DNA of 29,474 nucleotides from a virus, in IMG/VR virus record IMGVR_UViG_3300042402_000931, positions 1-29,474 of that record. One strand, given 5' to 3'. Each line of letters begins with the position of its first letter. Within the stretch, counting starts at the first letter, position 1. Positions 1 through 29,474 of this stretch are shown here, piece by piece. The notes beneath the pieces were generated by a model, which searched no databases, had not been told where the DNA came from, and worked only from the letters and a program-made list of their open reading frames with translations. Both the position numbers and the translations under genes were made by a program.

Positions 1-1
1 G

Positions 2-130
2 TTTTGGTGGGATTCGCTGACCCCGGCGCAGCAGATCAGTGAGCGTTGGCTGAATGCCGCCGCGCATATCGCTTGTGTTGGCCGTCGCCCTATGCACCGC
101 CAAACAAATACCCGTTACTACCCGTTCTAA
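2..130 (+). CDS. 3' end of an unrecognised phage gene (5' truncated by window edge)
   Basis: An open frame runs from the first bases of the window to a TAA at 128-130. It encodes about 42 residues rich in Trp, Arg and His and ending in RYYPF. No start codon is needed inside the window, so this is probably the C-terminal part of a gene that begins further left. The next gene has its ribosome site (GAAAGG) directly after this stop, as expected for adjacent genes of one early operon. I do not recognise the product. The dense, aromatic-rich composition looks coding rather than random. Confidence 0.6.
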   Translation, partial: FWWDSLTPAQQISERWLNAAAHIACVGRRPMHRQTNTRYYPF

Positions 131-136
131 GAAAGG

Positions 137-149
137 TTTGACTGTGTAT
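137..149 (+). promoter_or_regulatory. Stoperator-like 13-mer, site 1
   Basis: TTTGACTGTGTAT, matching the window consensus NTTGAC[T/A][G/A]TG[A/T]AC except the last base. It sits exactly at the start of the next small gene and contains that gene's likely GTG start. Repressor binding here is inferred from cluster A biology. Confidence 0.6.
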
Positions 150-302
150 GTAGAAGACATGACCCTGGAAGACGCTAAAGCAACCCTCGCAGAGGTGAAG
201 GCTTCACCGTGCCGGGATTGTGAGCAGTGCCGGTGGGATATCGAAGACTTGTCAGGCCGGATCGCTGATCTGGTCTTTGAGTCTTGGCTCCCAAAGCAGT
301 AA
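144..302 (+). CDS. Small Cys-motif protein, unknown function
   Basis: Encodes about 52 residues with a CxxCxxC cluster (CRDCEQC) in the middle, between acidic, probably helical segments. The cysteine spacing suggests metal binding but the family is not recognised. The start is uncertain. GTG at 144 lies 7 bases after GAAAGG (131-136) and is preferred. TTG at 138 would be too close to that site. ATG at 162 has weak upstream complementarity. The start region coincides with a stoperator-like site, so expression is probably shut off directly by the repressor in a lysogen. A longer reading from further upstream would overlap the previous gene and is unlikely. Confidence 0.6.
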   Translation: MYVEDMTLEDAKATLAEVKASPCRDCEQCRWDIEDLSGRIADLVFESWLPKQ

Positions 303-383
303 TCAACCCAACAACAAACAAAGGCATGAGCGGGTGCAGCCGGTCACGGTGTGGCGTGTCGCTCACAATCGAAAGGTATCAAT

Positions 384-1409
384 ATGTCGCATGACCTCGA
401 AAGCACCAACGGCGTGACCTTCTACGCGGATTCGCGTAACGATGCTTGGCATCAGTTGGGCCAGAAAGTCGGTGCCAACATGGACGTGGCGCAAGCTATG
501 GAGTTCGCCCACCTGGGCGGCTGGGATGTCCGTAAGGTTCCGCTGCAAATCCCCGCAGAGGTTTCGGATTCCGGTGTGTTCGGAGCTATGGACGTGCCCG
601 ATCAGTTCGGTGTGGTTCGCACTAACCCGGTGAGCGGGGAGCGCGACTACCTGGGTGTGGTGGGCAACGTCTATGACCCGATCCAGAATGAAGCTACCGC
701 AGGTTTCATCCAGTCCGTGGTCGATGAGTTCGACGCGAACCTGGAGACCGCCGGGAGCTTGGGTGGAGGTAAGGACGTGTTCATCACCATGAAGCTTCCG
801 CACACTATGGAGATCACGGGTGTTGGAGGTGTGATCGACAAGACGGAGTACTACCTGGCCGCTCTGAACAACCACACCGGGAAGTCTTCATTCCGGTTGC
901 TGCTGACCCCGGTTCGGATCGTGTGCCGGAACACCCAGCAGATGGCTATCGGATCGGCTAAGACTTCATGGAAGGTGCGTCACACCGCGACGGCTACCGG
1001 CCGGGTGCAAGAGGCTCGGGAGAAGCTCGGTCTGGTGTGGAAGTCCGTTGGGACGATTGACGATGAGTTCAAGCGTCTTTCGGAGATTCCGTTGGAGTAC
1101 GCGGAGGCTAAGGAGTTCACGGAGAGGCTTGTCGATCTGAAGAAGGTCGACCCTGATTCCGTGGCTGCTACTCGCCGCCGTAACGCGGCCGGTCAAATCC
1201 TGTCGCTGTACCGCAACTCCCCGACGATCAAGCCCATCGCCGGCACGAGGTTTGCTATGTACAACGCGGTCACGGAGTACGTCGACCACTACCAGGGCAC
1301 CCGCAACGGCGGCGGTGATGCTGCTGCTGCTCGCGCTCTGCGGTCGATCCGTGAGCTTGAGATGTCATCGACTCTGAAGACTGAGGCGTTCGCGCTTCTG
1401 CGGGTGTAG
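384..1409 (+). CDS. DUF932 / phage-plasmid-like protein
   Basis: A 341-residue protein resembling the DUF932 family (phage/plasmid-like protein, TIGR03299 type), which occurs in many actinophages and plasmids. Family-like features are the N-terminal DAWHQLGQKV segment (residues about 21-30), the central YLGVVGNVYDPIQN segment, and a core containing LAALNNHTGKSSF and the RIVCRNT motif. The biochemical function of the family is unknown; some members are suspected to act with DNA metabolism or anti-restriction systems. The start is ATG 384, behind GAAAGG at 371-376; an upstream in-frame codon lacks a ribosome site. It is by far the largest gene of the left accessory region and is followed by a terminator-like hairpin. 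Confidence 0.85.
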   Translation: MSHDLESTNGVTFYADSRNDAWHQLGQKVGANMDVAQAMEFAHLGGWDVRKVPLQIPAEVSDSGVFGAMDVPDQFGVVRTNPVSGERDYLGVVGNVYDPIQNEATAGFIQSVVDEFDANLETAGSLGGGKDVFITMKLPHTMEITGVGGVIDKTEYYLAALNNHTGKSSFRLLLTPVRIVCRNTQQMAIGSAKTSWKVRHTATATGRVQEAREKLGLVWKSVGTIDDEFKRLSEIPLEYAEAKEFTERLVDLKKVDPDSVAATRRRNAAGQILSLYRNSPTIKPIAGTRFAMYNAVTEYVDHYQGTRNGGGDAAAARALRSIRELEMSSTLKTEAFALLRV

Positions 1410-1417
1410 TTCGGTGC

Positions 1418-1446
1418 GGGGGAGGACAATCCGGTCCTCCCCCTTT
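1418..1446 (+). terminator. Probable intrinsic terminator after the DUF932 gene
   Basis: A perfect 10-bp stem, GGGGGAGGAC (1418-1427) with GTCCTCCCCC (1434-1443), closes a 6-base loop and is followed by TTT. The short T run overlaps the first bases of a stoperator-like site at 1444, so terminator and operator abut. This suggests one of the few internal punctuation points in the early operon. Confidence 0.7.
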
Positions 1447-1456
1447 GACTATGAAC
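1444..1456 (+). promoter_or_regulatory. Stoperator-like 13-mer, site 2
   Basis: TTTGACTATGAAC, one base from the commonest form. It lies in the intergenic space directly after a terminator-like hairpin and 23 bases before the next ATG. Confidence 0.65.
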
Positions 1457-1478
1457 AAACAAAATGAGGAGGTTTGGT

Positions 1479-1637
1479 ATGGACGTGGATGTGACGCTGA
1501 ACGAGATTAGGAACCTTGTCGCTATGCACTATGCAGGCGATTTCATCGACTACGACAAGCTCGTTGATTTTGTCGATGCGTTGGACGGCTGGATCACCAA
1601 GGGCGGTTTCCTGCCGTCAGATTGGAACAAGGCATGA
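1479..1637 (+). CDS. Small hypothetical protein, 52 aa
   Basis: Starts at ATG 1479 behind GAGGAGG (1465-1471) with good spacing and ends at TGA 1635-1637. The product is acidic and probably mostly helical. No recognised motif. Its stop overlaps the next start (ATGA), indicating translational coupling. This is the first of a run of very small genes (1479-2923) joined by overlapping stops and starts, each with its own strong GGAGG-type site, a typical layout for the right end of cluster A genomes, where products are often host-takeover or cytotoxic proteins. That role is not shown here. Confidence 0.7.
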   Translation: MDVDVTLNEIRNLVAMHYAGDFIDYDKLVDFVDALDGWITKGGFLPSDWNKA

Positions 1638-1732
1638 CCCGTGAGCAATGGGCGCTGCTGCTGAACGCAGACCCGCATGAGGTTCCACGTATCGCACGTC
1701 TTATTGACATCAACAAGGAGGTTTGGGAGTGA
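1634..1732 (+). CDS. Miniprotein, 32 aa, unknown
   Basis: Begins at ATG 1634, overlapping the previous TGA by four bases, and ends at TGA 1730-1732, itself overlapping the GTG of the next gene. The 32-residue product (start MTREQWALLL) has no recognised domain. Its coding status rests on the perfect double overlap and on the fact that its last codons carry the AAGGAGG ribosome site of the next gene. An alternative is that it is only a translated spacer that couples its neighbours. Confidence 0.5.
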   Translation: MTREQWALLLNADPHEVPRIARLIDINKEVWE

Positions 1733-1956
1733 ATACCGTCGAGAAAGCTGTTGCCCGTGCGGAGTCCGCGTACAAGGCTTACCGCAAGGCTGCGGTGTGG
1801 GGTTCGGATGAGGAACTGCTGGCTGATCTGCTGGCAGATGTGATGCATCTGGTTGACCTGAAGAGGCTTGACCGGGAGATCGGTGACTTCAGTTTCGATG
1901 ATCTGTTGGCGACGGCTCGCACTAATTACGAAGCGGAGAAGGAGGGTTCGGAATGA
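1729..1956 (+). CDS. Small acidic helical protein, 75 aa, unknown
   Basis: GTG 1729 follows AAGGAGG (1715-1721) by 7 bases. The product is rich in Ala, Glu and Lys/Arg with regularly spaced hydrophobic residues (for example LLADLLADVMHLVDL), suggesting a helical or coiled-coil dimer. No family recognised. The stop overlaps the next ATG by four bases. Confidence 0.75.
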   Translation: MNTVEKAVARAESAYKAYRKAAVWGSDEELLADLLADVMHLVDLKRLDREIGDFSFDDLLATARTNYEAEKEGSE

Positions 1957-2204
1957 CTGACACGGTGAAGATTTTGGAATCTCAGGCGGACAGCTTTCTG
2001 AAGGTTTGGGGTGACCGCTACCTGTCCGGTGATCTTGGCACGAAGTTGACGTGTGTCGAGGTCGAGTCTCTGGCGGCTCTGTTGGCTGCGTTGGGTGACA
2101 ACGAGGCCGCTGAGGGTTGGATCAGTTCTCACGCTGAGGGTGATGACTGCGGTGATTCGCACTGCCTGTGCGACGAGTGCGGCAACGAAACCAAGGAGGT
2201 TTAA
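1953..2204 (+). CDS. Small protein with C-terminal Cys/His cluster, 83 aa
   Basis: ATG 1953 overlaps the previous stop (ATGA) and is preceded by GGAGGG. Residues 1-60 look helical and acidic. The C-terminus holds a compact cluster, CGDSHCLCDECG, four Cys and one His, which could bind a zinc ion. Function unknown. The final codons include the AAGGAGG that serves the next gene at 2207. Confidence 0.75.
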   Translation: MTDTVKILESQADSFLKVWGDRYLSGDLGTKLTCVEVESLAALLAALGDNEAAEGWISSHAEGDDCGDSHCLCDECGNETKEV

Positions 2205-2206
2205 GT

Positions 2207-2479
2207 ATGAGCAAGAAAGCTTTGGAGGTCAGCTTGGCTGGCTACCTGAAAACGGTCAAGAGTTCGGAGAAAGCCTTGCGGAAGATGGCACGCGAGGCTG
2301 AAGAAAGTGATGACTATTACGACTATGACCAGGCTTGCTACGACACCTGGGAGTACCTGTACGAACAGGGCAAAGCGTTGGCTGCCGCTGTCGAAGATTT
2401 CCTGAATAAGGATCGTCGCAGTGCCCGTTCTGCCTTGAATGGTATTGGACGCACCGCTCTGACAGAGCAGAGGGGATAA
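2207..2479 (+). CDS. Small protein, 90 aa, whose 3' end is a frame-shifted copy of a zinc-finger gene module
   Basis: ATG 2207 follows AAGGAGG (2193-2199). The first ~65 residues are charged and Tyr-rich (for example ESDDYYDYDQACYDTWEYLY). From codon 69 onward the DNA (2413-2471) is about 52/59 identical to 6016-6074, where the same DNA encodes a CPFC zinc-finger motif. Here the gene reads that DNA in another frame, giving LNGIGRTALTEQRG at the end, and the CPFC frame is closed off by TAA at 2407-2409. The C-terminus of this gene is therefore probably recombinational debris rather than an evolved domain. Confidence 0.7.
   Translation: MSKKALEVSLAGYLKTVKSSEKALRKMAREAEESDDYYDYDQACYDTWEYLYEQGKALAAAVEDFLNKDRRSARSALNGIGRTALTEQRG
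2413..2471 (+). repeat. Zinc-finger coding module, copy A (frame-shifted)
   Basis: 59-base direct repeat with 6016-6074, seven mismatches by hand alignment. The shared core TGGTATTGGACGCACCGC is identical. In copy B it encodes GSSQCPFC and the following WYWTHR stretch. In copy A the same residues appear only in a frame that is interrupted just upstream. Confidence 0.85.
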
Positions 2480-2482
2480 GGC

Positions 2483-2614
2483 GTGATCAAACTTTTGACC
2501 GCTGTGGCGGCGCTGCTGATCCTGGCCGGCTGTGCTACCCCGCAGCCGATCCAAGAAGACGATCCCCGGTGGGACTGCCGGGTTCACGGCAATGAGATTT
2601 GCGGAAAGGAATAA
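2483..2614 (+). CDS. Predicted small phage lipoprotein, 43 aa
   Basis: GTG 2483 follows AGGGGATAAGG; the frame ends at TAA 2612-2614. The N-terminus MIKLLTAVAALLILAGC is a textbook lipoprotein signal: one Lys, a hydrophobic core, then a LAGC lipobox with Cys at residue 17. The mature peptide would be only 27 residues, beginning CATPQPIQ, with two further cysteines that could form a disulfide outside the membrane. Known small lipoproteins of temperate phages act in superinfection exclusion or envelope modification; that role is an inference here. It lies among genes on the lytic side of the repressor, and no private promoter is apparent. Confidence 0.7.
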   Translation: MIKLLTAVAALLILAGCATPQPIQEDDPRWDCRVHGNEICGKE

Positions 2615-2617
2615 GAG
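2595..2617 (+). repeat. Gene-end/ribosome-site cassette, copy 1
   Basis: 23 bases, identical to 2904-2926 except one C/T change. It contains the last codons (ICGKE), the TAA stop and the GGAAAGGAATAAGAG leader of the next gene. Confidence 0.85.
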
Positions 2618-2618
2618 A

Positions 2619-2792
2619 ATGCTGTTTAAGAGCGGCGACAAAGTGATGTGGTACGGGGTTCGCACGGGCCGTATGCGTAAAGGCACGGTGATCGACAGCC
2701 GCGACGGTGTGGCGAATATCCGCACTGACAAGGGCGGTTACACAGTGGTGGATTTTACGGCTTTGACACTGATCGAAAGGTTTGGCAAATGA
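2619..2792 (+). CDS. Small beta-rich protein, 57 aa, unknown
   Basis: ATG 2619 follows GGAAAGGAATAAG. The sequence alternates hydrophobic and polar residues (KVMWYGVRTGRMRKGTVI and GVANIRTDKGGYTVVDF), like a small SH3- or KOW-type beta barrel, but no family can be assigned confidently. The stop overlaps the next ATG (ATGA). An upstream in-frame start near 2532 would overlap the lipoprotein gene and has no ribosome site. Confidence 0.75.
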   Translation: MLFKSGDKVMWYGVRTGRMRKGTVIDSRDGVANIRTDKGGYTVVDFTALTLIERFGK

Positions 2793-2923
2793 TCTGTTGG
2801 AACTGCGAAAGCGTCAATGACATTTTGGATGAGGTTATCGGGACGTGCCGCAGTTGCACTGGCGATCTGTTCATAGACCCGGCTGATGTCGCTGCGATCA
2901 ACAAGATTTGTGGAAAGGAATAA
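2789..2923 (+). CDS. Zinc-ribbon miniprotein, 44 aa
   Basis: ATG 2789 overlaps the previous TGA. Two CxxC knuckles (CWNC at residues 3-6 and CRSC at 20-23) make a compact zinc ribbon, followed by an acidic tail. The last residues, ICGKE, and the DNA encoding them repeat the end of the lipoprotein gene, because both genes end in the same 23-base cassette that also supplies the next gene's ribosome site. The partner of the zinc ribbon is unknown. Confidence 0.7.
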   Translation: MICWNCESVNDILDEVIGTCRSCTGDLFIDPADVAAINKICGKE

Positions 2924-2926
2924 GAG
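2904..2926 (+). repeat. Gene-end/ribosome-site cassette, copy 2
   Basis: Second copy of the cassette at 2595-2617. Both copies end directly at or one base before an ATG, so the unit reads as stop plus ribosome site, able to join unrelated small genes. Confidence 0.85.
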
Positions 2927-3082
2927 ATGAAGGTGAAGGTTGAGTTCACGGTGGAGATTGACCGTGAGACTTGGGAGTTGAATTACGGCAAGGCTGAATC
3001 TGCCGCTGAGATTCGCAGCCAGGTTCGGGACTGGGCGGTTGAGTTGTTGAACGATCAACTGGACAGGTCAGGACTCAGGTGA
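2927..3082 (+). CDS. Small charged protein, 51 aa, unknown
   Basis: ATG 2927 is placed by GGAAAGGAATAAGAG. The first ten residues (MKVKVEFTVE) suggest a beta strand; the rest is a probable amphipathic helix (SAAEIRSQVRDWAVELLNDQL). This strand-helix pattern is common in small phage regulators and antitoxin-like proteins, but no family is recognised. Its TGA overlaps a GTG that would start the doubtful next frame. Confidence 0.7.
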   Translation: MKVKVEFTVEIDRETWELNYGKAESAAEIRSQVRDWAVELLNDQLDRSGLR

Positions 3083-3309
3083 TTGATCTGATCCTGGGCG
3101 CTTTGTGTGAGGTTCGGTCAGACGCACACGTCGCCCAGCACGGAGGGTTGGCGGCTGACTCAGCGTGGCACGTCGCCAACGGGGAGCTTCCGACGTGCGG
3201 TCAGGAAGGGGCCGTAAAGGCCCCTGAGAGGGCCGTAGACAGAAGTTTTGACAGTGAACGGGGGGATGAGTCCAAGTCTCGTTTCTGCCGTAAGAAATGG
3301 TTCTGCTAA
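3079..3309 (+). CDS. Doubtful ORF, 76 aa, Cys/Lys-rich end
   Basis: A GTG at 3079 overlapping the previous stop opens a frame to TAA 3307-3309. The tail (SRFCRKKWFC) has the look of a small metal-binding end. Against coding: the frame contains a 7-bp hairpin (3207-3225) and a stoperator-like site (3247-3259), codon use is unremarkable, and the start has no good ribosome site. The alternative is a roughly 240-base regulatory spacer between two gene groups. Confidence 0.4.
   Translation: MIDLILGALCEVRSDAHVAQHGGLAADSAWHVANGELPTCGQEGAVKAPERAVDRSFDSERGDESKSRFCRKKWFC
3207..3225 (+). other. Short GC hairpin in a possible spacer
   Basis: AGGGGCC (3207-3213) pairs perfectly with GGCCCCT (3219-3225) around a GTAAA loop. 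There is no T run after it, so termination is weakly supported. It lies 21 bases upstream of a stoperator-like site. Confidence 0.5.
3247..3259 (+). promoter_or_regulatory. Stoperator-like 13-mer, site 3
   Basis: TTTGACAGTGAAC, a full consensus match, about 65 bases upstream of the well-supported gene start at 3324. Confidence 0.65.
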
Positions 3310-3323
3310 CAGGAGGTTTGAGT

Positions 3324-3533
3324 ATGGCGTGGGAAATTGTTGAGCAAGATTTGCCGTTGGTCGAAGCGCCACGGCGGTACTTCAAGGTCGAGGTTGTGAT
3401 CGCCACCGACGAGTGGGACCAGCAAGACTTGATTGATTTCTTCTGGGATGGGATCACCCACCAGGACGAACTGTTGTTGGTGCAGAACATCGTCTACGAG
3501 GTCGACGGTGCCAAATACAAGGAGGACGAGTGA
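3324..3533 (+). CDS. Small acidic protein, 69 aa, unknown
   Basis: ATG 3324 follows AGGAGG (3311-3316) at good spacing. An in-frame ATG at 3297 is ignored because it lacks such a site. The product is acidic and Trp/Asp-rich (ATDEWDQQDLIDFFWDG), with two probable beta strands (KVEVVIAT and NIVYEVDG) around a helix. No recognised family. The last bases overlap the GTG of the next gene. Confidence 0.75.
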   Translation: MAWEIVEQDLPLVEAPRRYFKVEVVIATDEWDQQDLIDFFWDGITHQDELLLVQNIVYEVDGAKYKEDE

Positions 3534-3757
3534 ATTATCAAGCGTTCAAACCGAATGTTAAGCGGTGGGATGTGTACGACGCAGCCGATCACCTGGATGA
3601 CATCTCGCCGGCACTTTACCGGGCTTTCGAGATGAAGGATTGGAACGAGGTGATCAAGCTCGCTGAGTACGTCAGTGAGTGGGCCGACAAGTTGTGGGCC
3701 ATGTCAGTACGCGAGGGTCAGATCGGCCCCGCGCCCTTTTATCAGGAGGAGAAATAA
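3530..3757 (+). CDS. Small helical protein, 75 aa, unknown
   Basis: GTG 3530 overlaps the preceding stop (GTGA) and follows AAGGAGG. The sequence is acidic, with aromatic-rich amphipathic helices (ALYRAFEMKDWNEVIKLAEY). No family recognised. The stop shares one base with the next ATG, so three genes (3324-3969) form a coupled set just upstream of the repressor. Confidence 0.75.
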   Translation: MNYQAFKPNVKRWDVYDAADHLDDISPALYRAFEMKDWNEVIKLAEYVSEWADKLWAMSVREGQIGPAPFYQEEK

Positions 3758-3969
3758 TGTTCACGATCAACGGTAAAGACATGGCGGAACTGCTCAGGTT
3801 CCTGCACGTCGCGCACCTGGATTCGCTTGCGTTCATCGAAGCTGAGGAGACCGAAAGCATGTGCGAGGATCACCTCGCTGATCTGGCTAACAACTCGGCT
3901 AGCTCGGCCGCAATGTTGTGCGCCACCATCGAAATGATGCTCTTCAACAAAGACAACTGGAAGGCTTAA
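3757..3969 (+). CDS. Small helical protein, 70 aa, unknown
   Basis: ATG 3757 follows CAGGAGGAG (3743-3751). Residues about 10-65 are predicted by eye to be helical, rich in Ala, Leu, Met and Glu, with two cysteines. A longer frame from 3679 has no ribosome site and would overlap the upstream gene. The stop lies two bases before the operator/promoter of the repressor gene, so this is the last gene of the left accessory block. Confidence 0.75.
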   Translation: MFTINGKDMAELLRFLHVAHLDSLAFIEAEETESMCEDHLADLANNSASSAAMLCATIEMMLFNKDNWKA

Positions 3970-3970
3970 T

Positions 3971-3983
3971 CTTGACAATGTAC
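3971..3983 (+). promoter_or_regulatory. Stoperator/operator-like 13-mer, site 4, at the repressor promoter
   Basis: CTTGACAATGTAC. Its TTGACA is also the -35 hexamer of the repressor promoter, so binding here would repress the repressor gene itself. Confidence 0.65.
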
Positions 3984-3999
3984 TTCAATCGGCTACGTT
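3972..3999 (+). promoter_or_regulatory. Predicted promoter of the immunity repressor
   Basis: TTGACA (3972-3977), a 16-base spacer, then TACGTT (3994-3999), which fits the mycobacterial SigA pattern TTGACA / TANNNT. Transcription would begin near 4006, giving a leader of about 28 bases with AGGGGGAG (4022-4029) before GTG 4034. The -35 lies within an operator-like site, indicating autoregulation. Confidence 0.65.
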
Positions 4000-4033
4000 G
4001 GAATCGTGAAAGAACAAGACCAGGGGGAGCACA

Positions 4034-4534
4034 GTGGGGAATAACAAGTACGTCATATCTATAGGTTTAATCGAAGAACTGAAGCGCAAAGGGTACAACC
4101 AGACTGAGATAGCACAAATGTTCGATGTGTCTCGGCAGGCTGTGTCGTACCACAAAATTGTTTACAACGGGTCGCGTACACCCCGCGAAGCAGTGCGGGA
4201 CGATTTCCCATGGAAACTTCCATCGGAGATATCGCAGCAAGGCCCAGCCCGCAGGATCAGAGACCTGGGAGAGTTCGTTGCTACCGGCGGCAAGGGCATG
4301 CAGGAACAGAAGCTGACGAAGCTCCGCAACTTCCTCAAGAAACTCAAAGACGAAGACCTCGTACTTGAGTACAACCCTGACTTCCCACCGATCCAAGGTT
4401 TCGCCAACAAGGGAGGTTTCAAGTTGCAGCCCCGCCGGCCATCGGACGGGGACCTGCTGATCCGCAACAACAAACACACACGGCTGACGAAGCAAGGCCG
4501 TATGATCTGGCGGTTCCCACCAGTACTTCCCTGA
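4034..4534 (+). CDS. Immunity repressor, L5 gp71-type
   Basis: 166 residues, close to the 183 of L5 gp71. A helix-turn-helix spans about residues 21-41 (YNQTEIAQMFDVSRQAVSYH), followed by the conserved family segments RTPREAV, GEFVATGGKGM, LRDED-like (LKDED), GGF and GDLLIR-N-HT, and a terminal WRFP. Repressors of this family bind many asymmetric stoperators as monomers, shutting off the early promoter and blocking elongation through the lytic arm, which confers lysogeny and superinfection immunity. GTG 4034 is chosen from AGGGGGAG at 4022-4029. The gene is co-oriented with the early genes and has its own promoter overlapping an operator-like site. No truncation is visible. Confidence 0.95.
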   Translation: MGNNKYVISIGLIEELKRKGYNQTEIAQMFDVSRQAVSYHKIVYNGSRTPREAVRDDFPWKLPSEISQQGPARRIRDLGEFVATGGKGMQEQKLTKLRNFLKKLKDEDLVLEYNPDFPPIQGFANKGGFKLQPRRPSDGDLLIRNNKHTRLTKQGRMIWRFPPVLP

Positions 4535-4552
4535 GCTTGTCAGAGGGCCGTG

Positions 4553-4822
4553 ATGGGATACCGCCCTTCAAGCAGTGAGGAAGTGATAGTGGCAGATGTG
4601 GTTCTGAGCGTTCAGCCGTTCTGGTTGTACGCGTCTTGGTTAAACGAGGAAGATTTGCTGGTGTATCGGAGTCCGGGAGTGTTGGACTCCGATGAGTGCT
4701 ACGAGCCTGTGCGTGAGTTGTTGAACAGCAGAGCGCACAGGATCGTGGAGGCCCGTGAGGTGCAGGACGAAGGCATGATGTTCGGGCGTGCCCTTTTGAC
4801 TGTGTACAGGCTTGGTGTGTGA
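4553..4822 (+). CDS. Hypothetical protein between repressor and Cas4-like nuclease, 89 aa
   Basis: Starts at ATG 4553, with AGAGGG about 6 bases upstream; GTG 4550 and GTG 4589 (behind GAGGAAG) are alternatives. The protein mixes probable beta strands (VADVVLSVQPFWLYASWL, then VYRSPGVL) with an acidic segment. No family is recognised. A stoperator-like site is embedded at 4795-4807, where it encodes LTVY near the C-terminus. L5 gp70 occupies the same place in the cluster A map. Confidence 0.7.
   Translation: MGYRPSSSEEVIVADVVLSVQPFWLYASWLNEEDLLVYRSPGVLDSDECYEPVRELLNSRAHRIVEAREVQDEGMMFGRALLTVYRLGV
4795..4807 (+). promoter_or_regulatory. Stoperator-like 13-mer, site 5
   Basis: TTTGACTGTGTAC inside the last codons of the upstream gene, only 39 bases from site 6. 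This is one of the two closest pairs in the window. Confidence 0.6.
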
Positions 4823-4833
4823 GGTGTGTCACG

Positions 4834-4846
4834 TTTGACTGTGAAC
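4834..4846 (+). promoter_or_regulatory. Stoperator-like 13-mer, site 6
   Basis: TTTGACTGTGAAC, the commonest form, in the 76-base intergenic space upstream of the Cas4-like gene. Confidence 0.7.
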
Positions 4847-4898
4847 GAGAAAAAACGCTTCCATTAGTTATGGGACGGTTTGAAAGAGAGGCTTCACC

Positions 4899-5678
4899 AT
4901 GACAGAGCACCGCAGCGTGTCACAGATAAACCAGTACAACAGGTGCCCGTACGCCTACAAACTCGCCAGGATCGACAAGGTTTGGCAGCGGCCGGCAGCG
5001 TGGCTGGCGCAAGGCTCCGCAGTCCACGAGGCAGCAGAGGCATGGGAGAAGTCCGGCCGCACCATGACCCTAGAAGCGGCGCAAGACGTGTTCCGTGACT
5101 CCTATGCCACACACATCACGGAGGCTTGTGAAACTGCACCAAATTTTCAGGTGTGGTTCAAGTCCGGCCCTTACGGCGGTGAGGCTGACATCGAACGCCG
5201 GTACGGCATCGGGCTGGAACAAGTCCAGAAGTACATCGACTGGTACACGTCCCACCCAGACGAGGTCATCTGGATCGCACCAGACGGCACACCGGGCATC
5301 GAACTAGGTTTCGACATCGACCTGGACGGTGTCCCCGTGCGAGGGTTCATCGACGCAGTCATCACCGATGGGGAGAACGTCATTGTTCGTGACAACAAGA
5401 CTGGGAATCAGCCCGGTGATGACTTCCAGTTGGGTGTGTATGCGGTGGCTTTGGCGGAGCAGTTCGGTGTCCCGGCACCGCAGGTCGGTGACTATTTCAT
5501 GTGCCGGCCAGGTAAACCCACCTACCCCTACGAGCTAACGGACTGGAACCGCCAATCCGTGACAGCGAAGTTCAAAGAATTGGAGGAAAACATCACCGCA
5601 GGCAAGTTCGACCCAGACCCAGAATCATCGAAGTGCATGTTCTGTGATGTCAGTTGGGCTTGTGACTACGCTATTTGA
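4899..5678 (+). CDS. Cas4/RecB-family exonuclease
   Basis: 259 residues with the PD-(D/E)XK nuclease layout of Cas4: an N-terminal cysteine (C16 in NRCPYAYKL), conserved QGSAVHEA, E135, D152 (RGFIDAV) and the D165/K167 pair (VRDNKTG), then QLGVYA, and three C-terminal cysteines, C246, C249 and C255 (KCMFCDVSWAC). The four Cys match the iron-sulfur cluster of Cas4 and AddB-type nucleases. Such phage enzymes process DNA ends during recombination and replication; this one is not part of a CRISPR locus. ATG 4899 follows GAAAGAGAGG. The gene matches L5 gp69 in position, directly next to the repressor region. Confidence 0.92.
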   Translation: MTEHRSVSQINQYNRCPYAYKLARIDKVWQRPAAWLAQGSAVHEAAEAWEKSGRTMTLEAAQDVFRDSYATHITEACETAPNFQVWFKSGPYGGEADIERRYGIGLEQVQKYIDWYTSHPDEVIWIAPDGTPGIELGFDIDLDGVPVRGFIDAVITDGENVIVRDNKTGNQPGDDFQLGVYAVALAEQFGVPAPQVGDYFMCRPGKPTYPYELTDWNRQSVTAKFKELEENITAGKFDPDPESSKCMFCDVSWACDYAI

Positions 5679-5684
5679 CCGCAT

Positions 5685-5697
5685 TTTGACTGTGAAC
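5685..5697 (+). promoter_or_regulatory. Stoperator-like 13-mer, site 7
   Basis: TTTGACTGTGAAC in the 27-base gap between the Cas4-like gene and the next ATG at 5706. Confidence 0.7.
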
Positions 5698-5705
5698 GGG
5701 GCACT

Positions 5706-5939
5706 ATGAGTTTTGCTACGTGGCTTAAAGAAGGGTTGGACTCAGGGTATTGCGGGCCGATGGTCTGCTTCACCCATGACGGGTTACCCATGACCGAAGC
5801 GGAAGAAGAGGCTTGGGACGAAGGGTATGACCCGTGTGTGTGGATGATCCGGCCGTACGAATGTTCTATCGAAAAGACAGCCGTCGAAACGAATCATTCC
5901 CCATCGAATTGGAGGAAACCTATTGATAACCGTAACTAA
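5706..5939 (+). CDS. Hypothetical acidic protein, 77 aa
   Basis: ATG 5706 lies just after a stoperator-like site and ACGGGG. The protein is acidic and Trp/Cys-rich (CGPMVCFTHDG, MTEAEEEAWDEGYDPCVWMIRPYEC), with four cysteines and several aromatic residues, possibly a small metal-binding fold. It resembles small proteins common in cluster A right arms, but I cannot name it. Its 3' end overlaps the next gene by 17 bases and contains that gene's GGAGG. Confidence 0.75.
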   Translation: MSFATWLKEGLDSGYCGPMVCFTHDGLPMTEAEEEAWDEGYDPCVWMIRPYECSIEKTAVETNHSPSNWRKPIDNRN

Positions 5940-6120
5940 AGACTGCGTGTGTGGTGAGGAGTTACGCGGCCGGCAAACAAAATGCTCTCAGTGCTACATC
6001 AAAGATCACAGTGGTTCGTCGCAGTGTCCGTTCTGTATGGAGTGGTATTGGACGCACCGCGCTGACAGAGCGGACAGGAAAACAGTGGAGTTTCATTTCG
6101 GCGGGAAGTGCCGTGCCTGA
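5923..6120 (+). CDS. Zinc-finger miniprotein, 65 aa
   Basis: TTG 5923 follows GGAGG (5911-5915) by seven bases. Two CxC/CxxC pairs near the N-terminus (CVCG, CSQC) and a CPFC motif with WYWTHR and a terminal HFGGKC give a multi-cysteine, probably zinc-binding fold. The DNA encoding the CPFC part (6016-6074) recurs at 2413-2471. Because cysteines are in register and the frame runs to a natural TGA, this locus appears to be the functional parent and the left copy the fragment. The partner or target is unknown. Confidence 0.75.
   Translation: MITVTKDCVCGEELRGRQTKCSQCYIKDHSGSSQCPFCMEWYWTHRADRADRKTVEFHFGGKCRA
6016..6074 (+). repeat. Zinc-finger coding module, copy B (in-frame)
   Basis: Partner of the repeat at 2413-2471. 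Here it is read as QCPFCMEWYWTHRADRADR within an intact gene. Confidence 0.85.
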
Positions 6121-6298
6121 AGATATCGCACCGCTGACGTTGTTTGAGGTCACCATTTCAAGAACGATCAGCCCAGACGGTGAACAAGGCATGATCCTGT
6201 CCACCCCAGAGAAGTTCAGTTTCGTTGAAGTCCTAGGTCTTTTAGAGGCCGCGAAGTGGCAACTGTTTAGGCAGATGTCAGAAAGGTATGGCAGATGA
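6113..6298 (+). CDS. Hypothetical protein, 61 aa
   Basis: GTG 6113 overlaps the previous gene by eight bases and follows GGCGGGAAG. The product shows two probable beta strands (LTLFEVTISRTI) followed by a helix (FSFVEVLGLLEAAKWQLFRQM). No family recognised. The stop overlaps the next start (ATGA). Confidence 0.7.
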   Translation: MPEDIAPLTLFEVTISRTISPDGEQGMILSTPEKFSFVEVLGLLEAAKWQLFRQMSERYGR

Positions 6299-6543
6299 CC
6301 CAATTCAAAGACGAAATTAAGCTGGGTGACTTGACTGTGACCGTGTCCACCATTGACCTGGCGCACACAGGTATGGGTGTGGGGTTTGAGACTTGCCTGT
6401 TCTGGAACCAGGAAAGCGAAGTGACCGCCAGGTATGAGACTGCTGCGGAAGCGATCAAGGGGCACGGGGCGTTCCTGTCCCCGGCGGTCATCGCTTACGT
6501 CGTCAGTAACTACCCGCTGCTCGCGGAGTGGTGCGGCGACTGA
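6295..6543 (+). CDS. Hypothetical beta-rich protein, 82 aa
   Basis: ATG 6295 overlaps the previous TGA; GAAAGG lies upstream. The first half alternates beta-type residues (DLTVTVSTIDLAHTG, FETCLFWN), followed by helices. No family recognised. Codons 12-16 contain a stoperator-like site. The TGA shares one base with the ATG of the helicase gene, so the two are translationally coupled. Confidence 0.75.
   Translation: MTQFKDEIKLGDLTVTVSTIDLAHTGMGVGFETCLFWNQESEVTARYETAAEAIKGHGAFLSPAVIAYVVSNYPLLAEWCGD
6330..6342 (+). promoter_or_regulatory. Stoperator-like 13-mer, site 8 (weak)
   Basis: CTTGACTGTGACC, one mismatch (A to C) from consensus, within a coding region. It is the weakest member of the set. 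Confidence 0.4.
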
Positions 6544-7343
6544 TGTACACCCCCCTACAAAGCCTTTTCATCAAAGGGAACGCCGGTGACCCGCTACCGC
6601 AGGTTTGGCAAACCCTAGAAACCAAAGGCACACGGTTCCTGCGCGGCCAACTCGCGTTGATCTGCGCCGGCCCCGGTGTCGGGAAGTCAGCGTTCATCCT
6701 GAGCTACGCACTGAAAGCGAAGGTGCCTACCCTGTACCTCTCCGCAGACTCCGACGCATTCACCCAACTGTCTAGGTCGCTGTCCATCCTGACCGGGTGG
6801 CCTTTGGAACGCACCACAGACATGGTTCGGGCCGGCGATCTGGGTGAGGCGAAAGAAGAGTTCGCTGACATACCAATCCGTTTCAACTATTCCGCGTCAC
6901 CGAATCTGGATCAGATCGAAGCGTCCGTTCGTGCCTACGAAGAGGTGTACGGGGACTACCCATCACTGGTGGTCATCGACAACGTCACCAACGTCCGCAC
7001 TGGCGGGGACAACGATGACGACCCCTTCAGTGGCTTGGAATCGTTGATGGATTACCTGCACGACATGGCGCGTTCGACAGCGGCGTGCGTAGTCGGGCTG
7101 CACCACGTAACCGGCGGCTATAACGATGCGGATAAACCCATCCCACTTTCGGGTGTGAAGGGTCAGATAGCCCGCGTACCGGAGATGGTGCTAACCCTGC
7201 ACAAAATGACCGACGATTTCGGGCCGGACCTTCTGTGCGTATCGACAGTGAAAAACCGTGGCGGGAAAGCGGACCCGTCAGGAAATGACTACGTCGCCCT
7301 GGCATTCCAAGGAGACAACATGCAGATAAAGGACGAACAATGA
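6543..7343 (+). CDS. DnaB/RecA-like replicative helicase ATPase
   Basis: 266 residues with a RecA-fold ATPase core: Walker A GPGVGKS (43-49), a strand LYLSADS after it, Walker B LVVIDNV with D146, and motif-3-like VVGLHHV with a downstream K/R-rich STVKNRGG. Lacking the N-terminal domain of full DnaB, it matches the short phage helicases of the L5 gp65 type. It probably unwinds DNA at the phage fork together with the split primase encoded downstream. ATG 6543 is preferred because it overlaps the previous TGA; upstream GTG codons would extend into the preceding gene. Its end overlaps a tiny membrane-protein gene (ATGA). Confidence 0.88.
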   Translation: MYTPLQSLFIKGNAGDPLPQVWQTLETKGTRFLRGQLALICAGPGVGKSAFILSYALKAKVPTLYLSADSDAFTQLSRSLSILTGWPLERTTDMVRAGDLGEAKEEFADIPIRFNYSASPNLDQIEASVRAYEEVYGDYPSLVVIDNVTNVRTGGDNDDDPFSGLESLMDYLHDMARSTAACVVGLHHVTGGYNDADKPIPLSGVKGQIARVPEMVLTLHKMTDDFGPDLLCVSTVKNRGGKADPSGNDYVALAFQGDNMQIKDEQ

Positions 7344-7423
7344 GCTTTGACCTAGGTTTCACAATCGCACTATTCATCTGGATCGCAACAGTGTCCGTGA
7401 TGGCTTGGATCGTGACCGAATGA
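7340..7423 (+). CDS. Miniature membrane protein, 27 aa
   Basis: ATG 7340 overlaps the helicase stop; TGA at 7421-7423. Nearly the whole product is one hydrophobic segment (TIALFIWIATVSVMAWIV), enough to cross a membrane once. It overlaps an equally small membrane gene (ATGA), so the two form a pair. No family can be assigned at this length. Precise overlaps on both sides favour a real gene. Confidence 0.6.
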   Translation: MSFDLGFTIALFIWIATVSVMAWIVTE

Positions 7424-7545
7424 TCCCCTCCGTAGCGTTGATCGTGGGCCTTGTGATCCTGCTGTTCGTGTGGATGGACTGGTACACCGCACGGGAAACG
7501 GACAGGGAGATTCAAAAGTTCTTCGATGACCACGACCAGACGTAA
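7420..7545 (+). CDS. Miniature membrane protein with charged tail, 41 aa
   Basis: ATG 7420 overlaps the stop of the 27-residue gene. Residues 4-20 (SVALIVGLVILLFVWMD) form one transmembrane segment, followed by a charged cytoplasmic or external tail (ARETDREIQKFFDDHDQ). The end overlaps endonuclease VII by 20 bases. The architecture resembles phage holin-like or membrane-anchor proteins, but the position inside a replication operon does not favour a lysis role. Confidence 0.6.
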   Translation: MIPSVALIVGLVILLFVWMDWYTARETDREIQKFFDDHDQT

Positions 7546-8008
7546 GCCGGCGAACCGGTCCCAAGACCGGTCGCACAAACGTCGCACTTGCGTGGACTGC
7601 GCCGACGAAGGCGTAACCACCGCAAGGAAAGCGCCCCACCCAGGACCGCGCTGCGCTACTCATCACCGCGCCAAACGAGCCAACAGGCGTTCGCAAACAC
7701 AAGAGCAACGGTGGACGCAGGTTTACGGCATCAGCGGGGACGAGTACTGGGCTATCTACCGGTACCAGCTAGGCCGGTGCTTCATCTGTGAGCGGGCCAC
7801 CGGGGCCCGCAAAAAGCTCTCAGTCGATCACTGCCATGCGACTGGGATTGTCAGGGGGTTGCTGTGCAGCACATGCAATTCGCGTGTCCTGGGGCATCTC
7901 AGGGACGATACGGACGCCTTCAGGCGTGCTATCGACTACCTGGAACGGCCACCGGCAACACGAGTCATCGGAAGAAGGGTAGTGCCCAATTTTGACAATG
8001 AACGGTAG
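7526..8008 (+). CDS. Recombination endonuclease VII
   Basis: 160 residues. The C-terminal half is the endonuclease VII fold: YGISGDEYWAIYRYQLGRC, zinc cysteines C85/C88 and C114/C117, and the catalytic DHCH segment (D101, H102, H104) followed by RGLLCSTCN and GHLRDD. This enzyme resolves branched DNA such as Holliday junctions before packaging. The N-terminal 55 residues are Arg/Lys-rich with their own C22/C25 and a later CATHH element, probably a DNA-binding extension. ATG 7526 lies within the preceding gene; L5 gp59 is the positional equivalent. A stoperator-like site lies at the very end of the gene. Confidence 0.93.
   Translation: MTTTRRKPANRSQDRSHKRRTCVDCADEGVTTARKAPHPGPRCATHHRAKRANRRSQTQEQRWTQVYGISGDEYWAIYRYQLGRCFICERATGARKKLSVDHCHATGIVRGLLCSTCNSRVLGHLRDDTDAFRRAIDYLERPPATRVIGRRVVPNFDNER
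7991..8003 (+). promoter_or_regulatory. Stoperator-like 13-mer, site 9
   Basis: TTTGACAATGAAC at the end of the endonuclease VII gene. The ATG inside the site is the start codon of the next small gene. Confidence 0.65.
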
Positions 8009-8120
8009 ACACCGTGGGAAGTTCAAGTGGAAGAAGTACTCCCGGTACAGCGGGAACCTCCGCGATTACTGGGTGGACCCCCGCCGCTGGCCTGAGCACT
8101 ACAAGGTGACAGATGACTGA
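7998..8120 (+). CDS. Small basic Trp/Tyr-rich protein, 40 aa
   Basis: ATG 7998 lies within a stoperator-like site and overlaps the previous gene by 11 bases; TGA at 8118-8120 overlaps the primase start by eight. The product is strongly basic with many aromatic residues (GRHRGKFKWKKYSRY, DYWVDPRRWPEHY), plausibly a nucleic-acid-binding accessory of the adjacent primase. There is no clear ribosome site, so coupling to upstream translation is likely. Confidence 0.6.
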   Translation: MNGRHRGKFKWKKYSRYSGNLRDYWVDPRRWPEHYKVTDD

Positions 8121-8517
8121 CCCTCTGATTGTGCAAGTGATCCACCGGTACCACCCAGAGTGGGATGCGCCTGTGGACAACGGGTATGACTGGATCAGCA
8201 CGTTATGCCCATTTCATCAAGAGTCCAACCGTTCCGCGTCAGTGTCGTATGACCGGAACGCTTTTCACTGTTTCGCCTGCCCGACGAAAGGTGACGCTAT
8301 TGCCTTGATCCGACTGAACGAGGAGGTGACATTTGAAGAGGCTTTCAGAATCGCAGAGGAGTTGGCTCCGGGAAGCCACCGAAAAGTACCACGCAAATCT
8401 GCCAGGAAGTCCGGGCGAAGAGTATTTGCGGAGCAGGGGGTTAGCGTCCCCGAAAATCCGGGAGGCCCTGGACAAGTTCCGGTTGGGATACGTCAGCGAC
8501 CCTCTGCCTGGGCATGA
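8113..8517 (+). CDS. DNA primase, zinc-binding part (CHC2), split gene part 1
   Basis: The first ~85 residues are a CHC2-type primase zinc domain: C32, H35 (CPFHQES), then FHCFAC with C53 and C56, and GDAIALIRLNEEVTFEEAFRIAEEL, which is the usual continuation. Beyond about residue 85 the frame no longer looks like primase; the homologous continuation is in the +1 frame of the next, overlapping gene. Primase is likewise in two frames in L5 (genes 57/58). Either the two parts are separate polypeptides or a +1 frameshift near 8360-8390 joins them. Confidence 0.88.
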   Translation: MTDPLIVQVIHRYHPEWDAPVDNGYDWISTLCPFHQESNRSASVSYDRNAFHCFACPTKGDAIALIRLNEEVTFEEAFRIAEELAPGSHRKVPRKSARKSGRRVFAEQGVSVPENPGGPGQVPVGIRQRPSAWA

Positions 8518-8992
8518 AATGTTCAAGGGGTTTCTGGCGATCCCGTACCTGCGGTGGTCCCAGGAGCACGGCTGGGCGGTAGTGAGTCTGCGGTTCAGGT
8601 GCGTCGAGGACCACGATCACAAAGGTCATGGCAAGTACATGACCACCGCTGGTGACCGGCCACGGCTGTACAACACTTTGGCGTTGCTGAAGGAGTCCCC
8701 TCGTATCGCGATCACCGAAGGTGAAATCGACGCGATCACAGCACAACTGTGCGGCATACCTGCGGTGGGTGTGCCGGGTTCGCAGGCGTGGCAGCACCAT
8801 TTCCGTGAACCGTTCCTGGGTTACCGGGAGGTGTTCGTCCTCGCTGACGGGGACGACGCCGGCATGGGGTTCGCGCACACCGTGGCGGCAACCTTGCCTA
8901 ACGCCAAGATCATCCCGTCCCCACCGGGAACGGATGTCAATGAGTTCGTAGTGAAGAACGGTGTTCAAGCACTGATGGAAAGGATCAAATAA
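8333..8992 (+). CDS. DNA primase, Toprim part, split gene part 2
   Basis: 219 residues holding the catalytic Toprim domain: E129 in AITEGEIDA and the D172-D174 pair in LADGDDAG, followed by a DVNEFV element as in phage primases. The N-terminal region includes EEYLRSRGL, typical of the start of the primase core. TTG 8333 lies six bases after AGGAGG (8321-8326), part of the near-perfect anti-16S match AGGAGGTGAC, although those bases also encode NEEVT of the upstream frame. The gene ends TAATG with the redoxin gene. It would act with the DnaB-like helicase at the fork. Confidence 0.9.
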   Translation: MKRLSESQRSWLREATEKYHANLPGSPGEEYLRSRGLASPKIREALDKFRLGYVSDPLPGHEMFKGFLAIPYLRWSQEHGWAVVSLRFRCVEDHDHKGHGKYMTTAGDRPRLYNTLALLKESPRIAITEGEIDAITAQLCGIPAVGVPGSQAWQHHFREPFLGYREVFVLADGDDAGMGFAHTVAATLPNAKIIPSPPGTDVNEFVVKNGVQALMERIK

Positions 8993-9231
8993 TGTTGACT
9001 GTGTACACCCAGCCTGGGTGCCTGCCGTGTAAGAGGGTCATCCAGAAGCTGGAAGAGGCCGGTATCCACCCGGATGTTGTGGATATCAGCGAAGACCCGT
9101 TGGCGAAGGAGTACGTCACGAAGTTTCTGCAAGCGAAGTCCACCCCTGTGATCGAAGCGCCGGGGTTCGATGCGGTGCTGGGTTACCAGCCTGACAAGTT
9201 GAAGGAGATCATCAATGCGTTTCGAGATTAA
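8992..9231 (+). CDS. NrdH-like glutaredoxin
   Basis: 79 residues with the thioredoxin-fold NrdH signature: MLTVYTQPGCLPCK, redox pair C10/C13, a TPVIEAPGFDAVLGYQPDKL segment including the cis-Pro loop (STPV), and a short C-terminal helix. Its job is probably to deliver reducing equivalents to the phage ribonucleotide reductase encoded 2 kb downstream; class II enzymes are usually served by thioredoxin-type proteins, so the pairing is an inference. ATG 8992 shares a base with the primase stop, and a stoperator-like site begins at the third base of the start codon. Confidence 0.9.
   Translation: MLTVYTQPGCLPCKRVIQKLEEAGIHPDVVDISEDPLAKEYVTKFLQAKSTPVIEAPGFDAVLGYQPDKLKEIINAFRD
8994..9006 (+). promoter_or_regulatory. 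Stoperator-like 13-mer, site 10
   Basis: GTTGACTGTGTAC starting at the G of the redoxin ATG, so it encodes the LTVY that follows Met. Confidence 0.65.
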
Positions 9232-9313
9232 TTTCGCTGTCGGGGTGAACTTCCCGCGCTGGGTGGAACGTATCCACGATTACGTGTGGACCGGTGATGA
9301 CGACGATGAATGA
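9215..9313 (+). CDS. Miniprotein, 32 aa, acidic tail
   Basis: ATG 9215 follows GAAGGAG (9201-9207) by seven bases and overlaps the end of the redoxin gene; TGA 9311-9313 overlaps the DUF3310 start. The peptide starts MRFEINFAVGVNF and ends in six acidic residues of seven. Unknown function, possibly only a coupling frame, but the ribosome site is good. Confidence 0.55.
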   Translation: MRFEINFAVGVNFPRWVERIHDYVWTGDDDDE

Positions 9314-9512
9314 CCCGGTTTCCCCGGACCACTACCAGTTCCACAACGGTGTCGAAGTCATCGACCTCACAGAGCAGTTGAACTTCAACCTGGGCAACGT
9401 GGTCAAGTACGCGTCCCGCGCCGGGAGAAAAACAACTGACCCCACAGAGGATTTGAGGAAAGCGCAGTGGTATCTGAACCGCGAAATCTACCGATTGGCA
9501 CATGATGAGTAA
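9306..9512 (+). CDS. DUF3310 protein (phage nucleotide-kinase-like family)
   Basis: About 68 residues that fit DUF3310 well: DPVSPDHYQFHNGVEVIDLTEQL, then LGNVVKYASRAGRK, then DPTEDLRKAQWYLNREI. The family includes short phage proteins related to T7 gp1.7, a nucleotide kinase, although short versions are often called only hypothetical. The conserved block starts two residues after ATG 9306, so this start is preferred over ATG 9297, GTG 9294 and similar codons. The context among RNR, NrdH and polymerase genes fits a nucleotide-pool role. The stop overlaps the metallophosphoesterase gene. Confidence 0.85.
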   Translation: MNDPVSPDHYQFHNGVEVIDLTEQLNFNLGNVVKYASRAGRKTTDPTEDLRKAQWYLNREIYRLAHDE

Positions 9513-10272
9513 ACGGATTGTGATCCTGCCTGACACACAAATCCCGTATCACGATCATCGGGCTATGGCAGCGGTCATCAAGTTCGTCGGGGAATTCAAA
9601 CCAGACGAAGTCATCCACATCGGTGACGTGATGGACTACCCACAACCATCCCGGTGGAACAAAGGGACGGCCGGGGAGTTCGAAGGGTCTGTGTTCAAAG
9701 ACTCTGAGCTAGCGAAGCAAAAACTGTTCGCACCTTTGCGTGCCGTCTATGACGGCCCTATCGGAGTGCATGAGGGTAACCATGACGAACGCCCACGAAC
9801 CTACCTCTCCAAGTACGCCCCGGCGCTGGCTGAGTCTGGTGCGTTTGACATCGAAACCCTTTTGGATTTCGACGGGTTCGGTGTGAAGAAGCTGCCTGAT
9901 TTCAACAAGGTGGCACCGGGGTGGTTGACCACCCACGGGCATAAGGGCGGTATCAGTTTGTCGAGGTTCGCCGGCCACACCGCGTTGGGTGCGGCGGTGA
10001 AGTTCACAAAGAGTGTGGTCATGGGTCACACGCACCGCATCGGTCTGCTGGCTCACTCGTCAGGGTATGACGGGCGGGTCACTAGGACTGTTCACGGGTT
10101 TGAGGTCGGGAACCTGATGGACATGAAGCAGGCGCATTACCTGAAGGGTGCTGCGGGTAACTGGCAGCACGGGTTCGGAATATTGACAGTGAACGGGCAG
10201 CACGTTTCCCCGGAACCTGTGTTCATCAACAACCGTCGATTCACTGTTGACGGCCACACTTGGGAGGTCTAA
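9505..10272 (+). CDS. Metallophosphoesterase, Bxb1 gp47 / L5 gp54 family; probable recombination directionality factor
   Basis: 255 residues, the same length as Bxb1 gp47. Calcineurin-type motifs are present in order: D10-x-Q12 (PDTQ), GDVMD with D41, GNHDE (N92, H93, D94), HGH (H144-H146) and GHTH (H175, H177). In Bxb1 this protein doubles as the recombination directionality factor that lets the serine integrase excise the prophage; in L5, which has a tyrosine integrase, the relative serves another, replication-linked role. Because this window carries a Bxb1-type serine integrase, the RDF role is likely. ATG 9505 or 9502. A stoperator-like site is embedded near the C-terminus (ILTVNG). Confidence 0.92.
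   Translation: MSKRIVILPDTQIPYHDHRAMAAVIKFVGEFKPDEVIHIGDVMDYPQPSRWNKGTAGEFEGSVFKDSELAKQKLFAPLRAVYDGPIGVHEGNHDERPRTYLSKYAPALAESGAFDIETLLDFDGFGVKKLPDFNKVAPGWLTTHGHKGGISLSRFAGHTALGAAVKFTKSVVMGHTHRIGLLAHSSGYDGRVTRTVHGFEVGNLMDMKQAHYLKGAAGNWQHGFGILTVNGQHVSPEPVFINNRRFTVDGHTWEV
10192..10204 (+). promoter_or_regulatory. Stoperator-like 13-mer, site 11
   Basis: ATTGACAGTGAAC inside the metallophosphoesterase gene, 83 bases from site 12. Confidence 0.55.
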
Positions 10273-11055
10273 ATGTTGACTGTGAACGAAACGTACGAGC
10301 AGCGGTGGGCACGCAGGGATGCGAAGTTGCAGGATCGGCTGGCTGACATCCCGTCGAGGTTCACCAACGAGGCGCTGTATGAGGAGCGCCCTGTGGGTTG
10401 GGCGGTGCAGAACGCGGAGCACGAGTTCTTCGGCACCAGTTTTGATGTGTTCCAGAAGCAGGTTCGTAAGGCGGCTCAGACCGTGGCGTGGCAGTGGCCT
10501 GGTGTGTTGGAGGTCGAGGACGCGGAGCAGGAACTGTGGCTTGAACTGATGGACAAGTCCACTATGACCAAGCTGCGGGACTCTTTCGATGACAAAAACC
10601 GGTTGAGTGCGCTTATCAAGATGGGACACCGTATTGCTAACGAGGCTTTTAACGATTACCAGTTAGCCACCGGCAACCTTCGCTACTCCGTCAACGCGGT
10701 AAAGAAAATTCTGGAAGATGCCGCGAACCAAGAGAAGCATCCTGAAGTCAAGCTGCTCACACGTTCAGATTTGTTCAGCCTGACGCGTGGGATGGAGATT
10801 CTTCGCGGAAAGAACGCCGGCCACGCAGACGCTATCTCGTCCCGTTACCGGGAGGGTGAAGTACCGAAAGGCGCAGCGGCAGACCGGCTGCGTAAGGCGC
10901 TCGTTGCTCTCACAACGCACATGAACCGTTCGTACAAACAACAGTACGCGGAACGGTCAGACGGTCCAGGGACTCGCAAGGCGATCAGCAACGTGGCAGC
11001 GCAGGTGATTTCGGCGAAGCAGTACGCCGGTGATTACTCAGACGGGCGACGGTGA
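10273..11055 (+). CDS. Sigma-factor-like DNA-binding protein (tentative), 260 aa
   Basis: ATG 10273 follows GGAGG. A segment at about residues 57-95 (FQKQVRKAAQTVAWQWPG then VEDAEQELWLEL) resembles sigma-70 region 2, where ED-x-x-Q-E is typical. A later stretch (SSRYREGEVPKGAAADRLRKALVAL) resembles a region-4 helix-turn-helix. The charged C-terminus would suit nucleic-acid binding. L5-type phages have a comparable gene between the metallophosphoesterase and RNR, function unproven. A role as late-transcription factor is possible but not demonstrated. A stoperator-like site is fused to the start codon. Confidence 0.7.
   Translation: MLTVNETYEQRWARRDAKLQDRLADIPSRFTNEALYEERPVGWAVQNAEHEFFGTSFDVFQKQVRKAAQTVAWQWPGVLEVEDAEQELWLELMDKSTMTKLRDSFDDKNRLSALIKMGHRIANEAFNDYQLATGNLRYSVNAVKKILEDAANQEKHPEVKLLTRSDLFSLTRGMEILRGKNAGHADAISSRYREGEVPKGAAADRLRKALVALTTHMNRSYKQQYAERSDGPGTRKAISNVAAQVISAKQYAGDYSDGRR
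10275..10287 (+). promoter_or_regulatory. Stoperator-like 13-mer, site 12
   Basis: GTTGACTGTGAAC beginning at the G of the ATG of the sigma-like gene; it encodes LTVN after Met. Confidence 0.65.
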
Positions 11056-11219
11056 TGAACATTCTTGACGCTCTGTTCAACGGCATGGGCGGCTCCGAAA
11101 TGTACCGGGCACAAGTGTTCCCGGAACTATTCCCGCACCAACCACCAATGCTCATCCACAACTGGTCTGTGACCGACCGCGAAATGTACTGCGGCATCAA
11201 CCCGAAAGGAACTGCATGA
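11055..11219 (+). CDS. Small protein, 54 aa, upstream of RNR
   Basis: ATG 11055 shares one base with the preceding TGA; TGA 11217-11219 overlaps the RNR start by four bases. The product has a Pro/Phe-rich centre ([17 protein letters not shown]) and no recognised domain. Its placement suggests translational coupling to the RNR gene rather than a known catalytic role. Confidence 0.65.
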
Positions 11220-13237
11220 CAGACGTTAACTGGGGACCGACAGGTCAACTCGTCTACGAACGAACCTACAGCCGGGTCAAACCGGACGGCACCAAAGAAA
11301 CGTGGCCCGAAACCGTCGAGCGGGTGGTGGACGGCAACCTCGCCCTGGTCGATGCACGCCACCAACTGCCCGGTGAGCGGGAGAAACTCATCGAAATGAT
11401 GAGCAACTTCCAGGTGCTGCCAGCCGGCCGGCACATCTGGGCCTCAGGGGTCACCAACGCCCAGCACCTCTTCAACTGCTGGGTGGCGGGGTGGACCGAT
11501 AAGCCCTCTGACCATTTCGAATTCACGTTTATGAGGCTCATGGAAGGTGGCGGGGTCGGGGCGAACTACTCCAACAAATACCTGGCCCAGTACCCGGCGG
11601 TGAAGAACGCACTCAAAGTCGAAATCGTTTGCGACGAAGAGCACCCGGACTACCAGGAGCTAGCCAAGGCCGGGTTGCTGTCAATCGACTACAACTCTGA
11701 CTGGGCGGGTGCCTTCCAGATCGAAGACTCCCGTGAGGGCTGGGCTGCCGCCCTGGTCGATCTGATCGACACCCATTACCGGGACGGTGTCGAGCACGAT
11801 CACCGGGTGTATGACGTGACCAGGGTGCGGCCTGCCGGGGCGAAGCTGAAAACCTTCGGTGGTCGGGCATCGGGGCCGATGCCGTTGGCGAAGATGCTGC
11901 GGGAAGTGTCCACGGTGTTGACCGGCAAGGTCGGTGCCATGCTGACTGGGATCGACGGCATGGAGATTGACCACGCTATCGCGCAGTGCGTGGTGGCCGG
12001 TGGTGTGCGCCGGTCGGCCCGTATGGCAATGATGCACTGGGCTGACCCCCAGATCGAACAGTTCATGTTCATCAAGCAAGAGTCGCTGTCTCATTGGACA
12101 ACGAACATCTCTGTGGAACTGGATGACACTTTCTGGTATCAGGCCAAGCAAGGGCCGGCGTGGCACGCGTCCAAAGTTCTGGAACGCATGACCGATGGGA
12201 TGGTCAGGAACGGGGAACCGGGATTCTGGGACTCAAGCCTGTCGAACGTCGGGGAACCCAACCCTGTTGTGTGTACAAACCCTTGCGGTGAAATCACTTT
12301 GGAGCCGTGGGAGCCGTGCAATCTGGGGCACGTCAACATGGCGGGGTTCCTAACCCCATCAGGTAAAACTGATTACCTCAGTTTGTTGGACGCTCACCGG
12401 CTGATGACACGGTTCCTGATCCGGGCAACTTTCAGTGAGGTCGGTGACCCCAAGAGCCGCGAGGTTTTGGACCGTAACCGGCGCATCGGTGTCGGGCATT
12501 TCGGTGTCGCCAGCTTCCTCGCCCTGATCGGGAAGAAATACTCCAAAGCACCAGCGGATAAGCATTTCAAGAACCTGCTGCGTGAGCTTGCCAGGGAGGT
12601 TGACCGGTCAGCGGAGGAGTTCTGCCATGACCTGAGAATCCCTGTACCAGTGAAGAAGAGGACGATTGCACCCACGGGCACCATTGCCAAGATGCCGGGG
12701 GTCAGCGAGGGTGTGCATCCGATCTTCGCGAAGTATTTTATTCGCCGGGTGCGGTTGTCGAAGGTCGACCCTGATCAGGTCAGCATGGCTGAGAAGTACG
12801 CCGTTGAGGGTTTCCTAGTCGAGGACGACATGTACGCGGACAACACGTCCGTGGTGTCGATCCCTACCAAGGACAGTCTCGTTGAGGCTGTGGTGGACCG
12901 GTTCGGTCGGGACGGCGAGGAAATTGTGGAGGCCGCAGATGACCTGTCATTGAAGGAGATGCTGGCGTTCCAGGCGTTGTACCAGACGCACTGGGCTGAT
13001 AACGCTGTGAGTTTCACGGCGAACGTCGATCCCGCCCAGTACAAGGGGCAGGAGGTGGAGCAGGAGATTGTGCGGTTCGCCGGCAAGCTCAAGGGTGCCA
13101 CCATCTTCCCCGAAGCGTCGATGCCTCAGGCACCGTACGAACGCCTGACCAAAGAAGAATACGAGGCCGCTCAGGCGAAGCAGATCGCTGACGGTGTCGA
13201 TGAGGAATGCGGCACCGGTGGGTGCCCTGTCCGTTAA
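11216..13237 (+). CDS. Class II (adenosylcobalamin-dependent) ribonucleotide reductase, monomeric type
   Basis: 673 residues. The signature NPCGEI puts the thiyl-forming cysteine at C357 and glutamate at E359. The reducible pair is C88 (LFNCWV) and C368, and the 11-residue gap from C357 to C368 equals that between C408 and C419 in the Lactobacillus leichmannii enzyme. APTGTI is present, as is a C-terminal redox pair in CGTGGCPVR. This matches L5 gp50. The enzyme converts ribonucleotides to deoxyribonucleotides for phage DNA synthesis without oxygen or a second subunit, using host cobalamin. It lies in an operon with NrdH-like, DUF3310 and dCMP deaminase genes. Confidence 0.95.
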
Positions 13238-13287
13238 CCCAGACCCAGCAATCCCGCTGTGTCTAACCACGAAAGAAAGATAAGTAA

Positions 13288-13300
13288 TTTGACTGTGAAC
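13288..13300 (+). promoter_or_regulatory. Stoperator-like 13-mer, site 13
   Basis: TTTGACTGTGAAC; its TTG at 13289 is the probable start codon of the next gene. Confidence 0.65.
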
Positions 13301-13762
13301 GATGTCGATCCGTTTGACCTTGTCGATACCGATGACACCGCACCGGAGCCGTTCTCCGATCCGGCCCCGGTGAAGAAGGTCGCGAAGAAGGCGGCTGCCA
13401 AGCCGCCGTCTGACCGTGAGGGTGTGACGGTCACCCTGAAGGGCGGTGCGGGTTTTGACGCACCGTGGATCGTGATCCACGCCGCTGACCTGGAAGACGC
13501 TTACGAGCAGGTTTCCGGGGACAACGCCACGCTGTTGGCGAAGCTGATGGATCGTGCGAAGGCTGCGGCCAAGCACTTCACCGGGGGTGAGGCCAGCCCT
13601 GCACGTCCTGCGCCTGCGGTTGCTTCGGCACCGCCGGCCGGTGCCGGTGAACCTCCCGGCCCTGACTGGACGTTCAAGTCCGGTATCGGCAAGACCGGGA
13701 AGCCGTGGAAAGCGTGGATGCCGCCTCGCGGCTCTGACGAACAGCCGGTGTGGATTCGATGA
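13289..13762 (+). CDS. Actinophage hypothetical protein with Lys/Ala/Pro-rich linkers, 157 aa
   Basis: TTG 13289 is chosen because GAAAGAAAG (13271-13279) lies nine bases upstream; GTG 13259 in the same frame has no ribosome site. The acidic N-terminus (VDPFDLVDTDD) is followed by a Lys/Ala linker (KKVAKKAAAK), a conserved folded core (VTVTLKGGAGFDAPWIVIHA) and a Pro/Ala linker, ending FKSGIGKTGKPWKAWMPP. This core and ending occur in many actinophage proteins encoded near DNA polymerase; a single-stranded-DNA-related role is possible but I cannot show it. A hairpin follows the stop. Confidence 0.75.
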   Translation: MTVNDVDPFDLVDTDDTAPEPFSDPAPVKKVAKKAAAKPPSDREGVTVTLKGGAGFDAPWIVIHAADLEDAYEQVSGDNATLLAKLMDRAKAAAKHFTGGEASPARPAPAVASAPPAGAGEPPGPDWTFKSGIGKTGKPWKAWMPPRGSDEQPVWIR

Positions 13763-13768
13763 CTGGCA

Positions 13769-13792
13769 GGGGAGGGCCTTCGGGCCCTCCCC
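13769..13792 (+). terminator. UUCG-capped hairpin between two replication genes
   Basis: A perfect 10-bp stem, GGGGAGGGCC with GGCCCTCCCC, capped by TTCG (a very stable C-UUCG-G tetraloop). There is no T run downstream (GTCCCACC follows), so it may be a weak terminator, an mRNA-stabilising stem or an attenuator before the polymerase gene at 13814. Confidence 0.6.
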
Positions 13793-13813
13793 GTCCCACC
13801 GACTAGGAGGCAC

Positions 13814-15598
13814 ATGAGAGAACACAAACGTGACATCGGTGGGCAACCCGTGGTGATCCGTGCAGTAGAAACCGAAGAAGACCTGGAGGAGTTCCGTGCA
13901 TTTATCAGAGCAAACATCGCGGGAGTTGGAGTCGATTCTGAAACAACAGGGCTCGATATTTATTCAGGTGGATTCCGGTGCCGGCTCGTACAGTTTGGAA
14001 CTGCATCCCTTGCGTACGTCGTACCTGTCGAACGCGGTGGACGGTTTGCGGAAGATGTTCGGTTGGCCCTCAAGGGGTTACAGTCGCTCACGCTCCACAA
14101 CGCCGCCTACGATCTTCAGGTTTTCGACCGGGCCCTAGGCGTACCGATGGAGTTGCTGTGGCCGAAGGTGCGGGACACCCGTGTCCTCGCGCACCTGATC
14201 GACCCTCGCGGCCAGGACGAGGGCGGTATCGGCCACGGTTTGGAAGGGCTCACACGGTTTTACATCGACCCGCTGGTCGCGGACGGTGTCAAAACCCTGA
14301 TGACCGATCTAGCTAAAACACATAAGACTACGAAGTCTGAAATCTGGAAGACCGTGGACTACGACGATCCGCACTACCAACTGTATTCCGGGATGGACCC
14401 CATTCTGGCGGTGCGGTTGGCGCAGAAGCTGCGCCCTCTCGTACCGAAGGAGTCCACACATCTGATCCGGTACGAGCACCGTGTGGCGGCTGTGTGCTCG
14501 TACATGGAACGCACCGGGTTTTTGTTGGACATGGAGTACACCAAGCAGTTGTCAGAGGAACTTGTTGACGCTGAGTTGGCGTACGAGTGGAAAGCGAAAT
14601 CGTTTGGGTGTGAGAACGTCAACTCCACGGAGCAAGTGGCGGACATTCTGGAAGCCAGGGGTGTGCGGATCAAAGAACGCACACCGTCCGGGCGGCGGAA
14701 GGTGGACAAGGTTCTTCTGGGCTCTTTGGTGGAGGCCGGGGATGAGTTCGCTGAGGCTGTCATGGAAGCGAAAAAGGCCCGCAAATGGCGTATGACGTGG
14801 GTTGAGGGATTCCTGGTAGGTGCGGACCCTACCGGGCGTTGTCATGCCTCTATCAACCCGCTGAGGGCCCGTACGGCACGCATGAGCATCACTGGCATAC
14901 CCGCACAGACCCTGCCGGCCGGGGACTCCACAATCCGACGTTGTTTCCTCGCAGACGACGGTCAGGTCATGGCATCCGTGGACTACCAAGCACAAGAACT
15001 GCGTGTGCTTGCGGCGCTGTCGGGTGACCGGACGATGCAAGGTGCGTTCCGCACTGGGGCGGACCTACACCAGATCACCGCCGACGCATCGGGGGTGAGC
15101 CGGAAGGTCGGCAAAACGGTGAACTTCGCTTACGTGTACGGGTCGGGGCCGAAGAACATCGCTAACCAGTGCGGTATTGACGTGGACACCGCGAAGAAAG
15201 TGATTGCGGGTTTCGAGCAGGCGTACCCACGGGTCAAACAGTTGTCCCAATCCTTGCAACAACAAGCACGCAGGGACGGGTTTGTGATGACACCGTCAGG
15301 GCGGCGGTTGCCGGTCGATCCTGAGCGGGCGTACTCCGCGCTGAACTACCTCATCCAATCGTCCAGCCGGGACATCACAGCCGGTGGGCTGCTCCGGTTA
15401 CATGACCAGGGGTTCACCCCATACCTGCGTTTACCGATCCACGACGAAGTGCTGTTATCAGTTCCAACTGATAAAGCGGAATGGGGTGCCCGACGAGTCG
15501 GGGAAATCATGGCAACGAACTTCAAAGGAGTTCACATCGGCACCGACGCTGAGGTCGGTGGCCGGTCATGGGGCAGTTTGTACGGATCAGATTACTGA
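13814..15598 (+). CDS. DNA polymerase I-like (family A) with 3'-5' exonuclease
   Basis: 594 residues, one fewer than L5 gp44. The N-terminal proofreading domain has the DxE motif (D41, E43 in VDSETTGLDI), LHNAAYDLQV and YSGMDPILAVR. The polymerase domain has motif A (ASVDYQAQELRVLA, near residue 390), motif B (RKVGKTVNFAYVYG, near 430) and motif C (LPIHDEVLLS, near 543). No 5'-3' exonuclease domain. It replicates phage DNA. ATG 13814 follows CTAGGAGG (13803-13810). A 13-base gap after its stop holds a ribosome site and operator-like site for the next gene. Confidence 0.95.
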   Translation: MREHKRDIGGQPVVIRAVETEEDLEEFRAFIRANIAGVGVDSETTGLDIYSGGFRCRLVQFGTASLAYVVPVERGGRFAEDVRLALKGLQSLTLHNAAYDLQVFDRALGVPMELLWPKVRDTRVLAHLIDPRGQDEGGIGHGLEGLTRFYIDPLVADGVKTLMTDLAKTHKTTKSEIWKTVDYDDPHYQLYSGMDPILAVRLAQKLRPLVPKESTHLIRYEHRVAAVCSYMERTGFLLDMEYTKQLSEELVDAELAYEWKAKSFGCENVNSTEQVADILEARGVRIKERTPSGRRKVDKVLLGSLVEAGDEFAEAVMEAKKARKWRMTWVEGFLVGADPTGRCHASINPLRARTARMSITGIPAQTLPAGDSTIRRCFLADDGQVMASVDYQAQELRVLAALSGDRTMQGAFRTGADLHQITADASGVSRKVGKTVNFAYVYGSGPKNIANQCGIDVDTAKKVIAGFEQAYPRVKQLSQSLQQQARRDGFVMTPSGRRLPVDPERAYSALNYLIQSSSRDITAGGLLRLHDQGFTPYLRLPIHDEVLLSVPTDKAEWGARRVGEIMATNFKGVHIGTDAEVGGRSWGSLYGSDY

Positions 15599-15604
15599 AA
15601 GGAA

Positions 15605-15617
15605 CTTGACAATGAAC
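15605..15617 (+). promoter_or_regulatory. Stoperator-like 13-mer, site 14
   Basis: CTTGACAATGAAC; its internal ATG (15612) is the start codon of the next gene. It is the rightmost site found, about 1.6 kb before the integrase. Confidence 0.65.
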
Positions 15618-15992
15618 GAACGTGAACTGGTAGACGAGTTGTACCAGATGTGGGCTAAGACCACCGCCGCCGGTAACGGCGGGTGGAACATCGAAGAAGA
15701 CGAAGAATCCACACACCCATACGTGGATGTCGTATCCATAGACACCGACGAATGGGAACAAACCATCGGATTCACCGTCAGTAAACCGGATGCGGATTTC
15801 ATCACCTCTGTGCATTCCGCTTTCCCTGAACTGGTGAGGTTGTTCCACAGTGCGTTGGACGAAGCTGACCGGGCCGATCACAACAAAGACGCACGCGAAT
15901 GCCGGATCGCTGAACTAGAAGTTGCTCTCGCTGAGGAACTGGCTCATGTCGCTGAATTGAAATCGGACCTGGAAGGGCTGATCGCACGATGA
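15612..15992 (+). CDS. Hypothetical protein with C-terminal coiled coil, 126 aa
   Basis: ATG 15612 follows GAAAGGAAC (15597-15605), and the start lies in a stoperator-like site. The N-terminal 80 residues look globular (VDELYQMWAKT, PYVDVVSIDTDEWEQTIGFTV). Residues about 85-124 form a charged heptad-like helix (ARECRIAELEVALAEELAHV). Family unknown; the coiled coil suggests oligomerisation. The end overlaps the next small membrane-protein gene by four bases. Confidence 0.75.
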   Translation: MNERELVDELYQMWAKTTAAGNGGWNIEEDEESTHPYVDVVSIDTDEWEQTIGFTVSKPDADFITSVHSAFPELVRLFHSALDEADRADHNKDARECRIAELEVALAEELAHVAELKSDLEGLIAR

Positions 15993-16108
15993 TCGGGATA
16001 ACCGCACTCGTCGCCGCACTGATCCTCGCCGGGGTAGGCGTCTTTGCCTACTTCGGCGGGTATTGGTATCAGCTTCTCAGCGGCAAGGACGAGGATGACC
16101 TGGAGTGA
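15989..16108 (+). CDS. Miniature membrane protein, 39 aa
   Basis: ATG 15989 overlaps the previous TGA; GGAAGGG lies upstream. Residues 2-25 (IGITALVAALILAGVGVFAY) form one transmembrane segment, followed by GGYWYQLLSG and an acidic tail. It overlaps the HNH gene by 14 bases. It is the third such single-pass miniprotein within the replication arm; the function is unknown. Confidence 0.6.
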   Translation: MIGITALVAALILAGVGVFAYFGGYWYQLLSGKDEDDLE

Positions 16109-16517
16109 ACACCCGTGCATTGAATGGCCTGGGCCTGTTAATGCTGATGGATATGGAATCCTGAATACAACAATCGACGGCGTACAGAAACGCTTTCGCC
16201 AGCATAGGGTTGTGTACGAGGCTGTCTTTGGAGAAATCCCAGACGGTCTAGTGCTTGACCATCTTTGCCGTAATCGTATCTGTTCGCAACCGTGGCACTT
16301 GGAACCTGTTACTCGGGGCGAGAATGTGAAACGGGGAATTGTGGGGGATGTGCAGCGCGCAAGACACGCGGCACGAACTCAGTGCAAGCATGGGCACGAA
16401 CTGTCCGGTGACAACGTGAAGATGAAAGTAGATGGGCATGGGGTTGAGTACAGAGAATGCGTCACATGCAGGAGAGAAATTAGCCGACGCTCGAAGGCAA
16501 AAGCCAAGCTGGGCTGA
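16095..16517 (+). CDS. HNH endonuclease, probably a selfish (homing-type) insertion
   Basis: 140 residues with an HNH_3-type core: FRQHRVVYEAVFGEIPDGLVLDH with D55/H56, C58, N60, C63 and H68 (CRNRICSQPWHLEPVT), then a second Cys group near the C-terminus (CKHGHEL and CVTC). Such free-standing enzymes nick or cut DNA and spread by homing. The DNA here is more AT-rich with different codon use (for example ATA, CAT, AAT) than neighbouring genes. It overlaps both neighbours: the membrane gene by 14 bases and the deaminase frame by 86 bases. ATG 16095 has GGACGAGG upstream. Confidence 0.88.
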   Translation: MTWSEHPCIEWPGPVNADGYGILNTTIDGVQKRFRQHRVVYEAVFGEIPDGLVLDHLCRNRICSQPWHLEPVTRGENVKRGIVGDVQRARHAARTQCKHGHELSGDNVKMKVDGHGVEYRECVTCRREISRRSKAKAKLG

Positions 16518-16893
16518 CTACTTCCTTGGCATTGCTGAAGCAGCTTCAAAGCGATCCTCTTGTGTTCGATCACAGGTAGGCGCGGCGGTTGTCAAGGACA
16601 ACCGTGTTCGCGCTCTTGGATACAACGATTCACCGGCAAGTACTCCTGGCTGTGAGGATTGCCCACGCAGGCTCTCAAAAGTAGAACCGGGTTCAAACTA
16701 TGACGAGGGAGTAGGCCAATGTCGGGCGATCCATGCCGAAGCCAATGCTCTTATTCACTGCGACAGAGAAGACCTCGTAGGTGCCACCTTGTACGTCACC
16801 AGGGAGCCGTGCTACGCCTGCGACAAACTGATCCAGGCTGCCGGCGTTCACGCGGTGGTGTGGCCTGACCCGAAGGAAGTTGGAAATGAGTGA
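16432..16893 (+). CDS. dCMP deaminase
   Basis: Cytidine/deoxycytidylate deaminase fold: the zinc ligand and catalytic residues H101 and E103 (HAEANAL), then C127 and C130 (PCYAC), with an extra Cys set (CEDC, QC) as in dCMP deaminases such as T4 gp cd. It makes dUMP from dCMP for the thymidylate pathway; no thyX is seen in the window. Recognisable family sequence begins only at about residue 24 (KPSWADYFLGIAEA). The first ~23 residues overlap the HNH gene, and no convincing ribosome site precedes ATG 16432, so the true start may have been displaced by HNH insertion. Confidence 0.9.
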   Translation: MGMGLSTENASHAGEKLADARRQKPSWADYFLGIAEAASKRSSCVRSQVGAAVVKDNRVRALGYNDSPASTPGCEDCPRRLSKVEPGSNYDEGVGQCRAIHAEANALIHCDREDLVGATLYVTREPCYACDKLIQAAGVHAVVWPDPKEVGNE

Positions 16894-17092
16894 CCTCCGC
16901 ACCCGCATCGCCGCCGCGCTGAGAACCGCCGACAGGAGAGTGGCAGGGTTTATCGGCTACGACGAAATGGCCGACGCGGTGATCGCGGAACTCAAACTCG
17001 AAAAGCAAACCCTCAACCGCGAGTTCTGGGGTGCCGCACCCAACGTCTACCGGTACATCACCGAATGGAAGGCCGACGATGAAACTGACTGA
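16886..17092 (+). CDS. Small actinophage protein, 68 aa
   Basis: ATG 16886 overlaps the deaminase stop; GAAGGAAG lies upstream. It starts MSDLRTRIAAALRTAD and continues with a helix (YDEMADAVIAELKLE). Similar N-termini occur in many actinophage minor proteins, but the function is unknown. It overlaps the next gene by 14 bases. Confidence 0.75.
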   Translation: MSDLRTRIAAALRTADRRVAGFIGYDEMADAVIAELKLEKQTLNREFWGAAPNVYRYITEWKADDETD

Positions 17093-17222
17093 ACTGATCC
17101 TGCAACTCCACACGATCATGTTGGAGAAGGGAAACCTGGACGTGATGCTGTGGGGCGAACAAGGCTGGGATGAACCCAGCCCGAAATACAGCGAGTTTTC
17201 AAAGTGGGTTGAACTCAACTAG
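17079..17222 (+). CDS. Small protein, 47 aa, unknown
   Basis: ATG 17079 lies within the end of the previous gene. The product has an N-terminal helix (MKLTELILQLHTIMLEKG) followed by DVMLWGEQGWDEP. It resembles a short phage family often found near integrase modules, but I cannot name it. The TAG at 17220-17222 is directly adjacent to the probable attP. Confidence 0.7.
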   Translation: MKLTELILQLHTIMLEKGNLDVMLWGEQGWDEPSPKYSEFSKWVELN

Positions 17223-17274
17223 TTTTTCACAAAGCGTGACACCTGATGTGTCATAGGTTACTGTTTGTGAAATG
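17223..17274 (+). other. Probable attP of the serine integrase
   Basis: A 48-base element at 17225-17272 is bounded by perfect 9-base inverted arms, TTTCACAAA (17225-17233) and TTTGTGAAA (17264-17272). Around the centre between 17248 and 17249, 16 of 24 paired positions are symmetric, and the central dinucleotide is GT. The size, end arms and GT centre parallel Bxb1 attP (48 bp, GT core). The right arm ends at the first base of the integrase ATG. An additional inner inverted pair, TGACAC (17238-17243) / GTGTCA (17248-17253), is offset by three bases. Confidence 0.72.
17237..17264 (+). promoter_or_regulatory. Candidate integrase promoter nested in attP (leaderless transcript)
   Basis: GTGACA (17237-17242), a 16-base spacer, and TACTGT (17259-17264). 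A start about seven bases later falls at the integrase ATG 17272, and there is no Shine-Dalgarno before that ATG, so a leaderless mRNA is suggested. The crossover centre (17248/17249) lies between the two hexamers. Confidence 0.5.
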
Positions 17275-18690
17275 CGTGTACTAGGCAGAATCCGGTTATC
17301 CAGACTCACAGACGAATCAACCTCCGCTGCACGTCAACGGCAGCTTATCGAACAATGGGCGCACGCCAACGCCCACGAAGTGGTCGGCTGGGCCGAAGAC
17401 CTAGATGTCTCCGGTTCAGTCGATCCCTTCGACACCCCAGCACTAGGACCCTGGCTCACACCGGACAAACAACAAGACTGGGACCTGCTGTGCGCGTGGA
17501 AGCTGGACCGGCTAGGCCGGGACTCCATCAGGCTCAACAAACTCTTCGGGTGGGCAATCGACAACAACAAAACGGTTGTGTCTTGCTCTGAGGGAATCGA
17601 CCTCTCAACGCCTGTCGGCCGGCTCATAGCGAACGTCATAGCGTTCCTAGCAGAAGGTGAACTTGAGGCCATCAGGGAGCGCACCAGAGCGTCCCGTAAA
17701 GCCCTCCTGCAAGCCGGCAGATGGACCGGAGGGTCAGTACCCTACGGGCTCCAAGCCGCACCCCTACACGGCGGCGGATGGACACTGGTACACAACCCAG
17801 ACACAGCCCCGATAATCCACCGCATCGTCCAGCAAGTCACTGACGGGCAACCCGTCAAGCTAGTAGCAGACAACCTCAACACAGAGGGCATCCCTTCCCC
17901 CACCGGGGTCAAGTGGCCGGCCAAAACGATCTGGAAAATCATCACCGCCAAATACCTCCTAGGGCACTCCACCTACGAGGGGAACACCGTGCGGGACCGG
18001 GAAGGTAAACCCATCTACGGGTCAGAACCACTACTCACACAAACCCAGTGGGATGCGCTGCAACGCGCCGTGGAAGAACGGCGGGCAGCCCCACGCCGGG
18101 TCAGCAAAACCTCACCCCTGCTGGGGGTGATCCTGTGCTGGGAATGCGGGGCAAACCTCTACCACCAATGCCACGTCAAAGAGAAAAAGTCATACCGGTA
18201 CTACTACTGCCGTGGCGGTCACACCGCGCACATCGAAGCGGTGATGGCAGAAACTCTGATCGAAGAAACATTCCTAAACGCTGTCAAAGAAACACCTGTT
18301 TTGGAGAAAGTGTTTCAGCCAGCGGAGAACCACCAAGCTGAATTAGACGAGGCGTACCGGGCTGTCGATGAACTCACAGCGTTACTAGGAACAATCAGTT
18401 CTGCTGGTATGCGTTCTAGGTTGAATGAGCAGATGCTTGCTTTGGACGGGCGGATAGAGGCGTTGGAGAAATTACCGGCCCGTGAACCAGGATGGGAATT
18501 CAAAGAAACCGGGGTGCTATTCAAAGACGCGTGGAACACAGGGACACAAGAACAACGCAGGGAACTGTTACTGCGTGCGGGGATCACCTACCGCACGAAA
18601 CGCACACCAGGCACTAAAATGATCCACGGGGAAATCTATATCCCTGATGAAATCCTCGACCGTCTGAACGCAAAAAATCCCCCCTCGTGA
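17272..18690 (+). CDS. Large serine integrase, Bxb1 type
   Basis: 472 residues. The N-terminal resolvase domain has catalytic S10 in RIRLSR, then RQRQLIEQW, AEDLDVSGSVDPFD and CAWKLDRLGRDSIRL; a recombinase domain follows (GGSVPYGLQ, NLNTEGIPSPTGVKW), then a zinc ribbon (CWECGANLYHQC with YRYYYC), a coiled-coil insertion, and a C-terminal segment with GWEFKETG. The start aligns residue for residue with Bxb1 integrase (MRALVVIRLSRVTD), which fixes ATG 17272. It integrates the phage by attP x attB recombination; excision needs an RDF, probably the metallophosphoesterase at 9505-10272. Its TGA lies in the loop of a terminator hairpin. Confidence 0.97.
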   Translation: MRVLGRIRLSRLTDESTSAARQRQLIEQWAHANAHEVVGWAEDLDVSGSVDPFDTPALGPWLTPDKQQDWDLLCAWKLDRLGRDSIRLNKLFGWAIDNNKTVVSCSEGIDLSTPVGRLIANVIAFLAEGELEAIRERTRASRKALLQAGRWTGGSVPYGLQAAPLHGGGWTLVHNPDTAPIIHRIVQQVTDGQPVKLVADNLNTEGIPSPTGVKWPAKTIWKIITAKYLLGHSTYEGNTVRDREGKPIYGSEPLLTQTQWDALQRAVEERRAAPRRVSKTSPLLGVILCWECGANLYHQCHVKEKKSYRYYYCRGGHTAHIEAVMAETLIEETFLNAVKETPVLEKVFQPAENHQAELDEAYRAVDELTALLGTISSAGMRSRLNEQMLALDGRIEALEKLPAREPGWEFKETGVLFKDAWNTGTQEQRRELLLRAGITYRTKRTPGTKMIHGEIYIPDEILDRLNAKNPPS

Positions 18691-18704
18691 GAGGGGGGGT
18701 TCTT
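18673..18704. terminator. Bidirectional terminator between integrase and structural arm
   Basis: CCCCCCTC (18679-18686) pairs with GAGGGGGG (18691-18698) around a GTGA loop that contains the integrase stop codon. AAAAAA on the left gives a U run for leftward transcripts, and TTCTTT on the right a weaker one for rightward transcripts. It separates two convergent operons. Confidence 0.85.
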
Positions 18705-18707
18705 TGC

Positions 18708-18974
18708 TTACTCTGGTTGGAACAGAATCTCCCAACCATCCAACCGTGGTTGGGCGTCTTTCCACTCGTCACCGCTGACGGTGTTTATCTTCCAAACAGG
18801 CAAACCATTCTGGCTAATACGAACGGCAACAGCGCCCGTTTCAGGGTCCTTCGCAATCGTCCCAACAACCGCACCTTCCGACACCAACCGGTGCGCCTCA
18901 AACACCCGGCGCACATCCTCCACAGACAAACCAGTAGCCTCAGCCACAGCCGTCAAAACAGCACCCTCAACCAC
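18708..18974 (-). CDS. Last gene of the structural operon, hypothetical, 88 aa
   Basis: Reading leftward from GTG 18974, five bases after AAGGAG; a GTG at 18980 would sit on the ribosome site itself. The product is helix first (LTAVAEATGLSVEDVRRVFEAHRLV, resembling a small helix-turn-helix), then a short beta part (GAVAVRISQNGLPVWKIN), ending FQPE. Cluster A genomes have similar small genes after the last tail gene, some of them head or tail accessory proteins. The HTH-like stretch may be coincidental. It ends at the terminator shared with the integrase. Confidence 0.75.
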   Translation of the reverse strand: MVEGAVLTAVAEATGLSVEDVRRVFEAHRLVSEGAVVGTIAKDPETGAVAVRISQNGLPVWKINTVSGDEWKDAQPRLDGWEILFQPE

Positions 18975-18983
18975 AAACACTCC

Positions 18984-20111
18984 TTAGAAAACGTAAGACG
19001 CGAACGAGCCAACAACACCCGGCCTTGCCACAGCGTTGGGGCAAAAGTTACCGAAACCAACATGCTTAAACCCGGCACCGAAACTGGACTGGGCACCAGC
19101 ATCCACAGCTTCCAAAACCAGATTGGTTCCCTCGTAAATACGGAACGTCCGCTCCTCAGTGAAATCAAACGTATACACAGAACCGTTACGGAAATCGTGT
19201 GTCACAGAGCGAAGCTGAGTGACCTGACCGGCTTTCACAAAACCGATACGGGCACGGGTCCGGGTGAACCCAGCGAAAATGTAGTCACCCGCAACAGGTT
19301 CAGGGTTCCACCTGCCAATGATGAAGTTCTCCGACTGACCAAACAGTTCTTGCGGGGTGCTTATCGTGGTGGACACCTTCAGTAAATCTGAGGGCATCTC
19401 GTCCGGCCACGCAGCGAACATGTACTTGTTCGACGTGTCCAAACCCAAAGTCGGAACAGCGAACCCGTTAATCACACCCAGAGAACCAGACCCAGACCCG
19501 GTGTACCACTGCTCCCACCTAGGCCCAAGGCTGGTCACGTTCTGCGGGTACGTTTTGAAATCCTCAAGGACCTCAGAGTTAGCCTTCTCCAACTTCTCCA
19601 GACGCAAACCCAACGTACCCAACGTGCCAATAGCGGCACCGATATCGTTGTTCACCTTCTGCACATTCTCAGGGGTGAAACCCACCTGTTCGAACCAGGC
19701 ATTAAAACCTTGCACGATAGCGTCGATCAGCTTCTGAAGCTCATCCGCCACAGGTTCAAACGTGTCAGTCAACCACTGGTTGAACTCGTCTGCGTTGAAC
19801 GCGGCAGGGAACTGCGGCCACCACTGCATGATCGTCGCAACCGACCCCGGCACATCCGCAAAATCCTCGTCCATGCTGCTGCCCGGTATGAAACCCTGGA
19901 ACAACCGCAGCACTTCCAGCGGAAGCTGTAGCAGTTTGTCTTGGAACAGATACTCAGAGTTAGCCTGGTTCGCCACCGGCCCATGAATGATCAGTTCGAT
20001 AGCTTCCTGATCCAACTTAGAGCCGTACTGCCAAGGCCCCCCACCGATCTCATACGCGTAATCATCGAAGGTAGAGCCGTATTCCGGTTTCCCCTGATTC
20101 GGGGTTGTCAC
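18984..20111 (-). CDS. Minor tail protein (probable distal/receptor-side protein), 375 aa
   Basis: GTG 20111 overlaps the upstream TGA (GTGA). Residues about 1-130 include YEIGGGPWQYGS and GFIPGSSMDEDF motifs common to cluster A minor tail proteins. Residues about 140-195 form a long helix (VQKVNNDIGAAIGTLG, LRLEKLEKANSEVLEDF), probably a trimer coiled coil. A beta-rich C-terminal domain follows (about 200-375), ending SFASYVF. This stalk-plus-beta-tip arrangement is typical of tail tip/receptor-binding proteins; host binding is an inference. Confidence 0.85.
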   Translation of the reverse strand: MTTPNQGKPEYGSTFDDYAYEIGGGPWQYGSKLDQEAIELIIHGPVANQANSEYLFQDKLLQLPLEVLRLFQGFIPGSSMDEDFADVPGSVATIMQWWPQFPAAFNADEFNQWLTDTFEPVADELQKLIDAIVQGFNAWFEQVGFTPENVQKVNNDIGAAIGTLGTLGLRLEKLEKANSEVLEDFKTYPQNVTSLGPRWEQWYTGSGSGSLGVINGFAVPTLGLDTSNKYMFAAWPDEMPSDLLKVSTTISTPQELFGQSENFIIGRWNPEPVAGDYIFAGFTRTRARIGFVKAGQVTQLRSVTHDFRNGSVYTFDFTEERTFRIYEGTNLVLEAVDAGAQSSFGAGFKHVGFGNFCPNAVARPGVVGSFASYVF

Positions 20112-20551
20112 CGGATGACCTCAGCGACATCCGGCTTCGGGGGACCATCCCCGATCATCCCCGCATCCCGGTACTGCTGAAGCATCGCCTCGTTCTCCTC
20201 GCGGGTCAACTGGGTGATGTCAGGAAGCTTGATCAGCTTCGGGGCCGGCGTACCCACAGGCACCCACGTAGCGGCGTTGTTAAAAATGTTGCGGGCACCA
20301 CGCATAGCCTTCTGGAACTGGATGCGCTGCCTAGGCAACTTATCCACACTGATCATGCCGTTCTCATCAGCCAACCCCGCAAGGTAATCGCGGTGAGCGA
20401 ACCCGCACTCCCACAGATGCTTCGACCACAACTTCAGGTAACCGGGATGCGTGATCATCCCGGCACCCGCCATCGTCGGCATATTCCGCAACGCCCACAC
20501 AAAATGCTGCTCAGGATCGTGGAAGTTCACTTCCTCCTGGCTGGGAATCAT
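20108..20551 (-). CDS. Minor tail protein, DUF2744-like, 147 aa
   Basis: ATG 20551 overlaps the stop of the upstream minor tail gene; it ends overlapping the next GTG. It contains DPEQHFVWALRNMP, MITHPGYLKLWSKHLWECGF and PRQRIQFQKAMRG, which fit the small minor tail proteins (DUF2744 type) found between the Gp37-like and last minor tail genes in cluster A. Probably part of the baseplate or tail tip. Its C-terminal EEVNFH/DP entry strand and Arg/Lys balance show no defects. Confidence 0.85.
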   Translation of the reverse strand: MIPSQEEVNFHDPEQHFVWALRNMPTMAGAGMITHPGYLKLWSKHLWECGFAHRDYLAGLADENGMISVDKLPRQRIQFQKAMRGARNIFNNAATWVPVGTPAPKLIKLPDITQLTREENEAMLQQYRDAGMIGDGPPKPDVAEVIR

Positions 20552-22371
20552 CAGAAAATTCCAATCTGGCTCAACGCCCCATTGATATTGCGAATCAACT
20601 CAAAGGACTTCACAACAGGATCACTAGACTCTTGGTAACCGATTTCGATATCCCAACCCGAAGGGCCATCCTTATCCCACTCGTACTTCAACTTCTTCAC
20701 ACGCTCCACAAACAAAGTGTGAGGAGTCGGGTAACCCAACACAGAGGTAGCGACACGGGAACCCAGGAAGAAATGCCCGTAGCCTTTCTCCCCGATGTAA
20801 TACGGTGCGGCGTCGGACACCTTGACGCTGTGAGTGGTGTGCGCCCTGGTAGCCCACATCTTCGACCGGATAGCCAACAAAGCGGACAGGGTGAACGCAC
20901 GGTCGGCGTTATCCCCCCAGCCCTCATAATAGTGAAAATCACCAAGACCGGTGACCACATTTTCGAGGCCGGCAATGGGCAGAGTTTCCCCGGCGGCACG
21001 TAATGTCGGTACCTGCATAAATGCGGCTATCGTGTTTTCGTAAAGTGGGCGGGCAATAGCATCCATCATACCCCCGATAGGGGGAAGAGAATACCCGATC
21101 ATAAATGAAATCTCAGCGGCAATAAGGTCCCCGGTCATATTGATAGCTGCGCTAATAGCCTCATTCACGCCAGGAGCAGACTGCCCACCCGTAACAAACG
21201 AAGTATCAGTAGCTTCATAATACGAAAACTCAGACTGCTTAATGCCGGTGTACACACCTTCTTCGAACACCACCCACGGTGCTGTCGGAGAAGTCCCCAA
21301 ATACCACGGGGAATAATACTCACCCGGATATGTGGCATCCCCCGTGTACACAGACACACCTTCGGTGGTGCCGTCATCGGCAATGTTCACAACAGCCCTG
21401 ACCAGCCCAGTCAACCAAGACCCACCAAACGCAGTCTCAGTACCCCACTCCGAATTGTCCTCAATCGACCAAATCAAACAGCCGTGCCGGACAGGGAAAT
21501 ACTCAAACAACTTCTCAATGGACTCAATGCCAAGCTCGCCCTGCAACTCAGAATACGGGTGGGGGTCACCGTCCAGGTAACGCCGGCACACCATCGTCAA
21601 CTGAGCATCAGCCAATACTTGTTTAGCCACATCATGGAATGTTTTGAACCTGGAAAACACAATCGTGAGCGGGGAATTATCCGCAAGGATCGGGAACGGT
21701 TTAACCTGATTACGCCAAAACCCCGGCCAGAACGAAGGCCCCATCCACTCAGTTGGATCAAGCGGATCATCTGGAATCGACCACAAAGACGATTCCAAAC
21801 GAAGTAGATTCAGGAAAAGGGTCACGGATAATGCCCAGCGACTTGGTCCGAAAAGCAAAAAAATCTTAGGGAATTGCAGTTCCGGTCTTAAGGCTGGATT
21901 AGCCCAGCACAAAATGTGCTTCGCTTCTTCGTAATCGTGTTTAAACCACACGTCTAAATAACAATCACCGTACTTGTCCTTGATGACTGTGTAGTGATCC
22001 ATCCGGCCACCCCAACGCGCACCCTGCTTATCAATAGTGATATGCACGTTACGTTTCAGCCGGCCCTTGTGATCCAATATCCACTTAGACAAATAATGGT
22101 TCAAGGGTAGTTGGATGGAGGCGGTGCCAGTCTCATTCTCAATGAATTCGAAATCACCGCCACGCTCACCAGACACCTCACCGCGCAGGGTGTAGTCCCC
22201 GTCCCACAACCGGATCAAAGGCGGGCGTAAACGCTCTTCCTCTAGGCGGTTCTTACGGTCCTGGTGCCACTGCCACAAGTTCGCATGGTCCTCAAGGGTG
22301 GCTAGCCCGCCTTGCACACCGGCCTTACCGGAATCCGAACCCACGCTTACGGTCCTCCCACTCCCAGTCAT
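20551..22371 (-). CDS. Minor tail protein, siphovirus ReqiPepy6 Gp37-like, 606 aa
   Basis: ATG 22371 follows CGGAGGATC. The protein matches the Gp37-like minor tail family: PPLIRLWDGDYTLRGEV, ETGTASIQLPLNHYLSKWI, KRNVHITIDKQGARWGGRMD, FKHDYEEAKHILCWANP, followed by WPGFWRNQVKPFPILADNSPLT in segments, and a C-terminal YPTPHTLFVERVKKLKYEWD. Such proteins belong to the tail tip complex (T4 gp27-like hub), downstream of the distal tail protein. Consistent position: tape measure, Dit-like protein, acidic membrane miniprotein, then this gene. No defects seen. Confidence 0.9.
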   Translation of the reverse strand: MTGSGRTVSVGSDSGKAGVQGGLATLEDHANLWQWHQDRKNRLEEERLRPPLIRLWDGDYTLRGEVSGERGGDFEFIENETGTASIQLPLNHYLSKWILDHKGRLKRNVHITIDKQGARWGGRMDHYTVIKDKYGDCYLDVWFKHDYEEAKHILCWANPALRPELQFPKIFLLFGPSRWALSVTLFLNLLRLESSLWSIPDDPLDPTEWMGPSFWPGFWRNQVKPFPILADNSPLTIVFSRFKTFHDVAKQVLADAQLTMVCRRYLDGDPHPYSELQGELGIESIEKLFEYFPVRHGCLIWSIEDNSEWGTETAFGGSWLTGLVRAVVNIADDGTTEGVSVYTGDATYPGEYYSPWYLGTSPTAPWVVFEEGVYTGIKQSEFSYYEATDTSFVTGGQSAPGVNEAISAAINMTGDLIAAEISFMIGYSLPPIGGMMDAIARPLYENTIAAFMQVPTLRAAGETLPIAGLENVVTGLGDFHYYEGWGDNADRAFTLSALLAIRSKMWATRAHTTHSVKVSDAAPYYIGEKGYGHFFLGSRVATSVLGYPTPHTLFVERVKKLKYEWDKDGPSGWDIEIGYQESSDPVVKSFELIRNINGALSQIGIF

Positions 22372-22534
22372 ACCGATCCTCCGGTTTCAACGGGTCCATG
22401 TCCCGCTCAAAATTGTGGGCGGAACCGCCCTCAATCCCAGCCTCGTCTTCCTCTTCTTCCTCGACCACGAACTGGGAAGGTAACTCCACGGTGAACAACG
22501 GGACCAAACCAAACAGCTTCACGACAAGGATCAT
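22325..22534 (-). CDS. Acidic miniature membrane protein between minor tail genes, 69 aa
   Basis: ATG 22534 overlaps the upstream TGA; the gene overlaps the next minor tail gene by 47 bases. Residues 1-24 (MILVVKLFGLVPLFTVELP) form a hydrophobic segment, then VVEEEEEDEAG and a charged tail with many Asp/Glu and Arg. A type of small membrane-anchored protein in a tail operon is unusual; it may be a tail tip assembly chaperone or membrane-interacting component. Function unknown. Confidence 0.7.
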   Translation of the reverse strand: MILVVKLFGLVPLFTVELPSQFVVEEEEEDEAGIEGGSAHNFERDMDPLKPEDRYDWEWEDRKRGFGFR

Positions 22535-24507
22535 TCCAACCCCCACGGGCGTGTCCACGGACGCGGCAGACGCAGCGTCACCATCTGACCCGGCCTTGCA
22601 CCGGACACCGTTACCTCAAAGCGCCCCGAAGGGGTGTACGGGGGAATCGGATGGCGGAAACGAACACCGTTCATCCTGCCCCACAACTGCGAACCAGACT
22701 CGCTGACAACCTGTTCCACACGGGGATCGGTGTCAATTATGGCGTTCTCGGCGGGCAGAGTGTTCCCCTGCTGCTTCGTCGTAACCACAACGGACTTCAC
22801 CGGCCTACCACCAGTCAACCCGGCAGGATCACCGGTCAACTCATCGACATCAAGACCACCAAGAAGACCATCGGCTTTGAACGTCACCCGGTACGGGCGG
22901 GAGCCGTCCACCAGAGTGGCAACCTCCACACGATTATTCTGACCACCAGTCAGACCCGTAACGTCACCAGTCAAAGCATCGAAATTCACACCAGAAGTGG
23001 TGGCCTGGAAAGTAATTGTGTACCTGCGGCCACCGTTCTGAACCCGCTTGACATCAGCTTCGATACCGGCACCGCCGGCAAGCTTCGACACATCACACAC
23101 CAGCGTGTTGATGGGTACACCCGCCATGCCGTTGACGAACTCGACCTTCCACGGCGAACCACCAAACAGATCAGCGTCCACCCGGACATCGAAGTCACCG
23201 ATACCGGGCAACTCCACCAAAGCCTGGGCAACCTGAAGGGCTGTCGCGTTGTAAGGAAGGGCACGGGTGATGTTCCCATCCAACTCCAACGTGAACGTCC
23301 CACGAGTCGGCTCACCCGCAATGACAATTTCTTGAATGTTGTTCTGGATTTCCTCAGTAACAGTGCCACCAAGCAAACCGACCGTGTTCAACGATGCCAA
23401 CGCAGTGAAAACCTCAAGGGCAGACGCGTTGTAATTCAACGGAACCGTCTGTGCGCCTTCTAGGTTAAGCCGCCAGGTACCCCCCGTAGCACCCCCTAGA
23501 AGCTCCACAGTCTGCTTCTCATCGGTGTTAGGGGCCCGCCACACGTCCACGTCCCCACGGGCGATACCAGCCAACGCAACCAGGGCATCCTCGACCTGCT
23601 GCGCCTCAGCGTTATAGCTGATCGGCATCGTTGTTTCGCCGTCGAAAGACAGGGTGAACGTACCGCCGGTAGGCCGGCCGTCCACAAAAAATTCCTGCAC
23701 TTCCTCAGTCCGCAACCCACCAATCAACGAGGGCAGTTTCAACCTGCGGTTAGCGTTCTCGTCCTGCTTCCAGGAATAATCCGGCAACACCCAAATCGTT
23801 GCCTGGGACTTCGGAGCGCCCAACCACGGCAACCCAGGAATATACGGGTCAGCCGGCTTCTCCGTGCTACCAGGAACAGTCCACTTAGGAAATATCCACT
23901 GATCAGTCGGGTTCAAACCATTACGGCAACTCTTCGGGTTGACCTCCAACCACAAAGTCTCCCTAGGTAACTCTTTCTGGGGCCAGGGCCACGGCAACTG
24001 CAACTCGTTAGGATCAAACCGTGTGTCCGTGACGGTCACAGCGGAGTAAACCTCATCGTCCTCATACCAGTAAGGGTCAGTGGCAACCACCACCATCACC
24101 GTGCGGTTCACACCGTTACCGTTAGGGTCGAAAAACATTTCGACCTCAGGTGACTCCAACAACCGCACCTTCAACCAGCGAGTACCAGACTCCTCCGTGG
24201 TCACATACAGTTTGGAGTCCCGGTCAAAAGCCCACGCTTTACGCCACTCACTGTCCCTCGACAGCCAAGAGTCAGTGCGGCCGGCAAGAATCTCCACCGC
24301 GAACGTCAACTCACGTTTCTGCACACGGTGATTCAGATACCGGGCACCGGGCCAGTTACCGGGCTCCTCATGCACCACCTTCACAGGTGGCTCAAACAAC
24401 CCCTTGATGTCAGTGCCCAGGTACACACCCTCGTCCCCGGCGGCGGGGCCGGCCAGCGTAAACCACTGGCCGTCCACCCCCTCCAACTCCACAACAGTCT
24501 TCTGCAT
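22531..24507 (-). CDS. Minor tail protein, distal-tail-like with internal repeats, 658 aa
   Basis: ATG 24507 follows GGAAGGTAGAG and starts two bases after the tape measure stop. Residues 1-165 (GLFEPPVKVVHEEPGNWPGARY, LTFAVEIL, DPNGNGVNRTVMVVVATDPYWY in segments) resemble siphovirus distal tail (Dit/T4 gp... RIFT-related) proteins. Residues 279-440 hold three ~40-residue repeats (G-TFTLxxDG..PYNAxALQV..AL..L), and residues 452-567 three further ~28-residue repeats ending VxxLxGG (KLAGG, GLTGG, GLTGG). These probably form repeated beta domains decorating the tail tip. The C-terminus (RPGQMVTLRLPRPWTRPWG) is basic. Confidence 0.88.
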   Translation of the reverse strand: MQKTVVELEGVDGQWFTLAGPAAGDEGVYLGTDIKGLFEPPVKVVHEEPGNWPGARYLNHRVQKRELTFAVEILAGRTDSWLSRDSEWRKAWAFDRDSKLYVTTEESGTRWLKVRLLESPEVEMFFDPNGNGVNRTVMVVVATDPYWYEDDEVYSAVTVTDTRFDPNELQLPWPWPQKELPRETLWLEVNPKSCRNGLNPTDQWIFPKWTVPGSTEKPADPYIPGLPWLGAPKSQATIWVLPDYSWKQDENANRRLKLPSLIGGLRTEEVQEFFVDGRPTGGTFTLSFDGETTMPISYNAEAQQVEDALVALAGIARGDVDVWRAPNTDEKQTVELLGGATGGTWRLNLEGAQTVPLNYNASALEVFTALASLNTVGLLGGTVTEEIQNNIQEIVIAGEPTRGTFTLELDGNITRALPYNATALQVAQALVELPGIGDFDVRVDADLFGGSPWKVEFVNGMAGVPINTLVCDVSKLAGGAGIEADVKRVQNGGRRYTITFQATTSGVNFDALTGDVTGLTGGQNNRVEVATLVDGSRPYRVTFKADGLLGGLDVDELTGDPAGLTGGRPVKSVVVTTKQQGNTLPAENAIIDTDPRVEQVVSESGSQLWGRMNGVRFRHPIPPYTPSGRFEVTVSGARPGQMVTLRLPRPWTRPWGLE

Positions 24508-24509
24508 CT

Positions 24510-27500
24510 CTACCTTCCGACCAGCCCAAGCGAACGCTTGTTCTGAAGCCTCGACTGGGCCGACAACGCGTCATCGACACCCGCGACATTGAAGATGTAC
24601 TTAGTGCCCTCAGACAACAGATTCGGCAGCATCCCGTTACCGGACATACCCAAGTCCTGCATGAACTGCTGACCCGCAGCCTTCGCGAAATCCAACGGCA
24701 TATCTTGGAGCTTCGCCCCAGCCTCCTCATACCGGTCAGCTAGATCGCGGCTGGTGTCCTGGTACTTAGCCCAGTACTCCAACTCCTTGCCCTGAATCGA
24801 CAGACGCTGCTTCTGCAAATCAAGCATCTTCATCTCGCTTTGGAGTGCGTCAGCCTGAGGTCCGGTAGCGCCCTTCGCCTGCAACTGCAACATGGACCTT
24901 TGCAAATCCAGTTGCTGCTCTTTAAGTTTCAGAGCTTCAAGCTCGGCCTTCGTCTGGGAATCAACCTTCCCAGCCTCATAGATAGAGGAACTCCCGGCAC
25001 CAGCAAGCATGTCCCCGGTGATCTGAGTCAACGGAACCAACGATTGCTTAATCTGATCGCTGAAAGCAGTCACACTCTTCCCCGTGGCACCAGCGGCCTT
25101 AGCCGCAGCAGTGCCCTGCTGGGTGATCAAACCCAACTCCTTGGAACGCATGTCCAAACGGGCCTGGAGAAGGGAATTGAAATCCTTCATCCGCTGGGCC
25201 TCAGCCTTAGCGGCTCTAGACCCGCCCACAGAATTAAGATCAGCGGCCTGGGATTGCAGCCCCAACAGTTCCTGAAGGTTCTTCAAACCCTCCGGGGAAG
25301 TGTCACCGGCAGCGATAGCCTTCTCAACCATCTCGTTGACCTGGGCAACCACACCGTTAGTGCCGTTCGAAATGCCCTTCTCTAAACCCTCACCGACGCT
25401 CTCACCGATACTGATGAACACCTTCGACGGGGAGTTAATACGAAGAGCCGATCTAGCGGCATCAGCCAACATGCCAGCCCAACGGCGAACAGTAGCCAAA
25501 GCCTCACCAGCCTTACTGGTGAAACCACTGATGAAACCAGAAACAAGAGCGACACCCGCAGAAACCAGAACCCCGGCCAGGTTGCCAACAGCACCCTTCA
25601 GCTTCGCCGGCCACGTCGAAAGCTCCGCAGTCAACTCACCGAACTTCTGGCTAGTACCAGAAATCAAACCGGACACCAGTTCCACACCGGCACTAATCAA
25701 AATGCCGGCCAGACCGCTCAACGCACCCAGGATGCGACCCGGCCACGTAGACACCTCAGCCATAACCTCAGCGCCCTTAGACATAACCGTGGCAGTGATA
25801 CCACCGAAAGCTGTAGCGATAGCGGCAGGGACACCGGCCAACGCCCCGGCGATCTGCGCTGGCAGATTCACAAAGAACGTGAAAATCGTTCCAGTGATCT
25901 GACCCAACGCGTTACCGATCAGCAATGGCAGGTTCGCAAAGAACAACGGGATACCCGCCAAGAACGTACTCATTGACGTGTACAAGGTTGCGAACGCGGT
26001 AGCGGCGGTTGTCTGAATGTTCACCCACAGGTTGGAGAACCACGTCTTCATCTCCGTGATCCCGGTGCTGACCTTCAGCTTGAACGCGTCCCACCAACTG
26101 GTGTCAGGAGCCGCCTCAGGAGTAGTAGTAGTTGGGGTTGGCATAGGGGAACCAGGCTGCCCAGGAACACCACCGTTGAACCCCTCATCGAACTCAGTCC
26201 TAGCATTCTTACCGGCCTCCTTGCCCTTACCGGGCAAACCCTTAAACGGGTCCACAGGGCCAGTATCCAAGAACGCCGCCTTGAACTGGTCAGCCAAACT
26301 ACCGCCGGCCTCTTTGACCTGATTAGCCCTGTCCACCATGTCTTTGACGGTGCCGCCCGGATCAGTGAATATCTTCGCACCGTTAGTGCCAGCACCGATC
26401 AACTTGAACAACGGATCAAGACTGTCGAACAGGTTAGCCAGTTCCTTGAAACCCTCAGACAGAGCCGGCAGGGTGTTCGTCACGAACTCCCGAACACCCT
26501 CAAAGAAACTCTCCATGCCCTTACCGAAATTAGGGTCAGAAATGTCCTTCAAACCCTGATTCCAGAAAGCCTGGAACACACCAGTCAAACCCTCAATGCC
26601 CGTGCGGACATTCTGGATCAGACGCTCAAGTTTCGTGAACCCGTTGTCGTCCTCGATGGTTGTCCACTCAGTCATGTTCTTGGCGAACTTCTTACCAAGA
26701 TCAGTGAACCAGTCCCCGATACCGGGGAACTTCTCAGAGATACCTGAGATCAGTTGCAGCAAACCTTCAGTGAACCCGGCCATGCCGCCCTTGGCCCGCT
26801 CCAACCCCTCAGCAACATTGTCAATGATGTTGCGGAGATTGCCTAAACCCTTCTCCGAAGACACAGCATCGACAACACCAGAGAACATCGAAGTCAAACC
26901 CTGAGCAACCTTCGGTAGCTCCTGTGTGAGCAGCGGGAAGAACTCCCCCTTCAACCGTTCGAACTGCGCGGTGAACCCAGTCATACCGGGCATACCGTTT
27001 TCGAACGTGTCGGACATGGTCTTCTTCAACGCTTCGAACTCAGGTTGCACAGCCTTAGCGGCGTTCTTGATGCCGTCCAACCCCAACGCGATAGCCGCTA
27101 TCGGCACACCGATAGCCAACAAGCCTGGGGCGAGGGTGGCGAGGCCGGCCACTAAAGCCAGCAAGGGCGGCAGCAGGATCGCCACAGCGGCGATCACCAA
27201 CAACAACACACCCCTGAAGCTCAACAAGTCGGGTACGGCTGCTGCGGCAGCTTTACCGATATCACCCAAACCCTTAGAAAGTTTCTTGCCCCAACTCATA
27301 CCCTCCGCGATCTCACCGGTACGGAAAGCATCAAAGTCAAAATCGTCGGCCCTCAACGAACCGACCTCGACCTGGAACTTAGCGTTCCTAAGCCGCGCCC
27401 GAATCCGACCAATCAAAGAATCAACGGAGCCCGTATCAAGTTCCGGGCTGATCTTGGGCCTTTCCCGCTCCAGCCTGTCCTGCAACAACTTCCACTCAAT

Positions 27501-28610
27501 CTCAGCCCTAGCAGAGTCCAACTCCGCTTTGACCTTCAGAGCTTCAGTCTCAGTCCACCACTTGCTGCTGTCGACAGTGAAGAAGTCTGGGCGCAACGTC
27601 ATCTGGGCGGCGGCTTTATTCTGAAGTTCAGCCATCTCTGCCTGAACTTTTTCCGCAAGCTTCTTCATGCTTTGACGAAGCCGGTAATCCGCAACCGGAT
27701 CAAGACCGATCTTGATCGGCTCAGGCTCGTACTTCTTTAGTTTCTGCCTAAACCGGTAGTCAAACTCCGGGTCCAATTGAAGTTTAATTTTCTGGCTATC
27801 AGCAAGTTCCTGAATATTTTTCAGAATCTGGTAGCCGGCCTTTTCGTCAAGCTTCACTTGCAGCTTGATCTTCTGGCGTTCAGCTAGCTCTTTGAAAGCC
27901 GCTAGCTCGGCGGCTACCTTAGCACGCGAGCTAGCCGCCAACTCCACATCCAGAGGGATTGGCCTTGAAGCCAAAGCGCGAAGCTCAGCCTCTAACTCAT
28001 AAAACTGCCGGCGAAGCTCCTCGTCCTCAAGTGTGGGTTTGAACGTAGCTTCAAGACCTTTGGTGATCGAATCCAACTCGGCCAACATCGCGCTCTGTGC
28101 GCGTTTGTCCACGGTGATGTCAAACCTGATCGGCTCTTCGGCTGCCGCCCGGAACGCTGTCAGTTCAGCTTCAGCCCTCGCACGCCAACCAGCAGCCAAC
28201 TTGACATCGACAGGGATTTCCTCCGACAAAAGCTCCGTGAGGTCGCTAGCAAGTTTCTCAAAACCCAGCCGCGCCTTTTCACCCTCGAAAGTGGGGGTGA
28301 ACTTCGGTTCCAGGTTCCCCATGATCGACTGAACCTGCGAAATGAGCCGGTTCTGAAACCGATCCAAATCGGCTGTGTTTGTCTCGACATCGACATTGGC
28401 TGTGCGATCCCGCGCAACCTTGTCAATAGAAGCCTCAGCCTGAGTCAGACCAGTGACATTCGCCTTGACATCAATCTCACGGTCAGAGTTAGCCATCTGG
28501 CCCTTGAGTTGTTCCTCAAGGTCCTCACGGAACTTCGAAGCATCCGGGACAACCCGGACAGATACCCGGCCTACCTCATTAGCGCCACCGCCGCCGGCTG
28601 GACCTGTCAT
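24510..28610 (-). CDS. Tape measure protein, 1366 aa
   Basis: The largest gene, following the tail chaperones, which fixes its identity. ATG 28610 overlaps the chaperone stop. N-terminal RVSVRVVPDASKFREDLEEQL, then long helical repeats (about 100-168 and 186-255 are copies: P-F/L-E..LASDLTELL..IPxDVxLAAxxRAxxxAEL). A hydrophobic block spans 465-510, Pro/Thr linker about 816-832, hydrophobic near-repeats (STWPGRILGALSGLAG, STWPAKLKGAVGNLAG) at about 954-1032, and a coiled coil near the C-terminus. At about 0.15 nm per residue the tail would be near 200 nm. It spans the tail lumen and sets length during assembly. Confidence 0.96.
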   Translation of the reverse strand: MTGPAGGGGANEVGRVSVRVVPDASKFREDLEEQLKGQMANSDREIDVKANVTGLTQAEASIDKVARDRTANVDVETNTADLDRFQNRLISQVQSIMGNLEPKFTPTFEGEKARLGFEKLASDLTELLSEEIPVDVKLAAGWRARAEAELTAFRAAAEEPIRFDITVDKRAQSAMLAELDSITKGLEATFKPTLEDEELRRQFYELEAELRALASRPIPLDVELAASSRAKVAAELAAFKELAERQKIKLQVKLDEKAGYQILKNIQELADSQKIKLQLDPEFDYRFRQKLKKYEPEPIKIGLDPVADYRLRQSMKKLAEKVQAEMAELQNKAAAQMTLRPDFFTVDSSKWWTETEALKVKAELDSARAEIEWKLLQDRLERERPKISPELDTGSVDSLIGRIRARLRNAKFQVEVGSLRADDFDFDAFRTGEIAEGMSWGKKLSKGLGDIGKAAAAAVPDLLSFRGVLLLVIAAVAILLPPLLALVAGLATLAPGLLAIGVPIAAIALGLDGIKNAAKAVQPEFEALKKTMSDTFENGMPGMTGFTAQFERLKGEFFPLLTQELPKVAQGLTSMFSGVVDAVSSEKGLGNLRNIIDNVAEGLERAKGGMAGFTEGLLQLISGISEKFPGIGDWFTDLGKKFAKNMTEWTTIEDDNGFTKLERLIQNVRTGIEGLTGVFQAFWNQGLKDISDPNFGKGMESFFEGVREFVTNTLPALSEGFKELANLFDSLDPLFKLIGAGTNGAKIFTDPGGTVKDMVDRANQVKEAGGSLADQFKAAFLDTGPVDPFKGLPGKGKEAGKNARTEFDEGFNGGVPGQPGSPMPTPTTTTPEAAPDTSWWDAFKLKVSTGITEMKTWFSNLWVNIQTTAATAFATLYTSMSTFLAGIPLFFANLPLLIGNALGQITGTIFTFFVNLPAQIAGALAGVPAAIATAFGGITATVMSKGAEVMAEVSTWPGRILGALSGLAGILISAGVELVSGLISGTSQKFGELTAELSTWPAKLKGAVGNLAGVLVSAGVALVSGFISGFTSKAGEALATVRRWAGMLADAARSALRINSPSKVFISIGESVGEGLEKGISNGTNGVVAQVNEMVEKAIAAGDTSPEGLKNLQELLGLQSQAADLNSVGGSRAAKAEAQRMKDFNSLLQARLDMRSKELGLITQQGTAAAKAAGATGKSVTAFSDQIKQSLVPLTQITGDMLAGAGSSSIYEAGKVDSQTKAELEALKLKEQQLDLQRSMLQLQAKGATGPQADALQSEMKMLDLQKQRLSIQGKELEYWAKYQDTSRDLADRYEEAGAKLQDMPLDFAKAAGQQFMQDLGMSGNGMLPNLLSEGTKYIFNVAGVDDALSAQSRLQNKRSLGLVGR

Positions 28611-29385
28611 CCGCCACCCCTATTCTTTCTAGCCGCAGCGATACCCTGCGCCGCAATGAATGCAAATGAACCCGGACCCGTATTGCGTTTCCTAACCCTC
28701 TTATCGGGAACAGGGAACGGCTCCGGGGCCTTCGGCTTGTTCTTCGAATGCGCCGCCACATACGTGTACTGAAGGGCCCGCACAGCGTTAACTGTCGCTA
28801 CAGCGGCATACCTGGACGCATCCCAACCCCTGAACTCAGAACCGCCACGACGCTCCGCAACAAACCGCGAACCCTCAGGCAAACCCCGGATCAACACAAG
28901 CAAATACAAGGGGGTGAGGCGGGACTCCGGGAGAAACATCTCCCGGATATCCACGTCATAAAACTCCAACAAGTCAGCGGCCAGGTGCTCGCCGTACTCG
29001 TCAATTAGCTGGGCGAGCCCTCTGCTTCCCCCGACTGGGTCTTCTGCATCCACGCGTTGAACAAGCGAAGCGACAAAGCCAAATCGTCTTCGATGTTCTC
29101 CACCAGAATGTTCGCCAACTTCTCGTTGTCGGCAACCAGCGGCAGGATGTGCAAGGCGATCTGTGCGGACTTCTCAGTCGACGCCAAACCGCCGCCCTCG
29201 CCGTCAGAGTTCTTCTGAAGGTCAGACATCTCATCCAGCAGTGCGTACACCTGATCCCGGTTCTTACGGGGGATGCGTAGCAGGTTGCGGAGAGTCAGGG
29301 TCTTACCCTCAATCTCAATCTGGAACGGCGCGAACTCTTTCTCAATTTCCTCACGCATAGCGTCAAGAGTAAAAATGTTTCCCAT
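28607..29385 (-). CDS. Tail assembly chaperone, frameshift product (G-T type), 259 aa
   Basis: Fusion made by a -1 slip at GGGGGAA (29032 to 29026, minus strand): the first 120 codons come from the upstream frame, the rest from the overlapping frame (29026 to 28607), which reads SRGLAQLIDEYGEHLAADLLEF next. The downstream part is not expected to be translated independently. As in lambda G/GT, the two chaperone forms probably coat the tape measure protein during tail assembly. The C-terminal extension is basic (KRVRKRN) and ends AAARKNRGGG. Confidence 0.88.
29005..29385 (-). CDS. Tail assembly chaperone, short form (G type), 126 aa
   Basis: ATG 29385 follows GAAAGG (29391-29396 region, minus strand); an extension upstream to 29463 would read through a terminator hairpin and lacks a ribosome site. 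The product is acidic and helical (LDAMREEIEKEFAPFQIEI, RNLLRIPRKNRDQVYALLDEM) and ends SGEAEGSPS when no frameshift occurs. It precedes the tape measure, as in nearly all siphophages. Confidence 0.92.
   Translation of the reverse strand: MGNIFTLDAMREEIEKEFAPFQIEIEGKTLTLRNLLRIPRKNRDQVYALLDEMSDLQKNSDGEGGGLASTEKSAQIALHILPLVADNEKLANILVENIEDDLALSLRLFNAWMQKTQSGEAEGSPS
29026..29032 (-). other. Slippery heptamer for -1 programmed frameshift
   Basis: Minus-strand GGGGGAA, read G-GGG-GAA in the upstream frame (TCG GGG GAA); slipping back one base gives GGG GGA, entering the frame that continues to the tape measure gene. This is the canonical heptamer of many mycobacteriophage tail chaperone genes. 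Confidence 0.92.
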
Positions 29386-29408
29386 AGCGGACCTTTCATT
29401 GAAAGTTG

Positions 29409-29458
29409 TTGGCGGGCCTTGATTGGCGGGCAAAAGGGGGGAGGGGTAGGCCCGCCAA
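29409..29458 (-). repeat. Inverted repeats pairing terminator loop with downstream leader
   Basis: TTGGCGGGCCT (29409-29419) is perfectly complementary to AGGCCCGCCAA (29448-29458) in the terminator loop, and TTGGCGGGC (29423-29431) is a second partial partner. On the minus strand the RNA loop could therefore pair with either of two sequences just downstream, before the GAAAGG ribosome site. Confidence 0.8.
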
Positions 29459-29473
29459 GACACCCCTCCCCCC
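29436..29473 (-). terminator. Intrinsic terminator upstream of tail chaperone genes
   Basis: On the minus strand GGGGGGAGGGGT (29473-29462) pairs perfectly with ACCCCTCCCCCC (29447-29436), 12 bp, with a 14-base loop, followed by TTTT (29435-29432). It probably ends or attenuates transcription coming from the capsid/major tail genes outside the window, lowering chaperone and tape measure expression. Confidence 0.88.
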
Positions 29474-29474
29474 G

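Follow-up and report, generated by a model that had tools for sequence, protein, structure and literature searches.

A metallophosphoesterase of the Bxb1 gp47 family as candidate recombination directionality factor in a fragment of a phage related to cluster-A mycobacteriophages

Results

The locus encodes a gp47-family metallophosphoesterase

The DNA analysed here (the window) is a virus record of 29,474 bases, a 29.5-kb fragment from a relative of the cluster-A mycobacteriophages. Bxb1, Twister, Swann and phiGD24-3 contain relatives of its primase, helicase, polymerase, exonuclease, repressor and tail genes, and in a megablast search the ribonucleotide reductase (RNR) gene was the sole matching stretch among the best rows, with ~73% identity. 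The genes at the locus under study are as follows.

9294..9512, + strand: DUF3310 gene, overlapping the next frame from upstream
9505..10272, + strand: gp47-family metallophosphoesterase (MPE), 255 aa, candidate recombination directionality factor (RDF), assigned by phrog_221, Pfam Metallophos, the gp47 alignment and an AF2 model
10273..11055, + strand: sigma-K-like gene (phrog_354 / Mycobacteriophage_Gp53), directly downstream of the MPE

The original prediction named the product of 9505-10272 as the likely excision factor and noted that it equals Bxb1 gp47, a proven RDF (PMC3642061, PMC5737554), in length. The ORF is real, with 255 aa encoded on the + strand and an in-frame ATG at 9502 as an alternative start that would give 256 aa. 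The protein matches the phrog_221 metallo-phosphoesterase profile with an E of 1.6e-109 (profile positions 110-363 of 367) and Pfam Metallophos with 26.7 bits at a cut-off of 21.5 bits. Bxb1 gp47 (36020-36787 in the Bxb1 record) is also 255 aa long, and the two proteins align without gaps over 255/255 residues with 160 identities (62.7%), confirming the equal length. Among named relatives, Twister gp51 and many others come closest, with 71% identity. The sigma-K-like neighbour adjoins the MPE in Bxb1 (gp45) and Twister (gp50) as well, and the order that follows the MPE, namely the sigma-K-like gene, a Gp52-like gene and RNR, is the same in Twister; the gene thus sits in the conserved early-gene block, beside the sigma-K-like gene and near RNR, as is characteristic of the family. 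The window MPE is a cluster-A core metallophosphoesterase of the Bxb1 gp47 family.

The metal site is invariant regardless of integrase type

From the gp47 alignment, the metal motifs and the serine of interest were located at the following positions.

9532..9540, + strand: motif I, D10-T11-Q12 (DxQ, not DxH)
9625..9636, + strand: motif II, D41..D44
9778..9783, + strand: motif III, N92-H93
9934..9942, + strand: motif IV, H144-G-H146
9961..9963, + strand: S153, counterpart of Bxb1 gp47 S153
10027..10035, + strand: motif V, H175-T-H177

All five calcineurin-type metal motifs had been said to be present. Motifs II to V are, and the numbering of D41 and H93 proved right against the gp47 alignment, but motif I reads D10-T-Q12 and not the canonical calcineurin-type DxH. 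We aligned the MPEs of 36 of 40 records, leaving out the Seanderson MPE (W22), which is split by an insert, and the duplicates G004 and G010, while G016 has no MPE. D10, Q12, D41, D44, N92, H93, H144, H146, H175 and H177 are invariant in 36/36 sequences; since D10 and Q12 never vary, motif I is DxQ throughout the family, and DTQ is a lineage variant of motif I that keeps D10. The ligands are equally invariant in the MPEs of phages with a serine integrase, with a tyrosine integrase and with no integrase found, so the equal length and the metal motifs, which had been offered as grounds for the RDF role, are not evidence for it.

S153A in Bxb1 gp47 reportedly abolishes RDF activity (Savinov et al. 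2012), and changes in the metal motifs reportedly spare it. Residue 153 is serine in 20/24 MPEs from phages with a serine integrase (Int-S) and in 6/11 others (Fisher p 0.10, the 11 not counting the distant Percastrophe MPE). The presence of S153 in the window MPE is compatible with an RDF role but not specific to it. S62 occurs in 21 of 24 Int-S MPEs and 4 of 11 others (Fisher p 0.004), a value that is uncorrected for kinship and comes from a column chosen after a scan. The segment 58-63 (EFEGSV) was considered as a patch that reads the integrase and rejected, because Trouble and BillKnuckles, whose integrases are Bxb1-like (94-97% within that group), carry the other allele.

The AF2 model of the MPE (55 sequences, mean pLDDT 90.0, pTM 0.90) has LpxH, Mre11/SbcD and the PolD DP1 exonuclease as PDB neighbours (E about 1e-7 to 1e-4, TM about 0.35-0.5). 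A sequence search of the PDB gave no match at E 0.01, indicating that the protein has no solved relative. A10ZJ24 Gp48 and D29 Gp66 belong to the same family by their authors' description, and the functions reported for them there are phosphodiesterase activity, toxicity and counter-defence, not excision (PMC12287305). The same paper (EMBO Rep 2025) describes a phosphodiesterase activity of A10ZJ24 Gp48 that is abolished by D10G, a change in the catalytic residue, cites Bxb1 gp47 as reported without phosphoesterase activity, and assigns a counter-defence role to the cluster-A MPE family (PMC12287305). In the A4 phage Kampy, the MPE gene is reported as one of those with the highest transcription at 15-30 min (PMC4626039). 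From these papers on relatives and from the modeled fold, we infer a lytic role as the ancestral one: the MPE would serve early lytic growth, with a two-metal phosphodiesterase site that acts in DNA replication or in the handling of host DNA.

The metallophosphoesterase is not a marker of serine integrases

We found the MPE in 39 of 40 records, a set that was mostly picked through MPE hits and includes duplicates (HINdeR twice, Swann probably twice). A Recombinase domain is present in 28 of these records, a tyrosine integrase in 5 and neither in 7; for Gordonia phage Anon, one of the 7, ParA/ParB are annotated. Twelve of the 39 MPE-bearing records therefore lack any serine integrase (5 tyrosine, 7 neither), so that co-occurrence of MPE and integrase is expected even without an RDF function, and the MPE is not a marker of serine integrases. 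The sample selected by integrase comprised 47 of 64 loci, with 17 short contigs or already tested records left out, plus Maddie1 and GardenState. The MPE was found in 34/34 IMG/VR records of at least 40 kb, in 8/13 shorter than 40 kb and in 42/49 of the whole sample; Maddie1 and GardenState, both added by hand, have no MPE. The RDF reading requires that full-size phages with such an integrase have the MPE, but a lineage-wide core gene predicts the same.

The integrase belongs to a different group from that of Bxb1

Next to one another further downstream lie the integrase, a putative attP and two small ORFs.

16886..17092, + strand: 68-aa ORF near the integrase gene, rival small-RDF candidate, no family match
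17079..17222, + strand: 47-aa ORF directly 5' of attP and the integrase gene, rival small-RDF candidate, no family match
17224..17273, no strand assigned: attP-like palindrome with GT centre at 17248-17249, from a palindrome search
17272..18690, + strand: large serine integrase, 472 aa, Twister/phiGD24-3 group

The predicted GT-centred attP-like site is indeed there, its centre at 17248-17249 just 5' of the integrase. It ranked best in the palindrome search over 180 bases around the integrase start and is an imperfect palindrome, with 16/24 positions symmetric and 2/1000 shuffles as good; in a control on Bxb1 by the same method, the GT-centred site ranks second. A host attB for this integrase was looked for and not found. 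In three records with integrases 98, 77 and 87% identical (L262, L263 and L278, respectively), the attP-like site and the integrase start are kept and the DNA to the left of the site is unrelated. With conservation setting in at the left boundary of the attP-like site, these comparisons suggest that int and attP form an exchangeable module.

The description of the integrase as Bxb1-type holds in a broad sense only; its identity to Bxb1 gp35 is only 36% pairwise, 34% in the multiple alignment and 33% in a further comparison, and it falls in another group and branch. It is 55% identical to the Topanga and Twister integrases and 54% to that of phiGD24-3, and its reading frame is intact. The integrases form three groups with 24-34% identity between groups: group I contains those of the window, Twister, phiGD24-3, the Benedict-like Lev2, HINdeR and Swann, group II those of Bxb1 and G003, and group III those of Peaches, MyraDee and G007. 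In the region after the coiled coil, the Bxb1 integrase matches the window's at 50%. This region was considered as a dock specific for gp47 and rejected, since its TG..(F/Y)...W pattern is also found in integrases from genomes without MPE.

These genomes came from one scan of bacterial genomes with the group-I integrase alignment, which gave 24 loci; 23 genomes were then searched with the MPE profile, and 21 of the 23 had no match. The matches are in Pseudonocardia oroxyli (1.4e-41), whose L235 locus includes an MPE-like ORF, and, distantly, in Glycomyces lechevalierae (2.6e-21). We built an integrase tree by a quick method from 41 of 50 rows, after dropping 8 near-copies and one fragment; L235 and L237 are not in the tree. 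The label for absence of the MPE on this tree rests on draft genomes, and the genome of L233 has a distant match (2.6e-21). The Bxb1 integrase clusters with those of G003 and of an MPE-less genome (gen_L234) with support 99, and group III integrases join two from MPE-less genomes with support 88. The window integrase does not cluster with that of Bxb1 and lies in a separate starred set of 15 rows (support 97). Within group I, integrases of MPE phages are interleaved with those of MPE-less elements, and the starred branches require the label to change at least 8 times. With the integrase on a different branch and MPE-less relatives in between, the Bxb1 RDF result is not transferable to the window integrase by simple descent. 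Our literature search found no RDF test for the Twister/phiGD24-3 integrase group.

Integrases were exchanged under nearly unchanged metallophosphoesterases

It had been proposed that integrase and MPE coevolved. For 24 phages (of 26 integrases extracted) we calculated distances for the integrase, MPE, DNA polymerase and DnaB-like helicase. The partial correlation between integrase and MPE given polymerase and helicase was 0.12 in the full set (reached by 298/2000 permutations), 0.11 without phiGD24-3 (264/2000) and 0.13 in 17 dereplicated phages (429/2000), which gives no signal of coevolution beyond the genome phylogeny. For MPE and polymerase the corresponding values were 0.52 without phiGD24-3 (0/2000) and 0.57 in the 17 dereplicated phages (1/2000); in the full set, which includes the very different polymerase of phiGD24-3, they were 0.07 for MPE-polymerase and 0.71 for MPE-helicase. 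In this M. abscessus prophage (MW314854, L177), the polymerase has been replaced and shares 29% identity with that of the window along part of its length, while the MPE is 59%, the helicase 55% and the integrase 54% identical.

Between Twister (group I) and G003 (group II), identity is 95% for the MPEs and 31% for the integrases, and the MPEs of Peaches (group III) and G015, which has a tyrosine integrase, are 98% identical. Since integrases were exchanged under nearly unchanged MPEs, the integrase side probably did the adapting; if one MPE family serves all these integrases, adaptation sits in the integrase and not in the MPE. A replication protein co-opted as RDF, as Savinov et al. are said to have described, agrees with adaptation on the integrase side. 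So does the phiC31 family, for which an RDF surface more conserved than the integrase surface has been described (PMC11530663).

Other candidates for the directionality factor

The statement that no small Xis-like gene is seen by the integrase is right insofar as none of a known family is there. Two small family-less ORFs do lie beside attP, and the record is a fragment, so a small Xis may still exist. This leaves room for a reading in which the MPE has a core lytic role only (replication, host DNA attack or counter-defence) and the RDF is a different protein, small and unrecognised, encoded beside the integrase gene or beyond the 29.5-kb fragment. The retention of the MPE by phages with a tyrosine integrase or none found agrees with this, as do the counter-defence role assigned to the family (PMC12287305), RDFs that are described as unrecognisable by sequence (PMC6002521), and GardenState, which has no MPE and carries an unrelated gene annotated as RDF; the GardenState integrase is as distant from the window's as that of Bxb1 (31% vs 33%). 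Against it stand the Bxb1 precedent and the MPE in every one of the integrase-selected records of at least 40 kb, and the 47-aa ORF does not regularly accompany the integrase, since L262, L263 and L278 have unrelated DNA 5' of attP. We regard this as a serious contender, though one that we would not bet on over the MPE. In GardenState, a Microbacterium phage (L326, 8215-9201) with a distantly related integrase, the RDF-annotated gene is phrog_9220, of unknown function.

Twister gp35 (L087, 11502-11933) and Swann gp30 (L090, 19922-20398) are divergent from the integrase and carry the PHROGs label excisionase (phrog_733) together with Pfam DUF2637; the excisionase label on these DUF2637 proteins is probably misleading. 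A minus-strand ORF at 16796-17218 in the window was examined as the counterpart of Twister gp35 and discarded, as it shows no resemblance by eye and overlaps the dCMP deaminase gene and a small plus-strand ORF.

The window contains one more gene with an RDF label.

3079..3309, + strand: relative of Bxb1 gp70, 76 aa, phrog_439, PHROGs label RDF

That its product is the RDF is suggested by the PHROGs category 'integration and excision', which is also given to Bxb1 gp70. However, the Bxb1 record calls gp70 related to gp76 of L5, a phage that uses a tyrosine integrase and an Xis of its own, and PHROGs places the RDF label on Bxb1 gp46 as well. The proven RDF of Bxb1 is gp47, not gp70 (PMC3642061), so the label on gp46 and gp70 looks misplaced, and we give this candidate next to no credence. 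In RefSeq, too, gp46 (L002, 13876-14016) and gp70 (23025-23324) are called RDF, and gp47 is called metallo-phosphoesterase.

It is likewise very improbable that the integrase needs no phage RDF, or that the prophage is excision-defective, which would make the resemblance of the MPE irrelevant to excision. Nothing positive speaks for this beyond the existence of integrases in MPE-less elements; serine integrases of known biology are described as strictly directional (PMC3642061), and the window integrase has an intact frame.

Related integrases in short elements without a metallophosphoesterase

Several of the MPE-less elements are short: some 8-12 kb beyond the integrase, L219-L222 and L236 return to homologous genes that probably belong to the host. 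L218, L220, L221 and L236 have capsid and connector genes in common with Maddie1 (L325), an 11-kb Mycolicibacterium 'phage'. All five carry group-I-like serine integrases, have capsid, adaptor, stopper and terminase genes in common and lack the MPE; the MPE-less elements of ~10 kb are found in Mycobacterium and an Actinomycetota genome. By gene content, the Maddie1-like elements look like capsid-forming satellites, and elements of this kind have been called candidate PICIs (PMC10654092). The MPE-less elements could be remnants or could encode an RDF themselves; more speculatively, they might read the MPE of a helper phage, as the Vibrio PLE is described to read PexA of ICP1 (PMC6002521).

Taken together, MPEs of 95% identity beside integrases of 31%, the lack of coevolution, the interleaved integrase tree and the MPE-less satellites bring up a wider reading, in which the MPE would be a generic signal that the lytic cycle has begun, recruited anew by successive unrelated serine integrases, and satellites would excise through the MPE of a helper, similar to PLE and PexA. 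We consider this rather unlikely as it stands; our literature search recognised no report of satellites that read the MPE of a helper phage.

Discussion

The MPE of the window belongs to a known family, and the earlier hypothesis of an RDF is reasonable, although most of its grounds are not diagnostic. A gp47-type RDF role is made plausible by the full-length relationship to gp47, the resident serine integrase with its attP-like site, S153, and the 34/34 large integrase-selected records with an MPE; that no gene of a known small-Xis family lies beside the integrase also speaks for it. On balance, by analogy with Bxb1, we favor the interpretation that the MPE acts as RDF of the resident serine integrase besides a phosphodiesterase-like core role in lytic growth. 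The MPE would be expressed after induction, bind the resident integrase and, as deduced from Bxb1, switch it from attP x attB to attL x attR recombination.

Bxb1 gp47 resembles the window MPE in its 255 aa, 62.7% identity, metal residues, S153 and neighbour genes; it differs in pairing with an integrase of another branch and at several positions of segment 147-161. Twister gp51 is the closer likeness, with 71% identity, an integrase that is also among the closest (55%) and the same gene orientation. However, next to the Twister integrase lies a DUF2637 gene (phrog_733, labelled excisionase), of which none was found by the window integrase, and Twister gp51 and Peaches gp52 are annotated as metallophosphoesterase only. 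The phiC31 gp3-type RDFs and PexA of ICP1 are described to bind a large serine integrase and flip its direction (PMC11530663, PMC6002521). The RDFs of phiC31 and Bxb1 are reported as unrelated proteins (PMC5737554), and PexA as having no similarity to known proteins (PMC6002521). The 'gp47' of a 2026 paper is an unrelated LeBron gene and was dismissed as a relative of Bxb1 gp47.

Few pairs of serine integrase and RDF have been characterised, with nine systems listed in a 2024 paper that itself adds TG1 (PMC11530663). If our interpretation is right, it would supply an RDF for the large Twister/Benedict/phiGD24-3 branch of integrases and extend the reach of the Bxb1 case twofold, and the near-identical MPEs beside unrelated integrases, as in Twister vs G003, would be a natural experiment in which one RDF serves several integrases. 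If the MPE is not the RDF, the habit of calling all cluster-A MPEs 'RDF' (as with Lesedi gp48, Tiffany and Trouble) would be wrong in most cases.

We also noticed in-frame, intein-size inserts in two MPEs. That of Seanderson (L107, 930-2648) lies near residue 94, and in record G041 (L279, 96.8 kb) the two pieces match profile positions 1-177 and 166-255 in one open frame. RDF inteins have already been described in A1 phages (PMC5050341).
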